52,867 nt of DNA. It comes from an uncultured beta proteobacterium (GTDB taxonomy: Bacteria; Pseudomonadota; Gammaproteobacteria; Burkholderiales; Rhodocyclaceae). The notes under the pieces were generated by a model. The model did not search any database. It saw nothing but the letters and a program-made list of their open reading frames with translations, and had not been told where the DNA came from. Positions 1 through 52,867 of this stretch are shown here, in pieces (the stretch's first letter is position 1; each line of letters starts with the position of its first letter). Where the stretch lies: NCBI GenBank assembly GCA_903908065.1, contig CAIVQO010000012.1, positions 1-52,867 on the forward strand. Reading direction: 5' to 3'. The translations under genes and the position numbers were made by a program.

Positions 1-561
1 ACCGAAACCACCGGCCTGCAACCGTCGCAAGGTGACGAGATCATCCAGATGGGCGCGGTGCGCATCGTCAACAATCGACTGCTGCGCCAGGAAATCTTCG
101 ATCAACTGGTCGATCCGGGGATTCCGCTCAAGCCCGAAGGCATTCCCATCCACGGCATCACCGAGGCCATGGTCAATGGCCAGCCGAGGCTGGACGTGGT
201 GCTGCCGGCCTTCCACGAGTTCTGCCACGAGACCGTGCTGGTGGCGCACAACGCCGCCTTCGACATGCGCTTCTTCCAGCTGAAGGAGGAAAGCCTCGGC
301 GTACGCTTCACCCAGCCCGTGCTGGATACGCTGCTGCTCTCGGCGGTGATCCATCCCAACCAGGAGTCGCACAAGCTGGAACTGATCGCCGAGCGCCTCG
401 GGATCAACGTCATTGGCCGCCACACGGCGCTGGGGGATGCCTTCGTTACCGGCGAAGTCTTCCTCAAGATGATTCCTCTGCTGGCCGACATGGGCATCCT
501 GACCTTGCGCCAGGCGCTGGACGCGGCGCAGAAGACCTACTTTGCGCGCATCCAGTATTAA
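1..561 (+). CDS. DnaQ-like 3'-5' exonuclease, 5'-truncated by window
   Basis: This is a DEDDh-family exonuclease related to the DNA polymerase III epsilon subunit. The open frame enters from base 1 with TETTGL, the residues that follow the first catalytic Asp of Exo I (normally D-x-E-T-T-G), so the true start and that Asp lie outside the window. Exo II is visible as HNAAFDMRF and Exo III as HTALGDA, giving the expected His and Asp. The visible part covers essentially one exonuclease domain with no polymerase or GIY-YIG extension. It sits 15 bp ahead of a DUF294 gene on the same strand, so co-transcription is likely. Whether it proofreads replication or acts in repair cannot be told from sequence. 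Confidence 0.9.
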
Positions 562-576
562 GCCGGATCCGACCGC

Positions 577-1641
577 ATGAGTACCGACCTCCTGCCGCAG
601 TCCTCGGCCGTCGCGGCCTGTGCCGCCGGCATCGCCACGGCCGCGCGGATCGAGGCATTGGTCGAGCAGGCCGCCGAGGCGCGCCGGCTGGCCATCGCGC
701 TACATGCCGCCGATGCCGGCCCGGCGCTGGTGACCGGCGTTCAGTCGCGCCTGAACGACCTTGTCACCGAACGGGTGCTGGCACTGATGCAGGCGCGCTA
801 TCGGCTGCCGCCGGCACGCTGGTGCTGGCTTGGCCTGGGATCGGAAGGGCGCCTGGAGCAGACGCTGGCCACTGACCAGGACAACGGCCTGATTTTTTCC
901 GCCAGCGATGATGGCGAGGCGCGCGGCTTGCGCGAACTGTTCCTGCCCTTCGCCCAGGCTGTCAATCAGGCGCTGGCGCAATGCGGCTTCCCGCTGTGCG
1001 ACGGCGAGGTGATGGCCGGCAATCCGCGCTGGTGCCTGTCGCAGTCCGAATGGCTGGAAAGCTTCACCACCTGGGTGCGCACGCCGGAACCGGAGGCGCT
1101 GCTCAATGCCTCGATCTTCTTTGACTTCCGCCCGCTGGCCGGCGACGCCGGGCTCGCCCTGGAGTTGCGCGGCGAACTGGGCAAACTCACGCGCGGCAAC
1201 GAGATCTTTCTGCGCATGATGACCGCCAACGCTTTGGCGGCGGCGCCGCCGCTGGGGCGTCTGCGCGACTTTGTCACCGTGCCCGAGTCCGGCGGCACCG
1301 TCGATCTGAAAAAGTTCGGCTCGCGGATCTTCGTGGACGCGGCGCGCATCTTCGCCCTTGGCAATGGCGCAATCGAGACTTCGACGGGCGAGCGCCTGCG
1401 CGGCGCCGCCCGGGATGGGATAATCCCGCCTGCCGATGCGGAGGCGGCTGTGCATGCCTTCCATGCCTTGCAGGGCGTGCGCCTGGCCACCCAGATTGCC
1501 TCCGTGGGCGCCACCGGCCCCGGCAACCAGATCGATCCCGACCGACTCAATGAATTCGACCGCCGTCTTTTGCTCGAAGCCCTGCGCCAGGCGCGCAGCT
1601 TGCAGCAACGGCTGAAAACCCGTTTCCATATCGATAGCTGA
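577..1641 (+). CDS. DUF294 putative nucleotidyltransferase (short paralogue)
   Basis: This 354-residue protein is built from the DUF294 nucleotidyltransferase-like module and its C-terminal substrate-binding region. The hallmark GSEGR...DQDNG is near residues 87-107 and resembles the Gly-Ser / Asp-x-Asp metal site of pol-beta-type nucleotidyltransferases. It lacks the cyclic-nucleotide-binding and CBS domains that precede the same module in the next gene. It is closely similar to the C-terminal half of that neighbour, with shared stretches such as GFPLC, WCLSQ, PEPEALLN and FFDFRPL, so the two look like tandem paralogues. Three bases separate its stop from the next ATG. The substrate is unknown; related GlnD-like proteins transfer nucleotides to regulators. 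Confidence 0.85.
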   Translation: MSTDLLPQSSAVAACAAGIATAARIEALVEQAAEARRLAIALHAADAGPALVTGVQSRLNDLVTERVLALMQARYRLPPARWCWLGLGSEGRLEQTLATDQDNGLIFSASDDGEARGLRELFLPFAQAVNQALAQCGFPLCDGEVMAGNPRWCLSQSEWLESFTTWVRTPEPEALLNASIFFDFRPLAGDAGLALELRGELGKLTRGNEIFLRMMTANALAAAPPLGRLRDFVTVPESGGTVDLKKFGSRIFVDAARIFALGNGAIETSTGERLRGAARDGIIPPADAEAAVHAFHALQGVRLATQIASVGATGPGNQIDPDRLNEFDRRLLLEALRQARSLQQRLKTRFHIDS

Positions 1642-1644
1642 ATC

Positions 1645-3543
1645 ATGTCTGCCACCACCACTGACACACCCGAGGCGCTGCTTGCCTTCCTGCGCCGCCA
1701 TGCGCCTTACAAGGACATGGGTGCCTTTGCCCTAGATGCACTGGCGAAGTCGCTCAAGACGGTTACCATCGCCGACGGCGGCTTCATCCTGACCCCGAAC
1801 GACATGCCGCCCGATCTCTACATCATCGAGTCCGGCAAGGTCCAGGTGCGCCAGGTGGGCGACGTCACCCTGATCGATCCACCGCTCTACGACCTCGAAG
1901 CGGGGCAGAGCTTTCCGCTGGCGGCCACGGCTGCCCGGCGTCCAGCGATCAATGTCTATAGCGCCGTCGGTGAAGTGAAATGTTGGCGTCTCGCCAGCGC
2001 CGACTTTGCCGCGCTGTTGTTGTCGAGTTGCGAGTTCAACCGTTTCGTGCTCGATCATGTGGCCGGCCTGCTGCACGAGGCGCGACGCCAGATCGAAGTC
2101 CAGTTCGGTCAGCGCAATTCGGACCAGCAGACCATGAATGCCCAGCTCACCGCCTTCGTTCGCCCGAGCGTGCTGCGCATTCCGCCGACCACGCCGATCC
2201 GCGAGGCGATGGAAACCATGGTCAAGGCCAAGGTCGGCTCGGTAATCATTGCCGATGGCGACAACAAGCCGCTCGGCATCTTTACCCAGAGCGACGCCTT
2301 GCGGCGCGTGGCGATCCCGAACCATGAACCCACGGCGCCGATTGCGGAGGTGATGACGGCACCGCCGGCCACCATCTCGTCGCACGCCACCGCCTATGAC
2401 GCCATGCTGGCCATGGCCATGCACCGCATCCGCCACCTGGTGATCGTCGATGGCGAGGACAAGGTAGTCGGCGTGGTCTCCGAACGCGACCTGTTTGCCA
2501 TGCAGCGCATCGGCTTGCGCAATGTGCGCAAGGTGATCGAAGGCGCCGCCGACATGGACGAGCTTTCCCGTGCCGCCAACGATGTGCGCCGCCTCTGCCT
2601 CAACATGCTGGCCCAGGGCGTCAATGCCGAGAAGCTGACCCAGTTCATTTCCGGCCTCAACGACAGCCTGACCCGCCGCGTGATCGACATCGCGCTGGGC
2701 GACCACGACTTCGACGGCATTCACTGGAGTTGGCTGGCCTTCGGCTCCGAGGGCCGCGACGAGCAGACCTTCAGCACCGATCAGGACAACGGGATCATTT
2801 TCACCTGCCCCGAGGGCACCGAACTCGACGCCCTGCGGCAGCGCTTCCTCGCCTTCGCCAAACAGGTCAACGATGGCCTGGCGCGCTGCGGCTTCCCGCT
2901 GTGCAAGGGCAATATCATGGCCAGCAATCCGGCCTGGTGCCTGTCGCAGGAAGAGTGGCGCGAATGCTTCGGCAAGTGGATCCGCTCGCCGGAACCCGAA
3001 GCGCTGCTCAATTCGACGATCTTCTTCGATTTCCGTCCGCTCTACGGTGACGACCACCTGGCGCGCGAACTGCGGCAATGGCTGCTGGAGCAGACCCATG
3101 AGGCCAAGGTCTTCCTCCGCTTCATGGCCGAAAACGCCGTCAAGGCGGCGCCGCCGCTGGGCATGATCCGCGACTTCGTGTTCGACAACAACGCCGATTT
3201 TCCGCATACCCTCGACCTCAAGGCCTTCGGCACGCGGCCGTTCGTCGACGCGGCGCGCATCATCGCGCTGGCCCACAATATCCCCCACAGCAGCACCGTC
3301 GAGCGCCTGCGTGCGGCCTCGACGCAAAAGCTCTTGGGCGGCGACGACATCAATGCGGTGATCGAGGGCTTTTTCTTCATCCAGCAACTGCGCCTGCGCA
3401 ACCAACGCGCCGGCACTGCGCCGGGGGGCGAAAACCGGGTCGATCCGGACAAGCTCAACGAAATGGATCGCCACGTGCTCAAGGAAGCCTTCAAGCAGGC
3501 CAAGCGCCTGCAGTCCCGATTGCAACTCGAATATCGGCTCTGA
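1645..3543 (+). CDS. Cyclic-nucleotide-binding / CBS pair / DUF294 signalling protein
   Basis: This 632-residue cytosolic protein has three parts. A cNMP-binding-like beta-barrel lies at about residues 20-140. A tandem CBS pair follows at about 170-290, with the typical VGSVIIADGDNKPLGIF and VVGVVSERDL stretches. A DUF294 nucleotidyltransferase module with GSEGRDEQTFSTDQDNG and a C-terminal helical domain completes it. The family is thought to couple nucleotide sensing to nucleotidyl transfer, but targets are mostly unknown. Its stop codon directly abuts the GTG start of feoB, and it follows the shorter paralogue by three bases, so the four genes from base 1 probably form one transcript. Confidence 0.9.
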   Translation: MSATTTDTPEALLAFLRRHAPYKDMGAFALDALAKSLKTVTIADGGFILTPNDMPPDLYIIESGKVQVRQVGDVTLIDPPLYDLEAGQSFPLAATAARRPAINVYSAVGEVKCWRLASADFAALLLSSCEFNRFVLDHVAGLLHEARRQIEVQFGQRNSDQQTMNAQLTAFVRPSVLRIPPTTPIREAMETMVKAKVGSVIIADGDNKPLGIFTQSDALRRVAIPNHEPTAPIAEVMTAPPATISSHATAYDAMLAMAMHRIRHLVIVDGEDKVVGVVSERDLFAMQRIGLRNVRKVIEGAADMDELSRAANDVRRLCLNMLAQGVNAEKLTQFISGLNDSLTRRVIDIALGDHDFDGIHWSWLAFGSEGRDEQTFSTDQDNGIIFTCPEGTELDALRQRFLAFAKQVNDGLARCGFPLCKGNIMASNPAWCLSQEEWRECFGKWIRSPEPEALLNSTIFFDFRPLYGDDHLARELRQWLLEQTHEAKVFLRFMAENAVKAAPPLGMIRDFVFDNNADFPHTLDLKAFGTRPFVDAARIIALAHNIPHSSTVERLRAASTQKLLGGDDINAVIEGFFFIQQLRLRNQRAGTAPGGENRVDPDKLNEMDRHVLKEAFKQAKRLQSRLQLEYRL

Positions 3544-5583
3544 GTGAACCCGGCCACGGTTCCGCTGCGCACGCCGCTGTTTCGCGGCGAGCGGCGCTTG
3601 CGCATCGCCTTGGTCGGCCTTCCCGGCAGCGGCAAGACAACCCTGTTCGAGGCGGTATCGAGTGCCGCGCCGCAGTTCGGCGAACTGGGAGGCAGCCATA
3701 CCGCCTACCGTGAGTGCCGGGTCAAGATCGGCCTCGACGAAGCCAGCCTGGTCGATCTGCCGGGCATCGCTTCGCTGGAGCATCTGTCCGGGGCCGGGCT
3801 GGGCGCCCTCAAATACCTCATCTGGGGCGACCAGCGGCCACCCGTGCTGAGGCATGAAGCCGGGGCGCCGCCGGCGCCGTTTGCGCCGCCGGACCTGATC
3901 ATCCAGGTGGTCGATGCCAGTCGCCTGCAGCCCAGCCTCGAATTGACGCTGGAGCTTTGCCAGTTGGGGCGTCCCGTGGTGATGGCGCTCAATCGCATGG
4001 ACGAAGCCTCACGCAAGGGCCTGGCGATCAACGTCAAGGCGCTGCAGCACCTGCTGGGCATTCCCGTGGTGCCCACCGTGGCCTTGATGGGGCAGGGCCT
4101 GACCCAATTGTTTGCGGCGGCGGCCAGCGCGGCACGCAGCGCCACTTGCCCCGTGCCGCCGCCGCCCAGCCGGCATATCGCCGCCAGCCTGGAGGCCCTG
4201 TCCGCCGCCTTGAACCGCGAAGACGTGCATGCCGCCTTCCGGGTGCCGCATGGCTGGCTGCTGGCCCAGTTCGCGGCGCGCGACGAGTTCATCGAGACGG
4301 AACTGGCGGAGCACTTTGCCACGCGCTTGCCGGAGCTTGATCGCCTGCGTGCAGCGGTGGACTTTGCGTTGCCGCGCCCACTGGCCGAAGAATTGCACGC
4401 GGATCGCCACCATCGCGCCGCGACGCTGGTCGAGTCGGCCATGCGCATGGGCCCTCCCGGGGCGCAGGGCTGGCGCTACTGGCTGGACGAAGTCTTCCTC
4501 CATCCGCACTGGGGCCTGATCGGCAGCCTGGCGGTCTTTGCCGCTGTACTGTTCGTGGTGTTCGAGATCAGCGGCTGGATCGATTCGATGACCACGGTGA
4601 AACTGGCCGAGGCATTCGCCGACTGGCAACCGGGCGGCACGGCAGGCGTGGTCGGTCGCGCCGTGCTCGACGGCCTGATCGGGCTCACCGGCATTGTCGT
4701 GCCCTACATGATCCCGCTGGTGATGCTGCTGGTCAGCCTGGAACAGGCCGGCCTGATGCAGCGCATCGCCTTCGTCGTCGACCGGGGCTTTCATCGCCTC
4801 GGCTTGCATGGCGGTGTCGCGCTGCCTTTCCTGCTGGGGCTGGGCTGCAATGTGCCGGCGATCTCCGGCGCCGCGCGCCTGACCACCGGGCGTGAGCGCG
4901 TGATCGCCGCCGTCCTGATCACCTTCGTGCCCTGTTCCGCGCGCTCCGCGATCATCCTGGCCATCGCCGGCAAGTATCTCGGCGTCGCCGGTGTGATCGG
5001 GATGTTCACGCTGATCCTGCTGGTTATCGCGGTGGCCGGTCATCTCCTGTCGCGTCGCCAGCGCGAACTCGGGCCCGGGCGGGTGCAGGACATTCCCCCG
5101 TATTCGCTGCCGGACCTGCGCGGCTTGTTGCGCGAAACCTGGCACCGCACCAGCGACATCCTGACCATCGTCACGCCCTTGCTGGTGGGGGGTAGCGTGG
5201 TGCTGGCCCTGCTGGGCCATGTTGGCGCCGAGTCCATCATCAACGCCTTGCTGGCGCCGGTGACCTCCTGGTGGCTCGGCTTGCCGCTGGCGCTGGGTGT
5301 GCCCCTGCTGTTCGGGGTGTTGCGCAAGGAGCTTTCGCTGCTGATGATCTATCAGGCGCTGGGCACTCAGGAACTTGGCGGGGTGCTTTCCCCCGTACAG
5401 ATGTTCGTTCTGCTCGCCTTCATCAGCTTTTATGTGCCCTGCGTATCTACCTTTGCCGTGATGCTGAAGACCCTCGGCCGGCGCGATGCCGCTTTTTCGG
5501 TTGCCTTGTCGATCGGCATTGCCCTGCTGGTCGCCGGCGCCTTGCGGTTTGGCGGCGGGGGGCTGGCACTCGTGGGTGTCTGA
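3544..5583 (+). CDS. feoB: FeoB ferrous iron transporter
   Basis: FeoB is the inner-membrane Fe(II) uptake protein with an N-terminal G domain. The P-loop GLPGSGKTT is at residues 25-33, G3 is DLPGIASL and G4 appears as NRMD. A helical linker follows, then a polytopic membrane part with the Gate motifs LGCNVPAISGA and VPCSARSA, and the second LRKELSLLM/VPCVSTFAV region. The start is GTG, directly after the preceding TGA. At 679 residues it is shorter than the roughly 770 of E. coli FeoB. No FeoA or FeoC gene is seen nearby. A Pro/Ala-rich stretch (about residues 100-117) interrupts the G domain between G3 and G4. Confidence 0.93.
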   Translation: MNPATVPLRTPLFRGERRLRIALVGLPGSGKTTLFEAVSSAAPQFGELGGSHTAYRECRVKIGLDEASLVDLPGIASLEHLSGAGLGALKYLIWGDQRPPVLRHEAGAPPAPFAPPDLIIQVVDASRLQPSLELTLELCQLGRPVVMALNRMDEASRKGLAINVKALQHLLGIPVVPTVALMGQGLTQLFAAAASAARSATCPVPPPPSRHIAASLEALSAALNREDVHAAFRVPHGWLLAQFAARDEFIETELAEHFATRLPELDRLRAAVDFALPRPLAEELHADRHHRAATLVESAMRMGPPGAQGWRYWLDEVFLHPHWGLIGSLAVFAAVLFVVFEISGWIDSMTTVKLAEAFADWQPGGTAGVVGRAVLDGLIGLTGIVVPYMIPLVMLLVSLEQAGLMQRIAFVVDRGFHRLGLHGGVALPFLLGLGCNVPAISGAARLTTGRERVIAAVLITFVPCSARSAIILAIAGKYLGVAGVIGMFTLILLVIAVAGHLLSRRQRELGPGRVQDIPPYSLPDLRGLLRETWHRTSDILTIVTPLLVGGSVVLALLGHVGAESIINALLAPVTSWWLGLPLALGVPLLFGVLRKELSLLMIYQALGTQELGGVLSPVQMFVLLAFISFYVPCVSTFAVMLKTLGRRDAAFSVALSIGIALLVAGALRFGGGGLALVGV

Positions 5584-5641
5584 CGTCTGCCTGGCAGGTC
5601 GGCGGATTAAAATGACGGAATAACAGGGAGGTCGCGCCGCC

Positions 5642-6007
5642 ATGCAGGATTTCGATTTCGAGAATGCCCTGACCATGCATCGGGCATGGAAGATGAAGTT
5701 CCACCTTGCCCTGGGCCGTGTCCAGGGCGAGGACTTCGATACCCGGCCGCTGGGCGACGCAGGGCAATGCGGCCTGGGCCAATGGCTGGCGGCAAACGCC
5801 GCCGAGCTCGCCGGGTCGCCCACGGCGGCGGAACTGCTGCCGGTCCACGAGCAGTTTCATCAGGAATCGAAGGCCATCGCCGACGCCATTCGCGAAGGCC
5901 GCATCCTGCGCATGGAAGATCCGGCGATCGGTGCCTACCTGACGCTTTCCACGCGCATCGAGGGCCTGTTGCTCAAGCTCAAACATGAAGTGCAGGCATC
6001 CGCCTGA
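5642..6007 (+). CDS. Stand-alone CZB (chemoreceptor zinc-binding) domain protein
   Basis: This 121-residue soluble protein is almost entirely a CZB domain. The presumed zinc ligands are in order: His13 (MHRAWK), Cys43 (CGLGQWL), His69 and His73 (VHEQFH). This is the 3-His/1-Cys set known from CZB domains of chemoreceptors and of the diguanylate cyclase DgcZ, where the zinc-cysteine centre senses zinc or hypochlorous acid. Here it has no attached signalling domain, so it would need a partner or act as a buffer. A GGGAGG ribosome site at about 5625-5631 precedes the ATG. It follows feoB by 58 bp on the same strand, so a role in metal homeostasis or redox sensing is possible but unproven. Confidence 0.82.
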   Translation: MQDFDFENALTMHRAWKMKFHLALGRVQGEDFDTRPLGDAGQCGLGQWLAANAAELAGSPTAAELLPVHEQFHQESKAIADAIREGRILRMEDPAIGAYLTLSTRIEGLLLKLKHEVQASA

Positions 6008-6046
6008 GGCGGGGCCATCCGGACATCAAACCCAGGGGAAATCGTC

Positions 6047-6493
6047 ATGAATCCGCAGAACGGCTACGACATCGAGGACATCTCGGTCGGCATGAGCGCC
6101 GAAACCGCCAAGACCATCAGCGAGGCCGACATCCTCCTGTTTACGGCGGTATCCACTGATACCAATGCCGTGCATCTTGACGAGGAATACGGCAAGACCA
6201 CCATGTTCGGCGGGCGCATTGCCCACGGCATGCTGTCCGCCAGCCTGCTCTCGGCCGTGCTAGGCACGCGCCTGCCCGGTCCGGGAGTGATCTACGTCGG
6301 CCAGTCGCTGCGCTTCAAGGCGCCGGTTCGCATCGGCGACACGGTGCATGCCAAGGTCACGGTCAAGGAGGTGATTGCCGAAAAGTGCCGCGTGATCCTT
6401 GATACCGTGTGTACCGTGGGCGGCAAGGTGGTGATCGATGGCGAGGCCACGGTAATGGCTACCTCGCGTGCCCGGCGCGAGGCCGGCAAGTAG
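6047..6493 (+). CDS. MaoC-like (R)-specific enoyl-CoA hydratase
   Basis: This is a 148-residue single hot-dog-fold protein of the MaoC/PhaJ type. It has the hydratase-2 signature around residues 38-65: VSTDTNAVHLDEEY, carrying the Asp and His of the active site, followed by FGGRIAHGM. Family members hydrate trans-2-enoyl-CoA to (R)-3-hydroxyacyl-CoA, often feeding polyhydroxyalkanoate synthesis. An AGGGGA ribosome site lies just before the ATG. It precedes a nitroreductase gene by 15 bp. The exact acyl chain specificity cannot be read from the sequence, and PhaJ is only one possibility. Confidence 0.85.
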   Translation: MNPQNGYDIEDISVGMSAETAKTISEADILLFTAVSTDTNAVHLDEEYGKTTMFGGRIAHGMLSASLLSAVLGTRLPGPGVIYVGQSLRFKAPVRIGDTVHAKVTVKEVIAEKCRVILDTVCTVGGKVVIDGEATVMATSRARREAGK

Positions 6494-6508
6494 GAATTCC
6501 GCGCGATC

Positions 6509-7198
6509 TTGGCTGACGCGCAGCGCCAGGCGGCCGTTGATGGGGTGATGGCAGGGCGGCACGCCGTGCGTGCCTTCCTGCCTACCCCGATTGCGCGAGC
6601 GACCATCGAGGACATCCTCACCGTGGCGCGCCGCGCACCCTCCGGCACCAATCTCCAGCCCTGGCGGGTGCATGTGCTGAGCGGAGCGGCGCGCCAGCGT
6701 CTGGTCGATGCCGTGTGCGCGGCCTACGATGCTGACGAGCCCGGCCATGAGCCGGAATGCGATTACTACCCGGCTGAATTCTTCGAACCCTATCTATCAC
6801 GCCGCCGGGCCATCGGCCTTGGGCTCTATGGTTTGCTCGGCATCGCCAAGGGCGACGCGGCGCGGATGCGCGCGCAGATGCGGCGCAACTACGAATTCTT
6901 CGGCGCACCCGTCGGCCTGATTTTCAGCATCGATCGCCGCATGGGGCGGGGCGGCTGGCTCGACTACGGCACCTTCCTGCAAAACGTGATGCTGGCGGCC
7001 GGCGCGCGCGGGTTGGACACCTGTCCCCAGGTCGCCTGGCTGCCGTATCACCGCATCATCGCCGGACAACTGGGTTTTGCCGCACAGGAGCAACTGGTGT
7101 GCGGCATGTGCGTCGGCCACGCCGATCCGGATGCGGTCGAGAATACGCTGGCGACGGCACGGGCGGCGCTGGATGAGTTTGTGGTCTTCCATGGCTGA
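6509..7198 (+). CDS. Nitroreductase family flavoprotein
   Basis: This is an FMN-dependent nitroreductase-family oxidoreductase of about 229 residues. The N-terminal GRHAVRAF resembles the Arg-x-Ser-x-Arg phosphate-binding element, with Ser replaced by Ala/Val. APSGTNLQPW and the later LDTCPQVAW match typical FMN-contact regions. The frame can begin at TTG (6509) or at ATG 6548; the downstream ATG keeps all recognised motifs, so the start is uncertain. Its stop overlaps the ATG of the Hsp15 gene by eight bases, implying translational coupling. Physiological substrates in this family range from nitroaromatics to quinones and enones. Confidence 0.85.
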   Translation: MADAQRQAAVDGVMAGRHAVRAFLPTPIARATIEDILTVARRAPSGTNLQPWRVHVLSGAARQRLVDAVCAAYDADEPGHEPECDYYPAEFFEPYLSRRRAIGLGLYGLLGIAKGDAARMRAQMRRNYEFFGAPVGLIFSIDRRMGRGGWLDYGTFLQNVMLAAGARGLDTCPQVAWLPYHRIIAGQLGFAAQEQLVCGMCVGHADPDAVENTLATARAALDEFVVFHG

Positions 7199-7583
7199 GG
7201 CCGGGGAAGGCGGTCGCCAGCGGCTCGACAAATGGCTCTGGGCGGCGCGCTTTTTCAAGACGCGTGGCTTGGCGTCCGAGGCGATTGCCGGCGGCAAGCT
7301 GCGCTGGAATGGCCAGGTGCCCAAGCCCGCGCGCGAGGTCAAACCGGGGGACGAACTCGAAATCGTTATCGGTGAAGCCCGCTGGACGGTGATCGTGCGC
7401 GGACTCAACGAACAGCGGCGGCCGGCCGTCGAGGCACGACTGCTCTACGAGGAAACCGAGGAAAGCGCCCAGGCTCGCCAACGGCTGGAGGAATTGCGTC
7501 GCCTGGCGCCGGTGCCAGGTGCCGGCCTCAAGGGCCGGCCGACCAAAAAGGCCGGACGCCTGATCCGGGGATTCACTGAATAG
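7191..7583 (+). CDS. hslR: Hsp15-like S4-domain RNA-binding protein
   Basis: This 130-residue protein carries an S4 RNA-binding domain starting at RLDKWLWAARFFKTRGLA near residue 11, very like heat-shock protein 15. In E. coli, Hsp15 binds stalled 50S subunits carrying nascent peptidyl-tRNA and helps recycle them. A basic C-terminal tail (GLKGRPTKKAGRLIRGF) is also typical. I chose the ATG at 7191, which overlaps the nitroreductase stop, because the longer upstream frame reads through the neighbouring gene in another frame and has no family similarity. Confidence 0.88.
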   Translation: MAEAGEGGRQRLDKWLWAARFFKTRGLASEAIAGGKLRWNGQVPKPAREVKPGDELEIVIGEARWTVIVRGLNEQRRPAVEARLLYEETEESAQARQRLEELRRLAPVPGAGLKGRPTKKAGRLIRGFTE

Positions 7584-7770
7584 CCCATCCGGATGATTCC
7601 AGAGCAAGGCGACTGGGACCGTCAGCCCGATGCTTGGAGCCTCATCCCACCATGATTCGGTGCATATTACTGCGGACATGAGTCCGACCATTTCTCCTTC
7701 CGTTAGCGTTACGGCGCTATTCAAACTGAGGTTTGAATTTGCTCTATTGGCTGGTGAATGAGATGGAAAG
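7584..7770. other. Intergenic stretch upstream of the higBA islet
   Basis: No gene is seen here. The base composition falls below that of the flanking genes. A perfect inverted repeat (TTCAAAC, 4-nt loop, GTTTGAA) lies at 7720-7737. With no T-run after it, it may be an operator or a weak terminator for the upstream operon. Confidence 0.5.
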
Positions 7771-7798
7771 TTGACATATCCCAATTTGGGACTAGACT
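7771..7798 (+). promoter_or_regulatory. higBA promoter with internal palindromic operator
   Basis: TTGACA at 7771-7776 and TAGACT at 7793-7798 are separated by 16 bases and make a good sigma70-type promoter. A perfect palindrome, TCCCAA-T-TTGGGA (7779-7791), fills the spacer. That is the expected position for autorepression by the HigA antitoxin, which binds such operators in known systems. Transcription starting about seven bases after the -10 box would begin at or next to the GTG start of higB, so the toxin mRNA may be leaderless. Confidence 0.65.
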
Positions 7799-7804
7799 TC
7801 GTTC

Positions 7805-8110
7805 GTGCATATCGTAGCCGTCAAATACCTGAGAGCCTTCTGGGAGAAGAACCCGGATTCTGAGCAGCCTCTGAAGTCTTGGGTGGATGAAGCCAAGAAG
7901 GCAAGCTGGCCACAGCCGGCCCAAATCAAGGAGCAATACCGTAGCGCCAGTATCCTGAAGAACAAGCGCGTGGTGTTCAATATCAAAGGCAACGACTATC
8001 GCTTGGTGGTAGCTGTCGCATATCACTACCAGGCGCTGTACGTGAAATTCATCGGCACGCACGAAGAGTACGACGCGATTGATGCAGAAACAGTAGAACT
8101 GGAGGATTGA
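7805..8110 (+). CDS. higB: HigB-family mRNA interferase toxin
   Basis: This 101-residue protein matches the HigB toxin family, RelE-fold ribosome-dependent mRNA interferases. Recognisable stretches are YRSASILKNKRVVFNIKGN, YRLVVAVAYHYQ and the C-terminal FIGTHEEYDAIDAETV. Translation probably starts at GTG 7805, which gives the family's usual N-terminus (MHIVAVKYLRAFWE). No Shine-Dalgarno sequence precedes it, and the predicted transcription start falls at about the same base. The gene is followed directly by higA in toxin-first order, which is normal for Hig systems. Confidence 0.88.
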   Translation: MHIVAVKYLRAFWEKNPDSEQPLKSWVDEAKKASWPQPAQIKEQYRSASILKNKRVVFNIKGNDYRLVVAVAYHYQALYVKFIGTHEEYDAIDAETVELED

Positions 8111-8112
8111 CC

Positions 8113-8493
8113 ATGGAAATTCGTCCGATCAAGTCAGAAGAGGACTACAAGGCAGCTCTCCACGAAGTTTCTGCCTTCTTCGACAACGAGCCAGTGCCTG
8201 GATCGGTAGAAAGTGATCGTTTTGAAGTGCTGCTCACGCTTGTTGAAGCCTATGAGGCCAAGCACTACCCCATTGACTTGCCTGATCCGATCGAAGCCAT
8301 CAAGTTCCGAATGGAGCAGGCGGGGCTGACACCTAAGGACTTGGTGCCGCTTATCGGTCGCCTGAATCGCGTCTATGAGATTCTGAATCGAAAGCGCCCT
8401 CTGACCCTAAACATGATCTGGAAGCTCCACCAGAAGCTTGGCATTCCCGCTGAATGCCTGATTCAGCCGCCAAAGTTGCCATTGGCGGCGTAA
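8113..8493 (+). CDS. higA: HigA-family antitoxin
   Basis: This 126-residue antitoxin has an acidic N-terminal region and a C-terminal helix-turn-helix (about residues 70-125: RMEQAGLTPKDLVPLIG...NRKRPLTLNMIWKLHQKLGIP). It should neutralise HigB and repress the operon through the palindrome upstream. The ATG at 8113 is preferred to the in-frame TTG six bases earlier because GGAGG at 8101-8105 is correctly spaced from it. The RBS lies inside the end of higB, two bases separate the genes, and higA is thus likely to be translated more efficiently than the toxin. Confidence 0.88.
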   Translation: MEIRPIKSEEDYKAALHEVSAFFDNEPVPGSVESDRFEVLLTLVEAYEAKHYPIDLPDPIEAIKFRMEQAGLTPKDLVPLIGRLNRVYEILNRKRPLTLNMIWKLHQKLGIPAECLIQPPKLPLAA

Positions 8494-8804
8494 GCACAAC
8501 CGATTTTGCTCAAAACAAAGGGATTCTCGTTAAGTGCTCTTTTTCGAATTCCAACCTCAGAGTGCACATAGCCAAAGTTACCAATGTTTCAAGTCACGGA
8601 TTCTGGCTTCTGCTGGAGGCGGAAGAGTTGTTTTTACCTTTCGTCGAGTTCCCGTGGTTTCGCGATGCCGCGATAGGCAAGCTCCTGAATGTCGAACTGC
8701 CATCGCCTGGCCATCTCTACTGGCCGGATCTGGATGTCGATTTGGCGGTCGAGTCGATCCGTCACCCCGATCGCTTCCCGCTAATAAGCCGCGTTGGAGT
8801 CTGA
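8454..8804 (+). CDS. DUF2442 domain protein
   Basis: The C-terminal 80 residues match the DUF2442 pattern: VTNVSSHGFWLL, EELFLPF, FPWFRDA and LYWPDLDVDLAVESI, ending near RFPLIS. DUF2442 genes often sit beside toxin-antitoxin or DUF4160 genes and have no established biochemical role. The start is unclear. ATG 8454 overlaps higA by 40 bases and has no ribosome site, while GTG 8562 sits right before the conserved domain but also lacks one. A rare ATT at 8523 follows an AAAGGGA stretch. Low GC compared with flanking genes suggests it came with the higBA islet. Confidence 0.7.
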   Translation: MPDSAAKVAIGGVSTTDFAQNKGILVKCSFSNSNLRVHIAKVTNVSSHGFWLLLEAEELFLPFVEFPWFRDAAIGKLLNVELPSPGHLYWPDLDVDLAVESIRHPDRFPLISRVGV

Positions 8805-8840
8805 AGTTTTCAGTATGAGGTACCTAGGGGCGACCACGGC

Positions 8841-10196
8841 ATGGAATTGAGTATTTCGCTTGTGGCGGGGTTGCTGCTCGGCGGCGGTCTTGTTGCCTTC
8901 GTGCTCGTCGCGCGTTTGCGCGAGTTCAGGGATATGCTGGTCCAGCGCGACGCCGAGCTGGCTGGCTTGCGCGCGCAAGAGTCGGCGCTGGCGGTACGGT
9001 GCGCCACGCTGCAAAGCGAACTCGAGGGCGAGCGGGCCTTGTTTGCCGAACGCCAGGCGACGCTGGAGGCCGCGCGGGCGAGCTTTGCCGATGCCTTCAA
9101 GGCGCTGTCGGCGGATGCGCTGGCGAAGAACAACCAGAGCTTCCTCGAGTTGGCACGTGGTGCGCTGGAGGCGCAGCAGGCGCTGGCCAAGGGCGAGCTG
9201 GAAAAGCGCCAGCTCGCGATCGGCGAACTGGTGGCGCCGGTCAAGACTTCGCTGGAAAAGTTCGAGCTGCAGATCCAGGGCATCGAGAAGGCCCGGGTCG
9301 ATGCCTACGCCACGCTGACCGAGCAGGTGCGTTCGCTGGCCTCGGCGCAGGACCAGTTGCGCAGCGAAACCGGAAATCTGGTGAAGGCCCTGCGCGCGCC
9401 GCAGACCCGTGGCCGCTGGGGCGAATTGCAGTTGAAGCGGGTGGTTGAAATGGCGGGCATGCTCGACCACTGCGATTTCTTCGAGCAGGAAAGCACCACT
9501 ACCGAGGACGGGCGCCTGCGTCCCGACCTGATCGTCAGGCTGCCCGGCGGCAAGAACATCGTGGTTGATGCCAAGGCGCCGCTCGCGGCCTACCTGGAGG
9601 CGCTGGAGGCCGGCGACGACGAGGCCAAGCGGCGCAAGCTGGCCGACCATGCGCGCCAGGTGCGCGATCATCTGAAGAAGCTGGGGCAGAAGGCCTATTG
9701 GGAGCAGTTCCAGCCTTCGCCGGATTTCGTGGTGCTGTTCCTGCCGGGCGAGATGTTCTATTCGGCGGCCCTGGAAGCCGATCCTTCTCTGATCGAAGCC
9801 GGTGTCGATGCGCGCGTGATCCTGGCCACGCCGACCACGCTGATCGCGCTGCTGCGCGCCGTTGCCTACGGCTGGACGCAACAGGCCCTGACCGAGAACG
9901 CCGAGCGCATCAGCCTGCTTGGCCGCGAACTCTACGAACGCCTAGCGACCCTGGCCGAGCACTGGTCCAGGGTCGGCAAGAATTTGGGCGAAGCGGTGGG
10001 GGCCTACAACAAGTCGGTGGCCTCGATGGAGACCCGGGTGCTGGTGTCTGCGCGCAAGTTTCGCGAACTCAAGGCGGCCGGCGAGGACAAGGACATCGCT
10101 GACCTCACCCCGGTCGACAGCCTGCCGCGTGAACTGCAGGCCCCTGAGCTGCAAGCGCCCGATACGCCTCTTTCCAGCAGCAGGCTCACGCCATGA
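8841..10196 (+). CDS. rmuC: RmuC-family DNA recombination protein
   Basis: This 451-residue protein has the RmuC layout: an N-terminal membrane-spanning segment (LVAGLLLGGGLVAFVLVARL), a long coiled coil (about residues 30-170), then a nuclease-like core. The core is recognisable from RGRWGELQLKRVVEMAG, PDLIVRLPGGKNIVVDAKAPL and FLPGEMFYSAALE. RmuC limits inversions at short inverted repeats. The Asp/Lys in VVDAKAPL correspond to the restriction-endonuclease-like active site proposed for the family. It lies just upstream of a small membrane peptide and the AddB/AddA-like genes, forming a recombination-themed cluster. Confidence 0.93.
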   Translation: MELSISLVAGLLLGGGLVAFVLVARLREFRDMLVQRDAELAGLRAQESALAVRCATLQSELEGERALFAERQATLEAARASFADAFKALSADALAKNNQSFLELARGALEAQQALAKGELEKRQLAIGELVAPVKTSLEKFELQIQGIEKARVDAYATLTEQVRSLASAQDQLRSETGNLVKALRAPQTRGRWGELQLKRVVEMAGMLDHCDFFEQESTTTEDGRLRPDLIVRLPGGKNIVVDAKAPLAAYLEALEAGDDEAKRRKLADHARQVRDHLKKLGQKAYWEQFQPSPDFVVLFLPGEMFYSAALEADPSLIEAGVDARVILATPTTLIALLRAVAYGWTQQALTENAERISLLGRELYERLATLAEHWSRVGKNLGEAVGAYNKSVASMETRVLVSARKFRELKAAGEDKDIADLTPVDSLPRELQAPELQAPDTPLSSSRLTP

Positions 10197-10242
10197 GCCT
10201 TGCTCCCGGCAGACTCCTCCACATCGTCACGGAGGAAATGTC

Positions 10243-10365
10243 ATGTCTGCCGAAAATCGAGTCCAAGCCGCCCGTTCCCCAGCCCACGTCGCCGACGTCG
10301 CAGTATTCGTCATCACGGTCACGCTCAGTGCGCTGGGAGCACTGATCCTGCCGCTGGCAGGATGA
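10243..10365 (+). CDS. 40-residue single-pass membrane peptide
   Basis: An ATG at 10243 with GGAGG at 10231-10235 opens a 40-residue frame ending at a TGA four bases before the next gene. The N-terminal half is polar (MSAENRVQAARSPAHVADV) and the C-terminal half is one hydrophobic helix (VAVFVITVTLSALGALILPL). I recognise no family. The good ribosome site, the fit between rmuC and the AddB-like gene, and a plausible membrane helix support real translation, but coding status is not proven. Confidence 0.5.
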   Translation: MSAENRVQAARSPAHVADVAVFVITVTLSALGALILPLAG

Positions 10366-10369
10366 ACGC

Positions 10370-13099
10370 ATGATCCGTCCCGAGCTTCCCGTCCTCGCGC
10401 TTTCGGCCTTGCCCGGCGGTCCCGATCCCGTCGTGCTCTGCGCCACTGCCCGCCTGGCGCAAGACCTGCGACGGGCCCATGGCGAACTGCAGGCGGGGCA
10501 GGGCAAATCGACCTGGCGTGCCTTGCAGAGTTCGACGCCGGCCCTGTGGCTCGATGCCCTGGTTTCGCGCGCCCTGCTGCGCGGCGAGATTCCCTCCGAC
10601 GCGATGAGCGGCAGCTTCCTCGGCCGGGTCCAGGAGTCCAAGGTTTGGGAGCAGGCCATCGCGCGCGATGCCGGTGCCGCTGCCGATCTGTTCGACCGTG
10701 AGGGCATGGCGCTGGCAGCGATGGAGGCGGCCAGCCTGCAGGCCGCCTGGCGCATCGAGGTTCCCGAGGCACTCGGCAATGCCGAGTATCAGGCCTGGTC
10801 GCGCTGGCGGGCCGATGTCTCACGGGTGTGCCGCGAGAATGGCTGGCGCGGCCTGGACGAGATCCTTGCCTGGCGCGTGGCCTGCATCGAGCGGGGCATC
10901 GGCGGCCTGCCCTCGCGCATCGGGCTGGCGGGCTTCCTCCTGCCCGATCCGGTGATCTCGCGCCTCCTGCTGGTGCTGGAAGCCCGTGGCGTCGAGTTGT
11001 TCCATGTCGATTTTTCGCATCCTGCCGCCGTGGCGCCGCGCGGCGTGGAACTGGCCGATGCCGAGGCGGAATGTGCGGTGGCGGCGGCCTGGGCGGCGCA
11101 GCGGTTGGCGGCGGCGGGCGATGGCCTTTGTCGCTTGCGCATTGCCGTCGCCGATTTGCCGGCACGCCGCCGCCTGCTCGATTCCGCACTGCATTCAGCA
11201 TTGCATGCCGATGTGGTTGGTGCCGGCTGGGCGGCGCTCGAACGTGAACATGAATTCCTGGCTGGCTCGCCGCTGGCGGAGCAGCCGCTGGTGGCCACGG
11301 CGCTTGCGTTGCTGCAGGTGTTTGCCAGCCCGCGCCGGCTGGCGCTGGCGGAGGTCGGGGTGCTGTTGTGCGCGCCGGGCTGGTCGGCCGACCTCGAGGA
11401 ATGCGATGCACGTGCCCGCATCGAGGCCGGCCTGCGCCGCCTGCTGCCGCCGGAAACCAGCCTGGACCTGCTGCGCGCGGCCATCGGACGCGTGCTGCTG
11501 CGCCAGCCGGGTTTGCAGGCGCCGCAACTGCTGGGTCATCTCGAACTGCTGGGCGAGGCTGTGCGCGCCGCCACCCGACGCCAGTTGCCTTCGGCCTGGG
11601 CCGCGACCTTTGCCGGCCTGCTCGATGCCTTGGGCTGGCCCGGGCAACGCCCCGTGTCGGGGCCCGAGGCGGCGCTCGTGGCGGCCTTGCACGAACAGAT
11701 CGCGGGCCTGGACAAACTCGATGCCATCCTCGGGCGCATCGATCGCGGCGATGCGCTGCGCCAGTTGCGTCGCCAATGCCGCGAGCTTCCCTTTGCTGCC
11801 CCAAGGCGCAGTCCGCCACGGATCGAGATCTGCAGCCTCGATGACGCGCTGGCCGGTGCGGTGGATGGGCTCTGGGTGATGGGCCTGAACGAGGGCGAGT
11901 GGCCGCCGGCACCGCGACCGAACCCCTTGCTGCCCGCCGAAATCCAGCGCCGCGCCGGCGTGCCCGTCGCACGTGCCGATAGTTTGTCCGCCGCCGCGCG
12001 CGAAGCGCAAGCATTGTGGTGTGTTAGCGCACGCGAAGTCATGCTGTCGTGGTCGCACCAGCAGGGCGAGAAGGCGCTGCGGCCGAGCCCGCTGCTGGAG
12101 GGCGTGGCCTCTGCCCCGGCGCCGGTGCAGGGGGTGCGGTTACCGCTGCCGGCCGTGCTGGAGCAGGTAGACGACGCGCGCGCGCCGCCGGTCGGCGAGC
12201 ACGAGGAAATCCATGGCGGCACTGGCCTGCTGGCGGCCCAGGCCGCCTGTCCGGCCTGGGCCTTCCATCGCTATCGGCTCGGCGCCGCCGTGTTGCCAGC
12301 GCCGACTTTCGGCCTCGACGCCCTGGTGCGCGGCTCCTTGCTGCATGCCGTGCTGGAGGCGTTCTGGCGTGGACGCGGTCTGGCCGACCTGCATGCGATG
12401 GACGACGCGATGCGCGACGCCGAAATGGCCCGCGTGGTCGAGTTGGCCTTGAAGGCGCATGACCGGCAGGCCATCGTGCCCCTGCCGCCGAGGTTGCGCG
12501 GGCTGGAGAGCGAGCGCCTGAAGGAGTTGCTGACGGTCTGGCTCGAGTTGGAGGCGCAGCGCAGCGATTTCCGCGTGCTGGCCTGCGAGGAACGCCATAG
12601 CCTGCTGATCGAAGGCCTGCCGGTGAATGTGGTGGTGGATCGCGTCGATCAGTTTGCCGATGGCCGCCTGGCGATCATCGATTACAAGAGCGGCCGTTCG
12701 GATCGCAGCCGGTCCTGGGCCGAGTCGCGCATCCTCGAGCCGCAACTGCCGATCTATTCCGCGCTGGCCTTTCCCGACCGTGCCGTGGCGGCGGTGGCGC
12801 TGGCGCGCGTGACGCGCGAGGCACCGGCGTTTTTGGGCGTCGCCGAAAACGACGGCCTGCTGCCGGAGGTGAAGGCGCTGGACGCGCAACGCCGTCGCTT
12901 CGATGCCGAAAATTTCCCCGACTGGGAAGCCTTGCGCGCCTGCTGGGCCAGCCGCCTGCGCGAGATCGCACGCGAAGTGAAGGAGGGCGTTGCTGCCGTG
13001 GTGTTCGAGGACGACAAGGCGCTTGCGTACTGCGAGGTCTTGCCCTTGTTGCGCCTCGCCGAACGACAGATGTTGCTCGACCGGGAGGGCGCGGCATGA
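10370..13099 (+). CDS. AddB-like PD-(D/E)XK nuclease, probable DNA repair protein
   Basis: This 909-residue protein resembles the betaproteobacterial AddB-like partner of a UvrD-type helicase. The C-terminal RecB-family nuclease domain shows RGSLLHAVLEAFW, then the catalytic VVDRVDQF...LAIIDYKSGR (about residues 753-774). The N-terminal part resembles an inactive helicase scaffold, and no Walker A motif is evident. AddB proteins of Bacillus carry four Cys binding an Fe-S cluster. Here only CPAWAF and a C-terminal YCEVLPLL are seen, so the cluster may be absent. Its end overlaps the next gene by ATGA, so the pair should be coupled and form a heterodimer for double-strand-break end processing. 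Confidence 0.85.
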   Translation: MIRPELPVLALSALPGGPDPVVLCATARLAQDLRRAHGELQAGQGKSTWRALQSSTPALWLDALVSRALLRGEIPSDAMSGSFLGRVQESKVWEQAIARDAGAAADLFDREGMALAAMEAASLQAAWRIEVPEALGNAEYQAWSRWRADVSRVCRENGWRGLDEILAWRVACIERGIGGLPSRIGLAGFLLPDPVISRLLLVLEARGVELFHVDFSHPAAVAPRGVELADAEAECAVAAAWAAQRLAAAGDGLCRLRIAVADLPARRRLLDSALHSALHADVVGAGWAALEREHEFLAGSPLAEQPLVATALALLQVFASPRRLALAEVGVLLCAPGWSADLEECDARARIEAGLRRLLPPETSLDLLRAAIGRVLLRQPGLQAPQLLGHLELLGEAVRAATRRQLPSAWAATFAGLLDALGWPGQRPVSGPEAALVAALHEQIAGLDKLDAILGRIDRGDALRQLRRQCRELPFAAPRRSPPRIEICSLDDALAGAVDGLWVMGLNEGEWPPAPRPNPLLPAEIQRRAGVPVARADSLSAAAREAQALWCVSAREVMLSWSHQQGEKALRPSPLLEGVASAPAPVQGVRLPLPAVLEQVDDARAPPVGEHEEIHGGTGLLAAQAACPAWAFHRYRLGAAVLPAPTFGLDALVRGSLLHAVLEAFWRGRGLADLHAMDDAMRDAEMARVVELALKAHDRQAIVPLPPRLRGLESERLKELLTVWLELEAQRSDFRVLACEERHSLLIEGLPVNVVVDRVDQFADGRLAIIDYKSGRSDRSRSWAESRILEPQLPIYSALAFPDRAVAAVALARVTREAPAFLGVAENDGLLPEVKALDAQRRRFDAENFPDWEALRACWASRLREIAREVKEGVAAVVFEDDKALAYCEVLPLLRLAERQMLLDREGAA

Positions 13100-16000
13100 G
13101 CGACCTGCTGCGCGAAGACGAGGACAACCGGCGTCGGGCGCTGGAACTGGAATCCTTTATCGTCGAGGCGCCCGCCGGTGCCGGCAAGACCGAGCTCCTG
13201 ACGCAGCGCTACCTGCGCCTGCTGGCGATAGCCGAAGAGCCCGAGGAGATCGTCGCGATCACCTTCACCAACAAGGCGGCGGGCGAAATGCGCAGCCGCA
13301 TCGCCGAAAGCCTGGCGCGTGCGCGTAGCGGCGTGCCGCCCGAGGCGGCGCACAAGCGCGTGACCTTCGATCTGGCCCGTGCCGCGCTGGCGCGTTCGGC
13401 GCAGCGCGACTGGGCCATCGAGCAGCAGCCGGGGCGTTTGCGCCTGACCACTATCGATGCCCTGTGCGCCGGCCTGGCGCGGCAGATGCCGTTGCTGTCC
13501 CGCTTTGGTGCCCAGCCGGCGACGGTGGAGGATGCCGGTCGCCACTATCGCGAGGCGGCACGGCGCGCCCTCGATCATCTCGATGACGCCGAGGCCGACG
13601 CCAGCCACGTCGACGCGGTGGCGGCGACCCTGGCCTGGATGGACAACGATGCAGCACGTCTGATCGACTTGCTCGCCGCCATGCTGGCACGGCGCGAACA
13701 ATGGCGCCCGATTGCGGAACTCGACGATCCGCAATCCGCCATCGGCGCGGCCCTGGACGAACTGCTGGCCGAGGAACTGGCGCAGGTCGAAGCCGTGCTC
13801 GGCGCCGACTGGCAGGCGCAGTGGATGCCGCTGGCACGGTTTGCCGCCGGGCAATTGGGTGATGGCATCTTGATCGACTGGTCGCGGCCTTTGCTGGCCG
13901 AGATCGACCACCTGCCGCGCTGGCGTGCGCTGGCGGCTTTCCTGCTGACCCAGGACGACACCCTGCGCAAGACCGTCAACGTCAAGAACGGCTTCCCGGC
14001 CGGCAAGGAATTCAAGGCGCAGAAGGACGCGATGCTCGCCGCCCTGGCCGAGATCGGCGAGGCCGAAGTCGCGGCCCTGGTTCGCCTGCGCCAGCTTCCC
14101 ACGCCGGGCAAGGAGGGTGATGGGGGCGACAACATCGTGCGCGCACTGACGCGCCTGATGAAGCTGGCGGCCGCCGAGTTGTGGCTGGTGTTCCGCGAGG
14201 CGGGCGAAGTCGATTTCGGCGAACTGGCAACCCGTGCCATCGATGCGCTGGGTGACGACATGGATCCCTCGGAACTGGGACTACTCCTCGACTGGCGCAT
14301 CCGTCACCTGCTGGTCGATGAATTCCAGGACACCAGCCCTACCCAGATCCGGCTGCTGGAGCGCCTCACCGCCGGCTGGAGCGCGGACGATGGCCGCACG
14401 CTGTTTTGTGTGGGCGATCCGATGCAATCGATCTATCGCTTCCGCAAGGCAGAGGTGGGCCTCTTCCTGCGTGCCAAGGCCCACGGCATCGGCAACCTTT
14501 CACTGACATCGCTGCGCCTGTCGCGCAACAACCGCGCGTGTGCGCCGGTGGTCAATTGGATCAATGCCGGCTTCCCGGCCTTGTTCCCGGCGCTGGACGA
14601 ACCCCTGCGCGGCGAGATCGCCTATCGACCCTTTGTCGCCACCCGCGCCGATCTGCCTGCTGCGGGTGTCACGGTCCATGCGCTGGTGGCGGCGAAGGGC
14701 GACGGCGACGCCGCAGCGCGCATCGAGGCCGCGCGCATGCTGGACATCATCGAGGCCGAATGGCAGGCCGATCCGCAGCGACGCATCGCTGTCCTGGTGC
14801 GGGCGCGCGACCACCTCTCGGCGCTGGTGGCAGCGATCCGCCGCGAGTTTCCGGACTGGCGCTTCACGGCAGTGGAGATCGAGCCGCTGGCGGGCCGCCA
14901 GGTGGTGCAGGATCTGATTTCGCTGACGCGCGCCCTGCATCATCGCGGCGATCGGCTGCACTGGCTGGCGATCCTGCGCGCGCCGTGGTGCGGCCTGCGC
15001 CTGGCCGACCTGCATGCTCTGGCCGGCGACGATCATGAGGCGACGATACCGGCCCTGCTCGAGGACGAGGAACGCATCGCCCGGCTGTCCGCCGATGGGC
15101 GGCAGCGGGCCCTGCACCTGCGCACGGTGATGCGCGAAGCATTGGCCGGGCAGGGACGTCAGTCGCGCCGGCGCTGGGTCGAGGACGCCTGGAAAAAACT
15201 GGGTGGTCGGTCCTGCCAGGTCCTGCCCTCAGGCGCTCCGGATGCGTCGGCCCTGGCGGATGCAGAGGCCTATTTCAAGCGCCTCGATGAACTCGACGCT
15301 GCGCGCCGCTTCAGCCTCGACAGTTTCGAGGAGGACATGGCACGCCTCTTCGCGGCGCCCGATGCCGGGGCCGACGGGCGCCTGCAACTGATGACCATCC
15401 ACAAGGCCAAGGGTCTGGAATTCGATACCGTGATCCTGCCCGGCCTGCACCGCTCGTCGCCCGTTCCCGAGCCGCCGCTGCTGGCCTGGGACAGCTTTCC
15501 GCTGGCCGACGGCGAACGGCTCGTGGTGGCGCCGATGAACCGCCGTCGTCGCAGGGACGAGCCAACGACGCATGACTTCCTGCAGGCCATGGAGCGCGAG
15601 CGTGCCGGCAACGAGGCGGCACGCGTACTGTATGTGGCCGTCACGCGCGCCGAGCGGCAGTTGCACCTGCTGGGCGTCGCCACCCGCAAGGAAGATGGCA
15701 GCCTGGCGACGCCGGCGGCGAACTCTCTGTTGGCCAGGCTGTGGCCCGTGGTCGAAGGAGACTTCGCGGCCGTCAATGCGAGCGACTTTGCGCCCCGGGA
15801 AAACGCTGAGGGCCTGGCAGCCTACTTCGTGCCACCTTTCCTGCGCCAGGCGACGCCGGCCATTCCCCCGGCCTGGAAGGCGCCACAAGGGCTCTCGGGC
15901 GCCGAGGCGGTGCGTGAGGAAACGGTCAATGCACTGGCAGCCGACATTGGCAGCTTGGTTCACGCCTTGCTCGAAATGACCGCCGGCGAACCCGAGGACT

Positions 16001-16458
16001 GGTCGCCGGCGGCGATTCCGGCGCGCGAAGCGGGATTTGCGCGCTGGCTTGCCGGACGCGGCTGGGGTGAGGCTGACGCCCGAGCCGGCGCTTGCAAGGC
16101 AGCGCGCATCCTCGCCACGACGCTGGCCAGCGCCGATGGTCAATGGGTGTTGCGCCCGCGTGAGGAGGCCGGCGCCGAACTGGCGATCGCGAAAGTGGCC
16201 GGGGCCGCGCAGGGTGCCGGTGCGCGGGTGGAAACCCGCGTGGTCGACCGCAGCTTCGTCGAAGACGGCGTGCGCTGGATCATCGACTACAAGACGGCGG
16301 ATCTCGGTCCCGAGGCCGATGCGGCGCGCCTGGCGGTCCATGCCGAACGCCATCGTCGCCAGCTCGAAAATTACGCGGCATTGTTTGCCGGCGAAGGCCG
16401 CCCACTGCGGCTTGCGGTATTTTTTGCGGCGCATGGCATCCTGAGCACTCTGGAATAG
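13096..16458 (+). CDS. AddA-like UvrD/REP helicase-nuclease
   Basis: This 1120-residue superfamily 1 helicase has Walker A APAGAGKTELL (about residues 20-30), motif Ia ITFTNKAAGEMRSRI, motif II LLVDEFQDTSPTQ, motif III VGDPMQSIYRFRKAEV, motif V MTIHKAKGLEFDTVILPGL and motif VI YVAVTRAERQLHLLG. A C-terminal RecB-type nuclease motif (GVRWIIDYKTADL) follows, giving the AddA arrangement. With the upstream AddB-like protein it probably unwinds and resects broken DNA ends for RecA-dependent repair. Both proteins carry a nuclease motif, as in AddAB rather than RecBCD. Confidence 0.92.
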   Translation: MSDLLREDEDNRRRALELESFIVEAPAGAGKTELLTQRYLRLLAIAEEPEEIVAITFTNKAAGEMRSRIAESLARARSGVPPEAAHKRVTFDLARAALARSAQRDWAIEQQPGRLRLTTIDALCAGLARQMPLLSRFGAQPATVEDAGRHYREAARRALDHLDDAEADASHVDAVAATLAWMDNDAARLIDLLAAMLARREQWRPIAELDDPQSAIGAALDELLAEELAQVEAVLGADWQAQWMPLARFAAGQLGDGILIDWSRPLLAEIDHLPRWRALAAFLLTQDDTLRKTVNVKNGFPAGKEFKAQKDAMLAALAEIGEAEVAALVRLRQLPTPGKEGDGGDNIVRALTRLMKLAAAELWLVFREAGEVDFGELATRAIDALGDDMDPSELGLLLDWRIRHLLVDEFQDTSPTQIRLLERLTAGWSADDGRTLFCVGDPMQSIYRFRKAEVGLFLRAKAHGIGNLSLTSLRLSRNNRACAPVVNWINAGFPALFPALDEPLRGEIAYRPFVATRADLPAAGVTVHALVAAKGDGDAAARIEAARMLDIIEAEWQADPQRRIAVLVRARDHLSALVAAIRREFPDWRFTAVEIEPLAGRQVVQDLISLTRALHHRGDRLHWLAILRAPWCGLRLADLHALAGDDHEATIPALLEDEERIARLSADGRQRALHLRTVMREALAGQGRQSRRRWVEDAWKKLGGRSCQVLPSGAPDASALADAEAYFKRLDELDAARRFSLDSFEEDMARLFAAPDAGADGRLQLMTIHKAKGLEFDTVILPGLHRSSPVPEPPLLAWDSFPLADGERLVVAPMNRRRRRDEPTTHDFLQAMERERAGNEAARVLYVAVTRAERQLHLLGVATRKEDGSLATPAANSLLARLWPVVEGDFAAVNASDFAPRENAEGLAAYFVPPFLRQATPAIPPAWKAPQGLSGAEAVREETVNALAADIGSLVHALLEMTAGEPEDWSPAAIPAREAGFARWLAGRGWGEADARAGACKAARILATTLASADGQWVLRPREEAGAELAIAKVAGAAQGAGARVETRVVDRSFVEDGVRWIIDYKTADLGPEADAARLAVHAERHRRQLENYAALFAGEGRPLRLAVFFAAHGILSTLE

Positions 16459-16493
16459 AATGAAATCCTTCGCATGGTTTTTCGGGGAACATC

Positions 16494-17426
16494 ATGACCG
16501 ACAAGAAATACCGTCTGGTGACGCGCAGCGATTTCGACGGCCTGGCCTGCGCGGTGCTGCTCAATGAACTGGGCATGATCGACGAGATCAAGTTCGTCCA
16601 TCCCAAGGACATGCAGGACGGCAAGGTCGAGATTTCCGAGCATGACATCACCACCAACCTGCCTTACGTTCCCGGCGTCTACCTCGCGTTCGATCACCAC
16701 GTTTCCGAGACCTTCCGCAGCCCCGGCGAGCGCCCCAACCACATCATCTATCCCGACGCGCCGTCGGCGGCGCGGGTGGTCTACGAGCATTTCGGCGGCA
16801 AGAGCCGCTTCGCTCCCTCGCTGACTGAGATGATGCTGGCGGTGGACAAGAGCGATTCGGCCAATTTCACGCGTCAGGAAATCCTCGACCCCAAGGACTG
16901 GGTGCTGCTCAACTACCTGATGGATTCGCGCACCGGTCTTGGCCGCTTCCGCGAATTCCGTGTCAGCAACTACCAGTTGATGATGGACCTGATCTCCTAC
17001 TGCCGCACCCACGGCATCGACGACATCCTGGCCCTGCCGGATGTCAAGGAGCGGGTTGACCTCTACTTCGACCACGCCGAGAAGGCCAAGGAGCAGATTC
17101 GCCGCTGCACCACCGTGTACAAGAACCTCGCCGTGCTCGACCTGCGCGAAGAGGAAATCATCTACGCTACCAACCGCTTCATGATCTACGCGCTGTTCCC
17201 CGAGACCAACATCTCGATCCACGTGCTGTGGGGCGTGCAGAAGCAGAACACGGTATTCGCTACCGGCAAGTCCATCGTCAACCGCACCTCGAACACCAAC
17301 ATCGGCGAGCTGATGTTGTTCTACGGCGGTGGCGGCCACGAGAACGCCGGCACCTGTCAGATCGAAAATGAAAAAGCCGGCTCGGTGCTGCAGAAGCTGA
17401 TCGCGACCATCAATTTGGACGGCTGA
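16494..17426 (+). CDS. DHH-family phosphoesterase (exopolyphosphatase-like)
   Basis: This 310-residue protein contains the DHH-family metal motifs: VTRSDFDGLACAVLL near the N-terminus, AFDHHVSET (the DHH motif, about residue 65), and a C-terminal DHHA1-like GGGGHENAGTC. Relatives cleave phosphodiester or phosphoanhydride bonds and are often annotated as exopolyphosphatases or oligoribonucleases. A CGGGGA ribosome-site-like sequence lies eight bases before the ATG. It follows the AddA-like gene by 35 bp on the same strand. The true substrate is not evident. Confidence 0.85.
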   Translation: MTDKKYRLVTRSDFDGLACAVLLNELGMIDEIKFVHPKDMQDGKVEISEHDITTNLPYVPGVYLAFDHHVSETFRSPGERPNHIIYPDAPSAARVVYEHFGGKSRFAPSLTEMMLAVDKSDSANFTRQEILDPKDWVLLNYLMDSRTGLGRFREFRVSNYQLMMDLISYCRTHGIDDILALPDVKERVDLYFDHAEKAKEQIRRCTTVYKNLAVLDLREEEIIYATNRFMIYALFPETNISIHVLWGVQKQNTVFATGKSIVNRTSNTNIGELMLFYGGGGHENAGTCQIENEKAGSVLQKLIATINLDG

Positions 17427-17469
17427 CGCTCCGCCTTTTGCGGGCACTGCGGCGGCCCTCGTATCCGCC

Positions 17470-18555
17470 ATGCCTCTCCTCGAACTGCGAAACCTGACCC
17501 GTCGCTTCGGCAGCCTCGAGGCGGTGAAGGACGTATCGCTGGCAATCGAAGCGGGCGAGTTTTTTACCCTGTTGGGGCCTTCGGGCTGCGGCAAGACCAC
17601 CATCCTGCGCATGATCGCCGGCTTCGATGCGCCGGACGGCGGCGACATCCTGCTCGACGGCGTATCGCTGGCCGGCGTGCCGCCGGAAAAGCGTCCGCTG
17701 CATACGGTATTCCAGAGCTATGCACTGTTCCCGCACATGAGCGTGGCGGGCAATATTGCCTTCCCGTTGGAAATGTCCGGAAAGTCGGCGCCGGAGATAC
17801 GGCGTCGCGTTGGCGAAGCACTCGAGCTGGTGCATCTGACGGACAAGGCGGATCGCTTTCCGCACGAACTGTCGGGCGGACAAAAGCAGCGCGTGGCCCT
17901 GGCGCGAGGCCTGGTCAACAAGCCGCGCCTGCTACTGCTCGACGAGCCCCTGGGGGCGCTCGATGCCAAGCTGCGCGTCGAGATGCAAAGTGAATTGATT
18001 GCCCTGCAGCGCGAGGTCGGCATCGGTTTTGTCTTCGTGACCCACTCGCAGCAGGAGGCGCTGGCGCTGTCGCACCGCATCGCGGTGATGCGCGATGGCC
18101 GCGTCGAACAGTGCGATGAGCCCGACAAGCTGTATACCCAGCCGGCCAACCGCTTCGTCGCCGATTTCGTCGGCCGCATCAACCTGATCGAGGTTACGGT
18201 TACCAGTTCCAGCAAGGTGCTGCTGGGCCTGCAGTCGCCGCGCCTGGGGGACATTGCGGCTACCGACCTGCGTCCAATCGCTGTGGGGGAGCGGGGCGTC
18301 TTCGCGTTGCGTCCGGAACTGGTTCGCGTACATGGCCACAAGGAATCTGCCGACCTCAAGAACCGCTTCCAGGGGCGCGTGCGTGCGCTCTTGTACCTGG
18401 GCGACGTCACGCACTACACGGTGGAACTGGCTGACGGCATGGTGCTCGAAGCGTTGATGCCGAATGCCGCACCGGGCCGCGCCAAGTTTCATGAGGTCGG
18501 CGATGCCGTCTGGGTCTGCTGGCGACATGATGCCGGAGTGTTCCTCCGTGACTGA
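17470..18555 (+). CDS. potA: Polyamine-type ABC transporter ATPase (PotA-like)
   Basis: This 361-residue ABC ATPase has Walker A GPSGCGKTT (residues 36-44), a Q-loop FQSYALFPHM, the signature LSGGQKQR, Walker B LLLLDEPLGALD and the H-loop VTHSQQEAL. A TOBE-type regulatory domain covers the last about 110 residues. These features match the spermidine/putrescine (PotA) subfamily. Its end overlaps the first permease gene by eight bases. Two permeases and a PotD-like binding protein follow, so the operon is a complete importer. Putrescine, spermidine or another cationic ligand cannot be distinguished. Confidence 0.92.
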   Translation: MPLLELRNLTRRFGSLEAVKDVSLAIEAGEFFTLLGPSGCGKTTILRMIAGFDAPDGGDILLDGVSLAGVPPEKRPLHTVFQSYALFPHMSVAGNIAFPLEMSGKSAPEIRRRVGEALELVHLTDKADRFPHELSGGQKQRVALARGLVNKPRLLLLDEPLGALDAKLRVEMQSELIALQREVGIGFVFVTHSQQEALALSHRIAVMRDGRVEQCDEPDKLYTQPANRFVADFVGRINLIEVTVTSSSKVLLGLQSPRLGDIAATDLRPIAVGERGVFALRPELVRVHGHKESADLKNRFQGRVRALLYLGDVTHYTVELADGMVLEALMPNAAPGRAKFHEVGDAVWVCWRHDAGVFLRD

Positions 18556-19390
18556 CAGGCGTACGCCGATGGGGAGCCAGGTCAAATGGGCCGTGATCCT
18601 GCCGCCCAGCCTGTTCCTGGTCGCCTTTTTCCTGCTGCCTTCGCTGATCGTGGTGCTGGCCAGCCTGCGCGAAACCGGCGAGTTCGGCGGTCTGGCGCCA
18701 TTTGCCGGCGCGGCGTCGCTGACTATCGAGGCGTATCGCTTTTTGGGCGGCGACCTGATCTATGCCGAGATCCTGCTGCGCTCCTTTCTCGTCGCCGCGC
18801 TGACCACCGTATTGTGCATCCTGCTGGCCTACCCGCTGGCCTGGCTGATTGCGCGCAGCCCGAAACAGCGGCGCGACCTGCTGGTGCTGCTGGTGATCCT
18901 CCCCTTCGCCAGCAACTTCCTGGTCCGGATCTATGCCTGGATCATGATCCTGGGGCCGGCGGGATTGCTGTACACCCCGTTCGCCGTGATTGCCGGCCTG
19001 GTTTATGTGCACCTGCCCTTCATGATCCTGCCGCTCTATACCAACCTCGAAAAGCACGATCCGGCGCTGCTCGAAGCTGCCCAGGATCTGGGAGCCAATG
19101 CCTGGACCCGCTTCTGGCGCGTGACCTTCCCGCTCTCGCTGCCGGGCATCTTTTCCGGCGCGGCGCTGGTCTTCATCCCGGTGCTGGGCATGTTCGCCGT
19201 GCCCGAACTACTGGGTGGCACCGGCGACATCCTGATCGGCAATCTGATCAAGGAACAGTTTCTCGACAACCGCGACTGGCCGCTGGGCTCGGCGCTGTCC
19301 ATCGTGCTGACCGTCTGCGTGCTGTTCCTTGCCGCCCTGGCCGCCTGGGCCGCGAAGCGTGGCCTGCACGGCACGGAGGCAATATCGTGA
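18548..19390 (+). CDS. potB: ABC transporter permease (PotB-like)
   Basis: This 280-residue inner-membrane permease has about six transmembrane helices and the EAA loop EAAQDLGANAWTRFWRVTFPLSLPG that contacts the ATPase. I chose GTG 18548, which overlaps the potA stop; an ATG at 18569 is the alternative, and neither has a strong ribosome site. The longer upstream ATG at 18464 lies within potA in another frame and is unlikely. The stop overlaps the next permease start in GTGA. It pairs with the next gene as a heterodimeric channel. Confidence 0.9.
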   Translation: MTDRRTPMGSQVKWAVILPPSLFLVAFFLLPSLIVVLASLRETGEFGGLAPFAGAASLTIEAYRFLGGDLIYAEILLRSFLVAALTTVLCILLAYPLAWLIARSPKQRRDLLVLLVILPFASNFLVRIYAWIMILGPAGLLYTPFAVIAGLVYVHLPFMILPLYTNLEKHDPALLEAAQDLGANAWTRFWRVTFPLSLPGIFSGAALVFIPVLGMFAVPELLGGTGDILIGNLIKEQFLDNRDWPLGSALSIVLTVCVLFLAALAAWAAKRGLHGTEAIS

Positions 19391-20166
19391 GCCGCTTGCC
19401 GACATGGCTGTGGGCGGCGGCCCTCGCGGTTTACGCCTTCTTGTATATCCCGCTGGCGGTGGTGGTGCTGTTCTCCTTCAACGACTCGATGCTGAATGCC
19501 GAATGGGTGGGTTTCACCACCGGCTGGTATGTCAAGCTGCTGCATGACGCAGACATGCTGCGGGCGGCCGGCAACTCCGTGCTGATTGCCCTGGTATCGA
19601 GCAGCGTCGCCACGCTTCTGGGGGCGATGGCTGGGCTGGCCATGCACCGCTACCGGCCGCGCTGGCTTCCCTTCCTGGTGCTGACGCCGGTGGCCATGCC
19701 GGAAATCCTGCTCGGCGTTTCGCTGCTGCTGTTCTTCCGTCAGGTACTGGACCTGACGCTGGGACTGGTCTCCATCCTGATTGCCCATGTCAGCTTCAGC
19801 ATCGGCTTTATCGCGGTGATCGTGCGTGCGCGCCTGGCCGGCATGGACGAAAGCATTTTCGAGGCGGCGCGCGACCTGGGCGCCACGCCCTGGGCGACCT
19901 TTCGTCGCATCACCCTGCCGCTGATCCTGCCGGCGCTGCTGGCCGGTTTCCTGATGGCCTTCACGCTCTCGATAGACGATTTCGTGATCACCTTTTTCGT
20001 TGCCGGCGTCGGCGTGAACACGCTGCCGCTGCAGATCTATTCGATGATCAAGGTGGCCGTGACGCCGGAGGTCAATGCCGTGTCCACCCTTCTGATGGCA
20101 TTGACCCTGACACTGATCATCCTGGCCAGCCGCATTGCGCCGGACCTGCTGAGGACAAGGGCATGA
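19387..20166 (+). CDS. potC: ABC transporter permease (PotC-like)
   Basis: This 259-residue permease starts at GTG 19387, overlapping the previous stop, and begins SRLPTWLW before the first membrane helix. It has about six helices and the EAA loop EAARDLGATPWATFRRITLPLILP. Similar lengths and helix spacing are typical of PotC. Its TGA overlaps the ATG of a small secreted protein that separates it from the binding-protein gene. Confidence 0.92.
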   Translation: MSRLPTWLWAAALAVYAFLYIPLAVVVLFSFNDSMLNAEWVGFTTGWYVKLLHDADMLRAAGNSVLIALVSSSVATLLGAMAGLAMHRYRPRWLPFLVLTPVAMPEILLGVSLLLFFRQVLDLTLGLVSILIAHVSFSIGFIAVIVRARLAGMDESIFEAARDLGATPWATFRRITLPLILPALLAGFLMAFTLSIDDFVITFFVAGVGVNTLPLQIYSMIKVAVTPEVNAVSTLLMALTLTLIILASRIAPDLLRTRA

Positions 20167-20543
20167 AGCCACCGTATCGCCGGCACCGACTTTTGGCATT
20201 GCTGCTTCTGCTGCTGACGGAGGCTGCGTTCGCCCAGTCCCCGCCCGAAGGCCGCTGGCGCTGCTACCAGCCGCCGGACTACCTGGTGCTTGCCTGGTTC
20301 GATCTGGGCGGTGGCCAGATCGCGGTGAATGGTAATCCGCCGCTGGCGGTGGTGCCCGGTGAGGTCGGCCTTGGCTTGCCGGCAGGCGCTTTGCCACCCT
20401 GGCGCCACGCCCTCTACCTTGCTCCCGGCAGCGCGCAGGGCGATGCCGAGCGCCACACACTGGTGCTCGCTACGCGCGCCGACGTCCCGCGTCGCGGGCG
20501 CGCCTGGGAGCGCTTGCCGCGCTGCTACCTGACCACCCACTGA
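20163..20543 (+). CDS. Small secreted protein of unknown function inside the pot operon
   Basis: This 126-residue protein has a clear signal peptide (RRHRLLALLLLLLTEAAFA, cleavage near residue 24-25). The mature part of about 100 residues has two Cys (RCYQPPD near its start and RCYLTTH at its end) that could form a disulfide. I recognise no domain. It overlaps both neighbours (ATGA with potC, TGATG with potD), so it is translated as part of the transporter operon. A periplasmic accessory or specificity role is plausible but is only inferred from position. Confidence 0.75.
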   Translation: MKPPYRRHRLLALLLLLLTEAAFAQSPPEGRWRCYQPPDYLVLAWFDLGGGQIAVNGNPPLAVVPGEVGLGLPAGALPPWRHALYLAPGSAQGDAERHTLVLATRADVPRRGRAWERLPRCYLTTH

Positions 20544-21601
20544 TGCGCCGGCTGCTGTTTACCTTCCTCTTGCTCCTTGCGCTGCCGGCCGGCGCGAGCG
20601 GGGTGCTCTACCTCTATAACTGGAACAACTACCTGTCCGAGGATACGGTGCGCCGCTTCGAGGCGCAGTGCGGATGCCGGCTGAAGCAGGACTATTACTC
20701 GGACAACGAGGAAATGCTGGCCAAGCTTGAAGCCGGCGCCGTGGGCTACGACCTGCTGGTGCCCACCGGCAATGCCGTCGAGTCGCTGATCCGGCGCGAG
20801 GCCCTGCGGCCGCTGGACAAAACGCTGCTGCCGGGGCTGAAGAACCTGAAGCCGGAATTCCTCGATCCCTGGTACGACCCCGGCAACCGTCATGCCGTGC
20901 CCTATGCCACATCCATCTCGCTGATCGGCTACAACGTCGAAAAGATTCGCGAACTGGACCTGCCCGCCGACAGTTGGGCGCTGATCTTCGAGCCGAAATA
21001 CCTGGAGAAGATCAAGGGCCGCGTTACCGTGCTCAACAGCCAACGCGAATTGATGGCTGCCGCGATGCGCTACCTTGGCCATTCAGTGCAGGAGCGGGAT
21101 CCGGCACGCTGGGAGGACGCCAAACGCCTGATCCTGCGCGCCAAACCGTATTGGGCCGCCTTTTCCAACAGCACTTACATCAAGGACCTGGCCATCGGTA
21201 CGATCTGGGTGGCCCATGGCTACAGCAACGACATGTTTCGCGCCGGTCAGGATGCGCTGGCGGCGAAGCGTCCTTTCACGATCGCCTTCGCAACACCGAA
21301 GGAAGGCGCGGTGCTGGCGGTGGATAGCTTCGTGCTGCATCGCTCCGGCCGGCGGCCCGACCTGGCGCACAAGTTCATCGACTTCATGCTCGACGGTCGC
21401 AATGCCGCCGACGTCTCCAACCTGATCGGGGCCGGCAATCCGAATGCGGCTGCCATGGCGCACATCGAGCCCGGGATAGCGGCCAACCCTGGTATCTTCC
21501 CGTCGGCAGACGATCTCGCGCGCCTCGAAATGTTGCGCGATTTCGATCCCGGCTTGCGGCGCCAGCTTTCCAGGATGTGGACCGAAATCAAGGTGCGATA
21601 A
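20543..21601 (+). CDS. potD: Polyamine-type periplasmic binding protein (PotD-like)
   Basis: This 352-residue extracellular solute-binding protein has a signal peptide (MRRLLFTFLLLLALPAGASG). The PotD/PotF-type N-terminus LYLYNWNNYLSEDTVRRFE follows, with later GYDLLVPTG and AVPYATSISLIGYN. It overlaps the preceding gene as TGATG. It would deliver the ligand to the PotBC channel energised by PotA. Most binding residues cannot be assigned with certainty, so the ligand is given only as polyamine-type. Confidence 0.92.
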   Translation: MRRLLFTFLLLLALPAGASGVLYLYNWNNYLSEDTVRRFEAQCGCRLKQDYYSDNEEMLAKLEAGAVGYDLLVPTGNAVESLIRREALRPLDKTLLPGLKNLKPEFLDPWYDPGNRHAVPYATSISLIGYNVEKIRELDLPADSWALIFEPKYLEKIKGRVTVLNSQRELMAAAMRYLGHSVQERDPARWEDAKRLILRAKPYWAAFSNSTYIKDLAIGTIWVAHGYSNDMFRAGQDALAAKRPFTIAFATPKEGAVLAVDSFVLHRSGRRPDLAHKFIDFMLDGRNAADVSNLIGAGNPNAAAMAHIEPGIAANPGIFPSADDLARLEMLRDFDPGLRRQLSRMWTEIKVR

Positions 21602-21612
21602 GGAGCGATCAC

Positions 21613-22053
21613 ATGGACCCGGACATCGGACGTGCCGACATCCGCAGCCGACATATCGCGGCGCCGCCCGAGGCGGTCTGGGCCGCGATTGCCGATCCGC
21701 AACGCATTGCGCGCTGGTGGGGGCCGGACGGCTTTCGCAACAGCATCCACGAATTCGATTTCGTTCCCGGCGGCCTCTGGCGGCTGACGATGCACGGCCC
21801 CGATGGCACCGACTACCCGAACGAGAGCCGCTTTCTGCGCATCCAGGCCGGGAGCTTGTTCGAAATCGAGCATTTTTCCGTGCATCACTTCGTCTTGCGC
21901 ATCGAACTGAATCCGGAGGGTGAGGGCACCCGCGTCGATTGGCGCCAGTGCTTCGACACGGTGGCCGACTACGAGCGTTTGGCGGCATTCGTGGCAAAGG
22001 CCAATGCGCAGAATCTTGAGCGCCTCGCGGCCGAGGTGGCACGCGGGGACTGA
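21613..22053 (+). CDS. SRPBCC / AHSA1-like domain protein
   Basis: This 146-residue protein has the AHSA1-type SRPBCC fold. The opening RHIAAPPEAVWAAIADPQRIARWW is typical, and GPDGFRNSIHEFDFVPGGLWRL and a terminal amphipathic helix follow. Members bind hydrophobic ligands or act as co-chaperones, and no active site is conserved. The ATG at 21613 has AAGGAG ten bases upstream. The gene starts 11 bp after potD but is probably not functionally related to transport. Confidence 0.85.
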   Translation: MDPDIGRADIRSRHIAAPPEAVWAAIADPQRIARWWGPDGFRNSIHEFDFVPGGLWRLTMHGPDGTDYPNESRFLRIQAGSLFEIEHFSVHHFVLRIELNPEGEGTRVDWRQCFDTVADYERLAAFVAKANAQNLERLAAEVARGD

Positions 22054-22125
22054 AAGTCGGCGCGGGCGGCACGGCGCTTTCGCGCCGAACGCGTTGAAAT
22101 GTACGTGGCAGACAGGGAGGGAAAC

Positions 22126-22605
22126 ATGGCGCGCGACAAATCACACCGCTACGTTACAGCGGTCGAGTGGACGGGCAACCTCGGCCGGGGCACTGCGGAC
22201 TATCGCGCCTACTCGCGTGACCATGCGGTCCGTGCCGGGGCGAAACCGGAGCTGCCCGGTTCCTCGGACCCGGCCTTTCGCGGCGATGCCGCGCGCTGGA
22301 ATCCCGAGGACCTGATGGTGGCGTCACTTTCCTCCTGCCATATGCTTTGGTATCTGCACCTGTGTGCCTCGGCAGGCATCACGGTGCTGGCCTACCGAGA
22401 CGAAGCAGAAGGCACCATGAACGAGGATGAGGGAGGCGGCGGGCGGTTTACAGCCGCCGTGCTGCGGCCGGTAGCCCGCCTGGCACCCGGGGCAGACGAA
22501 GGGCAGGCGCACGCCTTGCACGAAGAAGCGCATCGCCTGTGCTTCATTGCCAATTCGGTGAATTTTCCGGTAACCGTGGAGCCGCGCTTCGAGTTTGCGA
22601 CCTGA
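22126..22605 (+). CDS. OsmC family peroxiredoxin-like protein
   Basis: This 159-residue protein fits the OsmC/Ohr fold, with the two redox cysteines at Cys71 (SLSSCHMLWYLHLC) and Cys139 (EAHRLCFIANSV). OsmC-type enzymes reduce organic hydroperoxides. The ATG at 22126 is preceded by GGGAGGG. An upstream in-frame ATG at 22099 would add nine residues without homology. The neighbours are not obviously oxidative-stress genes apart from the hemerythrin protein downstream. Confidence 0.87.
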   Translation: MARDKSHRYVTAVEWTGNLGRGTADYRAYSRDHAVRAGAKPELPGSSDPAFRGDAARWNPEDLMVASLSSCHMLWYLHLCASAGITVLAYRDEAEGTMNEDEGGGGRFTAAVLRPVARLAPGADEGQAHALHEEAHRLCFIANSVNFPVTVEPRFEFAT

Positions 22606-22688
22606 TCCGATGCGCGCCCCGGGACTTTGACCGGCGCGACGCCTCGTAGTAGGCTTGCCCAAAAACAGCACAGGTCGGAGGAGGCCAA

Positions 22689-23324
22689 TTGCACATCATC
22701 AAATGGAGCAGTGATTTCGCCTTGGGCATCGGCGAGATCGACGAGCAGCACAAGGCGCTGGTAGGAATGATCAATGCCCTCGATGCCAGCACGCATGAGG
22801 AGTACAGTCAGGAGAACATGCGCCGGATGCTCGATGAGCTGAATGCCTACGTCAAGGACCATTTCGGCTTCGAGGAACGCCTGATGGCAGGGGGGGGCTG
22901 CTCTCCCGAACTGGTGACGCGGCATTGCGGCGAACATGCGTATTTCCGTAGCGTATTGCGCGACCTGACGGCCGATTTCGAAAGCGGGCGTACCAGCATC
23001 ACGGTGCCCCTGATTGAGTACCTGGTGCATTGGCTGCTGCACCACATCGTGGTGGTGGATCGCGCCATGGCCCACCAGTTGAATGCCTCCGAGCCTGAGC
23101 TGGCGGCGCGTGTGGCCGCCGCGCTGTTACAGGATGTGACCGACGACCTGACCGATTCCGAGCGGCACCTGCTGTCGGAACTGCGCCGGGCCAACGACGA
23201 ATTGGAAAAGCAGGTGGCCGAACGTACCCGCGAACTCAGGAGTGATCGCCTGCGGCTTGAACAGGAACTTGCGCAGGCGCACGCCGAGATCAAGAATCTG
23301 AAGGCCCGGTTGGCGGCGCACTAA
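22689..23324 (+). CDS. Bacteriohemerythrin with C-terminal coiled coil
   Basis: This 211-residue protein starts at TTG 22689 behind GGAGGAGG. The first about 130 residues are a hemerythrin domain with the full di-iron ligand set: His21, His58, Glu62, His79, His83, His119 and Asp124. The last about 80 residues are charged and heptad-like (ELRRANDELEKQVAERTREL...), predicting a coiled coil. Bacteriohemerythrins bind O2 for delivery or sensing. The coiled coil resembles linkers of signalling proteins, yet no output domain follows before the stop, so it may oligomerise or dock to a partner. Confidence 0.88.
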   Translation: MHIIKWSSDFALGIGEIDEQHKALVGMINALDASTHEEYSQENMRRMLDELNAYVKDHFGFEERLMAGGGCSPELVTRHCGEHAYFRSVLRDLTADFESGRTSITVPLIEYLVHWLLHHIVVVDRAMAHQLNASEPELAARVAAALLQDVTDDLTDSERHLLSELRRANDELEKQVAERTRELRSDRLRLEQELAQAHAEIKNLKARLAAH

Positions 23325-23367
23325 TACGTGGCAGACGATGGCAGCGGCCTATGCTGCCGCCCGGTAG

Positions 23368-24216
23368 CTAGGGCGCTGCGGCCTTGCCCGCTTCGTCGAG
23401 CAGCCATTCCTTGAGGTATCCCGCCGCCGGGCGCAGCCTGGCGCGGCGCGGATGCACCACGTAATAGGCCCCGCTCACCGCGATGCGATGGGGAAAGGGT
23501 TCAACCAGTTCACCGCGCGCCACCTCGTCTTCGGTCAGCCAGGGGCTGGCCATCACCAGCCCCTGGCCTTGCCGCGCCGCCTCGATGGCCATCAGCCCCT
23601 GATCGAAATGAATGCCTGGAATTGCGGCAATGCGCGAGGCCCGAAACTTGCCGTAGCGCTCCAGCCATTGCGGCCACAAGGGCAGGATCGTGGTGTGCAA
23701 CAGAGTGGCACGCACCAGGTCCTCGGGACGACGCAGGCGATGCTGCGCCAGATAGGCGGGGCTGGCATAGACGCGGGCTTCGTCGCGCGCCAGCAGGCTG
23801 ACGTCGAGCTGCGCATCCTTGCCGTCGAAGTAGCGCACGGCCAGGTCGAAGTCCTCGCGTTCAAAATCGACGGGTGCGACGGAAGAACTCAACTGCAGTT
23901 CGACGTCCGGATGGCGGGTGAGGAAGTTCGCCATGCGCCGGGTGAACCACTTGGCGGCAAAGCTCGGCGGCATCGATAGCCGCACACCGGTGCGACGGCT
24001 TTCGCGCAGCCCGCGACTGGCATCGGTAATCTGCGCCAGCGCCGGCTGTATGCGTTTCCAATAGGCAATGGCTTCGGCGGTGGGGATCACCTGGCGTACC
24101 TGGCGGCTGAACAGGCGTACGCCCAGCCACTGCTCGAGCTTGCGGATCTGCTGCCCGATCGCCCCCGGGGTGACGTGCAATTCGCTGGCTGCGATAGAAA
24201 AACTGTTTGATCGCAT
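23368..24216 (-). CDS. LysR-type regulator (GcvA-like), N-terminus interrupted
   Basis: The frame encodes a 282-residue LysR-family regulator: a winged helix-turn-helix (FSIAASELHVTPGAIGQQIRKLEQWLGVRLF) and the substrate-binding domain. Starting at ATG 24216 removes most of helix 1 of the DNA-binding domain. The same frame upstream reads MDRQPPL, stop, ALPAFDAAM, which is the expected N-terminus of a GcvA-like protein from ATG 24264, broken by TAA at 24241-24243. The gene may be a nonsense pseudogene, may reinitiate at CTG 24237 or ATG 24216, or the base may be a sequence error. It diverges from an MFS gene it probably controls. Confidence 0.7.
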   Translation of the reverse strand: MRSNSFSIAASELHVTPGAIGQQIRKLEQWLGVRLFSRQVRQVIPTAEAIAYWKRIQPALAQITDASRGLRESRRTGVRLSMPPSFAAKWFTRRMANFLTRHPDVELQLSSSVAPVDFEREDFDLAVRYFDGKDAQLDVSLLARDEARVYASPAYLAQHRLRRPEDLVRATLLHTTILPLWPQWLERYGKFRASRIAAIPGIHFDQGLMAIEAARQGQGLVMASPWLTEDEVARGELVEPFPHRIAVSGAYYVVHPRRARLRPAAGYLKEWLLDEAGKAAAP

Positions 24217-24240
24217 GGCAGCGTCGAAGGCAGGCAGGGC

Positions 24241-24264
24241 TTATAGCGGCGGTTGTCGATCCAT
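24241..24264 (-). pseudogene. Interrupted 5' end of the LysR gene
   Basis: Reading on the minus strand from ATG 24264, seven codons (MDRQPPL) are followed by TAA, then the frame continues without another stop into the LysR coding sequence. A single base change (for example CAA to TAA) would explain it. The result is a lesion at codon 8 of what looks like the native start. Confidence 0.55.
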
Positions 24265-24267
24265 GGC

Positions 24268-24280
24268 ATAGAAATTCTAT
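24268..24280. promoter_or_regulatory. Palindrome between divergent LysR and MFS genes
   Basis: A perfect 13-bp palindrome, ATAGAA-A-TTCTAT, lies in the roughly 90-bp gap between the divergent genes. LysR regulators usually bind a T-N11-A dyad in exactly this kind of gap. It is a candidate operator on sequence alone. Confidence 0.45.
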
Positions 24281-24354
24281 TCCATTACCGAGTTTTTATC
24301 GGTTGCCGGAGCGGGTATGCCGAGGCGACAATGGTCAGCCAATCGGAGGTCGCC

Positions 24355-25566
24355 ATGTTTCGTTCCCTGCAACACCCCGGCGCGCTGGCCGTCACCCTGG
24401 CCGCTGCCGGCATCCTGATGGTCACCATGGGCTCGCGCCAGTCGCTGGGCCTGATCATCGCGCCGCTGAATGCCGATACCAACCTGGGCATCGTCACCAT
24501 CAGCCTCGCCCTGGCGGTCGGGCAGTTCATGTGGGGCGCCACCCAACCGGTGGCCGGCGCCCTGGCCGATCGCTACGGCCCGCGCCCGGTACTGATCGGC
24601 GGCCTGGTGCTGCTGGCGATCGCCTGTGCCGTGACGCCCTTCGTCAGGAGCGGCTTCGGGCTCACCGTGGCGCTTGGCCTGATGGCCGCCATGGGCGCCG
24701 GCGCCAGCAGTTTCTCGGTGCTGATCGGTGCCGCCGCGCAGCGCCTGCCGCCGGAGGCGCGCGGCACGGCCTCGGGCATCATCAATGCGGGCGGTTCCTT
24801 CGGCCAGTTCGTGTTTGCGCCGGTGGTGCAGAAGCTGATCCAGCTCTTCGGCTGGATGGGCGCCATGTGGGCACTGGCGGTGGTGGCCCTGGCCGCACTG
24901 CCGATGGTGGGTAAGGTGACCGCTGGCACCGTGGCGCCCCATGTAGCGGCTCAGGGCGAGGGCGGGCTACGCAAGGCCGTGGTCGACGCGATGGCCGATC
25001 GCAGCTATATCCTGCTGCACCTGGGCTTCTTCACCTGCGGTTTCCATATCGCCTTCCTCGTCACTCACCTGCCGGGCGAGGTCGATCTCTGTGGCCTGCC
25101 GCCCACGGTGGCAAGCTGGTCGCTGGCCATCATCGGCCTGGCCAACATCTTCGGCAGCTTCTACGCCGGCTCCTGCGTCGCCAAGTACCGCAGCAAGTAT
25201 GTGCTGGCGGCGATGTACGGTTCGCGCTCCCTGCTGATCATCTGGTACTTGCTGGCGCCGAAGACGGAATGGACCTACTACGTCTTCGCCGCCGGGCTCG
25301 GCTTTACCTGGCTGGCCACGGTGCCGCCGACGGCGGCCATCATCGGCAAACTGTTCGGCGTGCGTTACTTGGCGACGCTGTTCGGACTGACGCTCTTGTC
25401 ACACCAGATTGGCGGCTTCCTCGGCGCCTGGCTGGGCGGGCTCGCGATCACGCGCTTCGGTGACTATTCGTGGATGTGGTATGCGGACATCGTGCTTTCA
25501 GGCCTGGCGGCACTGATCAACCTGCCGATCCGCGAGGCGCCGGTGGCGAGGCCGCAAGCGGCCTGA
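24355..25566 (+). CDS. MFS transporter
   Basis: This 403-residue inner-membrane transporter has about 12 transmembrane helices. The MFS loop signature GALADRYGPRPVLI lies between helices 2 and 3, and MGSRQSLGLIIAPL in the first helix region. It begins at ATG 24355 with GGAGGT at 24345-24350. The similar-looking in-frame ATG 24331 has no ribosome site. The helix pattern resembles the oxalate/formate or monocarboxylate-type groups, but the substrate cannot be assigned. It is divergent from the LysR gene and ends 6 bp from a convergent hydrolase gene. Confidence 0.87.
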   Translation: MFRSLQHPGALAVTLAAAGILMVTMGSRQSLGLIIAPLNADTNLGIVTISLALAVGQFMWGATQPVAGALADRYGPRPVLIGGLVLLAIACAVTPFVRSGFGLTVALGLMAAMGAGASSFSVLIGAAAQRLPPEARGTASGIINAGGSFGQFVFAPVVQKLIQLFGWMGAMWALAVVALAALPMVGKVTAGTVAPHVAAQGEGGLRKAVVDAMADRSYILLHLGFFTCGFHIAFLVTHLPGEVDLCGLPPTVASWSLAIIGLANIFGSFYAGSCVAKYRSKYVLAAMYGSRSLLIIWYLLAPKTEWTYYVFAAGLGFTWLATVPPTAAIIGKLFGVRYLATLFGLTLLSHQIGGFLGAWLGGLAITRFGDYSWMWYADIVLSGLAALINLPIREAPVARPQAA

Positions 25567-25572
25567 GCGGCG

Positions 25573-26469
25573 TCAGTGGCCGGCGAGGAAGCGGAGGATC
25601 GCCGCGTTGACCTCTGTCGGCCGCTCGTGGATCACCCAGTGTCCGGCATCCGGAATGCGGACGATGCGCAGGTCGGTCACCACGGCGTCTAGGCCGTCGA
25701 GCAGGACGGTGCCCAGAGCGGTGTCGGCCTCGCCCCAGATCACCAGGGTCGGCATGCGCACCGTCAGTGCTATGGGGTCGAGCGAAAGTGCAGCGGGCCC
25801 AGGGTCGTCCGGTGTCGGTGGATGCAGCGGCGAGGCGCGGTAGAGGTTGAGCGCACAGTCGAGTGCGCCGGGCTGCGACCAAGCGGCCAGGTAGTGCGGA
25901 ATGTCCTCGTCCTTGAGGGCACTGCGTCCGTCGACCGTGGCCGTGAACATTTTCAGCAGGCGTTCACAGCCGTTTTCCGCCATCACCCGCGTCGCCTTTT
26001 CCAGGCGGAAGAAGTTCATGTAGGCACTGGCCGCCTGCTGGACCGGGTCGTGTGCCAGGGCACGCGCGAACGGCACGCTGTGCGGGGCGTTGATGATCAC
26101 CAGCCTATTGACGTACTGCGGAAAGGCGGCGGCGAAGGTCCAGGCGATGGCACCGCCCCAGTCGTGCGCCACCAGCACGCAGGATTTGTCCTTGCGTCCG
26201 GCAGCAAGGAATTCGATTAACTGGCGCAGGTCTTCCAGCAACGGCTTGATGCGATAGGCGGTGATGCCTTCGGGTTTGTCCGACAGGTTGTGACCGCGCA
26301 GGTCGAAGGCGACGGCGCGATGGTCGCGGCCGAACTCGGCGAGTTGTTGCTTCCAGCAGTACCAGAACTCCGGAAAGCCATGCACGAATACCATCAGCGG
26401 CGCATCGGGCGCCCCTGCGGCGACGCAATGCAGGCGGATGCCATTGACCGGGGCGTAGAAGTGCTCCAT
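25573..26469 (-). CDS. Alpha/beta hydrolase, epoxide hydrolase-like
   Basis: This 298-residue alpha/beta-fold hydrolase has an oxyanion segment FVHGFPEFWYCW, the nucleophile elbow AHDWGG with Asp103 as nucleophile, and a C-terminal His in PDAGHWVIHERP. The Asp nucleophile and the HGFPE motif are typical of epoxide hydrolases and haloalkane dehalogenases. It is the last gene of the ten-gene operon and its ATG overlaps the preceding TGA by one base (TGATG). It could open an epoxide intermediate, or hydrolyse a ring product. The chemistry is unproven. Confidence 0.85.
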   Translation of the reverse strand: MEHFYAPVNGIRLHCVAAGAPDAPLMVFVHGFPEFWYCWKQQLAEFGRDHRAVAFDLRGHNLSDKPEGITAYRIKPLLEDLRQLIEFLAAGRKDKSCVLVAHDWGGAIAWTFAAAFPQYVNRLVIINAPHSVPFARALAHDPVQQAASAYMNFFRLEKATRVMAENGCERLLKMFTATVDGRSALKDEDIPHYLAAWSQPGALDCALNLYRASPLHPPTPDDPGPAALSLDPIALTVRMPTLVIWGEADTALGTVLLDGLDAVVTDLRIVRIPDAGHWVIHERPTEVNAAILRFLAGH

Positions 26470-27281
26470 CAGTCCTTGAACACCGGAGCGCGCTTTTGCA
26501 TGCCGGCGGTGCCGGCCTCGAACAAGTCCTTGGACAGCAGCATCGCCGAATTCCACGTGGCGATGTAGTTGAGGCCGTCGGCCACGCTGTGGTCCCGAGC
26601 GTAGGTGATCATTTCCTTGCAGCCACGGATGGCCAGCGGCGACTTGGCGGCGATATCGCGGGCAATTTCCATGACGCCGGCGTGCAGGCTTTCGGCAGAG
26701 TCGAAACAACGGTTGACCAGGCGCATCTCTTTCGCTTCGGCGCCATCGACGCGGCGGCCGGTATAGGCCAGTTCACGTGCCATGCCTTCGCCGATCAACC
26801 CTGGCAGGCGCTGCAGGGTGCCGACATCGGCCGTCATCCCGACATCGATTTCGCGCACACTGAACCACGCGTTGGCCGAGCAGTAGCGCATGTCGCAGGC
26901 GGTGATCAAGTCGATGCCGCCGCCGATGCAGGCGCCGTGGATGGCGGCCAGTACCGGCTTGCGGCAGCGCTCGATGGAGGTCAGCGTGTCCTGCAGGCGC
27001 AGGATCAGGCGGCGCAGCTTCTCGCGCTTGCGGGCCTCGTCTTCGTCCTCGATCTTGGCCGGCACGCCCATCAACAGGGCGAGGTCGATGCCGGAGGTGA
27101 AATACTTGCCGCGCCCGACCAGTACGCCGACCCGCGCTTCGGGTGTCTCGTCCAGCCACTGCATGGCCTGCTCGATCTCGTACCACATCGGCTCGCTCAT
27201 GGCATTGGCCTTGTCCGGACGGTTGAGGGCGATGGTGGCGACATTGCCGTCGAGCGAAACATCGAGGGTGCTGAATTCCAT
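26469..27281 (-). CDS. Delta3,5-delta2,4-dienoyl-CoA isomerase-like crotonase
   Basis: This 270-residue crotonase has GKYFTSGIDLALL and HGACIGGGIDLI for the oxyanion hole. The segment ACDMRYCSANAWFSVREIDVGMTADVGTLQRLPGLIG follows the pattern of dienoyl-CoA isomerase (ECH1). Its Asp, Glu and Asp match the residues known to shift double bases in 3,5-dienoyl-CoA esters. The ATG at 27281 has AGGAAG nearby. In the operon it would let unsaturated or ring-derived acyl-CoAs enter beta-oxidation. Plain enoyl-CoA hydratase is less likely. Confidence 0.8.
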   Translation of the reverse strand: MEFSTLDVSLDGNVATIALNRPDKANAMSEPMWYEIEQAMQWLDETPEARVGVLVGRGKYFTSGIDLALLMGVPAKIEDEDEARKREKLRRLILRLQDTLTSIERCRKPVLAAIHGACIGGGIDLITACDMRYCSANAWFSVREIDVGMTADVGTLQRLPGLIGEGMARELAYTGRRVDGAEAKEMRLVNRCFDSAESLHAGVMEIARDIAAKSPLAIRGCKEMITYARDHSVADGLNYIATWNSAMLLSKDLFEAGTAGMQKRAPVFKD

Positions 27282-27292
27282 GGGACTTCCTT

Positions 27293-28861
27293 TCACAGGT
27301 CGGCGGGCGGCACGAAGATGTCGCGCAACTCGCGCTTGAGGATCTTGCCGATGGCGCTGCGTGGCAGGCTGGTTACGATTTCCACGGCAGCGAGGCGCTG
27401 GGTCTTGCCGAGGCGCTGATTGGCCCAATCGCGGATGTCGCTCGCGGCCGCAATCGCCGTACCACCAGCGCCGACCTTTGCAACGACGAAGGCGACGGGC
27501 GTTTCGCCCCAGCGTTGCGAGGCGACGCCGACCACGGCCGCTTCGGCCACCGCCGGATGTTGGACCAGCACAGCTTCGAGGTCGCTGGGATAGACATTGA
27601 AGCCGCCGCTGATGATCATGTCCTTCTTGCGGTCCATCAGCGTCAGGAACCCCTCGGCATCGAAGCGGCCGACGTCGCCGGTGCGGATGAAGCGCTTGCC
27701 GCCGGGCGCATACCACTCGGCTTCGCGGGTCTTGTCGGGCTGCCGGTGGTAGCCATTCATCATTGCCGGCGAATGGCCGACGATCTCTCCGATTTCTCCG
27801 GGGCCGAGTTCGCGTCCGGCCTCGTCGATCAGGCGCATGTCGTGGCCTTCGGCCGGCTTGCCGACGGTTCCCAGCTTGCCGGGGAACTCATTAGCGGCGA
27901 GGATGCAGGTGCCGCCGCCTTCGGTCATGCCGTAGTACTCGACCAGGCCGCCCGGCCAGCGGCGCAGGATGTCGGCCTTGAGCGCCGCGCCGAAGGGTGC
28001 GCTGGTGCACAGCTTCATGCGGAAGGACGACAGGTCGTAACGGTCGAACTCCGGATGCGCCATCAGGCGCTGGTATTGCACCGGCACCAGCATGGTGTGG
28101 GTGGCGCGATGCTGCTCCGCCAGGGCGAGGTAGCGCGCGACGTCGAACTTCGGCATCAGCACCACGGTGCCGCCGAGCGTCAGCGTCGGGAAAACGCTGA
28201 CCAGCGTGGTATTGGAATACAGCGGCGTGGCGATCAGTGTCACCGCATCCGGCCCGTAGCCCTGCGGCCGTGCCCGCTGCACGTGCTGCCAGCGCATGCC
28301 ATGGGCTTGGACGATGCCCTTGGGCGTGCCCGTGGTGCCGGAGGAATAGATGATGTTGAAGGGCCAGTCGGGCTTGATCCGTTGCGGCTTGGGGCGGCTG
28401 CCGGCAGGCGCCAGCCACTGCGAGAAGCGCGTACCGACATCGCTCTCGTCGAGCGCGATCCAGGACGCGGCGATCTGTGCCTTTACCGGCGCCAGCTCCG
28501 CAGCGACGGTGGCATCGAGAAAGAACAGGCGCGCCTCGGAGTTGGCCGCCATGTCGGCGATGGTCTGCGGGGTCGACGATGGCGCCAGCGGCGCGACGGC
28601 AACGCCGGCACGCAGGGCGCCGAGAAACACGGCGGCATACTCCAGCGAGGTGCCGGCGCAGATGGCAATGGCCTGGGTGGCGCGAATGCCTTCGCGTTGC
28701 AGGGTCGCGGCGACACGATCCATCATCGCGTCGAGCGTGGCGAACGAGACGCGGCGCTCGCCCTCGATCAGGGCCGGGTGGTCCGGGCGCTGCCGCGCAT
28801 GCAGGCGGATCAGCTCGCCATAGCTGACGAAAGGTTGGGTGAGCAAATCGTCCAGTGTCAT
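27293..28861 (-). CDS. AMP-dependent acyl-CoA synthetase
   Basis: This 522-residue ANL-superfamily ligase activates a carboxylic acid to its acyl-CoA through an acyl-AMP. Motif I is YSSGTTGTPKGIVQAHG (near residue 171), then GMTEGGG, the adenylate-binding RTGDVGRFDAEGFLTLMDRKKDMIISGGFNVYP and the C-terminal catalytic Lys in RSAIGKILKREL. Its ATG overlaps the stop of the upstream MaoC gene (ATGA). It is the only ligase in the operon, so it presumably starts degradation of the substrate acid. Chain length is unknown. Confidence 0.9.
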   Translation of the reverse strand: MTLDDLLTQPFVSYGELIRLHARQRPDHPALIEGERRVSFATLDAMMDRVAATLQREGIRATQAIAICAGTSLEYAAVFLGALRAGVAVAPLAPSSTPQTIADMAANSEARLFFLDATVAAELAPVKAQIAASWIALDESDVGTRFSQWLAPAGSRPKPQRIKPDWPFNIIYSSGTTGTPKGIVQAHGMRWQHVQRARPQGYGPDAVTLIATPLYSNTTLVSVFPTLTLGGTVVLMPKFDVARYLALAEQHRATHTMLVPVQYQRLMAHPEFDRYDLSSFRMKLCTSAPFGAALKADILRRWPGGLVEYYGMTEGGGTCILAANEFPGKLGTVGKPAEGHDMRLIDEAGRELGPGEIGEIVGHSPAMMNGYHRQPDKTREAEWYAPGGKRFIRTGDVGRFDAEGFLTLMDRKKDMIISGGFNVYPSDLEAVLVQHPAVAEAAVVGVASQRWGETPVAFVVAKVGAGGTAIAAASDIRDWANQRLGKTQRLAAVEIVTSLPRSAIGKILKRELRDIFVPPADL

Positions 28862-29337
28862 TCGGACTTGGGCGGTGCCGGGTCGCGCCGCCGATACATG
28901 CCATAGCCTTCCATCTGGGCGACTTCCTCGTTCTTCTGGTTCAGCACTTCCCAGCGCACCAGCACCAGGCCGACATGGGGTTTGCTTTCCATCGGTCGCG
29001 CTTCAAGGACCACCGAGCGCACGTGCAGCGTGTCGCCGGGGCGCACCGGCTTCAACCAGCGGATGTTTTCCAGGCCGGGCGAGCCGAGGCTGGCAGTTTC
29101 CAGCAGGAACTCGTCGCACATCATGCGCATGGCCATGGCGCAGGTATGCCAGCCGCTGGCGCAGAGGCCACCGAACAGGCTGGCCTTGCCGGCTTCCTCG
29201 GAGAGGTGAAAGGGCTGAGGGTCGAACTTGCGTGCAAAGTCCATGATCTCGTCGGCGGTGACATGGTAGCTGCCGAATTCGCGGATCTTGCCGACGGGGA
29301 AATCTTCCCAGTAATACTTCCAGGTCTTGGCGCTCAT
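28858..29337 (-). CDS. MaoC-like enoyl-CoA hydratase
   Basis: This is a 159-residue hot-dog-fold protein. The MaoC active-site region appears as FARKFDPQPFHLSEEAG then LFGGLCASGWHT, with the Asp and His separated as in hydratase 2. It could hydrate 2-enoyl-CoA made by one of the three dehydrogenases upstream. It is coupled to the ligase gene by a four-base overlap and lies nine bases after the ComB-like gene. A second crotonase-type hydratase in the operon means two hydration steps or two stereochemistries may occur. Confidence 0.85.
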   Translation of the reverse strand: MSAKTWKYYWEDFPVGKIREFGSYHVTADEIMDFARKFDPQPFHLSEEAGKASLFGGLCASGWHTCAMAMRMMCDEFLLETASLGSPGLENIRWLKPVRPGDTLHVRSVVLEARPMESKPHVGLVLVRWEVLNQKNEEVAQMEGYGMYRRRDPAPPKSE

Positions 29338-29346
29338 GGGCTTCCT

Positions 29347-30066
29347 TCAGACGGGACGCAGGGCGCCGTCTTCCAGCTTGGGCACCACGTCGTAACAGCT
29401 TTCCTGGGCGGCGAAGGCGACTTCGTCGTCGAGCCTTCGCGCCAGCATCATGCGGCCGACTCGTGCCCGGCGCAAGGCGTCGAGCCCGTCGCAATGGTCA
29501 TGCAGCAGTTCGGCGGCCAGCGCCGCATCAGAATATTCGGCCTCGGGCAGGCCGTGCTTGAACAGGGATACGAAATAGCCGGCGCCGTAGAAATCCTCGA
29601 GGTTGAAGTTGTCGGCCGAGCCCGAGCAGACGATAAGAATTGTGCTGTCGGGGTGTGTCGCGACGATGCGCTCGACCACGGCGCGCCCATTGAGCAACGC
29701 GGCGGCGTACACATGGGCCGCTCCCTGCGACTTGGCCAGCGCCACGGTGCCGTTTGTCGTGCAATAGATCAGGCGTCGGCCGGCGATGCCTTCGGCCAGC
29801 AGGGCCTTGGGCGTGGGATGCACGAAGCCGGGCAGGGTGTCGGCATTGAGTTCGCCCGAGAGTACGTAGGATCCTGCCGGAAAGTTGGCAGCGGCGGCCT
29901 GGGCGGCACGTCCGTCCGGAGTAGCGATGACTTCGCTGGCACCGTGGGCCAGTGCCGTGACGATGGAGGAGGTGGCGAACAGAATATCGAGCACGATCAC
30001 CACCTTGCCTTCAAGGCGCTGAGCGTCGAGCTCTTCTTTCTTCAGCAGAACGTGGATCTTGGCCAT
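29347..30066 (-). CDS. 2-phosphosulfolactate phosphatase (ComB)-family protein
   Basis: This 239-residue protein matches the ComB/PF04029 fold. Family-like stretches include VVIVLDILFATSS, TTNGTVAL and VCSGSADNFNLEDFYGAG. In characterised ComB the first segment reads D-V-L-R-A-T. Here Phe30 replaces the Arg, and the Mg-binding and phosphate-binding positions should be examined. ComB acts in coenzyme M synthesis, but no ComA or other coenzyme M gene is present and the gene is embedded in a beta-oxidation operon. I think it may act on a different phosphorylated or acidic substrate. The start ATG 30066 is two bases after the thioesterase stop. Confidence 0.75.
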   Translation of the reverse strand: MAKIHVLLKKEELDAQRLEGKVVIVLDILFATSSIVTALAHGASEVIATPDGRAAQAAAANFPAGSYVLSGELNADTLPGFVHPTPKALLAEGIAGRRLIYCTTNGTVALAKSQGAAHVYAAALLNGRAVVERIVATHPDSTILIVCSGSADNFNLEDFYGAGYFVSLFKHGLPEAEYSDAALAAELLHDHCDGLDALRRARVGRMMLARRLDDEVAFAAQESCYDVVPKLEDGALRPV

Positions 30067-30068
30067 GC

Positions 30069-30509
30069 TCAACCGTCCGAGCTTTCGCGCACTTCGACAG
30101 GCTTCATCAGCGCGAAGACGCCTGTGCCGGTCATGATCACGCGTTCGCCGCAGACCAGTTGGCAACTGGCATAGGCCAGCCGGTTGCCCATGCGGTCGAT
30201 GGTGACTCGTGCCTCGACCCAGTCGCCTGGCTCGGCACTGGAAACGAAATTGGTGGTCAGGCTGACCGTGACGATGGGTTGCGGCGGCTCGCGCGAATTG
30301 GAGATGACGATGCCCAGCGCCGTGTCGAGCATGGCAACAAGAAAGCCGCCATGGGCAATGTGGCGGATGTTGCAGTGGCGATCCTCGATGCGGATCGCCA
30401 GCGCCATCTGGTTTTTCTCGTCACGCCGGTAGTACCAGGGGCCGACGCTAGAAAGAAAGCCGCCGCTGCGCTTGAGCGGCTTGTAGCCCTCGGGAATGTT
30501 TTCAGTCAT
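30069..30509 (-). CDS. PaaI-family acyl-CoA thioesterase
   Basis: This 146-residue hot-dog thioesterase has the family pattern RHIAHGGFLVAMLDTALGIV and VTVSLTTNFVSSAEPGDWVEA. The Asp in LDTALG is a likely catalytic or water-orienting residue. It could release CoA from dead-end or end-product thioesters and recycle CoA for the pathway. It overlaps the upstream crotonase by four bases, as expected within an operon. Confidence 0.85.
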   Translation of the reverse strand: MTENIPEGYKPLKRSGGFLSSVGPWYYRRDEKNQMALAIRIEDRHCNIRHIAHGGFLVAMLDTALGIVISNSREPPQPIVTVSLTTNFVSSAEPGDWVEARVTIDRMGNRLAYASCQLVCGERVIMTGTGVFALMKPVEVRESSDG

Positions 30510-31288
30510 GATTTTTTGCTGTGGATCTTGTCGGGGTCGGGGGCACGCTTTTCGAGGAAGGCAGCAAATATTTCCTTGGCCGCCGGGGCCGCGACCAGGT
30601 CGCCGAAGTAGATGACTTCCTCGTCGATGGCCTCGATCGCGCTGCGTTCCGGCGGGCGTTTCATCAGGGCCTTGGTCACGGTCAGCGAGGCGGCCGGACG
30701 TGCGGCCAGCTTCTGCGCGGCGTTCATTGCCGTTGCCATCAGCTTGTCGGCGGGCAGTACGCGATTGACGAAGCCGGCCTCGCGCGCCGTGGCGGCATCG
30801 AAGGGCTCGCCCAGCATTAACAGCTCGGCGGCGCGCTGGTGGCCGGCAACACGCGGCAGCAGCAGGCTAGACGCCCCCTCGGGGCAGAGCGCGAGATTGA
30901 CTAAAGGCAACTGGAATTTCGCATTGTCGGCGGCATACACCAGGTCGCAATGCAGCAGGAGGGTGGTGCCGATGCCGACCGCGCTGCCGGCGACGGCCGC
31001 GACGATGGGTTTCTCGAAGCTGGCGAGCAGGTGCAGGAAGGGAATCGCCGCGCTGGGGTCGCCCGCCTTGCGGTGCAGGAAGTCGGCGAGGTCGTTGCCG
31101 GCGGTGAACATGTCGTCCTGGCCGCGAATCAGCACCACGCGGACGTGCCCCTGCTCGCGGGCGTACGCGAGGGCCGTGCTCATGGCGCGATACATGTCGG
31201 CGGTGATGGCGTTCTTTTTGTCGCGGCGGCTGATTTCGATGGCGAGGATGCCGTCCTTGTCGCTGACCAGGATGTTGGGGTGGCTCAT
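30506..31288 (-). CDS. Enoyl-CoA hydratase/isomerase family protein
   Basis: This 260-residue crotonase-fold enzyme has DDMFTAGNDLADF and VAGSAVGIGTTLLLHCDL for the oxyanion hole, and LALCPEGASSLLLPRVAG. The PEG-A-SS segment resembles the delta3-delta2-enoyl-CoA isomerase group (PEGCSS) more than classic hydratases, with the Glu as catalytic base. It is the fourth gene of the operon, five bases after the third dehydrogenase. It may isomerise unsaturated intermediates. Confidence 0.85.
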   Translation of the reverse strand: MSHPNILVSDKDGILAIEISRRDKKNAITADMYRAMSTALAYAREQGHVRVVLIRGQDDMFTAGNDLADFLHRKAGDPSAAIPFLHLLASFEKPIVAAVAGSAVGIGTTLLLHCDLVYAADNAKFQLPLVNLALCPEGASSLLLPRVAGHQRAAELLMLGEPFDAATAREAGFVNRVLPADKLMATAMNAAQKLAARPAASLTVTKALMKRPPERSAIEAIDEEVIYFGDLVAAPAAKEIFAAFLEKRAPDPDKIHSKKS

Positions 31289-31292
31289 GGGC

Positions 31293-33089
31293 TCAGAAGC
31301 TTGCGGCGGGCATGGTCAGGGTGGTGTCGTCGAGGCTGCGCAGGAGTTCGTGCCACTGTCGGGTCTTGGGCAGTTCCCAGCGATAGAACCAGCGGCAGGC
31401 CAACAGTTTGCCACGGTAGAAGTCGGCATCGGCGGCGCTGCTGCCCGCCAGGCCGCGTTGCGCCGCCAGCGCCTGGCGCAGCCAGATCCAGGCCATCACC
31501 GTATGGCCGAAGGCGTCGAGGAAGAGCACGGCATTGGCCAGTGCCAGCGTCGGATTGCCGGCCAGCACCGGCGCAAGGGCGGTCAGTGTCGTCGCGATCT
31601 CGTCCAGCGCCCCCTGGAGCTCGGCGGCATAGCCGGCGAGCGCGGCGTCATCGCGTGCGTTGGCAATCGTCTTGCCGGCTTCGCGCGCAAACAGCGTCAT
31701 CGCCGCGCCGCCCTGCATCACCGCCTTGCGTCCGAGCAGGTCGATGGCCTGGATGCCGTGGGTGCCTTCGTGGATCGGGTTCAGGCGATTGTCGCGGTAG
31801 AACTGTTCCACCGGGTATTCGCGCGTGTAACCGTAGCCGCCATGGATCTGGATCGCCAGGCTGTTGGCTTCAAGGCACCATTGCGACGGCCAGGACTTGG
31901 CGATCGGCGTCAGCAGGTCGAGCAGCAGGCCGGCCTCCTGGATCGCCGTGTCGTCAGCTCCGACTCTTTGTTCGTCTACCAAGCGCGCGCAGTACAGGCA
32001 CAGCGCGTAGCCGGCCTCGACGTAGGCTTTTTGCGCCAGCAGCATGCGGCGGATGTCGGCATGCTCGATCAGCTTGAGCTGCGGATCGCTCGGGTTCTTG
32101 TTGGTCGGCGCGCGGCCTTGCGGGCGTTCGCGCGCGTAGTCGAGCGAGGCGAGATAGCCCCGGTAGCCCAGCATCACCGCGCCCATGCCGACGCCGATGC
32201 GCGCCTCGTTCATCATGTGGAACATGTAGGCGAGGCCCTGGTGCGGCTTGCCCACCAGTTCGCCGATGCACTGGCCCTGTTCGCCGAAGGACAGCATGGT
32301 CGACGTGGTGCCGCGATAGCCCATCTTGTGGATCAGGCCGGCCAACGCAACATCGTTGCGCTCGCCCAGGCTGCCATCGTCCTTGACGCGGAACTTGGGC
32401 ACGATGAAGAGTGATATGCCCTTGACGCCGGGCGGGCCGCCGGGAATCTTGGCCAGCACCAGGTGCACGATGTTTTCCGACAACTCATGGTCGCCGCCGG
32501 AAATGAAGATCTTGTTGCCGGCGATGGAGTAGGTGCCGTCCGGGTTCGGGGTAGCGCTGGTGGTGATGTCGGACAGGCTGGAACCCGCCTGCGGCTCGGT
32601 CAGCGCCATGGTGCCAAAGTAGCGACCGGCCAGCAGTGGGCCGAGGTATTTCGCCTTCTGCGCCTCGCTGCCGAAACGGTGGATGACGTTGGCGTTGGCG
32701 ATGGTGAGGAAGGGGTAGGCGGCGGTGCCGACGTTGGCGCCCTTGAACAGGGAGAAGGCGGCCTGGGTCATCAGTACCGGCAGTTGCATGCCGCCGCGCT
32801 CGAAATCGTGGGCGGCGGCGATAAACCCGGCCTCGCAGAATGCTTTCAGCGCTTCGGCTACCTCGGGGATGATGCTGACCCGCTGCCCATCGAAAGTTGG
32901 CTCGTGCTCGTCGGCCTTGCGGTTGTGCGGCGCGAATTTCTCTTCGGCCATGGCCAGGGCCGTATCGAGCACGGCGTTGAAGGTCTCCCGGCTGTGCTCG
33001 GCGTAGCGCGGCCGAGTGATCAGGGCTTCGGCATCGAGGACTTCGAAGAGTTGGAAGTCGAGGTCGCGGCGATTGATGATCCCCGCCAC
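31293..33089 (-). CDS. Acyl-CoA dehydrogenase, large (DmdC-like) type
   Basis: This 598-residue FAD enzyme is of the long form with an extra C-terminal domain, as in 3-methylmercaptopropionyl-CoA dehydrogenase (DmdC). GTMALTEPQAGSSLSDI, MLSFGEQGQ and HGGYGYTREYPVEQFYRD are typical, and PIHEGTHGIQALDLLGRK-like sequence supplies the catalytic Glu. The start is GTG 33089, two bases after the previous stop, and gives the usual EVLDAEALI N-terminus. The DmdC label is broad; no DMSP demethylase gene is visible, so the substrate stays open. Confidence 0.88.
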   Translation of the reverse strand: MAGIINRRDLDFQLFEVLDAEALITRPRYAEHSRETFNAVLDTALAMAEEKFAPHNRKADEHEPTFDGQRVSIIPEVAEALKAFCEAGFIAAAHDFERGGMQLPVLMTQAAFSLFKGANVGTAAYPFLTIANANVIHRFGSEAQKAKYLGPLLAGRYFGTMALTEPQAGSSLSDITTSATPNPDGTYSIAGNKIFISGGDHELSENIVHLVLAKIPGGPPGVKGISLFIVPKFRVKDDGSLGERNDVALAGLIHKMGYRGTTSTMLSFGEQGQCIGELVGKPHQGLAYMFHMMNEARIGVGMGAVMLGYRGYLASLDYARERPQGRAPTNKNPSDPQLKLIEHADIRRMLLAQKAYVEAGYALCLYCARLVDEQRVGADDTAIQEAGLLLDLLTPIAKSWPSQWCLEANSLAIQIHGGYGYTREYPVEQFYRDNRLNPIHEGTHGIQAIDLLGRKAVMQGGAAMTLFAREAGKTIANARDDAALAGYAAELQGALDEIATTLTALAPVLAGNPTLALANAVLFLDAFGHTVMAWIWLRQALAAQRGLAGSSAADADFYRGKLLACRWFYRWELPKTRQWHELLRSLDDTTLTMPAASF

Positions 33090-33091
33090 GG

Positions 33092-34225
33092 TCAGGCTGC
33101 CAGCAGCGTGTCGCTGAAACGTCCCAGGTGGTAATCGAGGTCGCCGAACGTGAGGCCGATCATGGTCAGGCGCTTGAAGTAGTGACCGACATTGAGTTCG
33201 TCGGTGACGCCCATGCCGCCATGAAGTTGCACCGCCTGCTGGCCGACGGTGCGCGCCGATTGCATGACGTAGGCCTTGGCAGCGGCAAGCGCGCGGTGGC
33301 GCTCGCCGGCATCGGCGTCATCGGCGCGTACGGCGGCCAGGATGGCCATCGAGCGGGCCTGTTCGGTGGCGATCACCATGTCGGCCATGCGGTGCTGCAG
33401 GGCCTGGAATTTGCCGATCGGCACACCGAACTGCTTGCGCGTCTTGAGGTATTCGAGGGTGACTTCGTTAAGCGCGGCCATGATGCCGACGGCCTCGGCG
33501 CAGAGCGCTGCATTGGCCTGGTCGACGGCGCGCTCGATCAGCGCCAGGGCGCCGCCGGCCGGACCGAGCAGGGCCTCGGGGCCGACCTGGACGGCAGAGA
33601 ACTTGATGTCTGCCGCGCGGGCGCCATCCTGCGTCGGATAGCTGCGCAGTTTGATGCCGGGCGCCTTGGCGTCGACCAGGAACAGCGAGAGGCCGAGGCC
33701 GTCGCGGGCCGATACGATCAGCTTGTCGGCCGAGGGAGCGGCCAAGACCACGGCCTTGCTGCCGTCCAGCGTCCAGCCGGCATGATGGGCAGTCGCCGTG
33801 GTGGCAACCTGGTCGAGGGCGTAACGGTTTCCCGGTTCGAAGTGGGCCAGGGCCAGCATCAGCTCGCCGGCCCCAAGGTCGGGCAGCAGGGCTTGTTTCT
33901 GTTCGGCGCTACCGGCATCGCGGATCAAACCGCCGCAAAGCACCACCGTACTCAGATAAGGCTCCAGCGCCAGGCCGCGCCCCAGCATTTCCATCACGAG
34001 CATGGTATCGACGGCATTGCCGCCATGTTCGCTTATGCCGCCGAAATCCTCGGGGAAGGGCAGGGCAAGGATACCGAAATCGGCGTAGGTCTTCCACGCC
34101 TCCCGGTCGAAGCCGTCGGCCGACTTGGCCATTGCCCTTCGGTGTTCAAAGCCGTAGTCCTTGGCGATGAAACGGCGCAGGGTGTCCTGCAGCGCAAGTT
34201 GTTCTTCGGTGTAGTTGAAGTCCAT
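33092..34225 (-). CDS. Acyl-CoA dehydrogenase, PimD-like small partner
   Basis: This 377-residue acyl-CoA dehydrogenase resembles the small subunit of pimeloyl-CoA dehydrogenase (PimD). Its start MDFNYTEEQLALQDTLRRF and LKTRKQFGVPIGKFQALQHRMADM are typical. The C-terminal LHGGMGVTDELNVGHYFKRL lacks an obvious base Glu at the MCAD position. It likely forms a heteromer with the upstream gene product, as in Pim, FadE28/29 and ChsE1/E2 pairs. It follows the partner by nine bases and precedes the long-form dehydrogenase by two. Confidence 0.87.
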   Translation of the reverse strand: MDFNYTEEQLALQDTLRRFIAKDYGFEHRRAMAKSADGFDREAWKTYADFGILALPFPEDFGGISEHGGNAVDTMLVMEMLGRGLALEPYLSTVVLCGGLIRDAGSAEQKQALLPDLGAGELMLALAHFEPGNRYALDQVATTATAHHAGWTLDGSKAVVLAAPSADKLIVSARDGLGLSLFLVDAKAPGIKLRSYPTQDGARAADIKFSAVQVGPEALLGPAGGALALIERAVDQANAALCAEAVGIMAALNEVTLEYLKTRKQFGVPIGKFQALQHRMADMVIATEQARSMAILAAVRADDADAGERHRALAAAKAYVMQSARTVGQQAVQLHGGMGVTDELNVGHYFKRLTMIGLTFGDLDYHLGRFSDTLLAA

Positions 34226-34234
34226 GGATGTTCC

Positions 34235-35443
34235 TTACAGGCCGAGAATCATCTGCGAGATGATGTTCTTCTGGATTTCGTTGGAGCCGCCGTAGATGGT
34301 GGTCTTGCGGACGTTGAAGTAATGGCCGGAAAGCGGGGCTGCGTCGTCGGCATAGTCGGCCATCAGGGGGTCGCCGGGCCAGGCGGCATCCAGCGCTTCG
34401 TGCAGATAAGGCAGGGCGTAGTGGCCCAGCGCCTGCATCTGCAATTCGGTGAGCATCTGCTGGATTTCCGAACCTTTGATCTTGAGGATCGAGGCTTCCG
34501 GGCCGGGGGCGCGCTTCTTTTCGCCTTCCGCCGAAATCACGCGCAGGTTGGTGATTTCCAGTGCCATCAGTTCCAGCTCGACCTGGGCGATGCGGTCGCG
34601 GAAGCGCGGGTCCTCGATCAGCGGCTTGCCATCGCCGGGCTCGCGGCGAGCAATTGCCTTCAGCTTCTTCAGTTCCCGCTTGGAGCGGCCGACCCCGGCG
34701 ATGCCGGTGCGCTCATGGCCGAGCAGGAACTTGGCATAGGTCCAGCCTTTGTTCTCTTCGCCGATCAGGTTCTCGACAGGCACCTTCACGTCTTCGAACC
34801 AGACTTCGTTGATTTCGTGTTCGCCGTCCATCATGATGATCGGACGCACGGTGATGCCGGGTGTCTTCATGTCGATCAGGAGGAAGGAGATCCCTTCCTG
34901 CTGGCGGCCTTCGGTTGATGTTCGCACCAGGCAGAAGATCCAGTCGGCGTACTGGCCCAGGGTGTTCCAGGTCTTCTGGCCATTCACCACGTAATGGTCG
35001 CCTTCGCGTACTGCACGTGTCTTGAGCGATGCCAGGTCGGAGCCGGAACCCGGCTCGGAGTAGCCCTGGCACCACCAGTCGGTGCCATCCACGATGCGTG
35101 GCAGGAAGCGCGCTTGCTGCGCGGGATTGCCGAAGGCCATGATCACCGGGGCCACCATCTTGAGGCCAAAGGGCAGTTGCATCGGCGCGCCGGCATCGGC
35201 GCATTCCTCGTCGAAGATATGCTGCTGCACGGCGGTCCAGCCGGTGCCACCGTGGTTGATCGGCCAGCTTGCCGCCCCCCATCCCTTGGCATGGAGGATC
35301 TTCTGCCAGCGAACGAAGTCATCTTTTTCCAGACGTTTGCCGCCATGGACCTTGTGACTGATCTCGGGGGGCAGCTTGGCGCGCAGAAAGCTGCGTACCT
35401 CGTCGCGAAAGGCAAGTTCGTCGGGGGTGAAATTCAAGTCCAT
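34235..35443 (-). CDS. Acyl-CoA dehydrogenase, PimC-like large partner
   Basis: This 402-residue acyl-CoA dehydrogenase resembles the large subunit of pimeloyl-CoA dehydrogenase (PimC). It has WWCQGYSEPGSGSDLASLKTRA and NGQKTWNTLGQYADW at the flavin site. The C-terminal TIYGGSNEIQKNI has Gly where MCAD has its base Glu376. The Glu in LLGHERTGIAG lies where isovaleryl-CoA-type enzymes carry the base, so catalysis remains possible. As first gene of the operon it sets the pathway entry: alpha,beta-dehydrogenation of a dicarboxylyl-, branched or ring-derived acyl-CoA. Confidence 0.88.
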   Translation of the reverse strand: MDLNFTPDELAFRDEVRSFLRAKLPPEISHKVHGGKRLEKDDFVRWQKILHAKGWGAASWPINHGGTGWTAVQQHIFDEECADAGAPMQLPFGLKMVAPVIMAFGNPAQQARFLPRIVDGTDWWCQGYSEPGSGSDLASLKTRAVREGDHYVVNGQKTWNTLGQYADWIFCLVRTSTEGRQQEGISFLLIDMKTPGITVRPIIMMDGEHEINEVWFEDVKVPVENLIGEENKGWTYAKFLLGHERTGIAGVGRSKRELKKLKAIARREPGDGKPLIEDPRFRDRIAQVELELMALEITNLRVISAEGEKKRAPGPEASILKIKGSEIQQMLTELQMQALGHYALPYLHEALDAAWPGDPLMADYADDAAPLSGHYFNVRKTTIYGGSNEIQKNIISQMILGL

Positions 35444-35524
35444 GAAGGATAGATCCTATGATGAGAGGGCTATAGTGGTCTGCATAGCGGAACTATGTTC
35501 TGAAAAGATGGTACGCGAACTCGT

Positions 35525-35537
35525 CTTGTCTGACAAG
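35525..35537. promoter_or_regulatory. Palindrome upstream of the acyl-CoA operon
   Basis: A perfect 13-bp palindrome CTTGTC-T-GACAAG lies about 80 bp upstream of the first dehydrogenase gene and about 70 bp before the divergent promoter. Such a site could bind a TetR- or GntR-type regulator of the operon. No regulator gene is in the operon itself. Confidence 0.4.
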
Positions 35538-35602
35538 CAAAGTTTCGCTGCGGATCTTGACCAGGCTTACTTTCGGAATACTTGATAACCTTACTCAAAT
35601 TA

Positions 35603-35631
35603 TTGATATTAAATATTTCCCGGGATAAAAT
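35603..35631 (+). promoter_or_regulatory. Sigma70-type promoter of the methionine-rich peptide gene
   Basis: TTGATA (35603-35608) and TAAAAT (35626-35631) are separated by exactly 17 bases, close to consensus. Transcription would begin near 35638 and leave a leader of about 117 nt before the ATG at 35755. Both boxes lie in an AT-rich patch unlike the surrounding high-GC DNA. Confidence 0.65.
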
Positions 35632-35672
35632 CGAATGAGTAATCAGGCATGGCATTGACTGGTTGCGAAAGC

Positions 35673-35698
35673 GGTTGAACTCCGGTTTCGGAGCAACC
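35673..35698 (+). promoter_or_regulatory. Hairpin in the leader of the methionine-rich peptide gene
   Basis: GGTTG-AA-CTCCG-GTTT-CGGAG-CAACC can fold into a stem with a two-base bulge and a four-base loop. The preceding GGTTGC at 35661-35666 can pair instead with GCAACC at 35693-35698, so two alternative folds exist. It lies in the leader and might stabilise the message or regulate it. No known riboswitch was recognised. Confidence 0.4.
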
Positions 35699-35754
35699 GA
35701 GAGTCCGATCCGACGGGGTTGGATATTTTTTTCTCTTCGAAGAGGTTTGCCTAC

Positions 35755-36069
35755 ATGAAAATCAAGACCATCGTTGTTGCTTCCATCGTTTCCATGGCTG
35801 TCGCCGGTGCCGCTGTTGCTGCCGAGCAAAAGGGTATGGGTGGCATGTCCGGCATGGACGCCAAGAAAGAGCAGAAGGGCATGAGCGGCATGGCTGGAAT
35901 GGACGCCAAGAAGGACCAGAAGGGCATGGAAGGCATGTCCGGCATGGACGCCAAGAAGGGCGACAAGAAGCCCGCCGAGAAGAAGGAAGCCAAGAAGGAC
36001 GACCAGAAGGGCATGGCTGGCATGGGCGGCATGTCCGGCATGGACGCCAAGAAAGACGCCAAGAAGTAA
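35755..36069 (+). CDS. Exported methionine-rich repeat peptide (MrpX-like)
   Basis: This 104-residue protein has a signal peptide of about 23 residues (MKIKTIVVASIVSMAVAG..AVAA). The 81-residue mature part contains 13 Met and many Gly, Lys and Asp, with no Cys, His or aromatic residues. It is made of four copies of a unit like KGM-x-GM-x-GMDAKK (one copy has an extra GGM), with a KKPAEKKEAKK spacer between the third and fourth. The start is ATG 35755. The composition resembles MrpX of Azospira, a periplasmic hypochlorite scavenger whose oxidised Met are restored by a molybdoenzyme. Metal (Cu(I)) binding is another option. It heads a cluster containing a DMSO-reductase-type enzyme. Confidence 0.8.
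   Translation: MKIKTIVVASIVSMAVAGAAVAAEQKGMGGMSGMDAKKEQKGMSGMAGMDAKKDQKGMEGMSGMDAKKGDKKPAEKKEAKKDDQKGMAGMGGMSGMDAKKDAKK
35827..36066 (+). repeat. Coding tandem repeat in the methionine-rich peptide
   Basis: Near-identical units of about 45-54 bp encode KGM-x-GM-x-GMDAKK. The copies differ mainly at one variable residue and at wobble positions, which suggests expansion by slippage or unequal crossing-over followed by drift under selection for the motif. Confidence 0.75.
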
Positions 36070-36102
36070 TTTGGCTCTGCCTCTGGCAGTTGCAGTCGGA
36101 AG

Positions 36103-36136
36103 CGCGGAGCCGGGGCAACCCCGCTCCGCGTTTTTT
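36103..36136 (+). terminator. Intrinsic terminator between peptide gene and enzyme genes
   Basis: CGCGGAGC (36103-36110) pairs with GCTCCGCG (36123-36130), the loop region CGGGGCAACCCC can extend the stem, and TTTTTT follows at once. It is a textbook Rho-independent terminator. It ends only 12 bases before the next ATG at 36149, so read-through must carry the downstream operon unless it has its own promoter. Confidence 0.85.
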
Positions 36137-36148
36137 ATTGAGGTTTCG

Positions 36149-36481
36149 ATGAAGCGTCCTATCTCTGGATTTTTGGCAGCGTGGAGTTTGTCGTCGTGGG
36201 TGGTGCTCCAATGTAGCGCCGCAACGAGCGGGAATGCCTTGCCTTATGTTGCCGGTTTGACTCCCTATCAGCGCCCTGCCTACGCTCCTGTCATCCGCGA
36301 GTCCAAGCAAACACCGGAGTGGCGCCAAAACGCATTGCGCGGCGTCAGCGAGCCGGTTCCCGCCAGCCTGAAATTCCTGAATGACCAGGGGGCCTGGTAC
36401 ACCCCCTTCGACCGTGCCGGCATGCCCGGCTACTACGACTTGCGCCAGATGCACACGATTCCGGCCAAGGCCAAGCCCTGA
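36149..36481 (+). CDS. Secreted hypothetical protein, first gene after the terminator
   Basis: This 110-residue protein has an N-terminal hydrophobic segment after MKRPIS (GFLAAWSLSSWVVLQCSAA), probably a signal peptide or lipoprotein-like leader. The mature part is rich in Pro and Tyr (YVAGLTPYQRPAYAPVIRE, WYTPFDRAGMPGYYDLRQMHTIP) and has no Cys. I recognise no domain. GAGG at 36140-36143 serves as ribosome site. Its stop is seven bases from the cytochrome ATG, so it belongs to the enzyme operon and may be a periplasmic subunit or factor. Confidence 0.7.
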   Translation: MKRPISGFLAAWSLSSWVVLQCSAATSGNALPYVAGLTPYQRPAYAPVIRESKQTPEWRQNALRGVSEPVPASLKFLNDQGAWYTPFDRAGMPGYYDLRQMHTIPAKAKP

Positions 36482-36488
36482 GAACCTA

Positions 36489-37337
36489 ATGAACGCTTTG
36501 AAGTGGATCGCCGTTATCCTGGTTTTGGCCATTTCCGGCTATGGGCTGAAGGCCGGCGCCGACGCCCGCCAGGCTGCCGAACGCGAACGGATCGCCGATA
36601 CCGCCGGCAAGCTATTGCGCGCCACCTACAGTCCATTGCATTTCAAGCCCGCCATCGAGACGGCGACGGATGCACAGTGCCTGGCCTGTCACAAGGAGGT
36701 GCTGGACGACAAACCACGGGTGGCTGCACCGGCCGGCCTGCGGGCGGCCGACAACCTGGCCTGGTATCAGCAGACCAGCACCTACCAGGGCGAACAGGAC
36801 AGTTTCCATCGTCGCCACCTGGTGACACCGATGGCGAAAGCGCTGATGAACCTTGCCTGCACCACCTGTCACCAGGGGCAGGACGTGCGCGAAGAAGCAC
36901 AGGGTTCGTCGGCCACATCGGCACCGCAAACCGATGCAGGCTTCACCCTGCGCAAGCAGGTCAATCCGGAGACCACCTGCCTCAAGTGCCACGGCCAGTT
37001 CCCGGCCAAGGAGATCATGGGCCTGCCGGCGCCCTGGAAGGACGCCAAAGACATGTTCCAGAACGACTGCTTGGGCTGCCATGCGGCGATTCGCACGGCG
37101 CGCCACCAGGTCAGTTACCTGAATTCCGAGGCGATCGAGACGGCGGCCCGCGAGGCCACGGGGAAGAAGCAAGGCGGCGACGTCTGTTACGGGTGCCACG
37201 GCGGCCGCGCCTGGTATCGGATTGCCTATCCCTATGCGCGCAATCCATGGCCCGGCATGCCCGAGGTCACGCCGGAGTGGGCTCGCCTGCGTCCACGTCA
37301 TTCCGAAATGCGTTTCCTGACCCAAGCCGGACGCTGA
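36489..37337 (+). CDS. Pentaheme c-type cytochrome
   Basis: This 282-residue protein has an N-terminal hydrophobic helix (LKWIAVILVLAISGYGLKAG), probably a membrane anchor or uncleaved signal. Five CXXCH heme sites follow, at Cys64 (CLACH), Cys124 (CTTCH), Cys164 (CLKCH), Cys194 (CLGCH) and Cys233 (CYGCH). I see no clear NapC/NrfH signature, although the anchored multiheme layout is similar. In this operon it probably carries electrons between the quinone pool (or another donor) and the molybdoenzyme, taking the place of a DmsC-type membrane subunit. Direct quinol oxidation is unproven. Confidence 0.9.
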   Translation: MNALKWIAVILVLAISGYGLKAGADARQAAERERIADTAGKLLRATYSPLHFKPAIETATDAQCLACHKEVLDDKPRVAAPAGLRAADNLAWYQQTSTYQGEQDSFHRRHLVTPMAKALMNLACTTCHQGQDVREEAQGSSATSAPQTDAGFTLRKQVNPETTCLKCHGQFPAKEIMGLPAPWKDAKDMFQNDCLGCHAAIRTARHQVSYLNSEAIETAAREATGKKQGGDVCYGCHGGRAWYRIAYPYARNPWPGMPEVTPEWARLRPRHSEMRFLTQAGR

Positions 37338-37338
37338 C

Positions 37339-39915
37339 ATGAAAACGATTCCCGCCGCGATCCACGCGATCCTCAATCCTTCCCGTCGCAGCTTCCTCAA
37401 GACCACGGCAGCCGGCGCGGCGCTGGCCGGTGCCGGTGGCCTGCTGGAAATCGCCACCCAGGACAAGCACGCCGACGCCTTCGCCTACGAGCCCTACCTG
37501 ACGGACGACCAACTCACCACGGTGGTCACCAGTTGCGACCACAACTGCGGTTCGCGCCACATGCTGGTGGCGCACAAGAAGGGCGACGTCATCGTGCGCC
37601 TGTCGACCGATGACGGCCGCTACCAGGAGCGCGGCGAGTTCGGCAAGGACACGGTGGCCGAGCCACAGTTGCGTGCCTGCCTGCGCGGCCGTTCCTACCG
37701 CTCGCGCCTGTATTCGCCGGAGCGATTGCTCTACCCGATGATGCGCGTCGGCGAGCGCGGCGAAGGAAAGTTCAAGCGCGTCTCCTGGGACCAGGCGCTC
37801 GACCACATTGCGAAGAAGATGATCGAGCTGAAGGCCAAGTACGGCCCGACGGCGCTGCTCGATCAGGGCTACGCCGGTACATCCTACGGCGTGCTGCACA
37901 AGTCGGACCAGATCGAGGGGCTGCTGTCGCGCTTTCTCGGCGTCTTCGGTTGTCGCACGAATTCGTGGTCGGTGCCCAGCTACCAGGGCACCACTTTCAG
38001 TTCGCGCATGACCTTCGGCAACATCGAGGACGGCAACGAGGACGACGCCTTCGCCCACAGCAAGCTGATCATCATGTGGGGCTGGAACCCGGCCTACACC
38101 TTCCATGGCGGCAACACCTTCTACTACATGCGCATGGCCAAGCAGAAGGGCTGCAAGTTCGTCGTCGTCGATCCGCAATACACGGATTCGGCGGCGGCCT
38201 ACGATGCCTGGTGGATTCCGATCCGGCCCAATACCGATGCCGCGATGCTGGCCGGCATGGCGCATTACATCTTCGCCAATAAGCTGCAAGACCAGAAGTT
38301 CATCGACAAGTTCGTGCAGGGCATGGATGCCGGCACCATGCCGGACTGGGCCAAGGGGCAGGAAAGCTTCAAGGACTACATCCTCGGCACCAACGACAAG
38401 ACACCGAAAACACCAGAGTGGGCCGAGCAGATCTGCGGTGTGCCGGCGGCCGACATCAAGAAGCTGGCCGACATGTATGCGCGCACCAAGCCGGCGGCAT
38501 TGAAAGCGTCCTGGGCACCGGGGCGAAACGCCTACGGCGAACAGTACAACCGCATGGCGGCGGCGGTGCAGGCGATGACCGGCAACATCGGCATCCTCGG
38601 CGGCTGTGCCGAGGGCGTGGGCAAGGGCTGGCACGCCGAATCGGTGGCCTATCCTTACGACGAATACGCCAACGTCTGGTATGCCTCGATCAAGTCGGAC
38701 CGCTGGGCGCACTGTGTGCTCAACTATCCCAACCTCAAGCGCGAAGAAATCGGCTGCTGGCCGCGCGACGACGAGCTCGACGGCAAGATCCCCAATATCA
38801 AGGGCATCTTCTGGCACGGCTCGGACTGGTTCAACCAGCTCACCAACATCAACAAGGAAATCGAGGCGATCAAGAAGCTGGAACTGGTGGTCTGCTCCGA
38901 TTCGACCATCACGCCTTCCGGCCTGTGGGCCGACGTGCTATTGCCGATCGCCACCCACTTCGAGCGCCACGACGTGGCGCTGCCCTGGTACAAGGGCCAC
39001 TACTACATCCATCGGCCCAAAGTGATTGAGCCGATGGGCGAGAGCAAGACCGACCTTCAGGTCTATACCGAGCTGTGCTATCGCCTGGAGGCCCTCGATC
39101 CGGCGCTCAAGGGTCTGGGCAAACGCTACAACCCGAAGGCCGAGCGCAATTATTTCGACAACCCGGACGCGGTGGATGAAGCCTACCTGGCCGACTGGTG
39201 GAAGAAAGTGCAGGACCACCAAGGCGTAAAAATGAGCTGGGACGAGTTCAAGCGACGCGGTGTGTACAAGTTCACCTTTGACCAGCCGCACGTCGCGTTC
39301 CGCGACCAGGTCCAGAACGGCGAGCCCTTCGAGACGCCTTCCGGGAAGATCGAGATTTTCTCCACTACGCTGGCCAGGATCACCGACTGGACCAAGACCC
39401 AGTACGGCTATCCGATACCGGCGATTCCGAAGTGGATCGAGCCCTTCGAGTGGCTGGGCGATACCGCCAAGGCCAAGCAGCACCCTTTCCACCTGATCAC
39501 GCCGCATCCGCGCTGGCGCACGCACTCGATCTTCCACAACATTCCGTGGTTGCGCGAGACCTACCAGCAGGAAGTCACGCTTAATGCAGCAGATGCCAAA
39601 CGCCTCGGCATCGTGACCGGCGACATCGTCGAGGTCTGGAACGATCGCGGCAAGGTGGTGGTGCCGGCCTATGTCACCGAACGCTGCATGCCCGGCGTGG
39701 CGGTGCTGTACGAAGGATCGTGGATGGACCTGGACAAGCAGGGGGTCGATCGCTCCGGCAATCCCGATTTCCTGACCAAGGACGAGCCAAGTCCGGCCGG
39801 CGCCTTCGCCTACAACACGATCCTCGCCAGCATTCGCAAGAGCACGCTGGAGCATCGCCCGGGCTGGGACAGTCAGGCGACGGCGCGCTCCTATATCTTC
39901 CGCCGGGATTCCTGA
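37339..39915 (+). CDS. DMSO-reductase-family molybdoenzyme, catalytic subunit (DmsA-like)
   Basis: This 858-residue protein has a twin-arginine signal (SRRSFLKTTAAGAALAG) and so is exported folded with its cofactor. The closest layout I know is E. coli DmsA. Shared stretches include LRACLRGRSYRSRLYSPERLLYPM, VSWDQALDHIAKKM, DPQYTDSAAAYDAWWIPIRP, TPEWAEQICGVPA and TPSGKIEIFS. Ser214 (VPSYQG) aligns with the Ser that ligates Mo in DMSO reductases. The N-terminal Fe-S motif is Cys66, Cys70, His74, Cys114, so the third Cys is His. Substrates of the family include DMSO, TMAO and methionine sulfoxide. Confidence 0.88.
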   Translation: MKTIPAAIHAILNPSRRSFLKTTAAGAALAGAGGLLEIATQDKHADAFAYEPYLTDDQLTTVVTSCDHNCGSRHMLVAHKKGDVIVRLSTDDGRYQERGEFGKDTVAEPQLRACLRGRSYRSRLYSPERLLYPMMRVGERGEGKFKRVSWDQALDHIAKKMIELKAKYGPTALLDQGYAGTSYGVLHKSDQIEGLLSRFLGVFGCRTNSWSVPSYQGTTFSSRMTFGNIEDGNEDDAFAHSKLIIMWGWNPAYTFHGGNTFYYMRMAKQKGCKFVVVDPQYTDSAAAYDAWWIPIRPNTDAAMLAGMAHYIFANKLQDQKFIDKFVQGMDAGTMPDWAKGQESFKDYILGTNDKTPKTPEWAEQICGVPAADIKKLADMYARTKPAALKASWAPGRNAYGEQYNRMAAAVQAMTGNIGILGGCAEGVGKGWHAESVAYPYDEYANVWYASIKSDRWAHCVLNYPNLKREEIGCWPRDDELDGKIPNIKGIFWHGSDWFNQLTNINKEIEAIKKLELVVCSDSTITPSGLWADVLLPIATHFERHDVALPWYKGHYYIHRPKVIEPMGESKTDLQVYTELCYRLEALDPALKGLGKRYNPKAERNYFDNPDAVDEAYLADWWKKVQDHQGVKMSWDEFKRRGVYKFTFDQPHVAFRDQVQNGEPFETPSGKIEIFSTTLARITDWTKTQYGYPIPAIPKWIEPFEWLGDTAKAKQHPFHLITPHPRWRTHSIFHNIPWLRETYQQEVTLNAADAKRLGIVTGDIVEVWNDRGKVVVPAYVTERCMPGVAVLYEGSWMDLDKQGVDRSGNPDFLTKDEPSPAGAFAYNTILASIRKSTLEHRPGWDSQATARSYIFRRDS

Positions 39916-39917
39916 TC

Positions 39918-40580
39918 ATGAGCAAGAAACTCGACATGAAGCAGGTCAGGGGGGCCCTGGAACGCAAGGTGGCGCAGACCTACGAACCGGTGAAACCGGC
40001 AAAGCAGCTCGGCTTCATCCACCACAACGTCGATTGCATCGGCTGCCGTGCCTGCGAGATCGCCTGCAAGGACAAGAACGGTTTGCCGCCGGGGCCTCGC
40101 TTCCGGCGCGTGATGTACGTCGAGGGCGGTCACTATCCGGACGTTTTCGCCTACAAGGTCAACATGTCCTGCAACCATTGCGCGGAGCCTGCCTGCCTGC
40201 CGACCTGCCCGACCGGCGCCATCTGGAAGCGCGAAGCGGATGGCATCGTCGATATCGATTCGACCCTGTGCATCGGCTGCCGCCGCTGCGAAGCTGCCTG
40301 TCCTTATGGGGCGCCGCAGTGGAACCCGAAGGAGCAGATCGTCCAGAAATGCAATATGTGCGTCGACGAGATCGATGCCGGGCGCAAGCCCTACTGCGTG
40401 ATGGCCTGCATGATGCGGGTGCTCGACATCGGTCCGATCGAGGCGCTCTGGAACGCCAGCCACAAGACGACGGCGATCGGCCCCAATGACAAGCCCGTGC
40501 GCCAGGTGAAAAACATGGCCAACCCCGAGTTGACCAAGCCCTCGATTGCCTTCGTGCCGCACAGCAAGGGTAAGGTGTGA
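39918..40580 (+). CDS. Four-cluster ferredoxin subunit (DmsB-like)
   Basis: This 220-residue protein carries four [4Fe-4S] cysteine clusters: CIGCRACEIAC, CNHCAEPACLPTC, CIGCRRCEAAC and CNMCVDE...YCVMAC. That is the DmsB/TtrB pattern. It has no signal peptide, so it would be carried out by the TAT signal of the catalytic subunit. The ATG at 39918 lies two bases after the previous stop. It would pass electrons from the pentaheme cytochrome to the Mo centre. Its GTGA overlap couples it to the chaperone gene. Confidence 0.92.
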   Translation: MSKKLDMKQVRGALERKVAQTYEPVKPAKQLGFIHHNVDCIGCRACEIACKDKNGLPPGPRFRRVMYVEGGHYPDVFAYKVNMSCNHCAEPACLPTCPTGAIWKREADGIVDIDSTLCIGCRRCEAACPYGAPQWNPKEQIVQKCNMCVDEIDAGRKPYCVMACMMRVLDIGPIEALWNASHKTTAIGPNDKPVRQVKNMANPELTKPSIAFVPHSKGKV

Positions 40581-41326
40581 GCACGCTGTCGCCGGAAGTC
40601 GGCAGGGCCCTGGCCGCGGACTTCGCCAGCCTCGCCGTGCTGCACGATGCAGAATTGAATGCGGCCTTGATCGCCGAGCTGCGTCAGGTCGGATTTCCCG
40701 AAAGCATGGCCATGCTCCCGTGCGACGACCGGGCGGGCGACTGCAGGTCGGCCATGGCCAGCGCGCTTGCCATGCTGCCGGCGGCGCCCGATACGGCCTG
40801 CCTCGACGAACTTGCCGCCGACTATGCCGCAATTTATCTTACGGCCGCCTACGGCGCCTCGCCCAGCGAGTCCTTTTGGCTTTCGGACGATCATCTGGTA
40901 TGCCAGGAGGCAATGTTCGAGTTGCGCAAACTGTATCGGACGCACGGACTGGCAGCGCCGAACTGGCGCCGTCGGCCCGATGATCACCTGGTTTACCAAC
41001 TCCAGTTCCTGGCGCGATGCCTGGAATTGCTGGCCGGCGACGATGACTGGCGCGCCGTGGCCGGGTTTCTCGATTTCCATCTGTTGCGCTGGCTGCCGGA
41101 TTTTTCGCGACGGGTAGCCGAGCGTTGTGATACGGCGTTTTACGCGGCCCTGATGCTGCTGACCGACGCCTGGTGTCGGCAGTTGCGCGAGTTGATTGCC
41201 ACGCATCTCGATGAGGTGCCGCCGACGCCAGAGGAGATTGCCGCCACGCTGGCATCCCGGCGCGTGGTGCAGGCCGAGCCGGTGCCCCTGCAGTTCTTTC
41301 CGGGCGGGGCAGGACCAAGCTGGTAG
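40577..41326 (+). CDS. TorD/DmsD-family molybdoenzyme chaperone
   Basis: This 249-residue all-helical protein resembles the TorD/DmsD chaperones. The recognisable parts are DELAADYAAIYLTAAYGASPSESFWL near residue 75-100 and the later DDHLVYQLQFLARCLEL, with FLDFHLLRWLPDFSRRV matching the family's conserved helix. These bind the TAT leader of their partner until cofactor insertion is complete. The start is GTG 40577, overlapping the ferredoxin stop. It is the last gene of the operon, 10 bp ahead of a terminator. Confidence 0.87.
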   Translation: MSTLSPEVGRALAADFASLAVLHDAELNAALIAELRQVGFPESMAMLPCDDRAGDCRSAMASALAMLPAAPDTACLDELAADYAAIYLTAAYGASPSESFWLSDDHLVCQEAMFELRKLYRTHGLAAPNWRRRPDDHLVYQLQFLARCLELLAGDDDWRAVAGFLDFHLLRWLPDFSRRVAERCDTAFYAALMLLTDAWCRQLRELIATHLDEVPPTPEEIAATLASRRVVQAEPVPLQFFPGGAGPSW

Positions 41327-41335
41327 TGCGCCGCT

Positions 41336-41360
41336 GCAAGCCTTTAGGCTTGCTTCTTTC
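41336..41360 (+). terminator. Terminator after the molybdoenzyme operon
   Basis: GCAAGCC, loop TTTA, GGCTTGC form a perfect seven-base stem, followed by a T-rich TTCTTTC tract. It lies directly after the chaperone gene and before tRNA-His, so it closes the operon. Confidence 0.7.
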
Positions 41361-41424
41361 CCGGCTTTCTTTGATAATTCGCCCCCTGCCTGCGGGGTAG
41401 TTCAATACGCGGGCAAGACCCGGT

Positions 41425-41501
41425 GGTGGCTGTAGCTCAGTTGGTAGAGTCCCGGATTGTGATTCCGGCTGTCGTGGGTTCGAGTCCCATCAGCCACCCC
41501 A
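41425..41501 (+). tRNA. tRNA-His (GTG)
   Basis: The 77-base sequence folds as a tRNA with the anticodon GTG (41459-41461) in loop TTGTGAT, D-arm GCTCAGTTGGTAGAGT and T-loop TTCGAGT. The acceptor stem GTGGCTG/CAGCCAC carries the extra G at position -1 characteristic of tRNA-His, and CCA is encoded. It is followed by a strong terminator. Confidence 0.95.
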
Positions 41502-41509
41502 CCCGAATT

Positions 41510-41543
41510 AAAAATGGAGCCATGACGGCTCCATTTTTGTTTT
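41510..41543 (+). terminator. Terminator of tRNA-His
   Basis: A perfect 12-bp stem AAAAATGGAGCC / GGCTCCATTTTT with a five-base loop ATGAC is followed by GTTTT. The A/T symmetry suggests it can also end minus-strand transcription from the HNH gene side. Confidence 0.85.
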
Positions 41544-41578
41544 CGCGATGACCCAGGAGGCACGTCGCCCGAGGTGCA

Positions 41579-41935
41579 TCAACGCTTGAGCAGATCCTTC
41601 AGGTTGGCGAAGGGTGAGTGCGTGGCCGCCGTACCGCCAGCGCCGACTTTCAGACCGCCGCCGGAGGCTTCAAGCTGACGTTGGTGCTCGTTGTCGTGGC
41701 AGTAAAGGCAAAGCAGTTCCCAGTTGCTGCCGTCGGGCGGGTTATTGTCGTGATTGTGGTCGCGATGGTGGACCGTCAGTTCGCGCAAGTTGACGAGGGT
41801 GAATTCCCGCGCGCAACGGCCGCAAATCCACGGGTAGATCTTCAGCGCCTGTTCGCGATAGCCTTTTTGGCGCGAATCGGCGGCGCGGCGCGCGTCGGCG
41901 ACGATGCGGTCGAGTTTCCCCGGGTCCGCCGCCAT
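41579..41935 (-). CDS. YajD-like HNH endonuclease
   Basis: This 118-residue protein has an HNH motif: CGRCAREF, LTVHHRDHNHDNNPPDGSNWELLCLYCHDNEH. The paired Cys (CGRC and CLYC) form the zinc site and the His-Asn-His make the nuclease site. This matches the small YajD-type HNH family whose substrate is unclear. It reads opposite to the tRNA genes and lies four bases after a small zinc-binding protein gene, likely in the same transcript. Confidence 0.87.
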   Translation of the reverse strand: MAADPGKLDRIVADARRAADSRQKGYREQALKIYPWICGRCAREFTLVNLRELTVHHRDHNHDNNPPDGSNWELLCLYCHDNEHQRQLEASGGGLKVGAGGTAATHSPFANLKDLLKR

Positions 41936-41939
41936 CGGC

Positions 41940-42170
41940 TTATTTTTCCTGCAACAGGTTGTTCAGCCGCTGGGCGCGGCTCTTGGATTCGGCGCGATTG
42001 ATTTCGGACACCAGACGGCCGTAGGCTTCGCGGGCCTCACGGCCCTGCTGGGTCGCCTGGATGCTGCGTATGCAGCGCCAACGCTTGCCGGTTTTTGTCA
42101 CCATCAGGCGCATTTCATTGCGCGGATGATGGGTGCGGCAGTGGTAGCAATAGGTGAGTTCGGTAGACAT
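41940..42170 (-). CDS. Small zinc-ribbon-like protein
   Basis: This 76-residue protein starts MSTELTYCYHCRTHHP, carries a CYHC and then a single Cys in KRWRCIRSI, and has a basic C-terminal helix (GRLVSEINRAESKSRAQRLNNLLQ). The layout suggests a small zinc-binding, nucleic-acid-associated protein. I chose ATG 42170, because the upstream start at 42200 adds no conserved sequence. It is four bases upstream of the HNH gene on the same strand, hinting at a joint function. Confidence 0.65.
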   Translation of the reverse strand: MSTELTYCYHCRTHHPRNEMRLMVTKTGKRWRCIRSIQATQQGREAREAYGRLVSEINRAESKSRAQRLNNLLQEK

Positions 42171-42265
42171 GGCTAGGGCGGTTCGGCGGTACGGATGCAA
42201 TTATGCCCGTCCCGGCACGATTTGCGGTGTCCTGCGCTAAACTCATCCGCTCTGCCGCAAGCCTT

Positions 42266-42342
42266 CCGCCCGTAGCTCATCTGGATAGAGCACCGGCCTT
42301 CTAAGCCGGGGGTAACAGGTTCGAGTCCTGTCGGGCGGGCCA
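42266..42342 (+). tRNA. tRNA-Arg (TCT)
   Basis: The 77-base cloverleaf has anticodon TCT (42300-42302) in loop CTTCTAA, stem CCGGC/GCCGG, D-arm GCTCATCTGGATAGAGC and T-arm ACAGG-TTCGAGT-CCTGT. Acceptor CCGCCCG/CGGGCGG, discriminator G and encoded CCA complete it. Confidence 0.95.
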
Positions 42343-42394
42343 GCATCACCCGAATTGCAGGCTTGTTGCCACACAATCAAGCGCACGAGGACAC

Positions 42395-42856
42395 ATGCAA
42401 GCGACGCGTTTCTCAGGCATCGATGATGCCAAGTCAAGGGTGGGTCAGGAAATCGGTGTCAGCGACTGGCTATTGATTGATCAGGCCCGCGTCAATGGGT
42501 TTGCCGACGTCACGGGTGACCGGCAGTGGATTCATGTCGATGTCGAGCGTGCCGGGCGCGAATCCCCGTTCGGCGCTCCGATTGCCCACGGCTATCTGAC
42601 GCTGTCCTTGCTGGCCAAGTTTGCCGGCGAGTGCATTGCCGTCGATGGCATTAAGCTGGCGGTCAACTACGGGCTCAACCGCGTACGCTTCGCCGCGCCG
42701 GTCAAGGTGGGGAGTAGGGTGCGCGCGCGCTTCACGCTCGCTGCGGTGGAGGACATTGCCGGAGGGGCGCAGATGCAATGGCAGGCAACGATCGACATCG
42801 AAGGCAGCGACAAGCCGGCCTGCATCGCCGAGATGCTCACGCGCTGGTATTTCTAG
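42395..42856 (+). CDS. MaoC-like (R)-specific enoyl-CoA hydratase
   Basis: This 153-residue hot-dog protein has the MaoC signature: FADVTGDRQWIHVDVERA (Asp and His of the active site) followed by PFGAPIAHGYLTLSL. It resembles the PhaJ/nodulation protein N group. GAGGA lies eight bases before the ATG. It is one of three MaoC proteins in the window and is close to a histidine phosphatase gene (4 bp), probably in one transcript after the tRNA. Confidence 0.85.
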   Translation: MQATRFSGIDDAKSRVGQEIGVSDWLLIDQARVNGFADVTGDRQWIHVDVERAGRESPFGAPIAHGYLTLSLLAKFAGECIAVDGIKLAVNYGLNRVRFAAPVKVGSRVRARFTLAAVEDIAGGAQMQWQATIDIEGSDKPACIAEMLTRWYF

Positions 42857-42860
42857 GCTG

Positions 42861-43463
42861 ATGACCAGGGCGGCGAGCCTTCCGGCCCACGTCTGCGTCG
42901 CGCGCCACGGCGAGACCGACTGGAATGTCGCCGGGATTCTGCAGGGCTGGCTGGATGTGCCGATCAACGATATCGGTCGACGCCAGGCCTACGAACTGGT
43001 GGCGGCGTTCAGCCAGGCGAAATTTTCGCTGGTGTGCTCGAGTCCGCTGGTGCGTTCGCGGGAAACGGCAGAGATCATTGCCCGCGCGCTGCGCTTGCCG
43101 CCACCCGTTTGTCTCGACGGGCTCAAGGAGCGCAATTTCGGCGTGATCCAGGGCGTGCCCAAGACCGAGCTGGCGGAACTGAATCCGGTGCTGCTGCAGC
43201 AGATCATGAAGCGCAATCCGTCGGCTGATTTCGAACAGGGCGAAACGCTGGACGAGTTTGCCGAGCGTATCTTTGCCGCGCTGCACTTCGTTGGCCGCCA
43301 CTACCCGGGGCAGCGCATCCTGGTCATCACCCATGGCTGGGTGATGGATGTGATCACCCGCCATGTCGCCGGATTGCCGCGCACCGCCATACTCAACATG
43401 AAACGTAAGAATGGGGAGACCCTGTGGCTGGAGGTGACAGGGCAGTCGATACAGCGGATTTAG
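42861..43463 (+). CDS. Histidine phosphatase (phosphoglycerate mutase) family protein
   Basis: This 200-residue protein has the histidine-phosphatase catalytic motif ARHGETDWN with the phosphohistidine, SSPLVRSRETAE, ERNFGVIQG and a second His in ITHGWVMD. Family members act on phosphosugars, phosphoserine or cobalamin intermediates (CobC), among others. The ATG at 42861 starts four bases after the MaoC stop. The specific substrate is unknown. Confidence 0.88.
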   Translation: MTRAASLPAHVCVARHGETDWNVAGILQGWLDVPINDIGRRQAYELVAAFSQAKFSLVCSSPLVRSRETAEIIARALRLPPPVCLDGLKERNFGVIQGVPKTELAELNPVLLQQIMKRNPSADFEQGETLDEFAERIFAALHFVGRHYPGQRILVITHGWVMDVITRHVAGLPRTAILNMKRKNGETLWLEVTGQSIQRI

Positions 43464-43496
43464 TGAAAAATCGCCAGCGGGCAACGTGGTACATCG

Positions 43497-43524
43497 TGGC
43501 GGAGAGGACGGGATTCGAACCCGC
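43497..43524 (-). other. Orphan 3' end of a tRNA-Ser-like gene
   Basis: On the minus strand these 28 bases read as a T-arm (GCGGG-TTCGAAT-CCCGT), acceptor strand CCTCTCC, discriminator G and CCA. No matching D-arm, anticodon arm or normal 5' acceptor strand lies upstream; the sequence there is AT-rich and unrelated. This is what is left when an element integrates into, or excises from, the 3' end of tRNA-Ser. It may be an attachment site or a scar. Confidence 0.6.
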
Positions 43525-43971
43525 GTTCTGTATCTATATGCTGTATCACTACTGTTTGGTCGATTCCATAACAGAATCAGTTGGTTGCCGGCTGGCTGAT
43601 TTTCTTCGCCTCTCAAGGTGGGTCGGTTGGACGCATACTCAAGAGCTGCGACGTTCTTAATAACCGAAGCGGGAGAGCGAGGATCGCTGGGAAGGCCAAA
43701 ATGATGCGCTTTCTCGCTCGCGCGTGTTTGGAAAACACTTAACACGAATCTTTGTTCGTTCCTAGATTGCGGACCCCGTATTTTCCGCAGCGCGATAGCC
43801 ATTCAGTGTAAGAAGTTGTTGGTTTTCTTGAGTATTGGCTAGCTACATTTAGCGACGCTCCGGCATGGCGAATTGGATCAAGACCAAGTTGGCGCCAAGA
43901 AAATGGAAATCCTGTGTTCTTGGCGCTGCCCCATTGGTGTCGGTTGCTTAACTCGCATGTGGTGAAAGCAA
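43525..43971. other. Gene-free stretch before the giant adhesin
   Basis: I see no convincing gene. The composition is AT-richer than the rest of the window. It contains small hairpins, including GTGTTT/AAACAC at 43724-43738 and a perfect 10-bp inverted repeat (43892-43901 with 43917-43926) about 45 bp before the adhesin ATG. These may be regulatory for the adhesin. Confidence 0.5.
43892..43926 (+). promoter_or_regulatory. Hairpin ahead of the adhesin start
   Basis: GCGCCAAGAA pairs perfectly with TTCTTGGCGC across a 15-base loop. Without a T-run it is not a normal terminator; it could be an operator or a leader structure of the adhesin message. Confidence 0.4.
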
Positions 43972-46900
43972 ATGTCGCGCTCAAAAGGCAGGCCAAAAAA
44001 AGCCAAGGCATCAAAGGCCAAGGCAAAACATACTCATCTACTGGCTCTCGAACCGCGGTACATGTTTGATGGTGCGGCGCTAATTGATACGCACCAGGAT
44101 CCGCTGATCGCTGATGTCGTGAAGGCCATCGATTCGCGCGGGACCACTGGCGATCCTGCCATCGCGCAAATGGATCGATCTGCATTGCCCTGGGATATGC
44201 AGAATGTTGATGCCCAGCCGAGCGAAAAATTGGATGGCGGGGAAGTGCTATTTATCGATCCGACGGTAGCAGGATATGAGTCACTGTTGTCGGGAATTCG
44301 TGCAGGCATTCAGGTCGTTATTCTTGATCCGTCGCGCGATGGCCTCCAACAGGTCAGCGATGCCCTCAAGAGCCGCGTAGATGCGCATGCCGTATACATT
44401 CTCTCGCATGCCAAAGTGGGCGAACTGCGTCTGGCTGCGAGCAAAATCGATGCAGCAACACTGCAGGCGCGCGCCGCCGAAATAGCGGATTGGCAGAGCA
44501 GTCTCAGTGCCGGTGCTGACGTCCTCCTCTACGGGTGCAACCTTGCGGCAGGAGATGCGGGACGGGGTATGGTCGACCTGCTCGCACGTTTGATCTCGGC
44601 TGACGTCGCAGCATCCTCCGATCCCACGGGCGTCGCGGCCAAGGGCGGGGACTGGGCGCTGGAATATCAGACCGGAACAATCGAGGCGAAGTCGCCGTTT
44701 GAACCGGAGCTACTGGGCGCTTTTGCCGGATTGCTCGGTACCGGGCCCACCATCACTGCGACAAACGTAACAGGGCTGACCACCGCTGAGGATACGGCGC
44801 TGAGCCTCGCTAGCAAGCTGGCGCTGAACGACAGTAACGAAACCAGCACCACGATGGAAATCGTGGTCACAGTGACCAGCGGCAACGCGCAAGTCAGCAA
44901 CGGTACAGGCGCTGACCTCGTTACCGGCGTGTCGCTCGCGGCGCAGGGCAGTCGCGCTGACATCAACACCTTCCTCAGCACGCTGCAGTTCGTGCCCGAT
45001 GCCAACTGGTCGGGCGCGGCCACAGTCACGGTGACGGTCGAGCGCGACTACAAGGCCCGAAACGACGGCGATGTCTCGACACTGAGTTTCGGCGTCACGG
45101 TCACCTCGGTGGCCGATGCGCCCGCCGGCAACAATGCCAGCATCACGCTTACGGAAGACACCGCCGTGGCCTTCACGCCCGACGACTTCGGCTTCAGCGA
45201 TGCGAACGACGACCCCGCCGACAGCTTTATTGGCGTCAAGATCACCGCACTGCCCGTTTCAGGCTCGCTCACACTAAACGGTACGTCGGTTAGCCTGAAC
45301 CAGACGGTTACCGTGACTGACATCGCTGCCGGCAAACTCATCTACACGCCGGCGCTCAACGATACCACTAGCCGAGCATTGTCTTTTAAGGTGGTGGACG
45401 ACGGCTCGACCACCAACGGCGGCGACAACACCGCCTTGTCGGCCAACACGCTGAGCTTAGTGGTCACCAAGGTCAATGACGCCCCGGTGACGACTGAATA
45501 CACCGGCCTGACGACCAACAAGAACACCACGCTCTCCGGCATCAGCCTCACGGGGCACGCCAGCGACGCCGACGGTGGAACGAGCAGCACCACCGACGCT
45601 GCTATCTCGAGCTACAAGATCGTCTCCATCCCCACCTCGGCGCAGGGCCTGCTGCAGAAGTCGACCGGCGCGACGTTGGCCGCTGGGGCTTCGCTGACGA
45701 CGGCCGAGGCCGCCAGCCTGAAGTTCGTGCCGACCACGAACTACATCGGCTCGGCGACCTTCACCTTCCAGGCCCTTGACGCGGCCGGCGCGGTGAGCAA
45801 CACCAGCACGGTGACCATCGCGGTGGCAGGTGTTAACCTGGCGCCGACCGTGGCCGTACCCGGAGGACAGACAACGGCCGAGGACACCGCGCTCACGCTC
45901 GCGGGCATTTCCATCGCCGACAGCGATGCCGCGTCCGGCACCCTTCAGCTCACGCTGTCGGCATCGCACGGCACCATTTCGTTCGCGAGCCAGACTGGCG
46001 TCACAGTGACGAACAACGGTAGTACCAACGTCGTCGTCGTTGGCACACTGTCGGCACTAAACACGGCCCTGGGATCGAGCAACCTCAGCTACACGCCAAG
46101 CATCAATTATCCGAACAGCACTAGTTCGGCCACTGACACCATCACCGTCACGATTGACGATCAGGGCAACACCGGTGGCGCGGCGCAGACCGCGAGCAAG
46201 ACCATCGGCGTGACGGTCACGCCGGTGGCCGATCGTCCTGTTACCTCGGCGGTCGCGCTGGCTGCCGTAGGCGAGGACACTATCAGCCCGTCGGGCGCCA
46301 CGGTGTCGAGCCTGTTGAGTGGCTCTTTCTCTGATCCCGACGGCAATTTGCTCGCTGGTATAGCCATCAGCGCGAATGCAGCCGACGCCACTTCCGAAGG
46401 CGCCTGGCAATACGCTGCCGATGGCGTTACCTGGACGGCGGTCGGCAGCCGCACCAATGCCACTGCGCTGCTGCTCTCCGCCGCGGCCAAGCTGCGCTTC
46501 GTGCCGGTGGCCGACTACAACGGCACGCCAGGCGGGCTCACGGTGCACGCCATCGACGACAGCGTTGCGCGCACCTATACCAGTGCCGCCGCGGTACGGA
46601 CCCTTGACCTGTCAGCGCTGGACGGCACCAACACCAGCGTCGACACGACCGGGGCCGTGCTGACCACCTCGGTGACTGCGGTGGATGACGCAAGCGTGGT
46701 GGCGGCAGACACGAATACGGTGGCCGAAGATAGCACTGCCACTGGCAACCTCCTTACCAACGACAGCGACAAGGACAGTACGCTCTCTGTTGCAAGTTTC
46801 AAGGTGTACGGTGACAGCACCTCTTACGCAGCGGGCGCTACGGCAACCCTCTCGGGCAAGGGAACGATCACCATCGCGGCCGACGGCAGCTACACCTTTA

Positions 46901-49900
46901 CCCCGCTGCAGGATTGGAGCGGCACCGTCCCGCAGGTCACCTACACGCTCAACACAGGCTCGACGAGTACGCTGGACATTTCGCTGACCCCGGTCAACGA
47001 CACGCCGACGTTGTCCGTTCCCGGTGATACGGTTGGCGGCACGACGCTTGCCGCCACCGTGGAGGTGGGCAGTACGTTGACGTTTTCCACTTCTGCCCTC
47101 AGGGTCGTCGATCCGGACAACACCGATGCCCAGCTGACCTTCAGGTTGGAGAGCCTACCCGGCCGGGGATACCTGACCTACAACAACAAGCCGGTTGGCG
47201 TCGGTTCGGTATTCACCTATGCGAATATAGGCTTGCTGAAGTTCGTCGACTCCGGCGGGACGACCGACGGAACCACGAGTTTCACGGTAAGCCTGCGGGA
47301 CGGCGCGGGCGGCGTGGTCGGCGGAACGACGCCAGTGGCCGTCAATATCACCATTGGCGGGCACAACTATGCCCCTTCCGGCATGGGCAACCTGACCGGT
47401 TCCATTTGGGAGGACGCCGGCAGCTACGGCGCGGTGTTGGCGACCAACCCGGGCAAGCTGATCTCGCATTACAGCGGCTACCGCTTCAGCGACATCAACG
47501 CGAGCGACATCACCGCTGGCGCGGCAGGCTACGCCGTGGTGGCCAACACCGCCAATGCCAGTACCGAGGGCAGTTGGCAATACTCCACCGACAGCGGCAC
47601 CACTTGGTCGAACATCGGCACGGTCGCCAATGCTTCGGATGCGACCACCGGCGCCCTGGTGCTGTCGACGACTACGCTGGTGCGCTTTAATCCGGTGACC
47701 AACTACAACGGCACGCCACCGGCCTTGTCGATCCGTGTTTTGGACAGCACCTATGGCAGCGACTCGAGTCTCTTCTCCGCGAGCGGCACGAGCGAGACGC
47801 GTGTCTTCATCAAGAACACCACGCCGGGCGGTACCACGGCCGTTTCCGGCTTGGCCAACACTCTCACCCTCACGGTCAACGCGGTGGACGACGACCCCGT
47901 GCTGATCTCCGCGGCGACATTGACGGATGGTGTAAAGGTGCTCAATACCGGTCTCGCGATTGCGAGTGGTTCTACGGATGGCACCATCACCAAGTCCTTG
48001 CTGGAGGTGGCCGATGTCGACTCGTCAACCTCGCTTATCAGGTACACGATCACCACCGCTCCGACGGATGGCTGGCTCTTCCGCAATGGTTATCGAATCT
48101 CTGCAGGGAGCAGCTTTACCCAATCCGACATCGATGCCGGATTAATCACCTACCGAAACAACTATCACCAGGGAGCGACCACCGATTCATTCACCGTGAC
48201 CGTGACCGACGGCTCCTACAACACGGTCTTGTCCCGGGCCGGCGGCATTTATGTCGAAGGATCAAACTCGACCCTGCAAACGATAAAACTCAATATTTCC
48301 GTTCCGGGGGACGTTGCGCGGCCGAGCAGCGGTGGCTCCAACGGAATCTACGCGTTCTACGATTACTACAGCACCAATGAGAATACGCCGGTAACCATTA
48401 CGCTGTCGGATCTTCGTACCAATGATGTGGCACCGACTGACTGGACGGCATCGGCTGTGTCAAACGGTGTCTACGGCACTGTGACGACCCCTTCTGGCGG
48501 ACTGGTTACCTTTACCCCCACCACGGGCTTCAACGGCACCGCCTACTTTTATTACACCCTCTCTGGCGGCAGTGCCGAATTGCAGTTCACCGGGGTCAAG
48601 CTCTCGTCAGCCACCTCATTTGCCACGATCAGTTCGGGCACTACCAGCGCCGACGGTACGAATGGCGGGGCCAGTTACGGTACGCTGACCATGGGCGCCG
48701 ACGGCACCTACGTTTATGTTGTCAATGAAAACCACGACTCGGTCAAGGCGCTCTCCGGCTCGGCAACGCTCGTAGAGAGCTTTGATTACACGGCTACTGC
48801 AACCGGTGGCGGCAGCATCACCGGCAGCTTCACGGTGACGATTTCCGCTGAATCGGTAGCCCAGGATGGGACGCTGCAACTCTCCGGCGCCATCAGCCGG
48901 ACGCCGACGGCGACCGGTATCGTTTATGTCTCGGTATTGCCGGTCAACGATGCGCCGGTGCTGGCCGTCAATACGGGGGTGACCGGTAACGAGGGGGCGA
49001 CGGTCACAGTCTCCAACACCCTGCTCAAGGCAACCGACGCGGATGGCGACCCGGTCACCTTCACGCTCACCAGCCTACCCTCGAACGGCACCCTCCGGTT
49101 GAGCAGTTCGAGTCGGGCGATGGCGGCCGGAGACACCTTTACCCAGGCTGACATCGACGCCGGGCGGTTGAGTTTCTCGCATGACGGCTCGGAGGATTTT
49201 GTCTCGTCGTTCGGGTTTACTTACTCCGACGGCACCGCGTCGGCTCAAAGCAGCAGCGTGACCATCGACATGACGCCGGTCAACGATGCGCCATCCCTCT
49301 CGGCGGGAAGCTTCATGATCTCCGAGGGCGCGAACTACACGCTCTCGATATCCGGATCGGACGCCGATGGTGGCGGCGACAAGGCCGGGCAGACGCCCGC
49401 GGTGACCTATGCCGACACGAACACCCTGACCTACACGATCAGTACCTTGCCGTCCCGCGGCGAAGTTCGCCTGGTGAACGCCAATGCGACCTACAGCGCC
49501 AGCGACAGCAGCACCTATACCGTCGTCACGACCGGCACGGCCCTTGCGGCGGGTGACCTCGCCCGGTTGAAGTATCAGCACGACAACAGCGAGACCGAAG
49601 GCGACGGTTTTGTGGTGACGATCGATGACGGGCAAGGGGCGGCAAATTCGACCGCTTCGCGCACCGTCTCGGTCACCATCCTCGCGGTCAACGATGACCC
49701 CGTCGTCGTCAAGAACACTAGCGCAGCCAATGCGATCACCAACAACACCGGCAGCGCGACCCACAACCCGGCAGCGCCGACATATGCCGTCACCGGCTTC
49801 ACCACCTACGAAGGCACCACCAAGGCGCTCGGCACGGATGTGCTAAAGGCGTATGACCCCGACAACGCCGACAGCCAGCTCCAGTTCCGCATTACCTCGA

Positions 49901-52867
49901 ACGTTGCCCACGGGCAGATCCTTCTGAATGGTTCGGCACTCGCGGTGGGTAGCGCCTTCACGCAGGACGATCTGGCCAACGGGCTCGTCAGCTACCGCAA
50001 TAACGGCGATGAAGCTACGAGCGATAGCTTCAACTTCACCCTGTCAGATGCCGGCGGTGGCAAGGAACCCTCCGGCACTTTCAGCATCACAGTTGTGGCT
50101 GTCAATGATCCGCCCGCCATTACGTTACCCGCAGCGCAGACCGCCAGCGAAGACCAGCCGCTTGCCATCAGCGGCATTTCGATCGCCGACACCGACGCTG
50201 GCAACAACGATGTGACAATGACGCTGGAAGTGGGTCATGGGTCGCTATCCTTTTCCTCAACCACTGGCCTGACCTTCACGGCGGGCGATGGTACGGCCGA
50301 TGCGAGCATGACCTTTACCGGCACAGTCAGTGCCATTAACACCGCCTTGGCCGGTCTGCGCTACCTGGGTGACGCGGGATGGAGCGGCAGCGACACGCTG
50401 AACGTCACGGTCGATGACCAAGGCAACACCGGGACTGATCCTGGAAAAGTGAGTAGTCTCACCGGCACCGGCACATCCAGCACGGAAGCCGCCTCGGCCA
50501 CGCTGGACATCACGGTGCAAGCCGTCAACGATGCGCCCGTGCTAACAGTCCCCGGCGCGCAGAGCGCAGCAGAAGATACCAACCTGGCTATCTCGGGCTT
50601 TTCGGTCGCCGACGTCGATGTCGCTTCCGACACCGTACAGGTGTCGCTCCAGGCGGCTCACGGCACGGTCACTCTGGCCGCGTTGACTGGCCTGAGCTTT
50701 ACTGCCGGTGACGGCTCCTCTGACGCTTCGATGACATTTGCGGGCACGCTGACTGACGTCAACACTGCTATCGCCACGCTGACGTATCGTGGCGCCTCCA
50801 ACTATTTTGGTAGCGATACGCTGACAGTCACGGTCAGCGACCTCGGCCACACCGGTGCGGGCGGGGCGGCCACCGACAGCAAGACCGTCGCCATCACGGT
50901 CTCCTCCGTGAACGACGCGCCCACCGCGAGCGACGTCGCCATCGCGGCTACCGAGGACACCACGAAGACCTTCAGTCTCACCTCGTCCGACGTCGACACC
51001 GGAACCAGCAGTTCAACCGATGCAGTCGTCACTCAGTACCGCATCGTCACCGTTCCCGATTCCGCCAAGGGCGTACTGAAGAGCAAATCGGGGACCACGC
51101 TGGTCGTCGGCGACCTGATCACGGTGGCCGAAGCCACCAACATGAGCTTCGTGCCCACCGGTAACGCCAACGGCACCGCCACCTTTACCTACGAGGCGGT
51201 CGACGCCGCCGGCGCCTCCAGCGTTACCCGTACGGCCACCATCACCATCGCGGCTGTAAACGACGCGCCGGCCGTTTCCGGCGGCAGCGACTCGGTGGCT
51301 TACACCGAAGGCAGCGGGGCCGGTACGGCCGGCACACCGGTGACGCTGGATGCCAATGGCAACCTGGCGGTAAGCGATCAGGAACTCACTGTCGAAACCG
51401 GCACCGACGACTTCAACGGCGCCACGCTTACCGTGCAGCGCGCCTCCAGTAACACCAAGGACCGCTTTGGCTTCGACGCGGCATTGGCGTCGACCTCCGG
51501 CGCCAACGTGATCGTGGGCGGCACCACGGTGGGTACCTACACCCTGACGTCCGGCGTGCTGACAGTCACATTCAATTCGAGTGCGAACAAGGCGCAGGTC
51601 GAGAGCGTGATGCAGGCTGTGACTTACTCTAGCGTGGCCGACGATCTTGCGGGTGCGATCACCGTCAACATGGTGTTCCGCGACGGCAACGCCGGCGCGC
51701 AGGGCAGCGGGGGCAGCCTCGCCAGCGGTACCGCCACCTTCACGGTCACGGTGGCCAACACCAACGATGCCCCGACGCTGACGTCGGCCATGACGCTCGC
51801 TGTGGCCGAGGACGCTGGCACCTCGGGCGCCAACGCCGGTTCGCTGGTGAGCGCCATCGTTGCCAGTGTGACCAACAACTTCACTGACCTGGACAGCGGC
51901 GCCTCGCTCGCCGGCATCGTCATCACCGCTGATGCCGCCAACCGCGCCAGCCAGGGCTATTGGCAGTATTCGACCGATAGCGGCAGCAACTGGCATGATG
52001 TCAGTCCCGACGGCGCCACGGCGCTCTCCACCAGCAATGCGCTGGTGCTGTCCGCGTCCACCAAGCTACGCTTTGTGCCGGTGGCGGACTTCAACAGCCT
52101 GTTCAACCGCGCCACCAGCAACCCGGGCGCGCTGACGGTGATGGCCGTCGACAACAGCAACGCCAGCCGCGTCTACAGCAGCGGTGCCACCCGGGAGTTG
52201 TTGGCCAGCATTGCCGCGGATGCCACTTCCGACATCGGCTACAGCGTCACCAAGACCATCACGGCCAGCGTTACGCAGGTCAACGATGCTCCGCAGTTGC
52301 TCTATCTGAGCGGACAGGCGGGCTCGCTGCTCGCGTTCTCCGAGGCCGCGGGCGTGAATATAGCGGGCTCGGCACTGTTGCTGGACAGCATCACCGATTC
52401 GAGCGGCACGACCACGCCCGCGGAGATGACGGACGTCGACCTCATCACCCGCAACGAGACCACATTCAATGGTGCCACGCTGGTGATTCGCGACAAGTCC
52501 GCTGTCGATAACCGAGACCTGTACGTACTGCAGACCGGCAACGGCGTGGGCATTGGCGGCGGCTACACCTCGCCGGGCTCTGGCATCGTGTTGTTCAACA
52601 GCGGCTCCAATATCACCTACAACAACGTCGTCATCGGCAAGCTCACCGACAACAGTGCCGCGTCGGGCCAGCTGACCATCACGTTCAATACCAGCGCCAG
52701 TTCTGCCGCGGTGAACTCGGTGCTGCGCAACATCGCCTACTCCAACCGATCGGACAACTACAGCGTCACCACCGATAAGACCATTCTGGTCACGTTCAAC
52801 GACGGCAGCGGCAGCGTCAGCAACGCTCAAGGCACCGGCGGCTCGCTTGCGGCCACGGCGGAAATCG
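43972..52867 (+). CDS. Giant DUF4347 / cadherin-like repeat adhesin, 3'-truncated by window
   Basis: The frame runs unbroken for 2965 codons to the window edge. A basic N-terminus (SRSKGRPKKAKASKAKAK) is followed by the LEPR motif LLALEPRYMFDGAAL and, at about residues 92-240, a DUF4347 domain (VLFIDPTVAGYESLL, YILSHAKVGELRL, DVLLYGCNLAAG). After it come many repeats with linkers of the form VNDAP, AEDTAL openings, FTQxDIDAG chondroitin-proteoglycan-type modules and G-x-WQYS-x(D/S)G-x-W modules. Such proteins are very large surface adhesins, usually exported by type I secretion through a C-terminal RTX-type region, which lies beyond this window. Function in attachment or biofilm is inferred. 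Confidence 0.9.
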   Translation, partial: MSRSKGRPKKAKASKAKAKHTHLLALEPRYMFDGAALIDTHQDPLIADVVKAIDSRGTTGDPAIAQMDRSALPWDMQNVDAQPSEKLDGGEVLFIDPTVAGYESLLSGIRAGIQVVILDPSRDGLQQVSDALKSRVDAHAVYILSHAKVGELRLAASKIDAATLQARAAEIADWQSSLSAGADVLLYGCNLAAGDAGRGMVDLLARLISADVAASSDPTGVAAKGGDWALEYQTGTIEAKSPFEPELLGAFAGLLGTGPTITATNVTGLTTAEDTALSLASKLALNDSNETSTTMEIVVTVTSGNAQVSNGTGADLVTGVSLAAQGSRADINTFLSTLQFVPDANWSGAATVTVTVERDYKARNDGDVSTLSFGVTVTSVADAPAGNNASITLTEDTAVAFTPDDFGFSDANDDPADSFIGVKITALPVSGSLTLNGTSVSLNQTVTVTDIAAGKLIYTPALNDTTSRALSFKVVDDGSTTNGGDNTALSANTLSLVVTKVNDAPVTTEYTGLTTNKNTTLSGISLTGHASDADGGTSSTTDAAISSYKIVSIPTSAQGLLQKSTGATLAAGASLTTAEAASLKFVPTTNYIGSATFTFQALDAAGAVSNTSTVTIAVAGVNLAPTVAVPGGQTTAEDTALTLAGISIADSDAASGTLQLTLSASHGTISFASQTGVTVTNNGSTNVVVVGTLSALNTALGSSNLSYTPSINYPNSTSSATDTITVTIDDQGNTGGAAQTASKTIGVTVTPVADRPVTSAVALAAVGEDTISPSGATVSSLLSGSFSDPDGNLLAGIAISANAADATSEGAWQYAADGVTWTAVGSRTNATALLLSAAAKLRFVPVADYNGTPGGLTVHAIDDSVARTYTSAAAVRTLDLSALDGTNTSVDTTGAVLTTSVTAVDDASVVAADTNTVAEDSTATGNLLTNDSDKDSTLSVASFKVYGDSTSYAAGATATLSGKGTITIAADGSYTFTPLQDWSGTVPQVTYTLNTGSTSTLDISLTPVNDTPTLSVPGDTVGGTTLAATVEVGSTLTFSTSALRVVDPDNTDAQLTFRLESLPGRGYLTYNNKPVGVGSVFTYANIGLLKFVDSGGTTDGTTSFTVSLRDGAGGVVGGTTPVAVNITIGGHNYAPSGMGNLTGSIWEDAGSYGAVLATNPGKLISHYSGYRFSDINASDITAGAAGYAVVANTANASTEGSWQYSTDSGTTWSNIGTVANASDATTGALVLSTTTLVRFNPVTNYNGTPPALSIRVLDSTYGSDSSLFSASGTSETRVFIKNTTPGGTTAVSGLANTLTLTVNAVDDDPVLISAATLTDGVKVLNTGLAIASGSTDGTITKSLLEVADVDSSTSLIRYTITTAPTDGWLFRNGYRISAGSSFTQSDIDAGLITYRNNYHQGATTDSFTVTVTDGSYNTVLSRAGGIYVEGSNSTLQTIKLNISVPGDVARPSSGGSNGIYAFYDYYSTNENTPVTITLSDLRTNDVAPTDWTASAVSNGVYGTVTTPSGGLVTFTPTTGFNGTAYFYYTLSGGSAELQFTGVKLSSATSFATISSGTTSADGTNGGASYGTLTMGADGTYVYVVNENHDSVKALSGSATLVESFDYTATATGGGSITGSFTVTISAESVAQDGTLQLSGAISRTPTATGIVYVSVLPVNDAPVLAVNTGVTGNEGATVTVSNTLLKATDADGDPVTFTLTSLPSNGTLRLSSSSRAMAAGDTFTQADIDAGRLSFSHDGSEDFVSSFGFTYSDGTASAQSSSVTIDMTPVNDAPSLSAGSFMISEGANYTLSISGSDADGGGDKAGQTPAVTYADTNTLTYTISTLPSRGEVRLVNANATYSASDSSTYTVVTTGTALAAGDLARLKYQHDNSETEGDGFVVTIDDGQGAANSTASRTVSVTILAVNDDPVVVKNTSAANAITNNTGSATHNPAAPTYAVTGFTTYEGTTKALGTDVLKAYDPDNADSQLQFRITSNVAHGQILLNGSALAVGSAFTQDDLANGLVSYRNNGDEATSDSFNFTLSDAGGGKEPSGTFSITVVAVNDPPAITLPAAQTASEDQPLAISGISIADTDAGNNDVTMTLEVGHGSLSFSSTTGLTFTAGDGTADASMTFTGTVSAINTALAGLRYLGDAGWSGSDTLNVTVDDQGNTGTDPGKVSSLTGTGTSSTEAASATLDITVQAVNDAPVLTVPGAQSAAEDTNLAISGFSVADVDVASDTVQVSLQAAHGTVTLAALTGLSFTAGDGSSDASMTFAGTLTDVNTAIATLTYRGASNYFGSDTLTVTVSDLGHTGAGGAATDSKTVAITVSSVNDAPTASDVAIAATEDTTKTFSLTSSDVDTGTSSSTDAVVTQYRIVTVPDSAKGVLKSKSGTTLVVGDLITVAEATNMSFVPTGNANGTATFTYEAVDAAGASSVTRTATITIAAVNDAPAVSGGSDSVAYTEGSGAGTAGTPVTLDANGNLAVSDQELTVETGTDDFNGATLTVQRASSNTKDRFGFDAALASTSGANVIVGGTTVGTYTLTSGVLTVTFNSSANKAQVESVMQAVTYSSVADDLAGAITVNMVFRDGNAGAQGSGGSLASGTATFTVTVANTNDAPTLTSAMTLAVAEDAGTSGANAGSLVSAIVASVTNNFTDLDSGASLAGIVITADAANRASQGYWQYSTDSGSNWHDVSPDGATALSTSNALVLSASTKLRFVPVADFNSLFNRATSNPGALTVMAVDNSNASRVYSSGATRELLASIAADATSDIGYSVTKTITASVTQVNDAPQLLYLSGQAGSLLAFSEAAGVNIAGSALLLDSITDSSGTTTPAEMTDVDLITRNETTFNGATLVIRDKSAVDNRDLYVLQTGNGVGIGGGYTSPGSGIVLFNSGSNITYNNVVIGKLTDNSAASGQLTITFNTSASSAAVNSVLRNIAYSNRSDNYSVTTDKTILVTFNDGSGSVSNAQGTGGSLAATAEI
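44740..52867 (+). repeat. Tandem cadherin/CSPG-like protein repeats of the adhesin
   Basis: At the protein level at least twelve VND.P-type linkers occur (near 45472, 46993, 48943, 49276, 49687, 50101, 50521, 50908, 51256, 51760 and 52276, with a looser AVDDDP near 47881). Units are diverged in length and sequence, so this is old expansion rather than recent DNA duplication. WQYS modules near 46400, 47570 and 51955 form a separate sub-repeat. Confidence 0.75.

Follow-up and report, generated by a model that had tools for sequence, protein, structure and literature searches.

MrpX of Azospira, which acts together with YedYZ under the control of SigF/NrsF, scavenges hypochlorite (PMC4623255, available part), and BcrXQP (accessible part of PMC8315932) is a further precedent for such a Met-rich sink. 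On the enzyme side, DorA of R. sphaeroides reduces protein-bound methionine sulfoxide, its kcat/KM on the methionine sulfoxide of beta-casein being about 45,000-90,000 per M per s (excerpts of PMC7402097). The same excerpts describe DorA as S-stereospecific, which means that another enzyme might be required for half of the sulfoxides. According to the available portion of PMC5122715, H. influenzae MtsZ, a methionine sulfoxide reductase of the wider family, failed to repair oxidised calmodulin, and the DmsABC enzyme of the same organism adds little methionine sulfoxide reductase activity, the loss of DmsA having cost only 12% (PMC8340005, available part).

The locus described here lies in a window (the whole stretch of DNA analysed, 52,867 nucleotides) that corresponds to contig C12 of a 3.84 Mb genome, which is 99.6% complete and consists of 103 contigs. 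A sequence-only reading of this DNA had described co-stranded genes for a Met-rich peptide, a pentaheme cytochrome, a TAT-exported DmsA-like enzyme, a DmsB-like subunit and a TorD-type chaperone. All of them were found, and all named genes of the module are on the + strand within 35603-41326. The features are the following.

35603..35631, + strand: sigma-70-like promoter candidate (TTGATA-17-TAAAAT) in front of the peptide gene; weak, with 10/12 matches, and 3 sites in the region against 1.7 expected
35645..35660, + strand: degenerate sigma-54 promoter match AGGCATGGCATTGACT (p 0.26); better matches stand at about the same distance in relatives that share this gene order
35755..36069, + strand: Met-rich exported peptide, 104 aa with 15 Met; signal peptide by eye, GMxGMxGM clusters
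36103..36136, + strand: strong intrinsic terminator directly 3' of the peptide gene, likewise present in relatives whose genes are arranged as here
36149..36481, + strand: small exported protein of 110 aa without family assignment, with relatives in the orthologous loci
36489..37337, + strand: pentaheme c-type cytochrome with 5 CxxCH; its N-terminal hydrophobic stretch is, by eye, a signal or an anchor
37339..39915, + strand: TAT-exported DmsA-like molybdenum catalytic subunit (TAT signal PF10518, E 3e-5; PF00384/PF01568)
39918..40580, + strand: DmsB-like iron-sulfur subunit, assigned by sequence family searches
40577..41326, + strand: TorD/DmsD-type assembly chaperone (PF02613)
41336..41353, + strand: terminator-like hairpin at the 3' end of the operon

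The gene order given earlier thus holds for the genes that it listed, but the 110-aa exported protein between the peptide and the cytochrome had been overlooked, and the picture of one operon has to be modified, since the strong terminator sets the peptide gene apart from the rest. The DmsB-like and TorD-like genes overlap by 4 bases, and no DmsC-like ORF was found between them. A hairpin followed by a T run is seen at 35703-35724 in the 5' leader of the peptide gene; it may be an attenuator, was not apparent in an alignment with seven relatives, and no Rfam family came near its gathering score in this leader.

After the signal peptide the window's Met-rich peptide carries 13 Met in four GMxGMxGM clusters with Lys-rich spacers, and a 45-bp unit is present three times in its gene (score 191). 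The DNA pattern for G-M-x-G-M-x-G-M has 9 matches in the genome, 5 of which are inside the peptide gene, while the reversed control gave 0. The Gly register is broken, the longest Gly-X-Y run being 4 triplets, and the Met clusters are kept. Compared with its relatives, the window's array is a short and derived copy, so the system is better read from those relatives. There the longest array ORF has 398 aa, and the Met content is as high as 33%. The composition was calculated for 58 of 61 arrays, three with masked residues being dropped; contig ends truncate several arrays, and signal peptides were assigned by visual inspection. An array protein has a median of 34 Met, and Met accounts for 17-33% (median 26%) of the residues counted from its first GM motif. 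Of 2590 Gly-X-Y triplets, 2256 (87%) have Met at X, the Y position varies (Ser, Gly, Lys, Glu, Gln and others), and unbroken Gly-X-Y runs extend to 53 triplets. Cys, His and aromatic residues are absent from 22 of the 58 arrays. Since Ser is written with both TCN (992) and AGY (411) codons, the arrays have diverged at silent sites with Met retained, which suggests that Met in the arrays is under selection. The collagen model PF01391 scored 15.4 bits on the window peptide, below its cut-off of 27.2, and NCBIfam models of collagen-like adhesins matched all three arrays tried with E values down to 5e-17, though far below their cut-offs.

The occurrence of the array beside the enzyme was surveyed in a species-genome collection in which 296 places encode a DmsA-like relative. 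The best 80 of these were taken, and an array was counted when one ORF held at least three non-overlapping GM.GM motifs. The closest DmsA-like ortholog among those listed comes from a Sulfuritalea MAG (93%). An array ORF lies within about 2.2 kb upstream and on the same strand in 60 of these best 80 of 296 loci. Another 17 of the 80, 16 of them in one clade, have enough flank and show the operon minus the array, thus the enzyme is kept there without it. The remaining three (L020, L045, L086) were set aside because their contigs end too early. Two loci, labelled Desulfobulbus (L060) and Clostridia (L069), come from metagenome bins whose labels may be wrong. In Sulfuritalea, Dechloromonas and Accumulibacter, for example, the order starts with the peptide gene, and in Zoogloea, Thiodiazotropha, Sedimenticola and Thermopetrobacter, among others, with the gene of the small exported protein. 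Since the gene order differs between these groups and the linkage is kept, the association of array and enzyme has outlived a rearrangement. In an enzyme tree of a quick kind the array was present in 42 of the 43 testable loci outside one betaproteobacterial clade, and in 19 of 35, the window included, inside that clade (37 rows, support 99). At least eight changes are needed to place array presence and absence on this tree, and an old linkage with several later losses would be the simplest reading.

Among 397 evenly drawn Pseudomonadota genomes the enzyme (E<=1e-200) was found in 5, and in each of the 5 the array adjoins the operon. A strict array pattern matched 10 genomes of this sample, 4 of them with the enzyme; by eye, the six without it represent four multicopper-oxidase-like inserts, one CopB-like protein and one chance frame. 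No free-standing array away from the enzyme was seen in the 397 genomes with the strict pattern, which fails on the window's own weak array (0 matches in its genome), so that weaker arrays elsewhere could be overlooked. In the window's own family (199 genomes) a pattern match occurred in 23 of the 28 genomes with the enzyme versus 9 of the 171 others (Fisher 3e-18). Of these 23, 16 have the match adjoining the operon and six (G012, G029, G073, G101, G121, G168) have it only elsewhere, and G058 was not placed; the array of G184 (L114), which the pattern misses, was found by ORF inspection. Seven of the nine enzyme-less genomes with a match were read (G027, G037, G087, G100, G102, G131, G146; G052 and G069 were left out), and an exported array was present only in G102, where it adjoins an enzyme copy cut by the contig end. 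The G131 match is a 9-bp DNA repeat, nearly pure and masked in part, with no visible signal peptide, and the others are chance frames or an efflux-adaptor-like protein. The genome samples and the 80 loci have genomes in common and are not independent of each other. The connection of peptide and enzyme, drawn earlier from gene order and composition, is supported by the counts for the best orthologs, the phylum and the family alike. Absence of the peptide beside most orthologs, named beforehand as the outcome that would contradict it, is not what the best 80 of 296 loci display. By its gene content and linkage in these genomes, the operon is a conserved module.

Several neighbours of the operon and GMxGM-bearing proteins elsewhere were recorded as well. 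A 358-aa poly-ferredoxin-like protein is encoded just downstream of the operon at L063:8603-9676, and its family stands near the operon in 28 of the 80 loci. A cytochrome c (L079:5435-5824; family in 15 loci) and a thioredoxin-NHL protein (L080:11981-13579; 13 loci) near the operon belong largely to sulfur-oxidising symbionts and their kin. Away from the operon, own-family genomes with the enzyme encode small proteins which by eye bear lipoprotein or other signals, with Ala/Pro/Lys stretches and GMSGM-like tails (L158, L160-L165, L169, L170, L175). GMxGM segments are also carried, as C-terminal tails where visible, by ordinary exported or membrane proteins of enzyme-bearing family genomes; identified by eye, these are binding-protein-like (L155, L159, L179), cytochrome-oxidase-subunit-like (L180, L181), transporter-like (L178, L183) and efflux-adaptor-like (L156). 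GMSGM-like inserts occur in proteins that appear by eye to be multicopper oxidases or CopB-like (L217, L221, L223, L224, L226), in genomes without the enzyme. In at least two array-less genomes, G029 (the species of L014) and G121 (the contig of L032), a small lipoprotein that ends in a GMSGM-like tail is encoded away from the operon (L158, L163), and it is a speculation of ours that such lipoproteins might substitute for the array there.

The molybdopterin domains of the catalytic subunit and the 4Fe-4S beta subunit place the enzyme in the DMSO-reductase superfamily, and the named families closest to it are DMSO/selenate, BisC and TorA. The scores remained below the cut-offs of the DmsA/YnfE subfamily models TIGR02166 (602.8 of 777.7 bits) and TIGR02951 (192.5 of 214.1 bits) and of the DorA/BisC/TorZ model TIGR00509 (404 of 1018 bits), and the type II family model gave 237 bits against a cut-off of 985. 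C66, C70, H74, C114, Y178 and S214 are invariant in the 37 aligned DmsA-like proteins. His74 occupies the position of a Cys in E. coli DmsA, YnfE and YnfF, and the invariant S214 is the residue at the position of the Mo ligand. Y178 corresponds in the alignments to Tyr114 of DorA and to the Tyr of BisC/TorZ. Where DorA-type S-oxide reductases have Trp116, this enzyme has Gly. In the available part of PMC5122715 the aligned S-oxide reductases carry both Tyr114 and Trp116, and Tyr114 is absent from TorA. By its Cys-Cys-His-Cys motif and its S-oxide-reductase Tyr, the enzyme is a distinct clade of the DMSO-reductase family. The AlphaFold model of the DmsA-like subunit was poor (mean pLDDT 58.5). 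The cytochrome reached 20.9 of the 24.1 bits required by the NapC/NirT-type model PF03264 and is thus below the cut-off. A second enzyme copy with 67% identity and fused A and B parts (1090-codon frame) is encoded in the same genome at G000:C60:133200-135683 (L117, L171); a related multiheme cytochrome precedes it, and the 19.9 kb there hold no GM.GM-rich ORF.

The small exported protein has 11 invariant residues in 47 aligned sequences, with a motif like QGxWYTPFxxPGMxGPYDxRGWH. None of the 47 members gave a Pfam match, and a structure search returned no convincing PDB relative (best E 0.31). The predicted structure is mostly extended (pLDDT 74, pTM 0.42), and the protein perhaps wraps a partner. 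MsrP has no match in the window's genome. The idea that the enzyme replaces MsrP was examined in the family and rejected, MsrP being neither enriched nor depleted (over cut-off in 15 of 28 enzyme genomes and 100 of 171 others). A link to (per)chlorate respiration was dropped likewise, the chlorite dismutase family being present in just 2 of the 28 enzyme genomes.

The segment 36070-36145 behind the peptide gene has a folding energy of -38 kcal/mol (z -3.6). A scan of 22 chosen loci preceded a controlled scan of 45 loci, in which a hairpin with a T run stood 3' of the array gene in 19 of 20 peptide-first loci, the window included (p<=0.05, 60 simulated sequences each), and in 13 of the 25 loci with the other gene order. 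The one exception among the peptide-first loci, L072, is probably misassigned owing to an over-long ORF. Because of the terminator, more transcript of the peptide than of the enzyme would be predicted, as expected for a consumable rather than a subunit.

The promoter scan with the sigma-54 consensus covered 44 of 61 loci, the window included, loci with fewer than 200 bases upstream being dropped. Of the 44 loci, 33 have a sigma-54-type site at p<=0.05 ahead of their first gene, where about 2 would be expected. A sensor kinase with a periplasmic-type N-terminal domain and a CxxCH is encoded in 36 of the best 80 of 296 loci, and 26 of these 36 also have an NtrC-type activator. The kinase is present in 35 of the 60 array loci versus 1 of the 17 array-less ones and, among the 45 loci with full flank (more than 5000 bases before and more than 4800 after the DmsA-like ORF), in 25 of 32 with the array versus 0 of 13 without. 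On the tree this association comes down to only 4-6 independent pairs and has no significance, so that it could reflect shared ancestry. The sensor domain weakly resembles chemoreceptor sensors (PF21563, 21.8 of 27 bits; PDB 3b42, E 0.087), which we take to bind c-heme, and the CxxCH-bearing kinase is presumed to carry a c-heme. In the window's own genome the sensor was not found, the five matches at E<=1e-20 covering the C-terminal kinase part only (residues 369-614 of 622). Since, in addition, the sigma-54 site ahead of the peptide gene is degenerate, the module looks rewired in this genome.

The explanation that we consider best, and probable, is a periplasmic antioxidant cycle in which the array is recharged by the molybdenum complex. 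A cheap, abundant exported protein of exposed (Gly-Met-Xaa) repeats would take up oxidising equivalents as methionine sulfoxide, and the complex encoded just downstream would reduce the array sulfoxides, so that the array is recharged in place. Electrons would pass from the quinone pool or cytochromes to the pentaheme cytochrome, then to the DmsB-like Fe-S subunit and the DmsA-like Mo site. Where the array gene stands in front, the terminator behind it would provide many array copies per enzyme, and in many relatives the CxxCH-bearing sensor kinase and the sigma-54 activator probably switch the module on. A sacrificial peptide regenerated by a DMSO-reductase-family enzyme had been proposed in the sequence-only reading; its genetic linkage is now borne out by the survey, while the action of the enzyme on the peptide, and also the oxidant, are still what we infer. 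Beside the linkage, the selection for Met, the terminator and the control elements, the cycle draws support from the invariant Ser and Tyr of the catalytic subunit, from the action of DorA on protein-bound methionine sulfoxide and from the lack of an MsrP match in the window's genome. The 17 array-less loci, the change of Trp116 to Gly and the GMSGM-like segments in copper proteins of enzyme-less genomes were counted against the cycle, and so were the failure of MtsZ on calmodulin, the small share of H. influenzae DmsABC in methionine sulfoxide reduction, the stereospecificity of DorA, the even distribution of MsrP in the family, the six family genomes with a pattern match only away from the operon, and the kinase association, which may not go beyond shared ancestry. 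A more far-reaching version, which we put forward as possible though rather doubtful, is that (Gly-Met-Xaa)n is a rechargeable periplasmic redox capacitor with a dedicated reductase for protein-bound methionine sulfoxide; the cell would respire on the charged array under a periplasmic c-heme redox sensor, and in relatives the array perhaps forms a collagen-like fibre with all Met outward.

The enzyme might instead be an ordinary respiratory reductase of S- or N-oxides or other small molecules, with the Met-rich protein protecting the periplasm or the enzyme itself and not serving as substrate. We regard this as unlikely: the retention of the enzyme in loci without array, its affiliation to the DMSO/selenate, BisC and TorA families and the pentaheme cytochrome with a TorD-type chaperone, as in TorCAD, all agree with it, but it would not lead one to expect an array at 42 of the 43 loci that could be tested outside one clade, a linkage kept despite differing gene order and no free-standing array in the phylum sample (by the strict pattern, which misses the window's array). 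That the Met-rich protein binds periplasmic Cu(I) or Ag(I) seems quite improbable to us. The molybdenum enzyme as partner argues against it, as do the 22 of 58 arrays without Cys, His or an aromatic residue and the neighbour families (ORFs of at least 100 aa, in at least 7 of 80 loci), among which no copper gene was recognised by eye; the MxxM spacing is nevertheless suited to this role, and similar tripeptide runs occur in the by-eye multicopper oxidases (L221, L223, L224, L226) and the CopB-like protein (L217).

Reduction of an oxyanion such as chlorate or iodate, with the array scavenging a reactive by-product, the role of MrpX in perchlorate reducers (PMC4623255, available part), has this precedent and the superfamily that the enzyme has in common with perchlorate and chlorate reductases in its favour. 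We nevertheless consider it very improbable, given the Ser at the Mo-ligand position, the low type II family score and the rarity of chlorite dismutase in the family's enzyme genomes. Finally, a structural or surface protein of the collagen type (Gly-X-Y), co-regulated by chance, would explain the unbroken runs of up to 53 triplets and the matches of adhesin models to all three arrays tried, weak as these are relative to the cut-offs. It is scarcely credible for a protein with Met at 87% of the X positions, and in the window the array has lost the Gly register with the Met clusters staying.

If the antioxidant cycle is true, a sacrificial methionine cycle of the periplasm would have evolved independently a second time, and the clade that family models place near DMSO and selenate reductases would gain a function. 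The array would also be a concrete natural substrate candidate for a DMSO-reductase-family enzyme, the true substrates of such enzymes being under question (PMC8340005, available part). The natural (GMx)n arrays are extreme methionine polymers. A description of the pair of array and DMSO-reductase-type enzyme was not found in the literature searched, most subscription papers lying outside its reach.

The enzyme has A and B subunits, TAT export and a DmsD/TorD-type chaperone like DmsABC/YnfEFGH of E. coli and H. influenzae; unlike them it has no DmsC-like gene, a His in place of Cys as the third residue of the N-terminal motif, and scores below the curated cut-offs. A pentaheme cytochrome beside a molybdenum reductase is known from TorCAD, TorYZ and MtsYZ, and the TorD-type chaperone from TorCAD, but here the cytochrome is below the NapC/NirT cut-off and an Fe-S subunit and a Met-rich protein are added. 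DorA of R. sphaeroides, presumably a single-subunit enzyme without Fe-S clusters, has the Ser and Tyr114 positions in common with the DmsA-like protein. In contrast, the Trp116 of DorA is absent here, and the accessible part of PMC7402097 mentions no Met-rich partner of DorA.

The arrangement is closest to MrpX/MsrP-MsrQ (YedYZ) with SigF-NrsF of Azospira and BcrXQP with BcrS of Brucella, in that a short exported Met-rich repeat protein is encoded beside a periplasmic molybdenum enzyme. As in those systems, respiratory electrons would feed the enzyme, and the sink would be oxidised and then re-reduced. However, the enzyme here belongs to the DMSO-reductase superfamily (PF00384/PF01568) and not to the MsrP family, and the array is (GMx)n and not MXKDX. 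NCBIfam presumably has an MXKDX repeat model, and none was among the matches of the window peptide at E<=1. In many relatives the place of an ECF sigma factor is taken by a CxxCH-bearing kinase and a sigma-54 activator encoded nearby, and the cytochrome, the Fe-S subunit, the chaperone and the small exported protein go beyond the parts of MrpX/MsrP. Since the peptide type and the enzyme family both fail to agree and the nearby regulators differ, the module is not a member of the MrpX/MsrP system. Most likely it would resemble MrpX/MsrP in its logic and be built from unrelated parts.
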